A program made the translations under genes and the position numbers. A stretch of 64,000 nucleotides of DNA, from assembly GCF_963675165.1 (NCBI RefSeq), contig NC_087383.1, forward strand, positions 4,246,979 through 4,310,978, read 5' to 3'. Below are positions 1 to 64,000 of the stretch, in pieces. The stretch is from Halichondria panicea. Taxonomy: Eukaryota; Porifera; Demospongiae; Suberitida; Halichondriidae. The notes beneath the pieces are model-generated. The model saw nothing but the letters and a program-made list of their open reading frames with translations. It was not told the origin of the DNA and ran no database searches. Each line of letters starts with the position of its first letter. Positions within the stretch are counted from its first letter, which is position 1.

Positions 1-727
1 AAGCTAGCTGGCTATACCGGTGTCCTTGTCTCTAGATTCCTTTTTCTTTCCTCTTATTGTCGATAGGTGTGGTCAATAATACTGAACACACCTACTATTC
101 AATAAGATATAAAATTTCGTGGGTATAAATTTTCGCGGTACAGGCTCTATCCGCAAAAACCGCGAACATTTATACCCTCGAAATGTACCCGCTATACGGT
201 ATTTAGTGCACGTGGGCGTCTGCGCATACGCAGAAGATAAACATGCCTGTGCCCATGGCAACAGCAGGTAATTGCGCACGCGCATAAAGGGACAGAGAAA
301 ATGGCCAAGCCAAGGTTTCTGATAATAGAGGTTCTACTGTATATCCAAAACAGAACCGTTTTTGTAAATACAACAAACTATAATACCGTGCCGTACTGTA
401 CGTTATGGTAGTAGGGTTAGTGGTACATAATCATAGTGATACATGATGATTGTACAGACATACATGTATACAGTACAACCCACACAGCATTATAGTTTTA
501 GTCAAACAGTGTGAACACAACTACATACATAAATTGGTACAACGTAGTTTTGCTGACCTTGCTGTTAGCTGCACAAACACAGAAGATGCGTGACTCAAAA
601 CAGTACAGCTGCAACAGCTGGAATGTCTGCACAGGAAAACCATAGGGTTAGTGGTAATCTATCACATGACAAAGTATGGCTGGCCTTAGAGGTTTAACTG
701 CAATACGAGGATTTCAAAGATGGTCTC
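1..727. other. Left-edge non-coding stretch
   Basis: No gene is recognised here. It lies downstream of the 3' end of the ZNF106-like gene. Around 112-205 there is a degenerate copy of the miniature repeat whose end reads ACCCGCTATACGGTA (see 36939-37151). The rest is AT-rich with short TACATGTA-type palindromes. A short antisense reading frame at 73-285 overlaps the repeat and is not considered coding. Confidence 0.5.
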
Positions 728-3700
728 TTAAGGAACTCTATAGCACCGCAAATTTTTGTAGATCAGAGATCTCTGACATTTTGTTACCTTTGACTAAGGC
801 TAGATTTACGATAAACACCATGGTGACAGTACTCTAAACTCGTAATATAATTATGTACTGAGCATGTCTATATGCAACAACATATGCATATACGCACCTT
901 TATGTCATAGCAACGGATGCGCTTGTCGAAGCCGCCAGTGATGAGAACTCCACCCATCACATCCACACACGTCACAGGAGTCTTGTGTTCTAGCTTGCGA
1001 GACATAGTCCAATCCTGTATAGTGTATGTGTTTGTTTGGGGGGTGGGGGAGAGTATATTACTGCTTGGCATTATCGACCACTTCCGAGTGTCACAGAACA
1101 AATTAAAGTACGTACCGAAATGCACTTGAAATTCGTTATACAGGAAAAAGGGAAAATTGTGGAGTCACTCTCGTTGTGACTACTGAAGTTAATGCTTATG
1201 CTCAAGAGACTACTGATTATACTGTACACCAACATAAATTTCAGCTCTAGCTACTTACGTACGTACCGTACATGTACATACCTGTGTGCTGTAAATGTAC
1301 AGTTGACCATCACCACAGCCAATAAAAAGGTGATTACCATGAATCTGTGTGATGAAAGAAAAATTTAAGTCAATATTGCACCTCCATATTAAATACGTAG
1401 CAAGATCAATAAGCTTATTGTCGTTTCAAGTACCCAGGGATGCATGTGCCCACACTGGTCGATGGTGGTTGGTATTAACCACCTCTAGCCAAACATTAAT
1501 TACCGCCACTAAACAAAAAACAATCATGTGTTAAGGCCTAGTTTAATTACTACATAAAAGAAAGGCAACTTTGGGTGTTGTCGAATTGTGATCAGAATTG
1601 AAAATAACAATCACTTTTCCAATTGCATCTAACCTTGACACAGAGAGGTGTTTGTGGTAGAGCGAGTGCCTTCACGCTCTTGAGGGCAGACCTGTCTTTA
1701 CCAAAGGTCTGGCGAATATCCCACACCGAGACTAAGTTATCAAAGGATCCTATATCGTGCGTATGAAAAATGCAACAACATTTGTATCATTAATTTAGGG
1801 GAAGGGAGGGTACACTTGGGAGCTAATTAGATACATAGTGTTGACAGTGTATACACAGTGTACTACACTGTACTTCCAATATATTTACTGCACGTACGTA
1901 CAAGTACAGTCATATGATATTCGGGTCACTAAGGTAAGCTACACTAGATCAAATCATGTAAAAATGTTCTCACCCCCAAATACAGTCATTCAAGTCACCC
2001 AAATTGCATACACAATCATGATGCAATTCAAACGTGACCATAGAGGCACCCACTAGGAAAAACCTTTGATATGCATTCTCACACTATCTTTATAGCGTGT
2101 GATCTCACCCGTAACGAGCAGGTGCTGGTGCACACACATGTTGCTGATGCGGCTCTTGTGGATCTGCTTTAGGTTCAGAAACTCCTTCTTTGCCTGGAAC
2201 AAAGTGTGCACTCAAAATAGACAACGCTTTTCTCCTAAGTACACGACAGCAAGCGTAATAATTTTTCTACAGAAGCCACGATAATTATAAACAACAGGTT
2301 TTGAAATCTATATATTAATTTTGGATGTGTGCTCATGCATACAAAACTTCATCATCATTATAATTGTGAATGTATGTACATGACGAACGACTACACTACC
2401 GTAACTCACTGAGAGGTCGACAATTTTTACCCCTCCGCTGACAACAGCAATTATGAGCAGATCCCCAGTCACTACTACACAGGTCACATGATCTCCGATG
2501 CTAAACTGGGCCACTTGTTTACGCTTCTATAAGATTAGGAGAAACAAAAATTATGGTATCACACTGGCTACTAGCTTGTATGGTAATTATACAAATGTAA
2601 TGTACGTGGAACTGATTGAACAATTAAACTCTTCAATGTTGCAGCACAATGAGTATTGTTATCACCCTTCATAATTATTACAGTTAGCTAAAAGTAACCA
2701 TAGAACACTGATGTGTTTTAATCTGTGCTATTTGATAGTCACCGTTGGTCTGCCCAAGGTCTCATTGTACAACATATGTAACGTATAATCTGACATGATA
2801 CGACATACGTATTGTAGAGAGCATGCGTATATTACACAAGCAAAACAGACTGTTAAAGACTTCACCTCTACATTGTACATGTGCACCATTTTGTCACTGG
2901 ACCCCGTTATTAGGTACAGGGTACCTTCTTGTTCATACACCTGCAGGAAAATAGATGTTTTACAGCTAGCACATCCACAACAGGTTCCATTTACATAAAT
3001 ATTCATTTTAGCCTCTTACGCTTGACTGAGTATATGCAAAGGCATCCCCAAACCTCGTATGCACTCACAGCTATTGAGTTGATGGCTCTCTCGTGATAGG
3101 AGGGGAGTCTAATGACCAGCTCTCCAGTAGTGAGTTTGTACACATGCAGTGAGTGATCAGAGGAACCAGAGAACAGGTAATCTCCACACACCTGCGAGGA
3201 GAAGGACCGAGCGCTAAGGCCACTCATCAAAGAAAACACAATGTACACTTGCATGTACGTACGTGACTGTATGCATAATAAATAATGAATACCAAAACCT
3301 TGTTCACTACAGACAGGTACAAGATCGAAATCAAAGAGGTTTAATCGAGTTTTAAATATGCTAAAGTCTAACTTTAGTCATGGAGGTGCCTCAAATGACA
3401 CGTTATATACATTATACACATGTATTGTCGTACTTTTCGGGGGCAAAACTTTCGTGGTTTTCGTGGCTGAACATCTGAGCACGAATATTTTACCCACGAA
3501 CGAAGCGATCATTGACTACCTTTACCTGCAGTGCAAGCAGCAACCACGTATAACTGACTAAAACAACCACGAATGTTTTGACCCCTGGAAATACGGTATT
3601 TAGGTGATGAATAGGATCCGCATGTAACTGTACATGACATCAATAACTATTATAGTTAATATGCAATAAATGTGACATTGTAGGAGAATTGATAGGCACC

Positions 3701-6700
3701 AATACATGATACATGTACATTAAGGTGTATGTAATACAACATTAGTAGCATGAAATTTCGTGAGGTGCAAAAGTTTGTGTTTTTTGAGGGCAGAGCAGTT
3801 AGCGTGAAAATTAAACTCCCACGCACCGGTATTTCATATGCAAAGTTCTTGGTGGGTGTGGTTTCATGGAATTGAACCGCAAATATTACAACCCACAAAC
3901 ATTTCTTCTGAGGGCTCTCGAGCCAAATAGGCACCAGCGAACATTTCCCGCTGTACAGATTTTAGAACTTCTTTAACACAATTTAAATATTAGAATTGCC
4001 TTCACATACATGTTAATCATACATACCTTGAGGCACAATATTGACTGCCTGTGTGGGGTAAGCATCACACTCCCAATCTGATCATCCACAGAGTCAGCAC
4101 AACCGCCTTGAGAGTCGACCACCGCCATAGACTCAGCACTTGGAGTGGTATCAGTGTTAAGAGATACTTGTTCTGAGGTGCTTGCTTCATCTAAGCCAGG
4201 TGATTTAATGTTCTGTGCCGTGTTGGTTAGGCTGTGATTCGATGAGTTGTCAACGGCAACGACAATAGACTCAGAATTGCTTACAGTTGCGACTGTCGGC
4301 AAGTTATCAACACTCACTACTGAATCATTTTGTTGAATTGAGGAGGTTGGAGCAACTTGAGAGGAAGATACTCCTGTTATTGTACAATTATTATTGCTCG
4401 ATGTACATGTAGTCGTGACTTTTGTGGTTGCATGTTGGTCTTTTCCATTCACATTAGCTAGGACTTTTTTGGCACTGGAAACTGACTTTACGAGACGATC
4501 TATTTTGTTGAGTACGGCTGTAGATGTTGTCACAACTGTTTTGGAAGTGTCACATGACGAGGTAACGACAGTGTCGAGACTACGTGCATTGCTAATAGTC
4601 GTGGAATTCTTGCGCGCATTCTTGGAAGTACATGTAGTACGAGATTTCTCAGACGACTGGCTTTTTCTGTGAGCGTTGCTGGCACAAGGTTTCGGCTTGT
4701 CATTCACAGCATTAGGATTCGACTTGTATTTGGGATTTGGTTGTTTTGTAGTTGAAGCATTTGGTAGGAAAAAGTCTTCTTTTCGTTTCAAAACATTCTT
4801 ATAGCTCTGGGCCAGCTACAGAAGGTATGTGGCAGGTTCATACACATGCAACTAAAGGCTTGTATAAACTGATAACGATTTACCGAACCGCAATATCGAA
4901 GGAGCAGCCGTAAACTATATCATAGTAACTATTGTACATTCATGGGTATGCTTACAACATGTCCCCTTGATCGAAAACAACTCTCATTAATCATAGCTTG
5001 CTGAAACATTATACAATTACGTCACTTACACGTTTTTCTTTTTTGGCTAAATCCTCTTCTATATTCTTTGTATTCTCAATGACTTTATTCTGATCAGACA
5101 GAGCTTTCTCTTTCGCAATAACGTTTGCCATGACAGTGGCGAGCTCGTGTTGCTAAGGAGATTGATAAATATATCTATAAAAAACATAATTATAGGTGGA
5201 ACTTCAGTGGCCGGGGGGTAGATAGTAAAAAATATACTAGAACATTTGTTATACAAAATGTACATACATGCAGTAACACAATTCTTACCAGCTTTTGAAG
5301 CTCCGTTTCCAGCTGTAATGGGCAACAAAAGTGCAATTAAATATATACTATAACCGCCATGATGCTTTACTTGATCAGTATATACAAACATGGGTACGTT
5401 GTGCATGTAACAATCCTACCCAGCTTTTACATGTAAAATATAGGAGATGCTTTGTAAAGATTTACGCTACACACCTCTTCAAGGGTCTTTGTCTGCTCAA
5501 TTTTCAACAATGAAATCTCAGATTTTGACTTCTGCAAGGCAATCAAGTCTTCTTGCTGCAGGAAAATACATGACAATAAACCTTAGGATTGTTATAAATT
5601 TACAATGTACGATCGTATGAAGTAATTCAACAGCACCAACAGTGTATTTGCATTATTATACACAGGATTACACTTACAATTTTTTTCTCTTGATTGTTCA
5701 GAGCTTCCACTGAGCTGCTGAGCAGGCTGAGGTCACCACCACTACTAGGTGTAGGACTCCTATCACCCAACTTTGCCTTCTTTGCAGTTGGGGATTTAGT
5801 ACCATCCTTTAGTTGCGGCTTCTTTTTTGAGCCCACGTCATTTGACGTGTTCAAATCGTTTTGGCAACCACCTTTAGGCCCACTTTGAGCTGCATCATGG
5901 TTGTTTGCATCACCATTGCTACTGCTTCTCTGTTTGTCTTGAGTAGGACAACTTGATTTCTTTTTGTGGGTTTGTTGCGAATTTTTTCTGGGGCGCTTTC
6001 TGTTCTTCGGCTTATTAGACAATGAAATTTCAGCATTTCTATTTGTTAAATCAGTACGAGATCCAGAGTCTACTAATTTGGTTGGATTATTCTTTGAGTG
6101 TTGAGGGTCTCCAAACAAGATGGGCCTATTATTACTGTCAGAGAGAGTGGTGATCGAGCGCTGGGAGACAGTGGACTGAGTGGTCGCAGTATGAGGGGGA
6201 GGGACATTCGATAAGGGCAGTGGACTTGTACAGGGAGGTGTGGTATGGGTGTGGTCCAATCTTTAGAATAAATAGTGCAATAGATAACCTACTATAATTA
6301 TTATAAGTGAAAGAAAAGGGCAGCTACATGTACATACATGTATACAGTTACAATATACACGTACATGTTTGTACTGTACCTTCAGAGCGAAGTGAATTTT
6401 AGAAGGAAATTATCTATACAACAATCATGTACCGTACAGTGGTAAATTTTCGTGAAGTGCAAAATTTCGCGTTTTTGAGGGCAGACAGAAGACGCAAAAA
6501 TTAAAACTCCCAGTATTTCACATGTAAAGTTATTGGTGGGTGTGATTTCCTGGCATTGAAACGCGAATATTAGAACCCACGAACATTTCTGCTGAGGGCT
6601 CTGGAGCCAAATAGCGAAAATTTGCATCCACGAAAATTTCACGTGCTCACTTGTACAGTCTGAGAGCTACGAGGAAAGGCTTATCAAATATGATTGTACA

Positions 6701-9700
6701 CACATCAACTTACACAAAGTCTGAAGGCTCAGATTTAACTATAAAGCCAGACGATTCTTCTTGCTGCAAAAAGGTAAACTATGATTATATACATGTTTAT
6801 GTACAGGTGCATACAGTGTACACTCACCTTTAACTGTGGTTGAATATCCTCTGTAGAGTCGAGAGCAGATAGTAACGAACAATTAGCTGGAACAGACTTT
6901 TCATTAGCTGATGGATCGGTCAGTTCTTCTTTCAGAGTCTTTCCTGGAGTAGACAAGCCATTCACAGAGGGACTGCTTAGCCCAGACAGTTGCTTCAGTA
7001 CATCAGGCTGTAACAAAGAGAGAGTAGCTGCACTGCACGAGGTTGTACACATTTTCGAAGGTAATAGGGAACTGGTAGAAGAGGGTGAGCTCATCACAGC
7101 TCCAACAAGTTGAGAGAGCACATGATCTTTTGCTGATTCAACAGTCGATATTTTCGGTTGAAAAGCACTTTGTTCAGCTGCAAACGATGAAAATGGTTGA
7201 AAAGAGTGCTCCATTCCTATTAAAGGGATATCAGGTAGACGTATCTGTGGTGTGCGAGGGTTGCTAAGAGGGACGAGTAACGAATTCTCCATCACTTTAC
7301 TCATAAGGTTCTTCACTTTTCCCGTCTTATTCAAAATTGGAGAATTAGTTGATTTATGTTTCTTGGGTGAGCTTGAGTGTTTATTGCGGACGGGTGATTT
7401 TTGTTTTGAGATTTTGCTTCCACAGGATGGTTTCGCACGTCCCTTACTAGCAGGTGAACACACAGCAGGTTTTAAATTAGCAGTCTCATTGACACTAGTT
7501 ACCACAGCTGTCAAAGGTTTCTCAGTCTCACAATTTTTTGCTGGAAAATTGATACATGGTGAATTTACAGTGAAACTGGTATCGGTAGTTCTTACGATTG
7601 GAGCAGCACTCGTACAAGCAATAGTTCCACCACAAATAAGACTGTCAGCAGTTGCTGTACACACAGGTAAATGTACATGTATTTCCGTAGCAGTAGTAGC
7701 AGATGTACAAACAGGATGAACTCCGGTCTGGTGACCGACATGTATGGTGGGGAAAGTTTCACTAGGAGGTATAAGATCATTCAAACTGAAATTAGTGGAG
7801 CTATTTTCAGTTTGGGCCCGGTTAGAACTCTTTACACACGTAGATTCATCATCACTGACGGGTGAATATGGCCTCTTACTGCTCGTTGCAGATTGGTTCT
7901 TCGCTTCTTCGTTCTTGGTGTGTGTCACCTCACAACCAAATTCACTGAAATCGCCTGAACTGACGGACGAGGTCTCTATGGCGTTCACATTACTGACAAC
8001 ATCTTCACCTTTTATACATGTATGCACTGGAGGATCACCTGATTTAATATTTCTCATCACTTCTGGTAGGGCGAAGTGGCCACCAAATGAATTGTGCCAG
8101 TAGGGCTTTCGACTGCCAGCGGCTTGGTGTTTTGGAAGTGGTGGCGTGGTAGATCTCAATTTTTCGCGATGGCTCCACTTTCGTTTCTTAGACCTTCTAC
8201 GTTCATCATCATTAGTATACTGTATGCCTGGAATACTACTATTAGATGTAGAAGACTCTACAGAAGAGCAAGAATGCTTACGTGACATTGGATGATCACT
8301 ATTATGAGTGTGAAACTGTGCAGCTCGAGAATTGTGAAGTTCAGAGCCTTGATAAGACGGTTCAGGAGTGGAATGGTTGAAGGGTGTGTGGGGAGTTAGA
8401 GTGGTATGATGTTTGTCTGAATTATGGTGTTGAGTGTTAAAATAACGATTTTTATGGTGTCTGTGTTTCGATCGCTTCTTTATTCCTGATCGTTTTGACG
8501 ATGATGACGAGGAGGTTTGATCTCTGGAGGCGGGTCTGCTGTGTACAGGTGGTGATACCGGATGCCTACAAATGAAAAGTAGTGTTAATTAAGTCAATAA
8601 GTGATATGAATGACAATTAGAAATAGAGAATGCCAGGTTAAAGATACTAGATCTTTACAACTATTATGTTATAGATAATTGGGCCAAGCGAAACGAGCCC
8701 CTTGCAATTTGTCGGTATCTATACATTTCTGTTCAACCAGCATGATATTTGCCTTGTCAACGCAGCAATCGCTACTTTTAGAGGCCAGCCTAAGCTTGAG
8801 GGTGTAAAAAAATACGGTCCGGTATTGATTGTATGTGGGCGTGGCTAGGAACCGGTGCCTATTTTGTTTCCTGTTTCATCTGCCGCAGCATGCATGCGTA
8901 TATGTATATTGAATGCCTGTCTTGTGTGAAGCAAGAAGGCCTCACTCTCACTGGCTCTCAAGGTCCTGTCAGAAGGAATGTAGTATAATTCACACACAAT
9001 AAGGTACTGGAGTATGGTAATTTAGCTAGTGCCTAAATTGGAGCTTGCTACATTACGCAGAGCTATTATATGATTTACAGAGAGCCAGTTAGCATTTACT
9101 GGAGGAAGCATACACTGTTGAAACAAAAATCTTTGCGAATTTCTAACCACGCCCAGATACAATCAATATCATGCCAGGTCAGAGGAGGCTGGAACCACTT
9201 AGTGTCTATCAGTATTTTTCAGGGGGGTCAAATTTTATTTTCGCCAATTTTGCTCAGAAGCAGAGATACAAGTCTTAAAGCCATATGCAGTGACCTCGAG
9301 AACAAGCTGCTCATGATATCGAGGCTAGTGCAAGAGCAAGACTTTTGATTGTATATCTCTGCTTCTGAGCAAAATTGGCGAAAATAAAATTTGACCCCCC
9401 TGAAAAATAACGTTTTAAACTGATAGACACTAAAAACTAAGCTTGAAGTAGTCTGCAAGAAAAGTTTGGATAAATCAAATTAGTGACCTTAAAATTAGCT
9501 AAGGTCAAGTGGTTCCAGCCTCCTCTGATGCTAGGTCATATTTTTTTTTAAAGGCTTGAGAACAAAAGTCTTGAGAACAATCTTAACGCAACGGTGGTAT
9601 ACATGATTGTACTATCAGACCGCATTGTGTGAAGTGCATGCATGCAACAAGTAAATTTTCAGACGTTTATATTTTACCTTCGATCATCCTCCTTCTTCTC

Positions 9701-9992
9701 AATTGCCGCTTGATGTTCCCTCGTCAAGTTGTGGTCAAACAAGGCCTGAATATACAAAAACTAATTATTGGAGTGACAGGAAGTATGTACGTAGCCATTA
9801 ATTTTATATACAAAACACACTATCAATAGTAGATTAATACTCCCCTTTTAGCTTTTTTAGTTCGACAATTAATTAATTAATTAAAGCTCTCACCAGTTCT
9901 GAGCGGAAACTATGACCACAGGTAAGACAGTTATGTAGAAAGGGGTAGCTTGGGCCTGGAGCTGGAGGGATATTAGAATTCATCTGAGCCAT
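728..9992 (-). CDS. ZNF106-like C2H2 zinc-finger / coiled-coil / WD40 protein, 17 exons
   Basis: Exons (minus order): 9894-9992, 9678-9745, 6828-8565, 6714-6763, 5678-6260, 5475-5555, 5289-5312, 5030-5152, 4027-4815, 3069-3191, 2866-2940, 2410-2526, 2109-2193, 1634-1749, 1282-1344, 898-1014, 728-793. All join in frame with GT-AG borders and give about 1438 residues (human ZNF106 about 1883). Near the N-terminus is one C2H2 finger with spacing C-x2-C-x12-H-x5-H, split by intron 1; the first finger of ZNF106 has the same spacing. A long Ser/Lys-rich low-complexity middle follows, then coiled coil encoded by exons 6-8 (one only 24 nt), and about six WD40 repeats from about residue 1175, with motifs LFSGSSDHS, LITGSSDKMV and LVTGSFDNLVSVWD. 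The WD part resembles ZNF106 (ALYTGSSDHTIRCYN). In mammals ZNF106 is a nuclear RNA-binding protein. The last exon (ends CYRVP-stop) is the weakest call. Introns carry several MITEs. Confidence 0.68.
3429..3602. repeat. TACCGTATAGCGGG-family MITE, degenerate copy in an intron
   Basis: It contains the family blocks GGGGGCAAAACTTTCGTGG, CACGAATATTTTACCCACGA and CCTGCAGTGCAAGCAGC, and ends in ATACGGTA. These blocks occur in the same order as in the full-length copy at 36939-37151. It lies between the WD40 exons and the Ser-rich exon of the ZNF106-like gene. Confidence 0.7.
3751..3958. repeat. MITE family B, copy 1 (intronic)
   Basis: This segment of about 208 bp shares long blocks with 6434-6658: AAATTTCGTGA(A/G)GTGCAAAA, TTTTTGAGGGCAGA, TTGGTGGGTGTG and GAGGGCTCT. 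Both copies are in the same orientation and both lie in introns of the same gene. It ends near CTGTACAG. Confidence 0.7.
6434..6658. repeat. MITE family B, copy 2 (intronic)
   Basis: The ends form an imperfect inverted repeat (AAATTTTCGTGAAG on the left; CACGAAAATTTCACGTG on the right, next to GTACAG). It matches 3751-3958 along its length. It lies in the intron between the 50-nt exon and the 583-nt exon of the ZNF106-like gene. Confidence 0.7.
9170..9536. repeat. Foldback MITE with arms of about 90 bp
   Basis: The left arm (about 9174-9263) and right arm (about 9353-9435) are near-perfect reverse complements; both contain CAGGGGGGTCAAATTTTA and CAATTTTGCTCAGAAGCAG. An outer pair, CAGAGGAGGCTGGAACCACTT and its complement at about 9508-9530, extends the structure. 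It lies in the second intron of the ZNF106-like gene. Confidence 0.8.
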
Positions 9993-10300
9993 AGACTAGA
10001 CATCTAGAGCTAGCTAGCTATGTCTAAACACACAACCACACATATACATGGTCGTTCCAACAGAAAACTTGACCTCTACAGCTAAATACACGGCCGGTGG
10101 TAGCCTCGTCCCAGGCCGAGTTTTCGCTTTTATAACGGTTAGGCGAATGTTTGCCTAACCGTTATAAAAGCGAAAACTCGGCCTGGGATCGAGGCTAGGC
10201 CGGTGGGTGCACGAATACTCCAAAGTACTTTGACCTCTAGAATAAATAAATTCTGTGCATGCATACAATTTAGCGGCTGGCTCTGTCTTATAGCTTCATA
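9993..10300. promoter_or_regulatory. 5' flank of the ZNF106-like gene, with a micro-palindrome inside
   Basis: This is the presumed promoter region upstream of the ATG at 9992. It contains the 97-bp palindromic insertion described at 10101-10197. I see no clear TATA box or other regulatory motif. Confidence 0.4.
10101..10197. mobile_element. Micro-palindromic element A (97 bp, TSD GGCCGGTGG)
   Basis: A nearly perfect hairpin begins TAGCCTCG and ends CGAGGCTA. Its arms contain CCCAGGCCGAGTTTTCGC and AAAGCGAAAACTCGGCC, with a loop of about 8 nt. It is flanked by perfect 9-bp direct repeats GGCCGGTGG at 10092-10100 and 10198-10206. It has no coding capacity. Confidence 0.9.
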
Positions 10301-10310
10301 CTCCTCCTCC

Positions 10311-11322
10311 TACGGTGGCCCTGAAGGTCACTCAGCAGTTGTGTTCTCAACTTGTTGAGTTGAGCCTTCGCTAGTTGAGTGATCGCTAGTTGAGCTTCGC
10401 TAGTTGAGCCTTCGCTAGTTGAGCTTCGCTAGTTGAGTGATCGCTAGTTGAGCTTCGCTAGTTGAGCTTTCGCTAGTTGAGCCTTCGCTAGTTGAGTGAT
10501 CGCTAGTTGAGCCTTCGCTAGTTGAGTCTTCGATAGTTGACGACCTTTGACCTATGGGTGTGGTTTGATGCACTAAAGGTACGTACATGCAGGCAAGTGG
10601 CAAGATCCAAGCTTTACAATGACAGTAACAGCACTACAGTATATTTATCAAGATATATAGATATAGACAACAGCTATAGTAGTATATAGAGCTACAAGAC
10701 AAGTTGTACAGAAATACAGGCCATAAATTATGGCCTGGGCATAAATACTATTGAATATTTCATGTTCTGTTTTGTGAAGTTAGTGAAATTACTCAAAGAA
10801 GAATATTACTCAAAGAAGTACTCATGACAATGTACGTGAGAGCAACTCAATAACTATTCGATAAACAAAAGAGCAAGTGATTTGACTGATGAAGATGTGT
10901 ATCAGGTTGCACAATGAATACCAGATGAGAGAGATCTACAGGTTCACTATAGTTGAACTCTTCTTACTTCACTTCAGTGGCTAGCCAGCTAGCTATTCTT
11001 GATCTTGCAAGCTGCTTCTCATTAATAATTATGGTCTCGCTTGCTAGGTAGCTAGCTGCGGTTACCAACAAACCCCACCCATACGTCAACTGTCGAAGAC
11101 TCAACTAGCGAAGGCTCAACTAGCGATCACTCAACTAGCGAAGACTCAACTAGCGATCACTCAACTAGCGAAGACTCAACTAGCGATCACTCAACTAGCG
11201 AAGCTCAACTAGCGAAGGCTCAACTAGCGATCACTCAACTAGCGAAGGCTCAACTAGCGAAGCACAAGTGCAGAACACCAAGTTGAGAACACAACTGCTG
11301 AATGACCTTCAGGGCCACCGTA
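10311..11322. mobile_element. 1,012-bp foldback (MULE-like) element with tandem-repeat arms
   Basis: The terminal inverted repeats begin TACGGTGGCCCTGAAGGTCA and end with its complement. They continue inward into arms of tandem 14-15-bp units (CTAGTTGAGCCTTCG alternating with CTAGTTGAGTGATCG, about 10331-10540; the complement at about 11090-11275), which together could form a large hairpin. The middle of about 550 bp is unrelated AT-rich DNA. Direct repeats TCCTCCTCC (9 bp) flank it at 10302-10310 and 11323-11331. A long inverted repeat with a 9-bp duplication fits Mutator-like elements, but the duplication is low-complexity and no transposase is present. Confidence 0.78.
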
Positions 11323-11331
11323 TCCTCCTCC

Positions 11332-12152
11332 TTCTATATAGCAGAGTCTTACAAGTTAATGGTGGCTGGTATGAAGAATAGTGGCTAGAGTCTACAAGTG
11401 CTGGTGGAATGAAGAATGGAATGGTGGCTACAAGTTCTGGTGTGAATTAGAATGGTGGCTGATTGTGATTTTGAAATGGATGTTCATTAATTGAGTGTCA
11501 TGACGAACTTTGGTATCTATACAATAGAGCTAGTGCTCATGATCCTTACCAGTACATGTATATATGGACTTTTTAGCGTCAGATTTTCTAGAAAACTTAA
11601 GTTATGTTCCTTTCCTTTGGTTTGCCCATGCTCTAAATGTCATCTATAGGCTCCTGAGTTTTGCTCTGTTTACCACTCTAATCACTCTATATCAGCTGCT
11701 CCAATATTGGAGTAAGTCTGTCAGCTATTTACTTATTCACCCAATTTTTAAAGCCTACTCAATTTCTTTTGCAAAGCTGTTTCACATGAAATTATAAGAT
11801 CATTATAGCCATGCATGCAGTGCCACCAGTTTATATGAACATGATTCAAATGACACATTAATAAGTGCATGCAGCATCAGCAATTGCGATAGCACACAAA
11901 TAGTTTATATACTGACACGTGTTGTCACAACTGCAAACCAATTAATGATCATTGCATCCCTCTGGATTGGATTCGGAGTTAACACACAGATATATATATA
12001 TGATGCTAGTGCTGCTGCCTAATGAGGAACACAGTCAATCTGAACCTACTCACTCACCAGTCAGTCAGCAGGGTCTGAACTGAATCATTCCCATTTCAAC
12101 GGCGGCCTAAAAACGAGGCTATTACTCCAAAGGTCAAAGTACTTTGGAGTAT
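11332..12152. other. Repeat-bearing non-coding stretch
   Basis: Imperfect tandem GGTGGCT/GAAGAATGG units lie at about 11360-11465. A 77-codon frame at 11564-11797 (plus) encodes a strongly hydrophobic peptide; with no relative, no splice context and AT-rich surroundings I do not call it a gene. Nothing else is recognised. Confidence 0.45.
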
Positions 12153-12161
12153 TCCTGTGTT

Positions 12162-12219
12162 TAGCCTCGAATCCACGCCGATTAAAATACGTATTTTAAT
12201 CGGCGTGGATTCGAGGCTA
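12162..12219. mobile_element. Micro-palindromic element B (58 bp, TSD TCCTGTGTT)
   Basis: A perfect palindrome runs from TAGCCTCGAATCC to GGATTCGAGGCTA with the centre ATTAAAATACGTATTTTAAT. Perfect 9-bp duplications TCCTGTGTT lie at 12153-12161 and 12220-12228. Its core is the same as that of element D. Confidence 0.93.
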
Positions 12220-12246
12220 TCCTGTGTTTAGCTTTGTGCCTCCTGG

Positions 12247-12294
12247 TAGCCTCGATTCCAGGCCGCTTGTTCAAGCGGCCTGGAATCGAGGCTA
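12247..12294. mobile_element. Micro-palindromic element C (48 bp, TSD GCCTCCTGG)
   Basis: A perfect hairpin has arms TAGCCTCGATTCCAGGCCG plus a few bases, and a centre CTTGTTCAAG. Perfect 9-bp duplications GCCTCCTGG lie at 12238-12246 and 12295-12303. It sits only 27 bp from element B. Confidence 0.93.
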
Positions 12295-12539
12295 GCCTCC
12301 TGGGTACTGCGCAGAAGGTCACGAAGAGAGAGTTACACCATAGATGATACAGTACTGACGTGGATGTGAAACGGCCTAGTATCCGGAGGGGTCCACGGGA
12401 ATTGTCTGAAGCTATCATTGTAACGAGCAGATTATGTTAGAAACCCTGTAACTGTCATGTTTAACTGTTTATATAGCAACCAGAGCGTAGTAAACAGTGT
12501 TCCGTGTCTGAAAACTGGTGAAAATGACCGGTGTCATAA

Positions 12540-12668
12540 AATTTTGGGCCCCCCCATGTTTAGGCCCCCCCCCCCCGGGCCTAGAATTTTAAAATTTTGG
12601 GCCCCCGGGCCTAGAATATTAACAGTTACGCCCCCCAGGGGGCCTAAACTGTTAACATTCTAGGCCCC
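12540..12668. repeat. Nested G/C-tract palindromes
   Basis: Runs of C (up to 13) alternate with self-complementary blocks: CTAGAATTTTAAAATTTTGG, GGGCCCCCGGGCC, and an interrupted palindrome of TTAACAGTT...AACTGTTAA around GCCCCCCAGGGGGC. It lies inside the Ginger-type element just after its left end. Function is unknown; assembly errors in such tracts are likely. Confidence 0.6.
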
Positions 12669-12706
12669 CCTCTTTTCTGCAGGAACAAAAAGCGCTTACG
12701 GACTTA

Positions 12707-12884
12707 CTATGACTTCTGGCTATTAGCTGACTTATCTATGCTGCATGATACTAATGGACAAAGCAAAGGGAGTGCTATGACACTATGACTTCTGGCTATT
12801 AGCTGACTTATCTATGCATGATACTAATGGACAAAGCAAAGGGAGTGCTATAACACTATGACTTCTAGCTATTAGTTATCTGTG
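12707..12884. repeat. Tandem repeat, about 75-bp unit, 2.4 copies
   Basis: Successive copies start CTATGACTTCTGGCTATTAG at 12707 and 12783, and the partial third at 12856 differs by one base (CTAGC). Each full unit contains CATGATACTAATGGACAAAG. It lies upstream of the integrase exons and could be a subterminal array of the element. Confidence 0.85.
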
Positions 12885-12961
12885 AACCCTCACCTCAGAT
12901 CCTGTCAGAGAGTGTATAAAAGTAGCAAATATGTTAGCAGGCATGTTACTAAATCTATACC

Positions 12962-13674
12962 ATGGAATCCAAAAGTGAAGGAAGATTTACCTTTGAAGTT
13001 ATTCATGCTCTCATAAGCAGGAACGAGTACCCTTCATCCTTTAGTAAAGAAGACAAGCGTTCCCTGAGGCGGAGAGTTAAATGCTTTGATGCAGTGGATG
13101 GAGAATTGTACTATGTTGGATCTACCCGTAAGAGACAGTTGCCATAAATTACCTAGATATTATACATAATTATAGTTATCGCTATATATTTGTGTCTACA
13201 TACTGTTACATGCAGTATTACATTTTCAAAAAAGGTGATGAGAAGAGGCTTGTTGTGGAAGACAAGGAGCAGAGGAAAAGGATTATAGGAGCAATCCATG
13301 ATCCAAGTCATATGGGAGTCAACAGAACATTGGACATGATCACAGCCAAGTATTACTGGCCTGGTCAAACAAATGAAGTCAAAGAATATGTAAGTGAAGC
13401 CGGACTTAGCCTCGATTCCAGGCCGATTAAAATACGTATTTTAATCGGCCTTGAATCGAGGCTAAGCCGGACTTTACTATAGTATTTCTTTTAGTGTATT
13501 TGCATGATCTACTTATTTCTTATAGGTGAAAACATGTACCAAGTGCCAGTGTACCAATCCTAGACTACTAAAACCAGCATCGACTCTCCACCCAATACCA
13601 GTGACACCAAAGGTTTGGCATACAGTTGGGATGGATTTGATTGGCCCTTTGACAGAGACACCCAGGGGCAACAA
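12962..13674 (+). pseudogene. Gypsy-like (GIN1-type) integrase fragment, three exon blocks
   Basis: Block 1 starts at ATG 12962 and contains the N-terminal module of GIN/Ginger integrases (RSLRRRVKCFDAVDGELYYV). Block 2 (13216-13389) has the H2C2 zinc-binding region: IIGAIHDPSHMGVNRTLDM with YYWPG. Block 3 (13526-13674) has the CTKCQ half of the finger and the start of the DDE core (WHTVGMDLIGPL, GNKYVIT) with its first aspartate. Blocks 2 and 3 join in frame with good GT-AG signals. The strong donor of block 1 (CCC-GTAAGAG) is out of phase with block 2, and nothing of the core's later acidic residues is seen. It is therefore a decayed integrase. Human GIN1 is the domesticated relative. Confidence 0.72.
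13407..13464. mobile_element. Micro-palindromic element D (58 bp, TSD AGCCGGACT)
   Basis: A hairpin from TAGCCTCGATTCCAGGCCG to CGGCCTTGAATCGAGGCTA has one mismatch between its arms and the same ATTAAAATACGTATTTTAAT centre as element B. The 9-bp duplications AGCCGGACT at 13398-13406 and 13465-13473 are perfect. It is inserted just after the donor site of integrase block 2, so it arrived after the Ginger-type element. Confidence 0.93.
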
Positions 13675-14865
13675 GTATGTCATAACGCTCAAAAATTAAT
13701 GCTACGTTCTTATTACAACTACAATTATGATTTCTATCAATAAGTTCACACGTACATGTACATGTCATTAACTTTCCAAATTGCAGTGTTGTCTTTCGCT
13801 GAGCTAAGATATCAATTGCCAAATGTTAGCTAATTATACTATCAAGTGAAATTTATCCCAGGACCTACTCGAGTGCTACTTCTCTAGGCAACACCATCGG
13901 TGAAGACAGCATTAACGTCCAACCTCTTTTCAAGTGCCGTGTATCTACACTTGTATAGGAATTTCAAACCGGCAAGTTGGAATGTGTCTCTCTCACAGCC
14001 ACTTCGTAAACGATCAAGAAACAGTTTATCGTGTACTATAAATTAATACTCTCAAGACTATTATAATATTAGCATGTACACGTACACGTACACGTACAGA
14101 TCATCAACACTTTCACCCGTTTGCTTATCTCATGCTAGTGTTATGAGTCAGCCACACTTCTTTTGATCTACATGCATGCTACCAACATTGAGTGGCTTGC
14201 TTTTTGGATATAATTACATGGGTACAGGGGTAGATCTACTATAAAATAATAATTATAGACTATTTACTAGACTAATTATAGAATAGTTAAATCTTGCACT
14301 GGACTGTACTTCCTCTACTCATTCTACCTCCTCACAGTCACTACTACTGTCTTCGCTTAATACACTTGCAGCATCAATATCCTTTCTGTTAATACATAGA
14401 TTCTCTTTTATCTGTCTCTGGCCAGTTCTGCCAACTCACTTACACAGCTGCTTGGTATAACCTCGATAATTTCCTCGGCGTTTATTTGGATCAAATTGCC
14501 TAATTTACGGAAACTAGTAAATTACCTCGGATATGCCCGTTACTATGATAGCTTCAAGCAGAATACCGGAATCCGGAAACGTTTCACATCCACGTCAGTA
14601 CTGTATCATCTATGGTTACACCTTGACAATTCGCGCACTTCTCGCTCGCAGATCTTACCATCTAGCAATGGAACTGAGAAGCTAGATATATCACAACATT
14701 ATAAACAAAGAGCTAATATGCTATAATGTGATTTAACCTATTTTTGTTATTGCCTTTGCACTTAGCTTCATTGGTTATTATTTTGTTAAGCTCTTATCTT
14801 GGTGTAGAGGGATTCTAGACACATGCTAGACAAATATTAGCTAGAGACAGGCTCCTAGCTATAGG

Positions 14866-14906
14866 TAGCCTCGAATCTAAAATTAATCAGCCTGGAACCG
14901 AGGCTA
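14866..14906. mobile_element. Micro-palindromic element E (41 bp, TSD AGCTATAGG)
   Basis: The ends TAGCCTCG and CGAGGCTA match the family, but the interior is only partly complementary, so it is an older or internally changed copy. The 9-bp duplications AGCTATAGG at 14857-14865 and 14907-14915 are perfect. Confidence 0.85.
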
Positions 14907-14915
14907 AGCTATAGG

Positions 14916-15929
14916 CAACAACAACTTGACTTCACAGGTAGCATAACCAATTTAAGAAGCAAAACATCAACTGACAATTGCAATACAGGTAAAGTGAAGT
15001 GAGGCAAAAAGGTATGAACGAACTTTAAACATGTGGAGAGGGGCCCCAGAGGCTCGCAAAACAAGAAGGGAGGAAGTGGAGCATTACAGAATTGCGTTTA
15101 CAAATTCTCGGTAACATTAATTATTACTATAGTCTATAATAGCATGTAGCCATGTAACCAGCTGAGCTAGATCCATAAATTATTACAGATCATGACTTCT
15201 CGAATGACCAGTACAATAAAGGATCGAGTTAGTCGGTCGATTCGAAACAATGTTTGCTTACAGTCAACCTCCAAATATGCCGTTGAAGGGCTGCACTTCA
15301 ATCGCGAATGAGATATCCAGCAACACTGGTTTTGACATTGGCTTTGGAAAGCTTTTATTTTGGATGTTGCAAAAAATGATTAATCGATGAAAAGTGTTCT
15401 TTTCAAGGAGATGACTGAACTAACGATTTAGGAATAATTAACACAGTACTTGTGGTATCTGCTTTAAATTTAATGGGCCGAATAAAACTGCAAAGCCTCT
15501 TAATGTCCAAGACAGGTGTGCTGCATAGAATCCAAAACGGAGATCAGGATGAACAGTGACTATGGTCGTACTTAGGCCTTGACAAATTATGCTTTTTTTT
15601 CTAATTTGGTGTACCCATTGTTTAAAGACATCACACTTATTCTATTCTAAATGTAGCTAGACATCCTTACAATACTGTAAGCACTAACCACTAGGCAGGC
15701 ATGAAGGAGTATTTTCTCTTTTGCAAAACTCAGCACTAGAGGATCATATTTCACTTTCTGTAATGCTACAATATACAACTACAAGCCTTTTCTAAGATAG
15801 AAACAAGTGAAATTATAGGTCTACCAGACACCGAGGGTCAAGTTATGCTAGTTCCTAGAAGTCTCCCTATTATTCCAAAAATTATGCTAGCATAATTTGC
15901 CAAGCCCTAGTCGTACTCTCACAAACAAG
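14916..15929. other. Non-coding stretch upstream of the channel fragment
   Basis: No reading frame or RNA gene is recognised. Other exons of the DEG/ENaC fragment might be expected here on the plus strand, but I could not identify any. Confidence 0.4.
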
Positions 15930-16169
15930 CAGTGCAACATTGCTGCCATCATGGTCGGTATAAATGTCTACTATGAGAGCCTTGTAACTGAAGTATACAT
16001 GTGACAATATTCGTACACTCCTTGGAGCCTGGTCTCTGATATTGGAGGCAACACAGGACTGTTTCTGGGCTTCACTCTGCTGATGATAGGGGAAGTGCTG
16101 CTGTTGGTGCTTGGATTATTCAGTGACTGCTGCTGCTCTTCTTGCATGAAAGGATCCAAGAAAATATGA
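15930..16169 (+). pseudogene. DEG/ENaC-type channel C-terminal exon with an in-frame TGA
   Basis: In one frame the segment encodes the end of a DEG/ENaC sodium channel: the last extracellular strand (GINVYYESLVTE), the pre-TM2 aromatic stretch (SYTPW) and TM2 with the family signature SDIGGNTGLFLGFTLLMIGE, followed by a Cys-rich cytoplasmic tail and a TGA stop at 16167-16169. The codon at 16002-16004, between the extracellular strand and TM2, is TGA in the same frame. That would remove TM2, so this is called a pseudogene fragment. It may be a single-base assembly error in a functional last exon. The upstream boundary CAAG|CAGTGC is acceptor-like. No other exon was found. Confidence 0.72.
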
Positions 16170-17600
16170 ACTGACAGTCTGAGAGACTTGACTCACTATC
16201 ATAATTATAGCTTCCACAATATAAGTTAGTAATGGAAACAAGCCTATATAATTATATATATCTGTATATAGCCATTAAAAGATATTGATCTTCTACAATA
16301 CTGTATTTTCTTTCATGCTGTGAATTAGAACATGTGTATATACATAGGACGATATATAGGATGTAATCAATCTACATTTAATTGAACTCCATGGCATGCA
16401 TACTGAGTTTCAAATGTGAGATTATATTACTCGATTGTGACATCTCGCCTTGAGCGGATCACCCGATTGTGAAAAGCCTTCAATGACTGCTTTTGCAGAG
16501 CCATCCTTCAGGGAATGGCGAAGATAGGCCAGTTTCTCAGCTGTATTGCTAACGTCCCTGCAGCTGTGTATGGACACACACACTGCATGATTGCGTTTCT
16601 AATTATTGCAAATTGCACGCAAAGTATGGGAAATTGCGTATATATGCATGCATACGTTCTATATACTTGGGCCCCCCCCCCCACTTATATTATTCACTTT
16701 GTTGATTCTCGGAGAGATAGAATATTATAATTATAAAATATCAAGGAAGAGGAAAGGCAAATATAGCTGGGGTAATTAACTATGGATAATTTATAATACC
16801 ACACAACACAAGCTTATCCCTGTAGTGAGCTATCAAAAATTGTTATGCACAATAATTATGCAGCTGTTATACATGTTATTATCGCAGTTGACAATATTCA
16901 CACTTTGTTCTTGTAACTTAATATAATTATAACATGCAGCAGTGAACAACAGAAACAGCATGATAACACTCATAACATAACCTGCATTGCACAAGAACTT
17001 ATAAAACAAATACTCTAGAAAGTTTTACCTACTTCTCTAATGTCAAAGTTCAGCAGCAGCTACATGCAGTACTAGAATAATCTAGATGTACAGTCTAAGT
17101 GAAGAGTTCACTACACTTGTGGTTGTTTACCACTTGATCAATTACTTCTTCTAACAGTATTTTATCTCATTATGGCGGCATGCATTAATTATGCATTGAT
17201 GAAAGTATAATTCTTTATACAAACATTACACAGAAATGGTCTAAAATATACAGACAGAAATAATATTTTAATGATGTAATGCATGACTAAGATATACCTG
17301 CTTATGAACAAACTACTGACATGATAATCTGCTTAAAATGTTGAAAGCTAGTGTAAAAAGTGTCCCAAAATCACTGTGTTCCAATCCTTCCATAGATACT
17401 GGTCGCTGGTGGGAATCCTTAAGGGCAATGAACTCTTTAGCAAAGTTATTGAAGGTTCTCGGAAAGCTTGCTACACCTGGATCTAATCCTAGCTACAGAA
17501 GGCTAATATTTCATATATCTTGTGGTTTCGAAGAATGCAATAGAAGGTCAAAGGTTGCAATTAATCTGGGATCTTTTCTCTCGAGCTGGTTCGTCAGTCC
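16170..17600. other. AT-rich non-coding stretch
   Basis: No supported gene. A 99-codon plus-strand frame at 17338-17637 runs into the fragment of the giant gene in the wrong orientation and is treated as chance. A run of about 11 C lies at about 16672-16682. Confidence 0.4.
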
Positions 17601-17692
17601 TGTCAGGGTAAGCTCCAATCTCTTGCTCATTCACTAGAAAGTCAAAAAACCATCATCGTCATTCTCGGAGTATATTTTCACATTTCGAACAA
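17601..17692 (-). pseudogene. Fragment of a paralogue of the giant surface-protein gene
   Basis: About 92-105 bp match 23072-23176 inside the giant gene at high identity. The reverse strand reads ELVRNVKIYSENDDD like the parent, then loses frame after DDDG; the parent continues EILDFLVNE. Both homology and frame end abruptly, so it is a remnant. The helicase element at 17702 is inserted at its end, with the target duplication GTTCATTAC overlapping the homologous sequence. Confidence 0.78.
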
Positions 17693-17912
17693 GTTCATTA
17701 CTAGTTGGGCGGAGCCCGACCGTCCCTGACGGGAGGTCGGGGACACGCTTATATAGGATTTGTACTTGTGTGTTATGTAATACTGCTTGGAGCATCATGA
17801 ATATAATTATTTTAAGTGGGTGTTAAACGCAATATGTACCGCACTGCACCACACTGGCTGGCACTGAACAACATGACTTTGCTACTAAATTAAAATAAAG
17901 TACTGAGCAAGA

Positions 17913-18140
17913 ATGGCCCAAGTGTTACAATGTTTTGGATGTGGGGATGAGCTATCAAGGCCTGGTAACAGGAGAGGAAAGGAAGTGTTGGACCTGTGGA
18001 CAATGCTACTGGAGAATGAGGAAGAACAGATGTGTGCTGATGTCCACATTAACAGTATTGTAAATGGCAGTGATAAAAACAGATTGCCCAAAATGTGCAG
18101 GAAATGTTTCGGTAGATATAGCAGCTTTCTTGAAGCACAG
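17913..18140 (+). pseudogene. Cys-rich N-terminal exon, possible transposase start
   Basis: The frame starts at ATG 17913 and encodes about 76 residues with two paired cysteine motifs (CFGCGDEL near the start, CRKCFGRY near the end), the pattern of a small zinc-binding module. It ends at a good donor (GAAGCACAG followed by GTAATAA); reading through meets a stop at 18168. No further exon lies between it and the convergent helicase, so the rest of the protein is probably deleted. I do not recognise the family. The position beside the left end suggests it was the start of the element's own protein. Confidence 0.5.
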
Positions 18141-18171
18141 GTAATAAATGAAAATAAAATTTGTAATTAGC

Positions 18172-19611
18172 TGAAAGAAGTAACTAAGTCTTAGGTCACA
18201 CTGTCCACATAAACATGACTTAGAACAAATATCACAGCACAAGCAATTGAAACCGAGATCAACATGTTTGTAATTGTCAATATTTCGGAAAAGACCACCC
18301 CTTCTACAATCTGTAGTGTTGAAGTTTGAAGCATGTTCTTTAATCTCATTATCAACTTGATGGTAAATTCTTGCCTTCAAAAGGGTTACACGTGATGGTT
18401 TACCATCTCGACCTGCTCTACCAGTCTCTTGTACATAGCTACTGATATCGTCTGACAGGCCAACATGAATGATTTACCGAATGTTGGGACAATCAACACC
18501 CATACCAAATGCCATAGTAGCTACAACAATGCGAAGATTGCCATCACCCTTAAATAAACGAATGATTTCAGATTTATGGGCTGGATCAGTGACACTTGTA
18601 AACATGTCCACGAGGCAAAATTCAGAAAGATCAGGTGCATCATCAGGATTTGTGAATGCAGCTCCAAGGTAATCCTTAAAGAAGAGGTACATGTCACCAC
18701 ACACTCCAAAAGAACGTCCATATATGATTGTTTTGGGAAACTTGTTTCTCTCGATTACCAATTTCTGGGCCAAGTTTTGGAATGTCTCTGGTATACTTTT
18801 GAATAATCCAACAGCATAAATCAAATTTGGGATTACTGGGACTCTCGTAATGACAAATGGGTTTCTTAGGCCAACAATACGAGAAATGAATGAAATGTCA
18901 CTTCGGGTAGCTGTTGCTGTTAGTGCCATCACATGAACTGATGTTGGAATGAGGCTGCGCACTTCTCTAATTCTCAACAGCATTTGCCTGAAAGTCTCAC
19001 CCCTGCAATAATATTATTGGTACACATGTTAATAAAAAACGATGAGTCAAATACATACCATTTCTTCACACAATGAGCTTCATCGATTATCAAAGCCTTG
19101 AGTCTATTAGCATACACATCTCCCCCCAGAAGTCTTCTCCAATGCTTTTTGCTGATGATCATTTCAGGTGTAAAGAATACTAGCTGATACTTTCCGTGGA
19201 AGATCGCATCCATTGTAGCTGCATCAGACATCTCGCCCGAGACATATGTGCTAGAGATGCCTTTAGAACAATAGATGGCTACCTATATATAGAATAAAAG
19301 CATCCAGCTTAGAATGATCTAGTTATGTGTAAACAGCTCATATGCACATGTACGTATAATTATATGTATGTTCTATCTAGCCTTACATACCTGATCATGA
19401 ATGATGGCCAGCAGAGGAGTGACTACTACTACAAGAATGACCTTTCTCCTTCTCCAATATTTTGTCAAATGCTGCAGGCAAACAAGCATAGCAAAGGCTC
19501 TTTCCAAATCCAGTAGGCAATACAGCAAAGACATCTCTGCCTCTCAGAAAAGAAGTGACTACTTCCAAGCTCGTTAGCAGCTTCTGTGACAGCTTGTGTA
19601 ACTTTCTCCAT
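18172..19611 (-). pseudogene. RecQ-type DNA helicase, broken by frameshift, deletion and stop
   Basis: Exons (minus): 19391-19611, 19060-19282, and 19002 down to about 18172. Superfamily-2 helicase motifs are plain: I (LPTGFGKSLCY), II (IIDEAHCVKKW), III (ALTATAT), V (VVATMAFGMGVD) and VI (YVQETGRAGRDG), followed by a Cys-rich zinc-binding tail. Three lesions are visible. About 20 codons are missing between the N-terminal ELG and VVTSFL, with a frame change. One extra A in the stretch encoding KEKVIL shifts the frame at about 19435. A TAA at 18476-18478 stands where the family has Gln before IIHVG. Translation of the start ATG at 19611 and the first motif are in different frames. The helicase reads inward from the right end of the element. 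Confidence 0.85.
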
Positions 19612-19795
19612 TTTGCTCAAGGCAGCTCCGCCCAGCTGCACACCCACCTAGCTAAGTGGGTGTTAACCAACCACTTGCAATACTGCAATCTGATTGGGCT
19701 GCACTCCTCAGTGCAGCAGTACAAATCCTATATAAGCGTGTCACCCGGCCACCCGTTGGGAACGGGTGCCGGGCTCCGCCCAGCTAGTTCATTAC

Positions 19796-21248
19796 CACAG
19801 TATATACTGGCACATGTAAGTTTTTCACAATTGTAATTATCTTCGGCCTCTTGACCTTGGTAGGCCTAGTTCCTCTGCGGGTATCCATTATTAGTGCTGA
19901 TCACATGATCTCCTACTACATATTCACATGACGATACTTACTAAATGCACAGAGATATGTGGCAATTAAAATGTGTATATATAGCCATATACGTTTACAA
20001 CATAGCAGGTTGAGCACAAGGCTAGAGATCGTGCACGTTGAATCGTGAAATCGTTTTTTCCTGATAGTTGCCACAATAGTCACGCACTTGCGTGAAAACC
20101 ACACATCATTTTTACAGTGTATATGCACTCGGATACATGGGCTCTCGGTTAGGTAATGCACTCGGCTTTACCTCTTGCACTATAGGTTAACTTCAAGCCA
20201 GCCTATCCTCGCAACACTGGCTATAGGTGTGTTCTTAATTGTCTAAGACATAGATTAAAATTATGACTAGACATTTGTACTTTGTGTGTCCAACAGTCAT
20301 CTCCATGTATGGACAGTGTTATAATGAGTATTATACATTCTGTGTCAAATTAGAGGCTGCATGAGTACATATGTTGCCCCACCTGTCTGAGATAGCCTGC
20401 TTTCACAGCATTGTTCACTAAAGCTATATAGATCTATAGACACATCAAAAATATGTAATTGGAAATTAAGTTGTAGCTATACACACCAATGTGTTACTGA
20501 TTGCATGTTACCTAAAAACGGGTAATACTTTTAGCGAATTTTAGCGAATTTGTAATTACATTAAAATTAATTATGTCCGCACTAATCTCATTTACTTTTG
20601 AGAGCATGCTAGCCCTTGTTTTCAACTGTATCTGACTCCCAAACTTTATATAAAAATTCATACTACATTCTAATCTTTGACTAACAATTTTACTAAAATA
20701 AGTTTGCTGCAAATCCACCAAAAATAATTAGTCCTTTTGGCCGTTATAATAAAAGATATAGGTGGTCTTAGTTGAGAGGTTTCGATTGCCATCAACAAGT
20801 GATATGTATGCTCTATGAGCCCATTCCTGTTACAAATGAATCTTGACGTTTTGCAAACTGCTTGTCTAGCACATACAAGCTTTGAAAGGTTGTAGGGACC
20901 TTTGTAGGGACAAGCTACAGTTAGGTTTTCACGATTGCGCAAAATCACATATCTCTGCAGATTCAGGGTGTGGCTGTTCAGCTGATTGCCGAATTTGGGG
21001 ACTAGAAAGCTGCTCGTTGTACGGAGTAAAGAGGTGGCTGTTCTGAGAGTACATTGTAGTTTCAATCCAGAGCTAAGTTCTTGGCCGTTTCATAGCAGGT
21101 GGTTGCTCTTCGGTGGTGGTCATGTTAATAGAAGTTCCACTGTAGATCTAACGATATAATTCACATTAATTATTTACACAGTGTATGTAAAACTGAATAT
21201 GTAGCTAGCTGAGTTTCATTCAGTCAGCCTAGAAATCACACAACGTAC
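19796..21248. other. Non-coding stretch between element and pseudo-exon
   Basis: No gene is supported. On minus at 21065-20670 there is an open frame of 131 codons without recognisable similarity. Just upstream at about 21120 another frame begins MTTTEEQPPAMKRPRT and stops at once, so this may be another decayed gene. Confidence 0.4.
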
Positions 21249-21371
21249 CTCATTCTCTGCTCCTCCTGGCTGTCGTCTGAGCATGATAATGGCTCCTCTA
21301 AAGTGGGTACTCCTCACCACGGTGCAGCAAGTAGCCCGAAGGAGTACTCTCAGCGGGAAGAATTTTGCTGA
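21249..21371 (-). pseudogene. Broken copy of the giant gene's signal-peptide exon
   Basis: This matches exon 1 of the giant gene (30398-30523), including the part that reads FRGAIIM and QPGGAENE and an equivalent donor (GAG|GTACGTT). Compared with the intact exon there are four extra bases between the ATG and the conserved TGCTGCACC, so the ATG frame ends prematurely (TAG). Together with the fragment at 17601-17692 it marks a decayed tandem duplicate of the giant gene. Confidence 0.75.
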
Positions 21372-22530
21372 GCATTTTTAGCTACTATTGCTTCAATGAT
21401 TTGCAATTCTCCAGTCCACAGTTGAGTTTATAATTTATATCAGCCTGAGGCTAAATATTGAGGCTCTGTAAATTTACTCTAGTCTAGATCTAGAAATTAA
21501 AGTATGTAAAAAGGGATCTGTTCCCCCTATAGATCTAGATCGTTTGATAGATTAATTATTACTCAATGTTTAAGAAAAACGAGTGATGCAAGCTGCGCTG
21601 TGCTAATGCTTCTCGCCATGTTTTGCTTTCACTCAAAAGTGTTTACAGATCAATGCAATTGTTGACAACGAATCACACAGTTATTATAGAAAAGGAGCTA
21701 ATGGAAAACAGATCGATGATGTCTTGATGGATGATCGGCTTCAAGGATAGAAGCATGTAGATATCTACAATGTACAGAAGTTTTAATTGCATTTCCTGTC
21801 AATAATATTAAAGGGTTGGATCTGCTCGGATCGTAGGGGTTGGTAGATTATGCTCCAGATATTACTTAGACTTAGTTCTTTTAAATTGACTTGTCAATAT
21901 TATTATTCTTTTCAAATCGCTTATTATTCTCACAATATTCCTCTAAAGCACAACATACACCCCATGTCGTTGCACAAGTAACATAAATATGGTCACATGA
22001 CTCTATCTATAATATAGAACGGCAAGGCATCTTTACTAAAGCCTATAAACTTTGTGTACACAGACATCCCCATAAAAAATGAAGCCATTGGAATTCACTT
22101 TGTATTATCATCATTAACATGTATCTTCTTTTCTACAAGCTTTTTTGTCTCAGCACTGCATGGCGCTGGCAGTTAGATAAATTTCTCAAGGCTAGTGCAT
22201 GATGTCTGAATGGACTTAACCCTGTAGCAACACAGTGGAACCTCGATCCAAATAACGGATAAGTTGGTGCAGGAGATTTGTCTGCTATTCAAAGGTTTTA
22301 CCATATTAAACAAGGATACATTACTTCAAATGTTTCTTCAAATGATGACTTCAAGTACATAACTATAATAATTATGAATCAGTATTATTTTTACTTCAAT
22401 GTGAAAATAAACTTACACTGAAAAAACTTTGCACAAAACAGTCAGCCAACTACAACAAAAATTATCAATAAAACATATAATCTTAAACGTAATATTTTCT
22501 CTCTTGTTCAACAACAGCTATAATATAATA
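21372..22530. other. Non-coding stretch downstream of the giant gene
   Basis: About 21717-21840 resembles 55150-55270 (shared CAAGGATAGAAGCA and GCATTTCCTGTCA). At about 22225 the string CAGTGGAACCTCGAT looks like a pogo/Tigger-type terminus, one end only. No gene is recognised. Confidence 0.4.
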
Positions 22531-25500
22531 TTACAAATTTGCTGCAAAGCTTGCAAATAGTAGAGAGGTTACCACGAGCAGTGGCAACATTGAGGCAACC
22601 AATGAAAGAGCGCCAGATTCAGTGGTGGTGGTTTCTTCACTTTGAGTCATGGAGACATCCTTCGTTGTGCTTTTCATGGTAGTAGTAGGGGGAGGTGTGC
22701 CAGTAGGACGAATGAAAGGTATGGCCGTGGTAGTGCAATTAGATGTGCAAACTGTCACTGTAAAACTCAGCATATAATCAAGTGATTCAACAAAGTCTAG
22801 GATGTGTAGAACAAGTGTTTCGTCTACTAGAGTAATCCAGGAATTCTCCGGAGGGATTTGGACATATCCTGTTGTTGTTAGCTTTGCTGTGTTCAATGTG
22901 AGAGCAGTTTGACTCAATAATCCATCTACATCTGTATATCGATAGTAAATCCAACCTGTTTCATTTGCAGTTGTACTCACTCCTAGAGAAGCTGCAGAGC
23001 TGGACAGTGGTTGGACAGAAAGCACAGCTCCTCTACTCACGTTGTATCTAATGAGTGTCTTGCTGTCGTAAAGACTGTCAGGGAAAGCTCCAATATCTCT
23101 TCGCTCATTCACCAGAAAGTCCAAAATTTCATCATCGTCATTTTCGGAGTATATCTTCACATTTCGAACAAGTTCATGAATTTGGAGCTCATCTAAAATA
23201 GAGAGTCTCGGATCTCCAAGAGGATTTATGTTCTGAAAAGTTGCAGAGAAGTTTCTGAATTCTCCTTGCAAACTGGAAATCATAAACCACCTCACAACAA
23301 CTGTGCTCTGAGCAGCTAGATCTCCCAGTGTGAGAGACAATGATGGTGTAATACTATTATTTCCAATGTTGGCCCCGATTATCATGAAGTTGATTAGCAA
23401 TCCTTTTTTGTTTTCTATAATCTCCGGCTGTCCGGAAGACAGCGTTAGACTGCTAGCAGCTCCATAGCCAGCATTTTTGACAATAACTCCGAGTGTAAAT
23501 GGAATAGATGGTTCAACTTCTTCAGTGAAGGGATCATCGGCAACTATAACTCTCTCCCAAAAATAGTGCACAAGCAGCGATGGATCAGGAGTGACAGTGA
23601 TAAGTGTAGGAAGAAGTGGAATGGTTATGTTCTCATTCTCAAAAGAGTACCTAAGAGTACCCCCCACACCATACACTCGATCAGATTCCGGGGCAGCTTC
23701 GGACAAAGGCACTATCAACCACTCAACTGAGCCTGACCCTCCACTCATCAACGTCCAGGTGTCTCCACTTCTCACTAAGGAACCACCCAAAGTCTCGTTA
23801 CTGATTGAAAACACGGTAGTAGAGACACTTCCATCACTCGAGTCCGTGATAATAATTTCCAGTGTCATTTGCGCAAGATTTACATCCTCTTGATTTTCTA
23901 TCTCTAATCTAGCCAGGAATGCTTCTCGAGTAATCGCAAGCTCTTGCTCAATTCGAATTCTAACGATGGCACATATTCCTTCTTCTTCCTCCCACTGTTC
24001 AAGCTGGTTTATTTCGTTGGCTGAAAATGTGTAAGCGTCTAAATAAGAAGAGAATCCTTTATTGACTGCAATCTCATTATATCGGTTGATGTCGTTCGTT
24101 CGTGATTCAACAAATGAGTACGATGCTATGTTGGATCCGTTGATAGACTCCAGTTGACCACTGTTCCATCCACTCAGAGTATTATTGAGACGATTCAAAA
24201 GATTCTCCACATCTTCAATGGTAGTGCTGCCAGGTGGTGGGACCGAAAGAATAGCTAACCTTTCTGCAAATGATATCAACACTCCACCATCGCTAGCATC
24301 ATCGAATACCGGTTCAAGAACTTGTGACACCCATCCTGGGTCACCTACAGAGAGCCACATGTCATTACCGAAAATCTCTACCGCAAGGTCTAAACTTAAA
24401 TCTATCGGATACATTGACTCGAGATGGTCGTTGACAGTGCTTAATAAAGTTTGCCTCTTTTTCCTTGAGGAGCCTCCAGAAGAACCCGAGAAGCAAGCAT
24501 CATAAACATCATAGATACAGAGACTGCCGTCCAAGCCTTCTTTGGCTTGTTTAGCACGTCCACTGCGTACCCAGTTCCCAGGAATGAGGCAGTTTATCCA
24601 TTTCACAATGTCAATAGGCCCATTGATACCGGAACCACTGACAATCATTGGAATACAGCCAACAAGAGGAAAATTGGGTGTGGGAAGACAACCAATCAAA
24701 TTCTGCAAGCAGTCATTGCAAAATGCAGGCGTGCTAGCAGAGTAACCGCTGAATGAGAATAGAGGCCCGATACTGCCTCCACCAGGTCCTGTGCCACCAC
24801 AGCCATTACATGTGAATATTGGAGGTCTTACTTCAGATATTACTGTTTCGGGTCTCCTTAGGACAACTGGAATATTTCGTAACTGTAAATCTCCACAAAC
24901 ATAGCTATATGCAATGTTGATAATGTAAATAACCCATATAACAGTTGTGACAAGTGCTCTTTTATCGATATTTTTTCTTGCGACATGAACAACTGCTGTC
25001 ACTGATGATAGAGCTTCGAGATTTCCAAGGAAGTCACTATCAATAGTGAATTCAAGGAAAGGATGGTCTGTGGGTAGATTTATGTTCACATCATTAGCTC
25101 GAATTAATCCATGATTTGTGACGTTCAGTTGAATGTAGTCTACAAATCCGAGCTCAAGTTCTTCAAGGTCAAATTCAGTTGGAGAAACTGTGACAACAGG
25201 AATCGGCACATTGGTTTCAAAATCAGCTTCAAGAGTGATCACATACGTGTCTTCAAAAGCTACTGGTGTAACACTCCAAGTATATGTGACTGCTTGTCTC
25301 TCGAGAAAGAAAGTCAAAGTAGGGTTATCGATTGTTGTGATCACTACTTGATGTAGAGACCTGTGATCAGGAGCTTCGATAAAGACTTCGTAGCGATCCT
25401 CAAAGATATTGACAAAGAGAGCACTTCCAACTCTTTCCTCTGTAGTGACAGTGGTTCTAATATTTTGTTGATAGTTGATGATAGTCACAACAGCATCACT

Positions 25501-28500
25501 AACAAGTGGCTCACCACTAGCAAAGTACGTATATTCGTCTTCAATGACAATTGTCAAGTTCATTAGTGTATCTGAAGACACAGTAAGTGATACTGGAATC
25601 TGCTGAGACGCTTCATTACTGACTACGTAGAACGAAGCACTGATCTTGCCTAGAGGCATGTTGTCATTGACCATGGCTTGGATAGATAAGGAAGCTGATT
25701 CTTCACTCTTAAGGTCAAATTGTCTGTTACCGTACCTCCTGTCATTGTTTCCAAGTCCAATGAATGAGAAAATGGGGCTGTTGGGAAGTATCGGTTGAAC
25801 ATTTAGTGCTGTGGCTCGTCCAACATTGGTAATGTTAAACTGGAAAATAATAGATTTTCCTTGAATGATTCGAGCGGATATTTGTGAGGGAGATATCAAA
25901 AACCTTGGTAGTATTTGCTGAATTCGGAGGTTTATTAAAACTGATGTTGATGCACCTTCATCAGTTTCAAATCGAACGACAAACAACCTTCGAAGAGCTC
26001 GACTGCTAGTAGCAGTAATGTCAATAAAAATGCATTCTCCAGTTTTGATGTTTCTAGTTGGGGGATCTTGCTTGAGAAAAACTTCAACTTGAAGATCCTC
26101 TGTAGTGGGAATGCTGGTTGTCGTGTGTAGTCTCGTCAAATCTGCTGGTCCGTCATTACAAATCATTGTTGTGTTGTGGAACGTCTCTTGGAAATCGCTC
26201 AAAGTTTCACCAGATAATGATATGGAGGAAGGTATAAGTCTAAACCCAAGAAATAGCCAGCTCACAGACTCACTCATTAGTGGCAATTGTGGATGTCGAA
26301 CTTGAGCAGTGTAAGAGCCATATTCCGTAGGTGCTGGATTGAAAACAGTGGAGAAAGTTCCATCAGTTAGTGAGAATGCAGTGAGTGTTTGAGTGGTAGC
26401 GCCTCGTCTTATGTCGATGCTTACTGGTACAATTCCAGCTAAGAAATCACGGACTTGATTGCCTTCAAAGTACTCTATTCTACCTGTCAGAGTGACAGGC
26501 TGAGCTCTTGGGTATGTGTTTAGTGTGACAGGGTCCAAAGTAGCAGTATATCCTGGTCTAACAACAAGAGTCCAAGTAACAACAATTATACCAACTTCAT
26601 TCTCAATGCTCACAGATACAGTGTGATTTCCAGCTCGTGCTCTCGCCCATGCAATCTGTTGCATGTTCTCGTTCAGACGAAGTCTGTCAGGTGAAGATAT
26701 CAAAGTCCATGAAAGTGGAGTAGTTCCTTGTAATAGAGGAATATTTAATATGTAAGGTTCAGCTTCTTCAAGTACTGTGTCGTTTATAGTGCCAATCTCA
26801 GGTTCAAATATTTGCACACTGCAATTGCTCCCAGACCACGGCCTAGTACAGCTGCATTGGCCGAACGAGCAAGTTCCTCTCGGTGGGAATTCATTACGAC
26901 CACAGGCGTTGGGTGGACAGGTGTCGAAAAATCTGATGGTCTGTACAGCTTCGGCAACACTGCCACAAGCGTGAGCTGTCCAGTTTCGAGTAAATTCACC
27001 AGGGCATGTAAATTCAGAAACAGAATCAGTAAACGTTAAATCAAGAGGGATCCGACAAGGATTTGGAGCAGATGCAGTAGATGCTGGTATGTTAAATGTG
27101 CCCATAGTACTGTCACACGAGAATGCCAAAACTGGAACAAATGAAATGCTAAGTGAATATTCAAGAGCAACAAATTGCACAGAATGGTCTATGTTTCCAG
27201 CTACATCGGTTGCAGTCCAGGTTCGCTGAATATAGCATCCTAGATTCAAGTCTTGATACCTAATTGAAACTGGTTCAGGTCGATTATCAAAAGCTGTAGG
27301 TCGTCCAGTTACATCAGGACTTACTTCAGAGCAAAGAGTACTTGTGTTGGAGAGGTTTGCTATTCGTGGATTTTCATAATCAGTTTCCCACGTATATGAA
27401 AATTCCTGTCCTCGATTGCCAACGTCATCAGTGGGTATTACTACAAAGACGTATGATTTGTTGTGCTCGAGAATTGAAGTGGAAAAAAATCGTTGGTTAC
27501 AAGAGACAATATTTCCTCGTGAACTGTTGAATTCAAACAATAGACAGCCAAATGTGCAGATCTCATTACAGCTGAACGTCAGTCTTGATGACAGTTGATT
27601 AGAAACTAATGCGGGTCTTTGGTTGATAAATGCAACTGGTGGTGTTAAATCAACAATGAAGTTGTGTGATATAGTAGCAGCATTGCCTGCTAAATCAGTT
27701 GCTGCAATCTCAATCCTGTATGAGCCTCCCCTCAAATCCTCACCATTCCATGATGCTTGTGAGCAGTTAACAGGGCTGTTTTCAGTTTCAAATACAACAA
27801 CACAAGTCCAGGTCACTTCTTCATTGCTCATCCAGTCTATTGTGATGTTTTCATTGGTTCTTGATGGATTGTTCACAAAGGTGATAACAGGAGGAGTGAT
27901 GTCCATGGTTTCAAAAGTCCAGAAGGATTTATCAGTGATTGGCTCATTTCCAGGCCCACAATCTTCCAGGCCTCGCACAATTCCTCTGTCTAGAGTGATG
28001 AAGTAGTATGCTTTTTCTGGGAATCTGAATGCTGGGGAGATAAAGACTTCACTGTTGTTGAAGCTTATCTCAGGAGAAAAAGATCCATCTATATGGTACA
28101 CTTGTTGCCTTGTTGTATTATCAAAGAATCGTACTGATGCAGCTATAGATGGACGTCGAATTTCTTGATCAAATGAAACAGTCCATGTTGTGTGAAGGGG
28201 ATGTACTAGTGCTTGATTTGGGAATGCTGAATTTAGAAGTGACTGAGGTGGAAAAGTTCCAACCAGAAACTGTATGCAATTTTGCTCATTAGTGAGGCCA
28301 CCAGAATTAACTGCCGTATAACAGAACAGGTGAGTTTGATTCTCTTGATTGGCTTGTGGAGTCCATGTTATATTAACAAAGTAGTTGTCTGTTTCTTGTA
28401 TACGTTGTATCTCACTTCTGCGAAGTCCAAGTGGGGACGTAGTTTGGAGCTCCGTAATCGAAGCACTTGCTCCACCACTATTGGCAATTATCTGAGTGAA

Positions 28501-30523
28501 GAAGCTTGTCCCGCTAGGGATTGCCACACATGATCCTCCAATGATTGTGGGTGGAATGAACTGTGGTTGGCGGGAACAAGACTCAGTTGAAGCAAAAACA
28601 AATATCAAGAATTGAAGAGCTACAGAACTTAGTGGTTCCAGAGAACCTGGAATAAAATCTTCAATAACTATTGCTGCAGCATTAAAACCGTTTCTTCTAT
28701 TCGCTTCATAAGTGAATGTGCAGGTGGATGAATCAAGAATTGCCCCAGGGAATCTATTACAAATACCACCACACTCACTACCAATTCCCCATCGGCACCT
28801 GACAATGTCACCATCTGGGTCGCTAACAGCTATTGGCAGTGTATGGTTGCAACCTTCTTGCAAACGAATCACCGGTGAAGTAATGGCACGTGGTGTCGAG
28901 TTGATACGCCCAGTATCGTTCCTCCTTGTTAGGGAAAAGGTTGTTGGTACATTCCATCTACTACTGAACGGTGCTATCCATGCATTCCCTGAAAATCCTA
29001 TTGTAACAGAGGTACTAGTGCCTGGAAATGTATACACAACACGATTTTCTCCAAACGACCAGTTTTCGACTATACTGAAGTCAGTACAAACGTAGGACAA
29101 TGATGTAATAGTGCCTCTGCAACCACTACTGCAAGTTAGAGAGCCTTCACCAGACAGCAAAGTTTCTTGATTAACTGTAGTGGCGCTACAGCTGCCACCA
29201 CCTCCAGAGTTCCTCCTCCAAGAAACACGGTAGGTTATCTCCATCTAAGTTGCAAGATCATTTATTAACTGTTTTTGAAAGTACTGTATAACTATAATAC
29301 TGAATGTTTTGTGAGTGAAAAACCTTTTCATGCGTGAGCTGACACTTTGCAAATGAAATTTTCTTGCCTATTACTAACTCGATCATTATAGTCGAACAAA
29401 TCTCACTCACTATATCGATTAAGTTTATCAGGCTGTATAGCTGCATGCAGGTTCTCTAAATGTGTTTCCCCTATAATTATAAAGAGAAAATTAACCATCT
29501 CAGTAGCTGCTAATTGTAATGAGCCATGCAGTGCTGCTTGGGTGTGCCTGGGTGTGCCGTGCCTATACTTGTACTTTTCATTATGCTGAGTTAAGACAAA
29601 ATAAGCAAATTAAATGGTGGATTCTCGCTACTTAATTCGGTTATCCTGATTTACAGTCATGATACGCCGGACAGCCATCTAGTTGCACGGTGTTAGTAAT
29701 CACTATAATTATTCCGTCACAATGCTGATTGCTTGCTGACTAGTATACGATCATGCATAATAATAATTATATGGCGATTTGGTGTTATCATGAGTGCATA
29801 TAATTTATTTTATATGACTGATACGTTATTTTTATGCCGGAATTCAAAATTAAGTGTGACCCCATAATTTATTGTCACAATACCATGCAATAAACAATAA
29901 ACCATTTTACAATTATGCACAAGCTCGCAAGGCTTTCATATAGACAGGAGTGTATAGAGAGAGTTGCAAAACAACTTTTAGATCATTTCCTGCATCTGTT
30001 CAAAGGTCAAGCATTTCTACTTAGTAACATCATATCAGATCTCATTACTGAGACTGCGTATATATCCTTTAGCGCTGCTTGTGTCTATCATATTATAGCA
30101 TGCTATTATATAATTATGTGCTTTATTAGAATTTTGCCTATAGCCGTAGACGCAGCAACAGGCATGTATACAGACACACCAATTCAACATGCTGCTATTA
30201 CTTTTATAGCTTACTACATAACTATACATGCACTACCATGGCAGCAAGTCTCAAACCTTTCAACAATTAGATCTATGTTGCAATGTTATAATTATTACAA
30301 TTAATTAAATCCTACATTTCAAGTTTCTTATAGTTTACATGCATGCATAAAAATTATGGCCTAGATCACAGCATTAGGAGTGCAAAACTCAGCTTACTTC
30401 ATTCTCTGCTCCTCCTGGCTGTGGCCTGACCATGATAATGGCTCCTCTGAAGTGGCTACCTCTCACTGCCAGGGTGCAGCAAGCAGCTCCCAGCAGGAGC
30501 ACTTTCAGAATGTTGTTGAGCAT
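22531..30523 (-). CDS. Giant secreted/anchored multi-domain surface protein (about 2,279 aa)
   Basis: Exon 1 (30398-30523) encodes 42 residues with a signal peptide (ILKVLLLGAACCTLA). Exon 2 (22531-29244) is one 6.7-kb exon joining in frame (GAA|GTAAGC to CTTAG|ATGGAG). Exon 2 opens with a Cys/Gly-rich module (SGGGGSCS), then a dystroglycan/cadherin-like VSDPDGDIVRCRW block. Next come Ig-like repeats beginning DxTPP, an HYR-like segment ending WTATDVAGN (about residues 640-700 of exon 2), an EGF-like domain with six or more Cys (about 770-810) and several NEW3/CARDB-like beta domains. A dibasic furin-type site RKKRQ sits at about residue 1592. The C-terminus is a Ser/Thr-rich stalk and one hydrophobic segment with almost no tail: a GPI signal or a single membrane span. 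Many NxS/T sites are visible. I know of no named family; adhesion or matrix role is inferred. The absence of introns over 6.7 kb is unusual here. Fragments of a dead paralogue lie at 17.6 and 21.3 kb. Confidence 0.85.
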
Positions 30524-30905
30524 TCAGTGCTCTTTGATGTGAAGTTAGCCAACAGATGTGATCAATAAATCATTTACCAACTGGCAAGCTACATGTAGCT
30601 AGGTTAGATATTCTGGGCTAGACTCTGCATCTGGTGTGTGCAGTATTTTTATAGTGCATTCGCATTGAATTGTAGCCGCAATGGCCCAACCGAGGCTAAA
30701 ATTAATATTGACAATTTGCAAGACACGCCCCTTCAGAGCCTTTGATCGAGTAGCCTCGAGACGGCGTGGTCTCGAGGCTATTGATCGAGTGGCTGATTTT
30801 GAGCTCTCAAGACAATACCAGTCACGTTCACCTAGCCTGTACTGTAAAGCTAGCTAGCTGTACAGTAGTACAGTCGAGTCTAGTACACATGGTACAGTAG
30901 GATCG
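30524..30905. promoter_or_regulatory. Shared head-to-head promoter interval, 382 bp
   Basis: It separates the start codons of the giant gene (minus, 30523) and the GKAP1 gene (plus, 30906), so both promoters must lie here or overlap. It carries micro-palindromic element F in its middle. I see no clear TATA box. Confidence 0.55.
30751..30780. mobile_element. Micro-palindromic element F (30 bp, TSD TTGATCGAG)
   Basis: This is the smallest copy: 13-bp arms TAGCCTCGAGACG and CGTGGTCTCGAGGCTA around a tiny imperfect centre. Perfect 9-bp duplications TTGATCGAG lie at 30742-30750 and 30781-30789. It lies in the interval between two divergent genes. Confidence 0.9.
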
Positions 30906-33893
30906 ATGATGTCTGGTATCAAAGGTGGCATCAGTGTGCAGAAATCCAAGTTTTCAGTCCTGACCATAGACTCTTTGTCTGAAGATAGTGACTCAGATAG
31001 TGCTATAACCAGTGACTGGACCCAAGTGAAAGCTATTGGAATAGGCAAACAAAAGGGCAAAGGGAAGCAAGGAGAAACTCTGTTACCTGGAAAAGATGGA
31101 GAGAGACCACTGAGCAAGAATGCCAAGAAGAGGGCACGAAAGAGAAAACAACGAAATATTTCGGAGGTTAGATATAGATATAGATAACAGTTAATTCTAT
31201 TATTGCTATACCGTATTTTTTTTAAATTGCAGCGCCACTAAAAATTAATTACGATTTTCCAGTGGCGCACAAAACTATAATTCCAGTTTGGCGCTTTAGA
31301 ACGTACCGTACTTATTCGATTTAAGGCCACACTTTTAAATAATTACGAATTCAAAGATCGTTTCTTTTGGAGGTTGAACAATTATGTTGAAGCCCAGGTG
31401 TCGCATATTTAGAGGCTCACATCTAATTGGAGGTTACTCTACTATAGGCTGCTTAAATTACATTGCAACAGTCGCTATTTTTTAGAGGTCGAACCTTGGA
31501 AAGATCGAGGGTGTCGCATATTTGGAGGCTCGCTTTAAATCGAATAAGTACGATAGAGTAGATTAGTTTCCACGAGGTTATCATAGATCAGTTGTACACG
31601 TAGCCTCGATTTAAGGCCCCGTTATAATAATTATCTAAGCTCCACCAAAAAATAATTCCAGAAAATACTTGACCTCAATTGGAGTAAAATTAAAATTACT
31701 TGGCGCGCTTCTATTAGAGTGGGCTGTAATTAGAAGAAAGACAGAAACGTGTAAGCGTGCTACTACAACAGGTATAGTTACACAGAATGAGCACATTTGC
31801 TTGTGGTTTATTATGGCACTGTGTGTAGAAACAGGCCATCAGCTTGGCTATTCGGGCCACACCCATGTACAGCTTTGGCTTGTTAAAACAGCCTCGAATG
31901 AATCGCGGAGAAAAGCAGATGTTTCTCTCGAAGGTACTGTCGTTTCCAATCCCTCCATTTACAGTAATCTTTTAGATAGAAATCTAACTTGAGGTCTACT
32001 AATACACACAGTAACAGCTATTATTTTTCTCCAGTCCTCCGATGGCAAGCCTGCTGAGTCAGCCACTCTGTTGCCGGGTAACTTGAGCTGGGAGCAAGAG
32101 ACAAGGATGAGGAGCCAGGCGGCAGCTGACCAGGAATTCCAGAAAGACATGGAGGTGACTCTGTAGCCTATTATTGTGTCATGATAAACAGGTCACTCTC
32201 CAACTTAAGACCCAAATTTCCAATACCCAGTACGTGACTTTGCGTTTCAGCCTGTGTTTAGCAAACACAACTTCTTTGCATCCACTTTTGGTCCTGATAA
32301 CGCTGCTTGTAGTAATTATTTTGCTAAGAATTTAGAAATGGTTTTTCACACCTTTTTATCATTGATTGTTTCGTGCAGAAAGCCATTTTGATGAGCAAGT
32401 CGGATGCTCAAGACCATACTAAGGTATAAACAGTATTCAGAATACTGGAAAGCAAACTGAACCAGCCTTGATTTTCTATTTGCATGCTTGAACTTTTGTG
32501 TACATATATTTGACTCCGTGTCTAAATCCTTGCTGAGTCAGCTTAAAATGCTTGAAGTCCATCCCATCTATCCCTATCTATCTATGCCCCAGTTGCTGGA
32601 GGAAAGCCATCTGGCTGAGAGGGTTGCCATAACCGAGTCTCTCTCCTCAAACAAACTTCCCACCAAGACTAGCGGGAAGAAAGGTGTTACCCTATCACTG
32701 CAAGAGTTCCAGCGTGGAGATACAGCTGGTGTGTGTGTGTGTTTGTGTATTTTCCATAATTATTATAATTCTCTTTGATATGAGCCCCAATTAAGCCGAT
32801 AATCGAGACCGTGTCACACTTCTAATCGAGAATTGCTCTCTTTTCTTTCAATGTAGACAACCAGAAGTCATTGTCAACTAAAACAAAACCTCAAGTTTCA
32901 GACATTTTGGATGTGAGTGAGACGTATTAGTTTGTAGCGTAATCACGTTGCTTATATTTCCTCTAAGAAGCCACTGCCCCTCACACCGACCACACCTACT
33001 GATAATTTTTTTGATCGTTTGAGTGTAAGTGTAGCGAAGGAAGTTGGTAAAGAACACAGCAAACAAGCACCAGCCACCAACAAACAGGTATAGAGTTAAG
33101 AGCAGTGTAAGAACTGTGTAGAGTTGTAACAAATATCAAGAATAGGGCTGTTTTACTGGATTAACTAACCATAAACTTGAGTCTAGCTCTTAGGGAGGTC
33201 TGTTACACTACACTGTACAGGATGCTAACTCTTCTGAGGACCTCCCTCGAATAGCACAGCTCAAAGATGAATTAGAGAAGAGAGACACTGTAATAGAGAA
33301 ACTTCGAAAGCACAACGAACTTTTTAAGGTAAATTAATCGTTATGAGCACTATGTACTGTCCTGGTACTGTACATTATAACAATGTGTTGACACAACTAC
33401 GGTATAGGGTCACTTGAACGTACACTCATTGATTCCATTTTCCTTTGCTCCTAGAAAGCCCTACGAGAGGCTAAGGAGAGGAACCAGTCACTATACAAGA
33501 TCCTTAGTCAAGGAGAATGTAAGTCCACCCTTGGTTGTGTACAGATCACACCTCAATGGTGTTGCTCTGTTTTGTCCAGTCTCTACCAAGACCCAGCTGA
33601 TTGAGCAGGTTGAGCAGCTAACCACAGTCAAGAATGAGCTCACCGATGAGGTTTGCTTTTCTTAATGTATAATAATTATCTTTGCCCGGTTTGTATTGTA
33701 GGTGGAGTCATTGCACATTTCTTTAGAGCAAGAGAAATCCAAGAACAAAGGTCTCAAACTGGAATTGGCTAAATTAATGGTGAGCTTTATTCTTTCTGTG
33801 TGGTATATTTTGTACGTTCTATACTTTTTGCTCATTGCTCTATTTCTGTAGGGTGGATCAGTTAAAGCTTCAAGAACGAACAGCTCAAGCTGA
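30906..33893 (+). CDS. GKAP1: G kinase-anchoring protein 1 (GKAP1) orthologue, 375 aa, 11 exons
   Basis: Exons: 30906-31166, 32035-32154, 32379-32423, 32593-32728, 32857-32912, 32968-33087, 33194-33328, 33455-33518, 33580-33650, 33702-33779, 33852-33893. All are in phase with GT-AG introns, total 375 aa (human 366). Landmarks line up with vertebrate GKAP1: N-terminal FSVLTIDS followed by acidic serines, a Lys/Arg-rich stretch (KNAKKRARKRKQR), KAILMSK, VTLSLQEFQ, NFFDRL, then a C-terminal coiled coil from about residue 250 (QLKDELEKRDTVIEKLRKH, SLHISLEQEKSKNKGLKLEL) ending near GGS. In mammals GKAP1 anchors cGMP-dependent kinase I-alpha at the Golgi and also binds insulin-receptor substrate; a similar anchoring role is inferred. 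The start could be the first or second of two adjacent ATGs. Intron 1 holds a MITE (31304-31555). Confidence 0.92.
31304..31555. repeat. MITE with TACCGTACTTATTCGAT ends, 252 bp
   Basis: The left end TACCGTACTTATTCGATTTA is matched by the right-end complement TATCGTACTTATTCGATTTA. Internally it repeats GTGTCGCATATTT-GAGGCTC. It lies in intron 1 of GKAP1 and shares the terminal TACCGTA with other elements in the window. Confidence 0.75.
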
Positions 33894-34212
33894 TCATGGA
33901 CTAGCTATCATGGACACTTCGTTTATAGTGTTTTGTGTACATTTCATCTAATCATATTATTCTGACTTTGCAATATCAACCCTGTATCAATCCACAGCAC
34001 GAGTTAATCAGTCTCATTCATTAGCCGCATTTTGGTGGGTGGCCTCACTGATGACCTGCATGCACGTGTATGTATATCGATTACACTTCGATTTATAGCC
34101 GCACATAATATGGCTGGTGCGCACATGACATGCGCGATTTTAAATAAAACATGCATTTTTCAAACACACGACGACATGCATGCAAGTGTAGTACGGTTTT
34201 TGGTGAAGCAAA
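33894..34212. other. Intergenic spacer between GKAP1 and the GAF gene
   Basis: This 319-bp spacer lies between two same-strand genes. No clear AATAAA follows the GKAP1 stop; nothing else is recognised. Confidence 0.4.
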
Positions 34213-36620
34213 ATGAATTTAATTATAAACCAAGCTACAATTGACTCATGGTTAAGAAGAAATGAAGACTTCACAAACGAATTCATCCTTGACTGGGTCA
34301 AAGACCACCCGGAATTACACCTGGCCCTTTTTAAAAGCAATCCATACTTCGAAATCCCTGGTGCGCTATCTGAGCTTGTTGACACCACATACAGAAAAGA
34401 CAGTGGAGTGGACATTGTTCAAGGGAGCTCAAACATACAATCACAGTCATCTCTACTAGAGGACAGACTATTATCGCTGAAAATTACAGCATCCCACAAG
34501 AAACCAGAACAAAACATGAAGTTTCACCCTGAAATTCTTCGAGCAGACAGACTGGAGGTATTTTTTCACTTCGAAACAGCTATTTAACACTTCTACTTGG
34601 TTTTTGCATTCACCAAACAGTGTAGACTGCATGCATGTGAAGTCATTATCATAAAGCCTCTCATTGCATGCATAATATTATACAGGCAATGCTGGACATG
34701 TCACGCTTTCTCCACGCCAAGATTTTCGTGCCTCTAGAGGTCGTAATGAAAGTGATGCACAGTGCTCAACACTTTCTTAATTGCACTGTGGTACACTTGC
34801 TCCTCAATGAATCTCAGCCAATCTCTGATTCGGAAACAGCTGGGGATGTTGTGAAACTGTCAAAGGCTTTGGTTGTGGCAAACAAATATGAGGACTACAT
34901 ACCAAGGTACACCCTGTAATCCTTTGTCTGCATGCATGCATGGGTACTATAATTATTGTGTGCTACATAATTATACAAACAGTGATACACGTTAAGAAGA
35001 ATGTGACTCTGCATGCAAGAGTAGACGCATACAAAGTTTTCTATTTTACTCGGCAGAAATGTTGACGAGAAATATGTTCCCCACTTAATTGAGCTGACCA
35101 AGCAGACTCAGCAACATGGATCAACATTTGAAATTGATGATAAAATAATATGTGTCCGTCTTCGTGGAGCATGGGGCAGGACAATTGGTAAGTGCGCATG
35201 CATGCACGCATGGGCATATATGTGCATGTAACCGAGGGTCAAGGTGTATAGACAAGTTGATGGTTCAGTTAGATCTTCATGTAACAATAATATTAAGCAT
35301 GATTTAAAACACAACAGCATTAAGTACCCTCTATAGGACAAATATTGTATAGATTGTTCCAAAATGATCTTGACCTAGAATAATGTCCTGGCTATAGGCC
35401 CTGATAAATTATGCTCGGAATAATCTTATCATAATAGGTGTCTAAATAATAGTTAGACACGATTTTGGAGGTGTCTGTGGGATTTAGAAGCCTAAAGGCA
35501 CTGATTTAGTATCCCGAGGGTACTATACAAGTGGCTGATGGCTTCTAAATCACATGGACACCGATAAAACAGTGTCTAACTCATTTAGATACTAGTGCGC
35601 ATGTGCAAACTGCTTGACTACAATACAATTACTTGACAACGGAATACTAGGTATATACATGTACTAAATAAATTTGCAGGTATACTAAGTCCCATAGTAT
35701 TCCGGCCTGCTCTGAGGCACTTTTCCCATGTACTTCCCATGTATTTCCCATGTACATGTAGATCTACTAGTGTCTAAAAATTAATAGGCATCAATGTTCA
35801 TTTTCGGTAAAGATCATTACATTACGTTTTGCATAACGATGTTCTCGTGGCAAAAAATGGACTGTAAGGTGAATATTATGTAATTAAGTCAGCAAGACAA
35901 CACTGAGAACCATGCATGTGATATAATTATATGTAGTGTGTCAGTTGTGTGCTGTATTTATGTCTACGTTTTAATTTTATTATTATGTCAACTTTTTTTG
36001 GAATAGTCGAATAATCATGGATTTTTTATGAGAATAATAGGCACATTTTTCAGAATAGAATAATGGAAAGGATAATTTATCAGGGTCTATAATTATAGTC
36101 CTGGCAGACTGAATATAATTTATAATAATAATTATAACACTGTAATCATAATACCTGCTAATGATACATATTCTCATTTTATGCACAGGTTTTCTTGTGT
36201 TAGTGTACTCTGACGAAGAAATAAGAAACGTTATGGCGCTCAATCTAACCTATATTGATGTGAGAGACTGTAACATACACATTAATGTACGGCATTCAAT
36301 TTGTACTAATCTTCTTTTTCTTGTGCAGTCGTTTTCCCAAATTTGTGGAATGGCCATTGATAACGCATGTGCAATCTCTGATACTACAAAGCTGTGCAAT
36401 ATTGATAATCAAGCAGAAGATAGAGAACCTAAACAAGTACGTGTGCATGCTGATTTGACTCCGATATCTTGAATATAGAAACGCTTCATTTCAGATACTA
36501 TCTCAAGTCAGTAGAGAGTCAATAGCTTGGAGTAGTGATATATGTACGGATAACGATTGCAACATTGAAGAGGATATAAACTACAGTTGCAGCTGTCCAG
36601 AACTGTCAACTCATCACTAA
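34213..36620 (+). CDS. GAF-domain protein resembling the N-terminal part of cyclic-nucleotide phosphodiesterases, 333 aa
   Basis: Exons: 34213-34557, 34686-34906, 35057-35187, 36189-36259, 36329-36436, 36495-36620; all join in phase with GT-AG borders. The N-terminal segment (IDSWLRRNEDFTNEFILDW) is like the helical leader before the GAF domains of PDE5/6/11-type enzymes. Residues about 115-290 fit one GAF domain: FLHAKIFVPLEVVMKVM at its start and FLVLVYSDEE then FSQICGMAIDNA at its end. After it comes a Cys-containing acidic tail and a stop; no HD-type phosphodiesterase domain follows before the next gene. It could be a true short GAF protein, or a truncated phosphodiesterase. The GAF call is fairly secure; the PDE relation is tentative. 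The 1-kb intron 3 contains a MITE (35438-35593). Confidence 0.6.
35438..35593. repeat. MITE family C, copy 1 (GAF-gene intron)
   Basis: The ends GTGTCTAAAT and ATTTAGATAC, with inner blocks TAGTTAGACAC(T/G) and its complement AGTGTCTAACT, form an inverted repeat. GGGATTTAGAAGCC and GGCTTCTAAATC pair in the middle. Confidence 0.75.
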
Positions 36621-37390
36621 ACCCTCAAAAGAATTATATTTGTCATCATAATTATATTATAGCTATTAGTTAACTTCCTATACACGTGTATCTATACCAC
36701 GCATTTTTATATACATGTGTCACCGTATACAATGTACATAATTGTACATGTATAATTATAGGGGTAATTCTCGAGGGTCTATATACAATCATGTATAATT
36801 TTGCGAATTTGCTATTTTGCATAAGAGGGTAGTAGGTATTTTTTAGCGGACTATTATTGATCATGCATTTTTGCAGTTGAAAATTTCGCTGCTTGGTTGA
36901 AATCCGTTGACTCTTCCGCTTTATAAATTACTATGTTATACCGTATATAGCGGGTAATTTTCGTGGGGCAAAATATTTGCGGTTTTCGTGGTTAGGAGGT
37001 CTGACCACGAATATTTTACCCACAAATGAAACGACCTTACCTACCTTTACCTGGAGTGCAAGCAGCTACCACGAAAATATTACCCACGAAATGTCTCAAT
37101 ATTGCTGAACCACGAATATTTTGTCCCCCAAAAATTACCCGCTATACGGTATATAGTCTTGATTCCATGCATGCAGGCCACAGAAAATACACAAAGAACA
37201 ATGTCATGGTAACAGCTATAATTATAGCCGGCCATGCAATCTGAAGCACTAACCACACAATACCACAGTCATGTGGCGCGCGCAGCACCACAAAGGATGT
37301 AGATAAGATCAAGAGCCCATAAATAAGCCCCCTTTAAGGGCTCCTGATAAGATCTAGACTACATGTACATGATATTGCTTTTAAATCAAG
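36621..37390. other. Intergenic region with a full-length MITE
   Basis: It contains the element at 36939-37151; otherwise AT-rich with no gene. The 3' flank of the GAF gene and the 5' flank of the oxidase gene lie here. Confidence 0.5.
36939..37151. repeat. TACCGTATA-GCGGG MITE, full length (213 bp)
   Basis: The left end TACCGTATATAGCGGGTAAT and right-end complement TACCGTATAGCGGGTAATTT form terminal inverted repeats that extend through GGGGCAAAATATT-GCGG / CCACGAATATTTTG. Other copies are at 58083-58292 (complete), 3429-3602 and about 112-205 (partial). Confidence 0.85.
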
Positions 37391-38869
37391 ATGTTGAATC
37401 AACGGAATTGGATTGTTCCAGGGCGATTTTTACTTGGTTGTTTGCATAGAGCTCGTTTATATGGATGTGATAATGTTTCCAAATGCCTACAAGAGCTAAG
37501 TGACATCTCTATTACTCCTGGAAGTGAGGAGTACAACTCCAAGACAAGAATGTACAATCCAGCATTTGCTCAGGAGCACCCTGCCTTTGTAGCTTTACCA
37601 AACTCTGTGGATGAAGTTCAAAAGTGCTTGAAGTCTGCTAACTTCTACAAGGTGCCACTAGCCGTTCGATCGGGAGGGCATTGCTTTTCTGGATATTCGA
37701 CAATCGACAGTCGTGGTTTCGTTTTGTCCTTGAATAAACTAAAAGCCATAAAATGGTCAGACAACTCTGTTAAAGTTCAAGGGGGTGCTTCCTGGAGAGA
37801 TGTGTACAATCAAATGGATAACGATGTTCTTGTTGTGGGTGGTTGTTGCCCTACAGTAGGAATAGGTGGGTATGTCTTGGGAGGCGGCTATGGTTTGTTG
37901 TCACGAAGATTTGGTCTTGCTTCGGATAATGCTCTTAGTATGACCATGATCACTGCTGATGGAGAGAATGTTGTGAAAGCAAGTCCGAAAGAAAACAGCG
38001 ATCTATTCTGGGGACTTTGCGGTGGTGGAGGTGGTAACTTTGGTGTCCTTTTTGATGTTGAGTTTAAAACTCACACAGCCCCGCCAAGTTTCACTTGGAG
38101 CTCTTTCAGTTTTCATAACTCACAACAGTCCGAGCAAGCTCTCAAGTTGATTGCAGACTGTGTTCATATGATACCGGATGGATTAAATATTGACATGTTG
38201 ATACACAAGTTGCCGGGTTATAATCAGTTGGTTGTGGATGCAGTGTACTCCAACGACGAAATGGAGCAATTTCCACTTTTAAAACAACTTCGAAAGATTG
38301 TGGATACCAAGTATCTGGATATAAAACACTATGATAAGTACAAAGTGCTTTCAGAGGAATACGCTCTTCGTCATGGATATGTTCATTTCGAAGGAAAACC
38401 GGTGTACATGAAGGGGTCTTTCTTGGACGATTTCCCACCTCAATTGGCAGATATATTGATTGAATTGGACCTACCCAACAATCCACTTGGGATTATCGAG
38501 TTTGTTCATGTAGGTGGACAGATAGCAACAAAAACATCTTCTTTTTCTGCTTACCCCCATCGACAGGCTCAATACAACTGCTATACTTATGGCCAGTTTA
38601 GAAACAAATCTGACTGGGGAACAGTTTTCAATTTTGCTACTGAAGTGCATTCTGTGTTGGCTGCAGGGGGTTACACCAAGGGGTCCTATGTTAACTACAT
38701 AGATCTTTTTCTAGGCAATTGGCAAGAAGAGTACTATGGTGACAACTATGCTCGTTTGTGCGATCTCAAGAGAGAGTGGAATCCTGTTGACAACGGTGGA
38801 CCACTGCATTTTAAGCAGGAGATCGGCTCAACTTACGAACCCACAATTCTTGAGCCGAAGTACTCATAA
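37391..38869 (+). CDS. Berberine-bridge-enzyme-like FAD-linked oxidase, intronless, 492 aa
   Basis: The FAD-binding PCMH-type domain spans about residues 60-235: RSGGHCFSGYS with His97, the site of 8-alpha-histidyl FAD; GGCCPTVGIGGYVLGGGYG with Cys153, equivalent to the second covalent flavin attachment in bicovalent BBE enzymes; DLFWGLCGGGGGNFGV. The C-terminal BBE segment is present (YYGDNYARLCDLKREWNP). Such enzymes oxidise sugars, alcohols or alkaloid-like substrates with O2 and release peroxide. The start at 37391 is followed by a possible short hydrophobic leader (GRFLLGCLHRA), weak as a signal peptide. No intron interrupts 1,479 bp although most neighbours are split. This, plus the mainly bacterial, fungal and plant spread of the family, suggests acquisition by transfer or retroposition. 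A poly(A) signal AATAAA lies at about 38895. Substrate unknown. Confidence 0.88.
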   Translation: MLNQRNWIVPGRFLLGCLHRARLYGCDNVSKCLQELSDISITPGSEEYNSKTRMYNPAFAQEHPAFVALPNSVDEVQKCLKSANFYKVPLAVRSGGHCFSGYSTIDSRGFVLSLNKLKAIKWSDNSVKVQGGASWRDVYNQMDNDVLVVGGCCPTVGIGGYVLGGGYGLLSRRFGLASDNALSMTMITADGENVVKASPKENSDLFWGLCGGGGGNFGVLFDVEFKTHTAPPSFTWSSFSFHNSQQSEQALKLIADCVHMIPDGLNIDMLIHKLPGYNQLVVDAVYSNDEMEQFPLLKQLRKIVDTKYLDIKHYDKYKVLSEEYALRHGYVHFEGKPVYMKGSFLDDFPPQLADILIELDLPNNPLGIIEFVHVGGQIATKTSSFSAYPHRQAQYNCYTYGQFRNKSDWGTVFNFATEVHSVLAAGGYTKGSYVNYIDLFLGNWQEEYYGDNYARLCDLKREWNPVDNGGPLHFKQEIGSTYEPTILEPKYS

Positions 38870-40211
38870 GTAGCTAGTTATGAGTAGATGTTATAATAAA
38901 ATTTACGTGTATAGCTGTTGCATGGTAATTGTTTAATCACAATGAAAATCTTAGACCCAGGAATGTTTTAGTGGACTCTCTTAATTTTTTTATGAGGTAC
39001 AATTTTCTCTCTATAATTATGTACTACATGGATAGATCTACAATTTATTGTCATGTATCTATTATTATTTCCCTCAGTTAAATAATGATATAATTCTAAA
39101 TCAGTTCAAAACGCATACCCTACCCATGCACACTTGCATTCTGAAAGCATTCTAGGATCCCACATTTTTAATGCATCAACAAAGATATATCTATACATGT
39201 AGTCGTAAAGACACTGATCCTCAAATTTCTTTGTTGGTATAAATTGAAAATAAATTGTTTGCATGAGACGCAGTGACAAATATAGGTTCTAAATGAGAGT
39301 GAAATGATTAACATCGCCGAAATGTCAGACACACACAAAGAAGAAATAAACTTGCTCCTAACACAATATATCCAAACAAGAAAGGATATCTCGCAGGTAA
39401 CCAGTTCACCTTGTACGCCATGTTTCCACCTTCACCTGCAAAGGGTTGATCATATAAATTGTGAACTCTTCACTATACAATCACTTCAATATAACAGCCG
39501 TTTCGTTTGACACAGATTGCTAGCTAACTATAGATAAAAAAACTCGCCCTGAAAAACGGCCACCTTGCTAGTCCATCCATGCACTTGTCAGTGGTCAATG
39601 CTGACTGCCCCAAACCAGATATATAAACATTAAGTGCTAGGATTGGCCAGGGGAAGTACCAAAAAGCGTGGAAACTAGGGAAGCAGGAAAGTGAAGAAAG
39701 CCGTACGTCAATTCGTTACAACGTCATTCACATGACTATACATTGCAAGAATGAGTACAGTGTACGGTAGATGACAGTCTCTATAATTATAGTCTATAAT
39801 AGTTAGACACTGTTTTGGAGGTATCTATGGGATTTAGAAGCCCAAAGGCACTGATTTAGTATATGGCTCACGGACACCTCCAAATCTGTTACATCATTTA
39901 CATGGCTGCATGTACAAGAATGTAGTACGGTAGATGGCTGGGAGCACAGTCTATAGTCTAGCTATAGAGCATTATTACACCATAATTACAATTGCAACCA
40001 ATAAATGTCAATTGGAAAAATAATATATGAACAATATTATAGCTGTACATGTTGCATGTTCATGACATGTAAGGCTGCGCAAACCTATATGCATGCATGG
40101 GGTGCCAAACTGGACAAAAATCCATAGTGATAATTTAATACTATAGGCTTGAACGTTTTAGGGAGGGTTTGATAAGTCAAAGTATCCACACATGCAGCCA
40201 CACAGACTTAC
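38870..40211. other. Intergenic region between oxidase and phosphoesterase genes
   Basis: It carries the poly(A) signal of the oxidase gene and a partial MITE (39793-39890). The last exon of the minus-strand phosphoesterase gene may lie here but I could not identify it. A plus-strand frame at 39304-39510 has an exon-like start (about 31 codons then CAG|GTAACC) with no partner exon, and is not called. Confidence 0.4.
39793..39890. repeat. MITE family C, partial copy 2
   Basis: It shares TAGTTAGACACTGTTTTGGAGG, GGGATTTAGAAGCC and AAAGGCACTGATTTAGTAT with 35438-35593, but its right half is shortened. Confidence 0.7.
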
Positions 40212-43200
40212 TGATGACAGCTGTCCCTACTCCCATGCTCAGTTCTCCCATTCGATAACTGCACGTCGGCACGGTAATCTCGCTGACCATCCACTCCTCC
40301 AGTCTATGTTGAGTGTATTCCTCGTGATGTATATGACCACTGACTACCACTCCCGGTCTTAGGGTGAGGAGAATTTTAGTTCTTATGTCAACAGAGCGGC
40401 CATTATAACTGAATTGAATCGACTTGGACAGTTTGTTCAGCGGGACGTGTGTTACTAAAATGGTGAGGTGGTTACTGGAAGTGGAAGTTTTAAGGGGATG
40501 CTGTGAGGATGTATCCAGGAATTGAACAAGATTATCTCTGCAATCAACTTCTGCTCTGGTTGAGGGTGGTCGCAGGAAGCATGTTGTTGTAATCTAAACA
40601 ACCATTATGCACATTATCATTTAGTTGCAAGGTACATATTCTCCTGCCTATAATAATATTTATGATTACCGGGTTTAGCATGGAGTGTCATTCGTATTAA
40701 TTTACATGCCTTTATAATTCTGATGCCATCGGTAATGTCAAAAATCTTGTTCAGATTCCCGAATGTTTTCTGGTATCTCCTGTACGCAAAATAAATAAAT
40801 AAATATCATAATTGTTAATAATTATGCAGATCCGCAATACTTTAAAGTACTCAGGTACACAAAATCAAGTACCCTTGGCAATTATAGACTTATTACATCT
40901 GCTGCGCTACATGTATGTTTGTGCTCATGGCTACGTGTTACTAATAGCTGACACTCGCACTTAATAGTGATACTTCATAGTATGTCAGGATTTCATCTAG
41001 TAGGGGGGGGGGGCAGGGGTAAACCTTCCTCCACAAAATGCTCAGCTTCCATAGTCAGGCAGGGGGTACTCAAGCACCTCCTCCCCTACCTACGCCTATA
41101 TGTGTGGAGGCTATATCCATGCTGTAAAATCGCAGCAGTATATGGTATCCGGGTGAGTAGATTCCCCTCAAAATGTTGTAAAAAATAATGACATCATCAC
41201 ATTAGTACTGGCTATGATGTGCAATATGTAACTATCATGTGATGCGTGTAATAGGGGGTGTGGTCAACAAATATGAGCACGGTGAAACAATTTTTAGGGT
41301 GCTTATGGGCACTCAAAGTTTTAATCCTAGATGAAACCCTGTCTGTACTTGCTAGTTTGCAGTTCGTGACCTTTAAACTTTGCAATGGTGAATTCTTACT
41401 TCGTTAAAAATTCCATTCATAAATCTGTTTCTCTGAACTATATAACTAAATGAATCGTTATGTTATTGACTCACTTACTGTATTTACTCGATTAAACACC
41501 CGGGCGTTTATTTCCTAGTAACATCTGTAGAGGGGCATTTAAACGAGATGGGCGCTTATTCGAAATGGGCATTTATTGTTATGTCTACTTCAAAATCTTG
41601 CACAGCAGCTTCAGTTATTATGCTATTCTTGGCTGCTGCAAAAGCTCTCAGCTTAAATCTTAAGTCGTAGGAATGGTGTTTCTGCAATTGATGCCAGCTA
41701 GCAGCGATGTAGGCATTGCCAACTTGATATAACTCTACAGCATCAAAATTGCAACAATAACCCTAAATGGCCTCCAACTGTATAGTACAACATTTTCGCG
41801 GTTTTCAGAGATGACCAAATGCCTTGAAAATTAAGCTACGAAATTTTGGAATCATTGTTCACTTTAAGTTCTTAGAATTTGGCGCTATACATACATGTAC
41901 GGTATATTATATGATACTATAATTATACAACATTACCAGCTAGCATCAGACCGCAGTAACGTGCATGTGTCTGCAACACGTAAGTGGGTCAATCACTCAC
42001 CATCAATAACACGATAGCTGACTCTGGCCAGAGAAACAGCTTTATAAGTGGCATTTCAAATCCATTATTTGCAAAGTTTAAATGTCACAAACTACAATGT
42101 ATATACGAATTAGCAAATGCGAACTATCAAGTATCAAGCATCAACACCATATAGCTTTCGAGGCACTGCATTTTCGAGGTTTTCGAGGATTGACCTCAAT
42201 TCTCGACAATTTAGTGCTTCGAAAATGTTTAGGGGTGTAGTCATTTGGACCTCTATCCTCGAAAATAACCGCTATACCAGGAGTGCACTCCTGGGTATAC
42301 GAATGTCAACTACTATAGTAACACACAAGACCACCGTACATACCGTATATGCTTGATCAGGAGCTGCGGCTACCATTTTACTGGAAAAGGAGGCTACAAT
42401 TCGAGAGAGGCCACTGTTCAAGAGCGGCGTTTATTAGTTCCAGCAAATTCAACAATTTAGTTTGTCATTAAAAGTCTGCTTGAACTCTGCCATGAGAAAG
42501 TAAAGCTGCTACATGTACCTAGGCTATATGCACATGTAGCTAGCTGCTAGTTACCCGAGGCGCGCGTGGGCATGCGTTACTTATAACTGAAGTGATCCTT
42601 TACCAAGAACGATGGAACAGGGTCACTAAAGTAGAAAGTTGTATATACCAGGAACAATGGAACAGGGTCACTAAAGTAGAAATTATAGCTCCTGCTGCTT
42701 TAGCTGACTGGGATCCTACTCCATGCAGGACCTGGAGCCATACTTCTCTGAGACTCCAGGCTTCTTTGCTGTGATCCTAATCCACAGTGCATATATCTAT
42801 ACTATAGAACCACTACCTGTTCTCAAATGTTTCAGCATGCCTCCAGTCTGGTTTAGTTTTATTGCTCCGTAGTTGCTGTGCAAGTCATACATGATAACAA
42901 CATCACTATATGCACTGCATTATATTTCTGGTTTCTTTATAATCATGTCACCAGCCGAGGGTTTGCACTTTAGTGCTCTAGTATTACTCTTTTTTTTGCT
43001 GCCACGTGCAGAAATACTAGAGTCAAAGTTCATTGAAGCTATTATTTGAGAGCGGCTACTAAATGTTTCATTTTGCTAGCAAGGGAGGCTACTATTTGAG
43101 TGCGGCCTTTATACAAGGGCAGCCTCTGATCGAGCATATACGGTACATGTACATGAGCAAAGAGAAGGTTATAATTACTGTGTTCTGAGTATAAATCTAC

Positions 43201-45088
43201 CTGTACACAGTTTGAGTCATCAAGTCACGGCCCTCCCCTCCGAGGTCGTTGTCTCCCATGGCAACAATGAACTGGTCCTTCTCAGAGGAACTGAATATCG
43301 GGTAGATATCTTCAAGGCACTGTGATAGTGTGAGTGGGTGCATGATTGTGCTAACTGACGCCATGAAAGACTTAGTTACAGTTACTATAATTTTACAGGC
43401 TTTACATACTGCATTACTTGTTCCCGACCCGACTTTTCTCTAATTTGAACGCTAGGTCCAAAAAAAACCTGGTACCTATTGCAAGAGTGATAGCGCATAC
43501 GTTTCGAATTATCATGGGTATTGTACTACGACTGTAAAGCCTTAGTACATTATATCGTAAACTAGTCCGTTTACTAAGAAGTAATATACTTACTGAGTTC
43601 CGTGAAGCTGTAGATGTGGCTTATGCCATCCATTGCGTTGGTCTAAAAGGCTAGTCAGAAGAGACTCTCATGTACCTCTACGATGGTCGTACAGCTGGGT
43701 TGTCTTCGCAAATAGCAGTTGGAAGCCCCAAGTACAAAACCAAGCTCAGACATCCCAACCATACAACAGGTAGATGAGAGCTCTCATTTGAATTTCAGTA
43801 AAGTATGACAAGTTATGACAACTTTATGAAGATAAATCTCAACAAATAGACTTTAGTGTATCCTTGCATTATGCTTAATAAAAAACCAACAATTGGTGAC
43901 CTACGTATGTATAAAATCCTCTTGTCGTTGGTGATGAAATCGTCTTGCACAATGCTGTGTAAAACTCATTTGTGTTGAGTTTGACCATTTGACCTTCATA
44001 AAGTTGTCATAACTTTGTCATACTTCAAAAGTTTCATATACCTCCTTGTTAAAAAGTGTTTCTATGTTGTAGAGCTGGTACGCTCCAACCAGCTAAAAGT
44101 TTACATTTTACATGTACATATAAAAGTCCCAGGCATACTTGTCCACCACATAAAGTATAAATGAAGCCATAATTGACCACATAACTTCCGGGGTTGAACT
44201 CAACACAAATAGACTTTAGCTACATACATGCGCTGTACATACATTAATTTGTGACTTTGTGATATGTACGTACACAACAAGAAGTTTTTGTACCTGGAGG
44301 TAATCGTCCCATTGTTGGTCAGTAGCTTCAAACCCATTGGAGAAGGTGTCCCCAAGGAAGACAAGTAGGTCTGGCTTGAGACTAGAGTGTAGACGAGAGA
44401 AAGACTTCTTCAGGTAGGTATCAGCATCCCAGCGAGCCAACCACAACTCCTCTCTGGGGTGGGGGGGGGGGGGCAGAAACAGAGGATAAACGTTACGTTA
44501 AAATAGTCAACCTCAGCTAGATCTAGCCGATCTATATGAATATCACTATAGATAATTTTAGTGAGTCTACCACATCAGAGACATGTCCACACATTAACCA
44601 TATAATTATGCATGCAAGCAGAATTGCATCTTCTACTCTCTCACATTAACTTACTTATTGTGTGAGCACATGATATGTGGATCAGAGATGAACATGATTT
44701 TAAAGTAGCCATTAGCGGACAGCCTCTTATAAGAACTCAACGCGTAATGGTGTGTGCTTCCATCCTGATAATAAGTTCTTATTTGTGGCATGGTAGTAAT
44801 CATATCTGGAGACTGGACTTTATCAAGATATAAAGGTGTAGGCCATCTCCATCCTCCAGAGCTCTGCATGAAGACAAAGACCTCACCAACAAGACACCAG
44901 AAGATGAGGCAAGACAAGAGAATGAGGATAGTTGATGTGAGGACTTTCTGACCCTTTGAGCTTGAGTAGTACAACCTTGAGAGTAGTCTGTGCATAGTTA
45001 AAGTGGCTTTTAGTGTAGATCTTCTCTCGAATGCTGGGTCATCATCCAAGAAGCTCAATTTTGTAGATCTAGATGTAACTTGTTTCAA
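40212..45088 (-). CDS. MPPE1/PGAP5 (Cdc1)-like membrane metallophosphoesterase, C-terminal exon not found
   Basis: Exons (minus): 44655-45088, 44294-44453, 43201-43319, 40710-40779, 40212-40593; all in phase. One N-terminal membrane segment at about residues 52-72 (ILILLSCLIFWCLVGEVFVF) precedes the calcineurin-like fold. Metal-site motifs in order: FISDPHI (D-x-H), FLGDTFSNG (GD), MGDND, VTHVPL, VVSGHIHH. The ending (VSEITVPTCSYRMGE) matches MPPE1. Family role: an Mn-dependent ER/Golgi phosphoesterase that trims ethanolamine-phosphate from GPI anchors. Odd points: the GNHD motif reads GDND, and the fourth intron uses a GC donor (AAG|GCATGT, 40709). The fifth exon ends at a strong donor (A|GTAAGTC), so a last exon, probably with the C-terminal membrane span, is missing from this call. 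Without splicing it would read 12 more codons to a TGA at 40177. Two foldback repeats fill its introns. Confidence 0.78.
42341..43145. repeat. Inverted-repeat element with TACCGTATATGCT ends, 805 bp
   Basis: The left end TACCGTATATGCTTGATCAG and right-end complement TACCGTATATGCTCGATCAG pair, and inside both are blocks of the type GGCTAC(C/T)ATTT-GAG-GCGGC. It lies in the third intron of the MPPE1-like gene. No coding potential was recognised. Confidence 0.8.
43798..44030. repeat. Foldback MITE with arms of about 50 bp
   Basis: The left arm AAAGTATGACAAGTTATGAC-AACTTTATGAAG and the right arm CTTCATAAAGTTGTCATAAC-TTTGTCATACTT are reverse complements. It lies in the second intron of the MPPE1-like gene. 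Confidence 0.8.
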
Positions 45089-45270
45089 TAATGATCTTTA
45101 CCATCATCAAAATAACAACGCAGACAGCAGACATCAGATATCAACAGACTAGTAGACATCAGTGTTGTAGTGATCTACCTGGTTGGTGGGTGTGCCTATA
45201 AGCCTAGCACCTGCTGTTGCTAAAAATAGTAAGCTAGTGCTCTATATTTATATATAGCTGTTAAAACAAC
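45089..45270. promoter_or_regulatory. Compact bidirectional promoter interval, 182 bp
   Basis: It lies between the start codons of the MPPE1-like gene (minus) and the BLES03-like gene (plus). With only 182 bp, shared regulatory sequence is likely. A TATATTTATATATAG string lies 14-28 bp before the plus-strand ATG, too close to act as an ordinary TATA box for that ATG. Confidence 0.55.
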
Positions 45271-46248
45271 ATGAGTGCTGAAACATCACCATCTTCTAAT
45301 GAAGACTCTGACTCTAGCAGCCAAAGCAGTGATTTTGACACAGAACCTTTTCGATACCCTAGCACAACAGACCCCACTTCAGTTAAAGACCAACCTTCTG
45401 TTGAAGCTTTTCCGCTAGAAAATGACTTGGTGCAAGTAAACTTTGGTAAGTGGATGATATTCAGACTATATACTCAACTTGATGAGACATGGCACATGAT
45501 AAGGAACGAAGTCGAATGTGGTGTGCTGGCTGACTCAGTAGTATTAGCTTTAAGCTCTACGATGTACTACAATCCGACAGCTCATGGACCTGGGCCAAGA
45601 AAAGTTGGAGTGATCTGCGTGTACACTACCGAGAAAAACATTGACACTGTAGGCTTCACACTTATCAATTTAGTCCACCACGACATAAAGTTCAAAACAG
45701 AGCAAGCAACGGAGAACTATAAGTTTGCATGGAAAAGAGACCAAGCATCAGTCTGCCTTCGAACACTTTATTGGAATAGTGGGAAGCCGTCATTTTTGCT
45801 ACAGGGAGATCGATGTTCTGGGCCAGTTTGTGGTCGAATCAGAGACGAGTGGCACCTTAATTATGTGAGAGCACCTGAGCCAATTATGTCAAGAAACTTC
45901 GACTATGGTCGATGGGTTTTAACTTTGAAATCCTGTGCCCAATTGACAATAATATGGCACATTTTGAAGGGGGGGATTGAAGGTGGACACATGGGTCCAG
46001 TTGAAATGGTGTGCCCACCCAAAATTGATTGGAGAGATGCAAATGAGGAGCCTGTGTTCCTAGTGTACACTGCTCGCAACAACCGAGAGTACGTTGGTCG
46101 CACAATTTCCACGTTGGTCGAAAGCAACGAAGTTACCAGTTGTTCATATGAGGTGCCCAGAAGAGTGGTAAAGAACCAATACAATCACAGTGTGGTGTGG
46201 GAAAATGATAAACCTGTGTATGTTATGACTTTGGCTAGCCGTCAATAG
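45271..46248 (+). CDS. Tandem-repeat BLES03/DUF1917-like protein, intronless, 325 aa
   Basis: After a Ser/Asp-rich leader of about 50 residues come two homologous units. Unit 1 covers about residues 62-175 (GKWMIFRLYTQLDETWHMI, then VGVICVYTTEKN). Unit 2 covers about 208-320 (GRWVLTLKSCAQLTIIWHIL, then PVFLVYTARNN). Each begins with a G-(K/R)-W motif and W-H-(M/I) helix, and contains a (I/L)VYT strand. This pattern fits the DUF1917/BLES03 (C11orf68) family, whose fold resembles eIF4E; vertebrate members have one such domain. The function in the family is not established; RNA or cap binding is only suggested by fold. No intron interrupts it. It is head-to-head with the MPPE1-like gene. Confidence 0.6.
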   Translation: MSAETSPSSNEDSDSSSQSSDFDTEPFRYPSTTDPTSVKDQPSVEAFPLENDLVQVNFGKWMIFRLYTQLDETWHMIRNEVECGVLADSVVLALSSTMYYNPTAHGPGPRKVGVICVYTTEKNIDTVGFTLINLVHHDIKFKTEQATENYKFAWKRDQASVCLRTLYWNSGKPSFLLQGDRCSGPVCGRIRDEWHLNYVRAPEPIMSRNFDYGRWVLTLKSCAQLTIIWHILKGGIEGGHMGPVEMVCPPKIDWRDANEEPVFLVYTARNNREYVGRTISTLVESNEVTSCSYEVPRRVVKNQYNHSVVWENDKPVYVMTLASRQ

Positions 46249-46584
46249 TATACAGCCTATGGATTTTGTGTATCAATATGCAATAACATTCTAGCTATAG
46301 GGGGATCGAGTAAATAGAAAGTCAATAAGGCCTTGCATGAGTTGAACATTCTTAGTACAGTGCATGCTTTCTATTTTATTCTCGCGCCCGTGTTTTTCTA
46401 TTAACAATATTTAAGGGAGTACAAAACATAATAAGGTACACGTGTATAAAACAAAAAGTACAAAGTACAATCAAGGGTGTATATAAAGAGAGAGGGCATG
46501 CAACTGACGATCAACCCTACGTGCGAGGAAAAACTAAACTAAAGCCACAGACCAGATTAAAAATCTAGAATCAAAATACTAATG

Positions 46585-47180
46585 AAAGCACCACGGGTGC
46601 TCATGCCTCGATGGAGATACCAAAGATATTATAGGTAAAATAAAGCTACTAATAGCTTTTATACACACGTTATAATTATCATGATGAACATTTTGCATTG
46701 CTGCATGCAAACTCAAAGAGTAGGTAATTGAATGATTGTTGTTAGAAATGATGGATGCCAAAAGTTCAAGTCTAAAAATAATGGCTGCATCAGCAGAGCC
46801 TTGCAGCTCTCTTCTGACTTTGCAGCTATATCAATAGTTAGTGCAAAGCTAACTACTAAGTAGAGTAGCATCACTTGGTGAACAAGTTTTGCCGCACTCT
46901 TCTGAAAAGGCTGCAATGGCATTCTCCAAGTAAGCAAAACTAGGCATAACTCGAGAACAAAGCATTATTTGCAAATCAACGAATTAAAATCTATGACTAG
47001 AAGCCTATATAGAAACTCTTACTTCACTTCATTGTCCTTGAGCAGCTGTATAGCATGCAGTCTACACAGACACAGATAAGGCACATTTTTTGTTTGTTTC
47101 CAACACACACATGCAGACACAGGCAGACACACACCCAAACACACTACCGTATATACCTCACTTGCGCATGTGTACAGAGG
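46585..47180 (-). repeat. Interspersed repeat with internal TG tract, copy 1
   Basis: On the minus strand it starts near CGCAAGTGAGGTATATACGGTA, continues through a TG-rich microsatellite, then GCTGCTCAAGGA and CATTGCAGCCTTTTCAGAA, and ends near CTCTTTGAGTTTGCATGCAG. The plus-strand copies at 55440-55925 and 58715-59060 have the same order. Confidence 0.75.
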
Positions 47181-47984
47181 CATATTAAATAAAAGGTATA
47201 CATCGACATGAAACAGCACCCTTCCCTTGCCTCCCTGTCTAACCTGTCTCTTTACTTTAGCCGACAGCCCACAGCTTCTTTGACTCATAAAAACCAATAG
47301 TGTCAGTCTGTCACTGTTTACGTGTTCCATCATTTCTTCCTCTATACTATCTATGGTTCCATCATAGATCTACATGCATATGCTTGCAACTGCTTCCATC
47401 AGTTCAGTTCAATTTTAACTTGTTTTCTTAATGATCTTTACCAATATCGAAACTCAGAGATTTCCTTGTTGAACATGAGGCCTGTGAAGGAGGCTACTAT
47501 ACATCTCATGTGAGTACACAATTCTTTATCTCTACACCCTAGATTGCATTCTCTCTTTTCGTGCACTTCAACAAAGATATAGGAGTTATTTGATGCACTA
47601 CCATACCTTATACATCTAGGTCTACCCAATTTACTATAATTACATGTATAGTAAATTATATATAGTAGGTCAACTTGATTCCCAAGATCAACACCTACAT
47701 AGCAGTTGCATTAGTACATGGTAAACAGTTACTTATGATATCGTAGCAGGTTATTTTCGTATGGTGAAAATGTTTGTATTGCGTATCACATCCGAAATCC
47801 GAAATTTATCTAGCTCAATAGGTTCTATGTCAATCTATTCTGCAGTATACTGCATGCATGCATATAGTTACTAGAATAATGTCATTCAATGGAAATGTGG
47901 GCAGGGCCATCTAATGCGCATGCTTACAATGTACTGCTGAGGAAAAGTGATGACCTTTTTTTTAGGTAAAAGTTCATGTTATTC

Positions 47985-48056
47985 AGCGCCTGCCTGCTCT
48001 GGTTCTGCTGAACTGATTTGAGCCCTGCCCTTTCCAAAATCCTGGCTACGCCACTG
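47985..48056. repeat. hAT-like transposon terminus (one end)
   Basis: The complement begins CAGTGGCGTAGCCAGGATTT, a terminal string typical of hAT elements and their MITEs. Similar termini without clear partners occur near 49725 (GGCGTAGTCAG) and 57620 (CTGGATACGCCACTG). Confidence 0.5.
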
Positions 48057-48496
48057 TGATCGCCCTAATCTATAATGATCGGCACATAAGAAAGCTAGGT
48101 CTGTATATAGTGTAGAACTTCGCTGTGAGATCAGAATTGGTCCAGAGAGTCTTGTGTTGATGTAGACTACATATTTGAGTTTAGATAGAAACGCTGTGGG
48201 TAGAGAGCAGCAGCTAGCTGGAGACCTATACATCTATATTTGTGTAATGATCGTTTTGGTGGCAGATTGTCACGTACTGTAAGAACTATATTGTTGAAGA
48301 AAGTTCACTAACGGCCGTGCAAAGCTTCACTGTGGGATGAGAAGTCGTTATGCTGATATACAGTACCTATACTGAGTTTTAGAGCGAAACCGCTGGAGTG
48401 GAGAGCAGCTGCATGAAGCAAGTTTGAACCTTGATTGACCAACCACCACCAAACTACCGCTACCACGGTTGATCTCGATTGAACCCGATTATAGCC

Positions 48497-49243
48497 TAGA
48501 CTGGAAACCACGCCCCTTTCTTTAGGGAAAGAGACTGGCCAGGTGACTATCAACGACTCGTCCCAACGGAATGCTTGGAATGTAGTGTGTGCATGAATGC
48601 GTGGGAGATATCTAAACCACAATATTGCATAAATTTTATTTTAATATTATGTGAGTATTAATATTTTTAGCTGTACAGTTGCAGTATAAATGTTATGTCT
48701 ACTTAGCTAGCTGTTTGGATATAAGTTGTCTATCAGTACTTCTCCAATGAAGCAATTCTAAAGTTGCTATATTAAACCTGGCTGGCTACAAGGCCACTGC
48801 AAAAATAACAGACAAAAGTCAGTAGCAGAGATCAGATATATTTGTCTCTCTGCCAACTGGTTTAGAAAGTCCCTTGCTTTGCCCTATTGCCAGCAACATT
48901 TGAGTTTCTATTACAGCGGTATCATTGCCACAGACAGGACAAGAACTAGGTACATCCAGGTGACAGAGCTAGCTCCAGACTTGCACATAGTTTTGCAGCA
49001 GTTGACTTGTGATTGAAATTAAGTTTGGTAGGTGGCTGAGCTAGCTAGCTTGCTAGAGTCATTATATCTATGGTAATGCTAGAGTACAGTAGATCTAGCC
49101 AAAGTATACTAAACCGCAACACTGGTGACCACACCCTTTTCCCTGAACCACTTCCGCAAAATTCAGTACGCAATGAAGACGAGTTGTTGATAGTCACCTG
49201 GCCAGTCTCTTTCCCTAAAGAAAGGGGCGTGGTTTCCAGTCTA
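48497..49243. repeat. Inverted-repeat element with 66-bp arms
   Basis: The left arm 48497-48562 (TAGACTGGAAACCACGCCCC ... GACTATCAACGACTCGTC) and right arm 49178-49243 are near-perfect complements, differing at about one position. Each arm itself contains a small palindrome around CCTTTCTTTAGGGAAAG. The middle of about 600 bp has no coding potential. Confidence 0.85.
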
Positions 49244-49324
49244 ATTATAGCCTCGCTTCGCTCGGAATAAACCACGTATATGAATATCAATATTTGAGTC
49301 TTGAATATCGTTATCTTAGAAATA

Positions 49325-49380
49325 CTGCAATCGCTGCACTTCTTAGTGCAGCAGTACAAATCCTATAAGCGTGTCCCCCA
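49325..49380. repeat. Solo terminal fragment of the RecQ-transposon family
   Basis: AGTGCAGCAGTACAAATCCTATA-AAGCGTGTC matches the inner part of the right end of the element at 17702-19786 (about 19710-19742). The outermost TAG...GGGCGGAG part is absent, so it is a degraded solo end. Confidence 0.75.
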
Positions 49381-50247
49381 CTCTTCGTAGTAAATGTGCA
49401 TCAGCACAGTGTATAGTACTGCATGTATATAGCTCAACCGAGGCATCAGCCACCCACGATATACTTTCATTATCATGCATTGATATCAACGTTTGAAAAG
49501 TACACTACTATATACCACATTTCTTATAAGTTTGTCATTCTGTGTGGGTGTAGGTACAAGGACTCAACCAGCCAGAAAGTTGAAGTGTCAGTTCAGAGAT
49601 TAATATCCCATCATAGGTGAGTTGAGTTTCTCCCGCTATCCATGCATGCCATTATGTATGTTTGATCAGAGACAGCGGCTATGTTTAATTTTGCTGGCAG
49701 AGAGGCGTTTATTAGCAATGGCGTAGTCAGCGGGGGGCTGGCGGGGCTAGAGCCCCCCATTTTATGCTCCATATATACACTCCAACTCAGCTTGAATCAT
49801 CGTCATCTTTCTATCTATCCTGTGCTGTACTGCATGCATAGTTACTAGAATAATGTCGAAGTAAGGTTCTAGCAGTAATGGTGGACATAATTATGTGTAC
49901 TGTATTGTTGTTGTGTTGGCTCTAACTTAGCTAAGACTGGTTTCTGATATTGCATGCATGTTGCTTGATATAGTGAGTATTGCAAACAAGTACAATATTG
50001 TAGTTCCCTTGAGGCATCCGTCTGTAGCTATTGTCAATAAGTTTTTAAAATTAATTTTAAGAAAGTTGTCCCAAATGATTCAGTTGATACTGCATGTATA
50101 ATTATGAAAATTATAAGAAAAGTGTTATGTATAAAGGTTAGGTTGTGCATGTGGTATATGTAAATCTGTGAATTTAGAGTTTTTTATGACTTGCCACACA
50201 TTAATAGCTACATTTGTATACACTGAAGACTCACAAAGACAGAGCAT

Positions 50248-51804
50248 TTAAGTGTTTATGCTATGGACGTACGTACGTATAGTCAGGTTGTCCTCGTCTC
50301 TAACTCGCCACTTGTACCAACGAGACAGGAGGCAGTACAGGACCAATCCAATCAGACTTAGTGCAGTTGATATTGAAGTGTGAATCAAATCGCAATACCC
50401 TACGTCACATACAGAGTAGAATACTGTAAACAATAAAACACCGAGAGCTATAGAAATAAAGAACACGAGTATTGTAGAACCGGTTAGGATACCACGCATC
50501 CTGTACGGTGATTGGGCACACACAAACTTGAGCATTGAATTTACTATGGAAACTGCAGCAATCCCAAAGAAAGCACAATATGCAATGTGTAGTGAAGGCT
50601 TGATGATAGTAGTATCGTTAGAGAAAAAGTATGTGATTATAGTAGCAATCAAATAGACAACAGTACCAAGTGTGATGAGAAATGAGCTTATTCCGATCTG
50701 CTTGAGAGTGCTTGGTAACCTGTTCCTTATCAATGGATAGATAGCAAATTCGTATGCTATAGTTGCAATAATTCCGCTCAGCCAAGGACTGTAACTAAAA
50801 TTGTACACGAGTTGTGAAGTGCAGTTATTCATATTGAATGTGCTATACATGTAGAGTCTCTGTGTAGAGCTTGTTGCCACGGAGATGATCAGTAAAGGTA
50901 GAAGAAGAATCAACATTTTGAAGAATGTTTTGACGTCGTCAACTTGCTCTGTAGTGAAAGGTCCACCATAGTTTGTCTTCCCCAGGTCTAGTCTAGAGGG
51001 CACGTCTTCCTCCCAGTATGTGAGGGAACTGCGGCTAATTGGAGCTTTATTTTTGACTGCAAACTTGAGAACTTGATAGATAATCTTGAATGCATTTGGT
51101 AATTGTAGCTCAGTAACTAGAAACTTGTTAGGGAGAAGAAATATTGAGCAACAAGTAAGTGACGTACAAATAGTTGGTAGCAGACTAAACAATTGTATTG
51201 TCCAGTTAGTGTTGCAAGAAGTCAGCCAGGTGTACAGCACATCAGCTAGCCAACAACCAGCAAATATTGAGAATACGAACCAGGTTATAAAACTAGTGAT
51301 GTTAGTAGCTGAAGCATCTTGCATCTGATCCAAGCCTACTTGTAGTGCTGTCATTAAGCCTGCTGTAGCACCAATAAGCCCAATAGCATACACCATTGGA
51401 GCAACTCCTCCACTCAGAACATGCGATAATGTATTAGTCTCATGTTTAAAGCTTTCCAAGAGTAAGACACTTATGCACCCTGCTATTGAGGCAATCAAAA
51501 GCATACAACAAGCTGCCCTGAACACTTTGAAATATCCAAACTTTGCGTCTGCCAACCAGCCAGGAATAGGGGCACAAATGAATAATGGTACTACAGGGAG
51601 TAGTCCCAGTTGGTAGTAGGTGTCCATGTCCTTCAGCCCTTGAAACAAAGCTCTATACAGTCTAAACAATAGCCATATTGAAGTACATAACATGCAGGTC
51701 CACAGCAGAACTAGGTGGGCTCCTCTTGAGTGGAACTGCTTTACACAGCTCATTCTTCTGGTTCTTGAGTAATGCCTATAGGTAATAGTACTTACTGTTT
51801 TCAC
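50248..51804 (-). CDS. POT/SLC15-like proton-coupled peptide transporter, intronless, 518 aa
   Basis: About 12 hydrophobic segments give the major-facilitator layout, with a long cytoplasmic loop between halves. The first half has LGLLPVVPLFICAPIPGWLAD with AKFGYFK, the position of the POT/PTR loop signature. The loop contains RLDLGKTNYGGPFTTEQVDD and KTFFKMLILLLPLL, a segment typical of animal SLC15/POT-type proteins before TM7. Members import di/tripeptides or related solutes with protons across the plasma or lysosomal membrane; the substrate here is unknown. The classical ExxERFxYY motif of TM1 is not evident: the first membrane segment reads VLLWTCMLCTSIWLLFRLY, so transport activity may be altered. 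No introns over 1.5 kb. The start at 51804 is the first ATG of the frame. Confidence 0.72.
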   Translation of the reverse strand: MKTVSTITYRHYSRTRRMSCVKQFHSRGAHLVLLWTCMLCTSIWLLFRLYRALFQGLKDMDTYYQLGLLPVVPLFICAPIPGWLADAKFGYFKVFRAACCMLLIASIAGCISVLLLESFKHETNTLSHVLSGGVAPMVYAIGLIGATAGLMTALQVGLDQMQDASATNITSFITWFVFSIFAGCWLADVLYTWLTSCNTNWTIQLFSLLPTICTSLTCCSIFLLPNKFLVTELQLPNAFKIIYQVLKFAVKNKAPISRSSLTYWEEDVPSRLDLGKTNYGGPFTTEQVDDVKTFFKMLILLLPLLIISVATSSTQRLYMYSTFNMNNCTSQLVYNFSYSPWLSGIIATIAYEFAIYPLIRNRLPSTLKQIGISSFLITLGTVVYLIATIITYFFSNDTTIIKPSLHIAYCAFFGIAAVSIVNSMLKFVCAQSPYRMRGILTGSTILVFFISIALGVLLFTVFYSVCDVGYCDLIHTSISTALSLIGLVLYCLLSRWYKWRVRDEDNLTIRTYVHSINT

Positions 51805-53367
51805 TCTAAGAAATAAAGAGCTTTGTTAGAGTTATTACGTGCATATATACAATTTCTGCGTATGGTTTTCTTTCAATGTTTTTATAGCAAACTGATAGAT
51901 AACTGTAATTCTAAATATGTGACAGGCTCTGGGAAAACCAGACTATTGGAGCAGACTAAAATATGTGTGATTAATGTACCAAATAATAGAGCAGAGCATT
52001 GCCTACACAATGATATGCTTAGTGTTCACATACCTAGTTTCATACCCGAGTCATGCACGTTGGAAACTCGAAGCCGTAAAATGTAGTATCGAGAAAAACG
52101 ACTCTCAAAGATTGCTTAATTAGGAAAAATAAGGTAATAGCGAAACTTTGGACGAAGCGTTTCGATGGAAAGAGTTGGATTTAGAGCATCAGATTTTACA
52201 GAGAGGTAGTAGAAGGACTGTAGATACTTATACATCAATAACATTTTATTTGAGATTTTATACTGTTGGCATAAATTTAGCTGTAGCTCAATACTAAATT
52301 CTGCTCCAATAGTCTGGTTTTCCCAGAGCCTGTCACATATGGTAGAGTTTGTACAAACATGGCCAAGCCTTAATTTTTTAAGCTTTAAATTAGGGGCAAA
52401 AATATAATTATTGTAGTAAACTTTCAGTTAATTTATTGCTTAATTGTCACTTGCAAGGTATATATATCTATCATATAGACCTAGGTCTACGTACGTGTAG
52501 TCTAGAGGGTATGTATTCCTGTAGAAGCCTTGCATGTACTAGAACTTGGAAAATGGTTTTGATGGCTTTAGGTGACTTTGGCTCCACAAAAACATTGAAT
52601 GGCTGAACACATTATACAGCGATAGCATTTGTATATCTAGTGTGCGCATTAGAATTGAGCATGGAAAGTAGAGAATTTAAATGCAGCTAAATGGCGTTGC
52701 TATCAGTAAAAAAGAAACTGTTTAATTTGAAGACCCTGGCTTAGCATCTGCTAACCACCCTAGCAATGGAATACAATGAATGTTAGTGCTGTGAACCCTT
52801 GAAAAACAAATCCCTTGTCCTAGCTTTATACAAGTGTATCAATACACATTGTACTCCACAACGGAACTCTAGCTAGCTGCATGTTACCAAAAATTAATTA
52901 AATTCCTATCGGGCTCTGCACTACACTCGGTTGATTGGTGAAGGTCTCTCGATCAATAAATCGAAGTTATGATCAATTGGCTGGACACTGTATTTACAGA
53001 CACTGAACGTATTTGGGCTCAAAGTGATGTAGCATATCTACTTTATACATCTACTTACAAGTGTAAAATAATGACAGAGAGCAGTGCGCACCCCCCAACC
53101 AGCAGCAATTGCAACCGTGTTTGTCAAATAGTTGGTACTTTATAACCCTACTCTCTGTCATTCACCTTGGGGCTCATGCAATCTCTGCATCTTTACCTGT
53201 ATGTTGAAACACTATAATTATTATGGCTTATATTCTAGATATCACAAAGTTACACCATAAATTATAGTGTCTAAATGTATCATTCTGAGCACAGAAATCA
53301 GTGGTTGGCCAATTGCAAATGTCCGATTTATTGCAATAGGAATTTGAGGTTGATTTTTGATCAGCAG
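51805..53367. other. Intergenic stretch with one inverted-repeat element
   Basis: It contains the element at 51918-52337 and a shorter inverted pair AATGACAGAGAG...CTCTCTGTCATT at about 53070-53162. No gene recognised. Confidence 0.45.
51918..52337. repeat. MITE with 37-bp perfect inverted ends, 420 bp
   Basis: Both ends carry TGTGACAGGCTCTGGGAAAA-CCAGACTATTGGAGCAG in opposite orientation (51918-51954 and 52301-52337) without mismatch. It is flanked by TA on both sides, consistent with TA target duplication (Tc1/mariner-like) but not proof. Confidence 0.85.
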
Positions 53368-53598
53368 CTAGGCTAGAGTTTCGCTATAGTCATCAGTTCT
53401 TACATTTTTGCAGGAGTCCTTACTGGTGAGAATATCAGCACTGTCCGAACTGATTTTGTTTTTGTCCGGTAATTGCAACCACCGGACGTCGTCTTCTTTC
53501 AGCTGTAACACAAACAATTCTTTCAATATTTTAAGTGGTAGATGGCTAACAAAGCGTTCTTGAATGGTGTCTGTATCTGCGAATGCTATTGTTTGCAT
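53368..53598 (-). CDS. Small hypothetical open frame, 76 aa
   Basis: A single open frame has a protein-like, Asp/Lys-rich composition (IQERFVSHLPLKILKELF, LKEDDVRWLQLPDKN). The frame stays open for about 18 more codons upstream of the first ATG. No relative is recognised and no splice partners were found. It could be a small gene, an exon, or chance. Confidence 0.22.
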   Translation of the reverse strand: MQTIAFADTDTIQERFVSHLPLKILKELFVLQLKEDDVRWLQLPDKNKISSDSADILTSKDSCKNVRTDDYSETLA

Positions 53599-53651
53599 TG
53601 TGTGGCTATTGTTAGCCTCGTTCCCTCCATAACTTTCTCTATAACCATATT

Positions 53652-54295
53652 CATGTATTCACAGCAGACACATAGTAATCAATAAAATTAATGACAAATG
53701 TCACCCCATACATTCGTGCATGACTAGCATGACTATTCATAAGGTGCAAAAAACAGTATAATTATTAATAATTATGGTTGTATTATAGCTTCAATCACTG
53801 TTCCCTCCCTCCAAACTTAGATCTAGTGTACATGTAGTTAATGCTATAGGTATATAGTCATAAACCTAGCTCTCTGTATGAGTCCAGTTTTTAGAAGCCC
53901 GAAAAAGGGGAGTAAGAGTACGCATGCATGCTTGTATGTTTAGACTAGACCTATCTATAATTATATTCATGCATGCTAAGAAAGTTGAACAATCATGAAT
54001 TTATCACAATGTCCTGTTTCTCAGAACATTAATTTTGACCACTTTTGTAGGTAAATTTCTTAGCATAGGCAGTATAGACTCTAATCTAGATAGACATCAC
54101 ATGTTAGATTCTTGGTTGTTTCTCAGAACATTTATAGAACATTGTGTCTATTTTTAGTACAAGCCAATATGCTATAAAAGCCCCAGTCATACTTGGTCAC
54201 TCTACCCTTACAGAACTGACCACAGTTACAGGAAACTAAACTTCCTGGGTAAAAACTTCCAGGCAGCTATAACAAGAATCTCTATTAGTTGTATC
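53652..54295. other. Upstream region of the sacsin-like gene
   Basis: AT-rich; presumably contains its promoter. No specific motif is supported. Confidence 0.35.
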
Positions 54296-54495
54296 ATGAA
54301 TCAGGTGAGTTCGTACCTTCAAGAGCTATAGAGATTTAGTGTGTATTACAAACTTTGATCACTTTTACACCGTCCTTGAGTTGTGTGGTGTTATCATCTT
54401 ACTACCGTACCTACCCATCTTTTTCATTCGTGGTATGCTAATTAATCGATGCATGACTCCTACCGTGACTCACTTTTATAGCTCTCTTCATGATG
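54296..54495 (+). promoter_or_regulatory. Possible 6-codon upstream ORF spanning the first intron of the sacsin-like gene
   Basis: A likely 5' exon ends ATG-AAT-CAG at 54304 before GTGAGT, and the next exon begins at 54482 (TTTATAG|CTCTCTTC). Spliced, the upstream ATG reads MNQLSS and stops at a TGA (54491-54493) that overlaps the presumed start codons ATGATG at 54490-54495. Such an arrangement would allow termination-reinitiation control. It depends on the exon prediction. Confidence 0.35.
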
Positions 54496-57400
54496 GATGA
54501 AGAAGAATTTGGACAGAAAAGGCCTCCCCTGTCTGTTACCATAAAGGGAATCCTTGAGAGGTATCCTGATGGACAAATCTTCAAGGTGAAGACTCCTTTT
54601 ATGCAAATAACTGTAAATTTTGCCTGTACATGTGTACTAGAGGCCTTGTTTACCGTAACTCAACTGGAAACTTCTGCATAATTATAGTATATGCTATAGT
54701 AGAGTACTCAAATCAATGCTCAAATTAAGTCTGGTGCTTAGGACAGTTACGGTACAAGCAATTGCACTTTTTTAACTTAGTGTAAGATCATGTGGTGCAT
54801 GGTTTCTTAGCTGTAAAGCTGAGGGAATGTACCAGGGCTGTAACTAATTGACCAAGGCTATCAGGCACGGCCAATTAGTCATAAAAAGCCACTAATCACT
54901 ATATAGGGTTGTCAGGATATGTGCATGGGATATATCCCTAGGTAGTCACTAGTTAGGCCAGGTGACCATATTAGTGTTGTTTTATAACGCATGTGGGAGG
55001 GCGATTATTATGTAAAAAAACAGTGAAAGTTATTCTACTTCACAATGGGCCTGCCTATATAAAAGCTGGCATGCAACTATACCTCAACAGTACGAAGCAA
55101 ACTTGAAGAGTATACAAGTTGCTTGATGCCTTGAGGCAAGTTATGGAAGAGGTGATGATGATTCAAGGATAGAAGCAAGATAGAAGCAAGGATTAGAAGC
55201 ACTTAAAAAGTATCGTAATTATATGCATTTCCTGTCATGAATATTTTAAAAAGTGGGTGGATCTGCAGAATTCACTGGCTGCTTTTGCAGCTCTTTTTTC
55301 CGACTCTTGTAGCTGACCTTTATAGTTAGTGCTTTAGTGCAAGGTTAACTAACATTCAAAAGTTGAAACTTTAATCCAGCTTCCACTATGCATCAGCGAC
55401 CTCTGGTGCTTTCAATTAAGGCATCTAAGTCAAAAACTTATTATGACTCGGTGCGCATGCGCAAGCGAGGTATACGGTACTGTGTTTGTGTGTCTGTGTG
55501 TGTGTCTGTGTAGATTGCTACAGCTACTCAAGGATGAATCAAGTGCAAGTAAGAGTTTTTATAGGCTTCTAGTCATGTTTACTTGGATTTTAATTTGTGG
55601 ATTTGCAAAATAATGCTTCGTTCTCGAGTTATGCCTAGTTTTGCTTACTTGGAATGCCATTGCAGCCTTTTCAGAAGAGTGCATGCGTAGCGAAACTTGT
55701 CCATCGAGTGTTGCTACTCTACTTAGTAGTTAGCTCTGCACTAGAACGCTATAGCTATTGGTAGCTGCAACAGTGAGAAGAGAGCTGCAAGGCTCTACCG
55801 ATGCAGCCATTAATCTTGGCTTGAACTTTTGGCATCAATCGTTTTTAACAACAATCATGGCCGATCATTACCCACTCTTTGAGTTTCCCTGTGATTCTGA
55901 ATTCTGCCTGCATGCAGCAAATTAATGCAAGATTGTTCATCAAATTCATGATATAGTGTGTGTGTAAAAGCTATTAGTAGCTTTATGTTAAGTAGCTTTG
56001 GCACCTCCACCAGGCATCAGCACGGGTGCTTCATTATACTAACAGTATAGGGCAAGTTACTAACAGTATAGGGCAAGGCTGCTCAACATAATCATTCTAC
56101 TTCTTGGAATGAGTTAATTGTTCCAGTAAAACTACTCCCACCACACTCCTGTGAATATAGTCTCTATATGGACTTTTCTAGGAAACTATATAGTACACAA
56201 CAATAGCAGTAACTCAGAACAGTACAGTGGTTTTCCTTACCTTTGCAGGCTATACTAAGAGCATTGCAACCACAATGTAGTAAATATAGTATTTTGGTTG
56301 GCTTCTGTTATGATTGTTAGTAACAAGCCAACAAAATTACTTGCTATGGCCTGCAAAATGCAAACTGTAACTGGTTTTAATTTGGCAATTTCAAAACTGC
56401 CAAATTAGTGGACCTAATTGCTGTAGTAGCCTAAGACATCAAATTAAAAATCGCCAAATTCTAATAGCTCACTCGCCAAATAATTATAATAGCCGCTAAA
56501 AGTTCCAGGTGTCTCATATTTTGTCTGACTGAAGTGATGGTAGCTCTGATGGTAGCTCAGCTAACTTGTTGCTTGGTTCATTGTGGCTAAATGATATGAG
56601 CTAAAACTTGTATGCATAGCTATAGGGAGCGGAGGGCCTATATTTACTAGGCTCAAAATTGGATATTTCCGAAAGCAGCTTGTTGACCTCAAGCATTATA
56701 ATTATAGAAGGAGTGCTGTGAAAGTAGAGTAGTAACCCCTCGAGTTGTGTGAAAAGTCTGCAATAGCCAGTATTTTACCCATCATTGATTTTTGTGATGT
56801 GTGGGTGGACTAAAATAACACAGACAGGTAATCACTACATTGTGGTTGCAGTGCTCTTGGAGTTATAGCCTGCAAAGGTATGGAAAACCACTGTACACAA
56901 TCATTGTGCATGTGAACAGGCTTATTTAGGCACATTGTGCTTTCTATAATGCCTATATCAAAGTATGCATCATGACAAGCTCTCCATATTCTTATAAAGA
57001 ATTATAGAGTATCCACCTTTTTCTCTCAGTAATAATAATTTTTTTATATAGGAGATGATTCAGAATGCTGATGATGCTGGAGCTACAACAGTGTGGTTTT
57101 ATGTTGACGAGAGACAGCATAGCACTTCCAACCTCCCTCATCGTGGCTTGGCCATGTTCCAAGGCCCGGCTCTGGTAGCTGCCAATAATGCCTGCTTTAC
57201 AGAAGAGGACTGGAAGGGAATACAGAGCTTGCAGCAGAGTATCAAGGCCGAGGATCCCTTTAAAGTTGGAAGGTTTGGGATTGGATTCAACTCTGTCTAC
57301 CATCTCACTGGTGAGTTGATTCAAGTCATAGTGTTAACTCTTTGTGCTTCCATGCAACTACATGCTGCTTGCAAAGCATTCCGACCATAATTATATGACC

Positions 57401-58745
57401 ATCAAAGTCTCTCGATTAAAATTAATACACAGTGCTTGTATATTATAGTAAGTAGTTCAATTGCTAAAATGGTTGGAATACTATTATTATGACTAATCAA
57501 ATTACTCCAAAACGCGAAAATAGTATTTCAGTATTATTTACACACTCAGCAATTTTCTTAGCCATGATTCTTGCGTGGGGGTAAACACGTTTTTGAAATC
57601 CCCTTTCCTATTTCCTGGATACGCCACTGCCTAATTTGTACTACCTCAGGTTTCTTTGCTGACTCTGCTGTAATTCCCTAGTTCCAATGCATGCACCACT
57701 GATATGTGATAACGTTCAAAGTTCAAATCTGATATCATTCTAGCCACTATTTAAAAGTTTCTGCTATAAGTTTCTATCGCCAAAGGTTTAGCACTTTATG
57801 TGCTATTATGTCAAAGTTCAAATCTGATATCATTCTAGCCACTATTTAAAAGTTTCTGCTATAGGTCATGCACGCTGGGCTGTATAGTGTATAAATGTTT
57901 GTTGCATTTTGACCTCAGGGATCAAAGGAAACACTAATATCTGCCATGTGGCACAGTTCAGATGGTGAACTGTGCCAGATACAATACTAGCACCACAGTA
58001 TGGCTGAAGTTACCTGAAGCCTACTCACTTACCCAATAACTTGAAACGGTCCCTTTTATATTATAGTATAACACGATTGCATTACCGTATAACGGGTAAT
58101 TTGCGGGGGTCAAAATATTCTTGGTTCAGCAATATTTAGCCATTTCGTAGTTTTTATTGTCGTGGTTGCTGCTTGCACTGCAGGTAAAAAGTAGGTAAGG
58201 TCTCTTCATTTGTGGGTAAAACATTCGTGGTCCAGTGTTAAACCATGAAAACCACGAATATTTTGCCCCATGAAAATTACCGCTATACGGTACTTTAAGG
58301 TAAACAAAAACGTTTTTCATGCGGCTGTTGCATTCCACAGCCGACCACAAGTAGTTGCAAACTATAAAAGGAGTGATGTGTACATGGATAGAATGCAGTT
58401 GTTACACAGCTTCGATCACTCGTGTGCACATGGGATGTATTGGCCCAGTAGTGCCTTTGCCCTCAGGCCTAAGTCACTACTGAGCCAATATAATTGGCAC
58501 TCGTGCATGTGTCACAACTATTACATAAACACAGGTGGCAAATATGCGTGAAGCTAACATATTCTCAAGCTTCTAGATGATGCATAGAACCTCAATTATC
58601 TGGACCCTTTGTTAAACCAGATCAATAATTTAAAATGCCAGATAAGCGAATAAGAGAATTGATAAGCCACGTCTAATTCTGTACGTTGTCCACCTGACTT
58701 AATTATGCCTCGAGGCGTAGCCGCACGAGGGATACGGTAAAGCTG

Positions 58746-58779
<34 letters not shown>

Positions 58780-61700
58780 CCAACTGTACGGTTGCAATGC
58801 GACGAAAACTAACAGCTTCTATAGGCTTCTAGCCACGTTCTCTTGGATTTTGATTCGTGGATTTGCAAACTAAAGCTTCTTTCTCTAGTTATGGCTAGTT
58901 GACTCACATTGAAGGCTGTTGCAGTCTCTTCAGAATCTTTTATAGCATCATCTGTTTGCACAAACTTTCTATTGAACACATGAGTTAGCCTTGCACTAAA
59001 GCGCTAGCTTTTTGTTAGCTACACAAGAGTCAGAAAAGATCTGTTAAAACAGCTAGCTATAGATCTAGTAGCCATTGTGAAATTGATCTCTTTGGACACA
59101 CCCTTTAATTATTCCTGTGGATGCAATGCGCATGCGCGCTCATCCCCACATGTTAGAGCATCCAGTGGCAGAATCATTTTTCTTGAGGTCCTGGACCAGT
59201 GGTATACCGGTAAGCCACAAAACAAATGATACCATATAGACTAGATAACAATAGATTCATGTACACAAGTCTGGTAACAATAGATACATGTACACAAGTC
59301 TTTTCTTTTCAGTAGATATAGATACACACTTTCTGCTTGTTTAATTATGCTATACTGTTTGTGCTATACTACTGTCTGTTCTCTCTTCTTTCTTTTCTTT
59401 TCTTCTCTCTTACTCCGTGCCTTTGACAAACTCACAGTATACACTATGAACTGTGGACACCCCTTTTCTTGTGAAACAATAAAGCACATTGCAAATTATT
59501 TACCTCTTCTATAACTTTTGAGCGAAAGCAAAAACATGGCGAGAGGCATTAGCAAGCGCACGCTTGCAACACTTGATAAAAACAGCAGTGTAAATATGTG
59601 GTCTGCACATATGAGATACATGTATACCCATGGTATTTGGTGTCATTTTGCGCATACACAGTTATGGACACACCTGTTTCTTCATTACCCTACTGAAAAT
59701 AAATTTGCCCAGCCTTGTATAATACCATATGCAAATTAATATCTAGCGGGTGAGCGATCGATGTAAAAGACGAAAAAAGAAGATTTTATTAATGTGTAAT
59801 GAAACGACATTTTACATAGCTATAGACTCTAGCAGTTAGTTGACTAAGTGTTGATCTCTACATTACTATAAAAGGAGTGAAACCAATGATGCAGAAACTC
59901 CCCTATAGATCTGCCACCGCATACATGGGTACTGGAACCGGAGTATAGGCCAGTAGAGTAGTTTTTGCGATTATAAGAAATAGAACCACTCCTAGGCTAG
60001 CTCTATAGCCATGCAACGTGCAAGGTAGGCTTATTAGTTTTTGCTCGTTTTATTCAGACAGGGAAGCTTAATATTAAAATCCGTCACAGTATTTTAAACT
60101 CAGGAAAACAGACAAACGAATCAAAGGACTGTGCACCTCGGGTTAAATTATGGCTTATAACAAGCGCAATGCTTTTTTCATGCTTGATTCATGCATGGGA
60201 GACAATAATTATTTATGTAAAATTAATAATTACAGTGCCTTTAGTCTATAGAGTAAATAAACTATAGAGTAAATAAACGCAATTTGGTACGTGTTAGTAC
60301 ATAAATGTAAATATTTTGAGATTGGAACATTTCTAAGAAAATATGATGATACCGTTGTGTTGGTGAACAAATTATCTAAAACATATCCAAAAATATTTCC
60401 ATGGCAACCAAAGGTGATGGGTATGTGGTGGTTTATAAAACACCAACATTTTTCTATAGCGGACAATCACTTAGCGATGGAAAAGACCAATTGTTTTCGG
60501 CTAAGGTATGGAACTTTGGCACAACATTCCTGAATAGTTTAGCTAACATAATTATGCATGGTTATGTATAGCTTACATAAGTACACGTACTGATTAATAC
60601 TCAATTATGGGATATTTTAGGTGCCTTTTCGCTTAGCGATGGAACTCAAGCAAATTTGTCGGCTAAGGTCTAATTGTTTTTGCACATTAATTGTTAATAC
60701 ATTTTTTATCTTTTGATACAAAAAAGTTGTCCAGAAATACTTTTGTTCCGGAGATATTTCATGTTACACATATATTTTACGACCACCCCCCATTTTTACT
60801 AAAAGTAATTGCACGTCGTTAATGACGACGTGCAATTACTGCCTTGACGACGTGCAATTACTGATACGCGATTAATCACTGTACGCATCACAGTGAATAA
60901 TTGGACAACATGCAATTATAATTATGTATGTGTATCTACATAATTATAGCTAAAATTATCTCTTTTCAGACCTGCCAATAATCATCAGTGGCAATCGCTT
61001 AGCTTGTTTTGAACCTCAAGAAACAGTGTGGAGAGGTGAAGCTGGGAAAGCATTCACTCTGTCTCACCTTATCGAGCAGAAATCTGACTTTATCACCCCG
61101 CTCAATGGCTTGGCTGGTTTTGAAAACTCGGCCCGTTATTCGCAGACTATCTTCCGACTTCCATTACGCACAAAAACATCTAGTCTCTCGGAAAATATAT
61201 ACAACATTCAAAAACTGCAAGAGCTCCTCGATGCTCTTAGAAAGGAGGCCAAGTATTTGCTTCTGTTTTTGAAGTCAGTGTGCAAGATCCAAGTAGTGCA
61301 CATCTCACCGAGTGGTCAGCACAGCACATCCTTCTGTGTGGAAATAGATCCAGCTAATCTAGTATCAATTACTTCCAAGCGTTGTTTGTTCATGCAGCAA
61401 CTTCGGCAGGCTCATTGTCTACGGCCATACTCAATTTGCCAAGTATTTTCATTCACAGCTACTTTCACTGTAATAGTGACTGATAACAATCAGAGGAGTA
61501 ACCAAGCTGGCAAGAGCAATTGGCTGATAGCTAATAATGTCGGATCAGCAGACACTGCAGTACAAGCAGCTGCAGCTAAGCAGCGTACCTTTCCGTGGGT
61601 TGGTACAGTATTGGAGCTAGGTGCTAGTTCTGTTGGGGGTCGGATATTTTGTTTCCTTCCCATGCCAGTGGAGGCTGCATCTGGACTGCCAGTTCATGTC

Positions 61701-64000
61701 AATGGAACATTTGGGCTCAACGACGAGAGACGTAGTTTAAAGTGGCCTGGAATTGAGAGGAGGAATGATCCCACAGCAAATTGGAACAAAATTCTCGTTA
61801 GTCAGCTCCTCCCACCTTGTTATGCTATGCTACTAATGGAGGCTAAGAAATGTATTTCTCATGATCAGTTCTATAGAGCCTGGCCTGATTTGGACACGGT
61901 CAAGCAACACTTTTCTGAGATTCTCCATCCTTTGTACATTTCATTGTTTCAGCAAGCAGTTGTTTGGGCTGAGAAGATCGAAGCACTTCAAGTCCTTGGG
62001 AACTGGATTCTCATCTCTCAAGCAACGTTTATCAGTGAAGACAGCAGACTTCCCTCCATTGTGAAACGAGTTCTCACCAATTCTGGTGTATATCTAGTCG
62101 AGGTCCCTTCAAACATATGGAGAGCAATGTATCACGCCAAGGTTGGTGTCACGGAGGTATCTCCTATGTTAGTTCGCTCCAAACTTCGCACCCACCCTGA
62201 AAGTTATTCTAACATTGACCCAATTGGCAAGAGGGTGATTTTGACGTACTGCCTCTCTGACAATTGCTACAACGATCTCAAAGGTTTAAATCTTCTACCC
62301 CTAGCGAATGGTAGCTTTACTAACTTCGATACCACTTTCGGACAGCAAACCGTTTACCTTTGCTCTAATGATTGTCCGCGATCCTTACTCCCTAACTTGA
62401 ACCACTTACTTGTCGATGCATCAGATGATATAAATCTTCAACAAAATTTGTATTCTGTGGCTGCTCAACAACAAACAAAACTTCGACTCCTCACTGAGAG
62501 AGATGTTGCTAGTCTCCTCTCCAAGGCTCTACCTTCAAGCAGGAGCAGTCTAGTGCCCATGCCCCACCCTCAGATTCCCTCCACTTGGCTTCAGACCTTC
62601 TGGAATTGGATGCAGAATAAAAATTTACAATATTTTGCTAACCAGCTTCTAATTCCTTGCTACATCTCCACCTCTAGCTCAACAAGAAGTTTTTGCCTTG
62701 CTCCCCTTAGCAGTGTACAGGCCGTGATTTATGTCAGCAGATTTTCGTCTTGCTCTAGCAGTTTGCTCTCTGCTCTTTACAAAATGAATATCAGAATTTG
62801 CCTACAAAGTGAATTCAGTTATATACAGCACAGGCAACTTTCATCATGCATAAAGCAGCTAGACACAAACAACGTGTTAGATGTCATAGCATCACAGCCA
62901 AATTACGGAGGAATTACTTTTACAGCTCCAGAAGCTGACAGCTTGAGAGTTTTTCTCATATCTAGCACTTACACACCTTCTCCAATGAGAATTAATGTCT
63001 TAAAGAACATTTGCATATTCTCGTCTGCTTCAAACTCATCTGAAAAACTGTTTTCTATTAACACAGCAACATTGAATTCTGTAACAAGACAAGTAGTAGG
63101 AGAACCAAACAACTGTGCTTTCAATGTTGCAAACCTGCCTTCAAACTTCATTGTTCTGTCCCGAGGAAATCAGTATCAGCTGCAGCTATTGCAATCCTTA
63201 ACTATCTCTTTTCCATCAGATTGCAAACTTCTTGTTGATCATGTGTTTCCGCTCATTAAAAGCAGGACATTCCCAGACCACCTCATCGACAACATAATGT
63301 CAGAAGTACTGGCCATGTTTCCAGTCCTCAACTCCAGAGAGTACAATATTAATATGGCCAGTCACCTTCAGGGCTTACAATTTGTAAAGACAGCTAATGG
63401 GCGAAAGAGTCCTTTGGAACTATTTACGCCTTTTGATTCAGATATTTTGAGCCTGTATAGCGGAGATAATGTATTCCCTCAGGCTCCTTACAACACGTAT
63501 GAGAGAGTTCAAACTTTAAAAACCTGTGGTCTCCGTGTCGCAGTTACCCCACAACAAGCCCTTGACATTGTCTACTCCATTAGTTGTTCCCACAGCACAC
63601 GTCCACAACAAGTCGATAGCGTAAAGCTAAGTCGGGCCAAGGCAGTGCTTAATTACATAAGCACACCTACTTTTCAAAAGCAAACTGGTGGACACTATGT
63701 AGTAGCTAATGATCGTTATCGAAATTACACCTTCTCAACTGCTCTTAAGCATCTAGCTACTAACTGGAGCTGGCTCCCAATTCTCAGTGATAAGCCGTCC
63801 GGCTATCCTGAGAATATGTCATGGAAAGGGCAAGGCCTTAGTTCACATTTTATTTCTCTGAGCAACTCCATAGTTGCACCTTTGGAGCAAAGTACTCTTC
63901 CCTACCTAGTTGGCTCACAGGCCTATATTGTATCTCCTACTGTTGCCCATTATATTGCCGATATGCTATCAACTGATTCTGGTAGTCTTTCACAGTATGT
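54490..64000 (+). CDS. Sacsin-like giant chaperone, N-terminal part (runs off the window)
   Basis: Exons: from ATG 54490 (or 54493) to 54585, 57052-57310, 60970 to beyond 64000; all in phase. The first 120 residues contain the Hsp90-like ATPase of the sacsin repeat (SIRPT/SRR): [20 protein letters not shown], then [11 protein letters not shown] with the Mg-binding Asn, and [17 protein letters not shown] with the glycine-rich ATP lid. The third exon stays open for over 3,000 nt and continues the sacsin repeat ([31 protein letters not shown] then RRSLKWPG). Vertebrate sacsin is a 4,579-residue Hsp70 co-chaperone of the cytosol and mitochondrial surface; early animals have several sacsin-like paralogues, some without UBL or J domains. 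No ubiquitin-like domain precedes the ATPase here. The missing C-terminus decides whether J and HEPN domains exist. Confidence 0.88.
55440..55925 (+). repeat. Interspersed repeat with internal TG tract, copy 2 (sacsin intron)
   Basis: The order of blocks is GCGCATGCGCAAGCGAGG, TATACGGTA, a TGTGTTTGTGTG tract, CTTCTAGTCATGTTTACTTGG, CATTGCAGCCTTTTCAGAAG, and CTCTTTGAGTTT near the end. It is about 500 bp. The same order is found at 46585-47180 (minus) and 58715-59060. Confidence 0.75.
57717..57870. repeat. Direct duplication, 95-bp period (sacsin intron)
   Basis: The block CAAAGTTCAAATCTGATATC-ATTCTAGCCACTATTTAAAA-GTTTCTGCTATA occurs twice, starting at 57717 and 57812, without visible change. 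The spacer between them is unique. Confidence 0.85.
58083..58292. repeat. TACCGTATA-GCGGG MITE, second full copy (210 bp)
   Basis: The left end TACCGTATAACGGGTAATTT and right-end complement TACCGTATAGCGGTAATTTT pair. Internally it is inverted relative to 36939-37151. It lies in the long sacsin intron. Confidence 0.82.
58715..59060 (+). repeat. Interspersed repeat with internal TG tract, copy 3 (sacsin intron)
   Basis: It begins at GAGGGATACGGTA, has a pure (GT)n tract of about 14 units at 58750-58778, then ATAGGCTTCTAGCCACGTTC and GGCTGTTGCAGTCTCTTCAG as in the other copies. More diverged than copy 2. Confidence 0.7.
60804..60862. repeat. Hairpin plus third copy of a 16-bp unit
   Basis: AGTAATTGCACGTCGT (60804-60819) and its complement ACGACGTGCAATTACT (60825-60840) form a stem with a 5-nt loop. 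A further ACGACGTGCAATTACT lies at 60847-60862. It is about 110 bp before the acceptor of the large sacsin exon. Confidence 0.85.

Follow-up and report, generated by a model that had tools for sequence, protein, structure and literature searches.

A family of very short palindromic transposon insertions with 9-bp target-site duplications in Halichondria panicea

Results

The window (the whole 64,000-nucleotide stretch of Halichondria panicea DNA that was analysed) contains six short elements displaying exact TAGCCTCG...CGAGGCTA ends, each bracketed by an exact 9-bp direct repeat that differs from the other five, as the initial annotation had claimed. A scan of the window allowing up to one mismatch in the ends, at 26-1300 bp apart and with an exact 9-bp repeat, recovered only these six, and none was obtained when 194 shuffled 8-mers were used as ends. 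The elements measure 97, 58, 48, 58, 41 and 30 bp; their earlier description as very small holds, whereas the size range given with it, 41-97 bp, omits the 30-bp element.

The largest element (10101-10197; this and the following coordinates carry no strand) lies between copies of the target-site duplication (TSD) GGCCGGTGG at 10092-10100 and 10198-10206. Its two halves form a long inverted repeat that is offset by 1 base near one end, and comparison with the terminal inverted repeat (TIR) of L095:769-1861 identifies it as two ~47-bp arms of a 1.1-kb family joined together, the left one lacking a base near its end. A perfect 58-bp palindrome is found at 12162-12219, flanked by TCCTGTGTT (12153-12161 and 12220-12228), with outer type AATCCACG on either side (lineage III). 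The other 58-bp element, at 13407-13464 with AGCCGGACT at 13398-13406 and 13465-13473, has one mismatched pair and outer types ATTCC and ATTCAA (lineage I). Both contain the core GATTAAAATACGTATTTTAATC, confirming the kinship that had been noticed between them, and each of these two 58-mers is letter-identical at one sampled site, C1:5517306 (L078) and L080, respectively, where the exact TSD is a different one. The element at 13407 lies 17 bp behind the GT that follows an H2C2-integrase exon (13228-13389; PF17921, E 9e-12), probably in an intron.

The remaining elements are less regular. The 48-bp element at 12247-12294, with GCCTCCTGG at 12238-12246 and 12295-12303, has one mismatched pair in its palindrome; by eye, its core GCTTG/TTCAAGC resembles the core of the 65-bp palindrome L062 minus a segment between CTTG repeats, and the outer bases of the two differ. 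Seven mismatched pairs are present in the decayed 41-bp element at 14866-14906 (AGCTATAGG at 14857-14865 and 14907-14915), and two in the 30-bp element at 30751-30780 (TTGATCGAG at 30742-30750 and 30781-30789).

Genome-wide, TAGCCTCG/CGAGGCTA end pairs occur at 754 places of 26-56 bp (inner length 10-40) and 801 places of 57-117 bp (inner length 41-101), with 0 places for the reversed end pattern. Copies are mostly 30 to 100 bp long and non-coding, and many are near-palindromic. The first 75 sampled elements, all from contig C1 and from the beginning of each series of 754 and 801 places, comprised 34 of the 50 places listed for the shorter class (one 28-bp copy was excluded, as were 15 copies of a repeat-borne form of 50 bp) and 41 of the 50 listed for the longer class (7 chained matches were excluded, along with 2 further places); the sample of 34-44-bp forms consisted of 19 newly fetched of 50 listed, partly picked for looking alike, and 25 of 38 of the 47-bp forms were examined. 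The 83 distinct sites in the sample include 62 with a TSD of 8-10 bp, which is exact at 51 (46 of 9 bp, 4 of 10 and 1 of 8) and has one mismatch at 11, and 21 without one; since exact ends were required, L124, L125 and L129 were not counted. Mispaired flanks gave 5 of 6806. The initial annotation had considered that mobility would be doubtful if most copies lacked a 9-bp duplication, and such a duplication, with at most one mismatch, was found at 56 of the 83 sites.

Furthermore, empty paralogous sites carry a single copy of the duplicated word. The Merlin copy L100 contains a 52-bp element flanked on either side by CCTTTTCGG, while L094 is empty at that position (99.4% identity over 159 bp), and L100 is in turn empty where L047, L049 and L050 carry 58-59-bp elements (about 96%). 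Likewise, the 57-bp element of L003 is missing from L001 and L082, the 1093-bp element of L095 was compared with the empty L096 (100%), and L103 with window positions 52862-52963 (84%). Family copies were also found inserted within other transposons, namely Merlin and MULE elements, and within copies of the same family. Given the TSDs and these empty sites with one copy of the duplicated word, the window and genome-wide copies are true transposon insertions of one family. Mutator TIRs lie at chromatin-loop anchors in placozoans, as described in part of PMC12221973, which would suit a reading of the dispersed palindromes as conserved functional sites, such as protein-binding or architectural motifs, that never moved; we regard this as very improbable, because 9-bp duplications that vary between sites, empty paralogous sites and insertions inside other transposons all show mobility. 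A function acquired later by the palindromes is conceivable.

The same TAGCCTCG/CGAGGCTA ends also bound elements of ~1.1 kb and ~0.5 kb, and for this reason the short elements are best seen as MITE-type derivatives and not as a self-contained class. The ~1.1-kb element is non-coding, the longest open frame within the copy not exceeding ~100 aa, has 85-bp inverted repeats (L095) and is present in an estimated 350 copies; its TIR junction gave 346 forward and 347 reverse matches (at most 3 mismatches), and all 40 copies scored, out of 498 candidates, were 99-100% identical. The outer part of the long ends begins with TAGCCTCG (often TAGCCTCGATTCCAGGCC) and is separated by a variable spacer from an inner block, which reads GGCCTGGTA.. 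combined with either ..GCATGCG or ..GGGCGTG. Among the matches listed, a single place, C22:42486 (0 mismatches), is a candidate for a TIR with a different interior. A TSD of 9 or 10 bp was present in 11 of 13 long copies with both ends in view; among the long copies, L102 and L138 show none, the latter with a flank of 8-13 bp in view. Two 1.1-kb copies, L101 and L102, have an extra internal segment, L103 contains two separate copies, and L104 one copy within another.

Among the short forms, the 58-bp core was found at 57 places among the 100 of 194 matches listed, which gives an estimated 110 places, and its copies show recurring, asymmetric outer pairs. The core is present unaltered at 7 distinct sites of the sample, 6 of which have a TSD, and both window copies have one too. 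No longer parent with the arms of the 58-bp form was found: among the 50 listed places in the 57-117-bp class, no element above 59 bp has arms GCCGATTAAAATAC, and the 84-bp element at C1:1498815 has just GCCGATTA in common with them. On the other hand, 15 of 51 distinct forms below 58 bp (17 of 55 with orientations counted apart instead of merged) match a longer near-palindrome of the sample from which a single internal segment has been removed, and some of these losses lie between 2-4-bp direct repeats. The 47-bp form arose repeatedly, since the same 11-bp loss recurs in either orientation and combined with more than one outer pair; the sequence shared identically by the largest number of TSD-bearing sampled sites was a 47-mer, at 5 sites, rather than a 58-mer, and another 47-mer recurred at 3. 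The 34-44-bp forms were highly varied (50 of 188 places listed).

These patterns bear on which forms have moved. If only the long members (1.1 kb, 0.5 kb and ~100 bp) had transposed, everything below ~60 bp would be a relic formed in place, by deletion of the centre or imperfect excision, that retains the original TSDs. The variety of the 34-44-bp forms, the forms lacking one segment of a longer near-palindrome and the repeated origin of the 47-bp form agree with such an origin, as they do with our view that many forms smaller than 58 bp look like later centre deletions. For the 58-bp form itself, however, the recurrence of the outer pairs around a shared core makes an origin in place less likely, since independent deletions would hardly give an identical core at so many places with the same asymmetric pairs, and no longer GCCGATTAAAATAC-armed element was seen among the places listed. 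We therefore hold it unlikely that the long members alone transposed, and think, judging from the sequences, that the 58-bp palindrome is the smallest unit that itself moved.

A full-length element with the same ends and a transposase had been proposed as a test of the family, and the ~1.1-kb non-coding element provides the ends; an autonomous partner was not established among 36 transposase loci screened for TSD-flanked TAGCCTCG ends (23 of 31 PF10551 hits, 6 of 26 PF20700 rows and 7 of 24 PF12762 hits). Only one of the 29 MULE/Mutator loci fetched, L082 (274-5506), has a MULE between such ends, one of them matching TAGCCTCG and the other deviating by one mismatch, and these are flanked by the exact 8-bp repeat GCAATAAT. 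This candidate was rejected, as the MULE has its own CGCTGTG ends and the 9-bp TSD AAAGTTTTA and is read as nested; wherever MULE ends were located, they differ from those of the present family. L138, with ends 7.5 kb apart, was rejected as well. Its tnp2-like gene, which scored slightly below the family cut-off (PF02992, E 1.3e-6), is part of a CACTA-type element that lies within a 1.1-kb copy and has CACAGGG ends of its own, together with a TTA duplication.

The length of the duplications, 9 (8-10) bp, points to a putative Mutator-like enzyme. The Mutator/MULE superfamily generates TSDs of 8-11 bp, mostly 9, and the present family combines mostly 9-bp TSDs with long TIRs (85 bp in L095). Conversely, hAT elements have 8-bp TSDs, against 1 exact 8-bp site and 46 exact 9-bp sites here, and CACTA/EnSpm elements have 3-bp TSDs and CAC ends, against 9-bp TSDs here and a tnp2-like gene located in a separate nested element. 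A non-Mutator transposase, of Merlin or of an undescribed group, also making 8-9-bp duplications, could account for the family given that Merlin genes are present (24 PF12762 hits) and no MULE was found with these ends as its own; we consider it rather doubtful, because the Merlin-type loci for which a best general end pair was obtained (L094, L095 and L098-L100) end differently and show TSDs of 8 bp, and the mixture of 9 bp, some 10 and rare 8 resembles that of the Phantom/Mutator family Tm1, as far as it is described in PMC3169594.

Discussion

We consider it highly probable that the elements are non-autonomous DNA transposons (MITEs) whose mobility depends on a DDE-type transposase acting in trans, for which the Mutator/MULE superfamily is the most likely source, with the short forms generated by internal deletion. 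Such an enzyme would act by cut-and-paste, cutting the target with a 9-bp stagger, sometimes of 8 or 10. Loss of everything between the spacers would yield near-palindromes of ~100 bp and 58 bp composed of outer parts only, of which at least the 58-bp palindrome would then have been copied to many places, and post-insertion deletions in the palindrome centres would produce many of the forms of 28-52 bp, with the original TSD kept.

The family shows features of MITEs, namely short, non-coding elements with TIRs, a near-constant TSD length, and many copies in homogeneous subfamilies. MITEs of the Mutator/MULE superfamily (TIR-MULE derivatives) are likewise non-coding, with inverted ends, 9 (8-10)-bp TSDs and many near-identical copies, and the longer member described here, with its 85-bp TIRs, fits among them; unlike them, the present family has ends to which no MULE transposase was tied, and very many copies of 30-117 bp, with the 58-bp palindrome as a common small form. 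Foldback elements have inverted arms that can fold on themselves, a property shared by the present elements, whose arms are in contrast short and without visible tandem subrepeats. Tm1, known from root-knot nematodes and classed as Mutator/Foldback (Phantom-like), has TSDs of 8-10 bp (9 in 45 of 53), composite inverted ends and MITE-like members typically under 0.5 kb, all of which are likenesses, but differs in its end sequence, putative transposase and tandem repeats within the ends, and the accessible text of PMC3169594 contains no members as short as ours. Among the papers listed by sequence-string and topic searches of the literature, none dealt with a TAGCCTCG-ended family, and judged from these searches, Repbase and Dfam being outside their scope, this is a new MITE family, notable for its size.

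Very short transposon-derived DNA is also represented by the IESs of Paramecium, which range from 26 bp upwards and, like the present elements, are presumed to be processed by an enzyme of the DDE type (PMC3464196). There, a domesticated piggyBac enzyme removes the IESs, whose sizes follow a ~10-bp periodicity; here, TSDs are 9 bp long, and by eye neither a periodicity nor an empty size range was seen within 34-44 bp (50 of 188 places).

Among the cut-and-paste transposons that we found described, none seems to be as small as the 58-bp form. If this palindrome is the moving unit, it falls below the lower size limit of 64-70 bp stated in PMC3464196 for bacterial cut-and-paste transposons in vivo, and the family would be a natural test of minimal transposon size and of the need for a DNA loop, raising the question of how DNA this short gets moved. 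Tentatively, and with the odds against it, elements of 47-58 bp, made of little beyond two ~19-bp ends and a palindromic core, may themselves have transposed below the size at which duplex ends are presumed to loop together, with the palindrome handled as an extruded cruciform or hairpin, or with the ends working unlooped; in that case a complete transposon end would need no more than the ~19-bp outer part. The centre-deleted copies, marked by their TSDs as insertions, constitute a natural record of palindrome instability.

Abundance and target-site duplications

The six elements of the Halichondria panicea window, located at 10101 (97 bp), 12162 (58 bp), 12247 (48 bp), 13407 (58 bp), 14866 (41 bp) and 30751 (30 bp), had been proposed as ultra-short palindromic mobile elements with exact 9-bp target duplications, and both their coordinates and this structure were corroborated: all six carry the exact 8-bp ends TAGCCTCG and CGAGGCTA, and each is bracketed by an exact 9-bp direct repeat differing between elements. 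Scanning the window for these ends at a spacing of 26-1300 bp, with one mismatch at most and an exact 9-bp repeat required, recovered only those six, and none was found with 194 shuffled 8-mers as ends under identical criteria. The genome-wide search suggested in the initial annotation (131.5 Mb, 39 contigs) located TAGCCTCG-N10-40-CGAGGCTA at 754 places and the N41-101 form at 801, some of the latter being chains of adjacent ends and not single elements; the reversed end pattern occurred nowhere in the genome.

Flanks were fetched for 75 of 100 genome-wide places listed and, in addition, for 20 further copies of 47 bp and 19 measuring 34-44 bp, and the 111 exact-ended elements were reduced to 83 distinct sites by merging copies with a common flank. 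Target-site duplications (TSDs) were exact over 9 bp at 46 of the 83 sites, over 10 bp at 4 and over 8 bp at 1, carried one mismatch at 11, and were absent at 21, while left flanks paired with the right flanks of other sites gave a TSD in 5/6806 combinations. By size, TSDs were present at 9/16 distinct sampled sites for elements of up to 40 bp, 6/8 for 41-46 bp, 15/20 for 47 bp, 6/7 for 48-57 bp, 11/12 for 58-59 bp, 5/6 for 60-90 bp and 10/14 for 91-120 bp. Among the 46 exact 9-bp TSDs, the first base was G in 24 and the last was C in 25, a weak symmetric preference.

Empty sites in paralogous repeats

Empty sites were sought among the fetched paralogous repeats. A 52-bp element in the Merlin copy L100 has CCTTTTCGG on either side, and the Merlin copy L094 is empty with one CCTTTTCGG there; likewise, a 1093-bp element in L095 corresponds to an empty site in L096 (100% identity), L001 and L082 lack the 57-bp element present in L003, the 58-59-bp elements of L047, L049 and L050 correspond to an empty site in L100 (about 96% identity), and a 1.1-kb copy in L103 to one at window 52862-52963 (about 84%). 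A weaker counterpart of the 65-bp element in L062, at window 47828-47958, has an inexact 9-mer.

Long family members

Two long members, L095:769-1861 (1093 bp, TSD CACCACCGG) and L084:2357-2872 (516 bp, TSD AGTAAATGG), turned up in loci fetched for other purposes. The 1.1-kb element has an inverted repeat (TIR) of 85 bp and an interior with no open frame longer than about 100 aa; the interior gave 498 candidate copies, and all 40 scored showed 99-100% identity. Its TIR junction (up to 3 mismatches) was found genome-wide 346 times forward and 347 times reverse, hence we estimate about 350 copies. A TSD of 9 or 10 bp was present in 11 of 13 long copies with both ends in view (L095, L101, two each in L103 and L104, L106 and L108-L111) and was not found in L102 and L138. 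Seven long ends, hand-picked from a listing, share a common plan of TAGCCTCG, the remaining outer part with a variable-length spacer, and, starting 28-54 bp from the tip, an inner block (GGCCTG(G/T)T.., combined with either ..GCATGCG or ..GGGCGTG); four are both ends of L095 and L084, and the partner ends of the others (L008:5836, L003:6506 and L094:3931) were unseen. The outer CCAGGCC is exact only at both ends of L095 and the right end of L084, L008 being without it, and no inner block was seen by eye in the further single ends L082:274, L089:5979 and L114:198.

Size of the moving unit

In the 97-bp window element and the class of about 100 bp, each side keeps the outer part of the 1.1-kb element together with its spacer, the remainder missing; the 105-bp class joins two unlike arms, one matching the L084 right end at 51/51 bases. 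The exact 58-bp core, a recurrent palindromic form, was found at 57 places among 100 of 194 matches listed, and we therefore estimate some 110 places genome-wide, some with common flanks. Nine sampled elements with this core represent 7 sites, 6 with a TSD. Its recurrent outer pairs, ATTCC/ATTCAA (I), AATCC/GAGACC (II) and a pair with AATCCACG at both ends (III), together with same-type pairs, are as expected for lineages dispersed as whole units; the 58-mers of window 12162 and 13407 are letter-for-letter those of L078 and L080, respectively, with differing TSDs. No element longer than 59 bp with GCCGATTAAAATAC arms appeared among 50 matches listed of a 57-117-bp search; 87 arms continue differently, and a longer parent with such arms is possible.

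The 47-bp form (38 places) lacks an identical 11 bp between two CG, yet this same loss accompanies several different outer pairs, in either orientation relative to them; the form thus arose repeatedly. Since one identical 47-mer occupies 5 distinct TSD-bearing sites and another 3, some copies may have moved as 47-bp units. Forms of 34-44 bp are highly diverse, and 15 of 51 distinct forms shorter than 58 bp equal one sampled longer near-palindrome minus a single segment. From the 58-bp lineages, the repeated origins of the 47-bp form, this diversity and these one-segment losses, we hold that it was units of at least 58 bp that moved, many of the smaller forms being subsequent deletions at the palindrome centre. 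The 28-bp form represents a single site among 5 sampled copies, borne by a larger repeat.

In the 58-bp form, two ends 58 bp apart would have to be brought together. According to PMC3464196, the minimum reported in vivo for bacterial cut-and-paste transposons is 64-70 bp, and for IESs loop-free assembly at 26-30 bp and loops from about 45 bp have been proposed.

Transposase and classification

These elements constitute a MITE family that is itself new but conforms to an established kind, its unusual features being size and palindromic form; a literature search for the end sequences returned nothing relevant. The initial annotation suggested looking for a full-length element with the same ends and a transposase: longer same-ended members exist (1093 and 516 bp), but none of 36 fetched transposase loci held a transposase gene with TAGCCTCG ends as its own. 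For this reason we infer the superfamily, from the duplications, mostly of 9 bp and in a few cases of 8 or 10 bp, which match Mutator-type enzymes. The Mutator/Phantom-like Tm1 similarly has TSDs of 8-10 bp, most commonly 9, in 45/53 elements (PMC3169594). The H. panicea MULEs in L003, L081 and L082 have 9-bp TSDs and ends other than those of the family. One MULE, in L082, is enclosed by a family-type end pair (274-5506), one member being TAGCCTCG and the other differing by a single mismatch, with the exact 8-bp repeat GCAATAAT; it was rejected as autonomous partner and, because it has its own ends and TSD, we take it as a putative nested insertion into a family member.

Nested, tandem and neighbouring features

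At L003:2254-2373, 57-bp and 36-bp elements stand in tandem with the same 9-mer GCAACTTCC three times, and the sister MULE copies L001 and L082 carry the 36-bp element only; either insertion precisely into an existing TSD or unequal recombination would account for this. In L140 (C2:5182607-5182741), a 35-bp element lies between inverted copies of one flank, an inverted duplication centred on the element; the sister copies L139 and L141 have a normal TSD. A 50-bp family element, with further copies listed elsewhere, occupies an identical position in a larger repeat in L014 and L018 (two copies read; flank CTCGCGCTCATG) and thus seems to hitch-hike on it; its TSD has one mismatch.

Among 100 exact 1.1-kb TIR junctions listed, 91 were on contig C1 (18.1 Mb) and 1 on C2 (8.6 Mb), with matches listed reaching into C3; C1 is also about twice the length of C2. 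In L138, a 1.1-kb copy hosts a nested CACTA-type element of 6.6 kb (837-7415) whose tnp2-like gene is broken. Within the window, two sets of tandem GAGCTTCGCTAGTT-like repeats, inverted relative to each other and separated by about 600 bp, were seen by eye at 10330-10540 and 11100-11290, as was an inverted-repeat pair at 12305-12380 and 14560-14640, possibly a larger transposon, around an integrase-like region containing the 13407 element.
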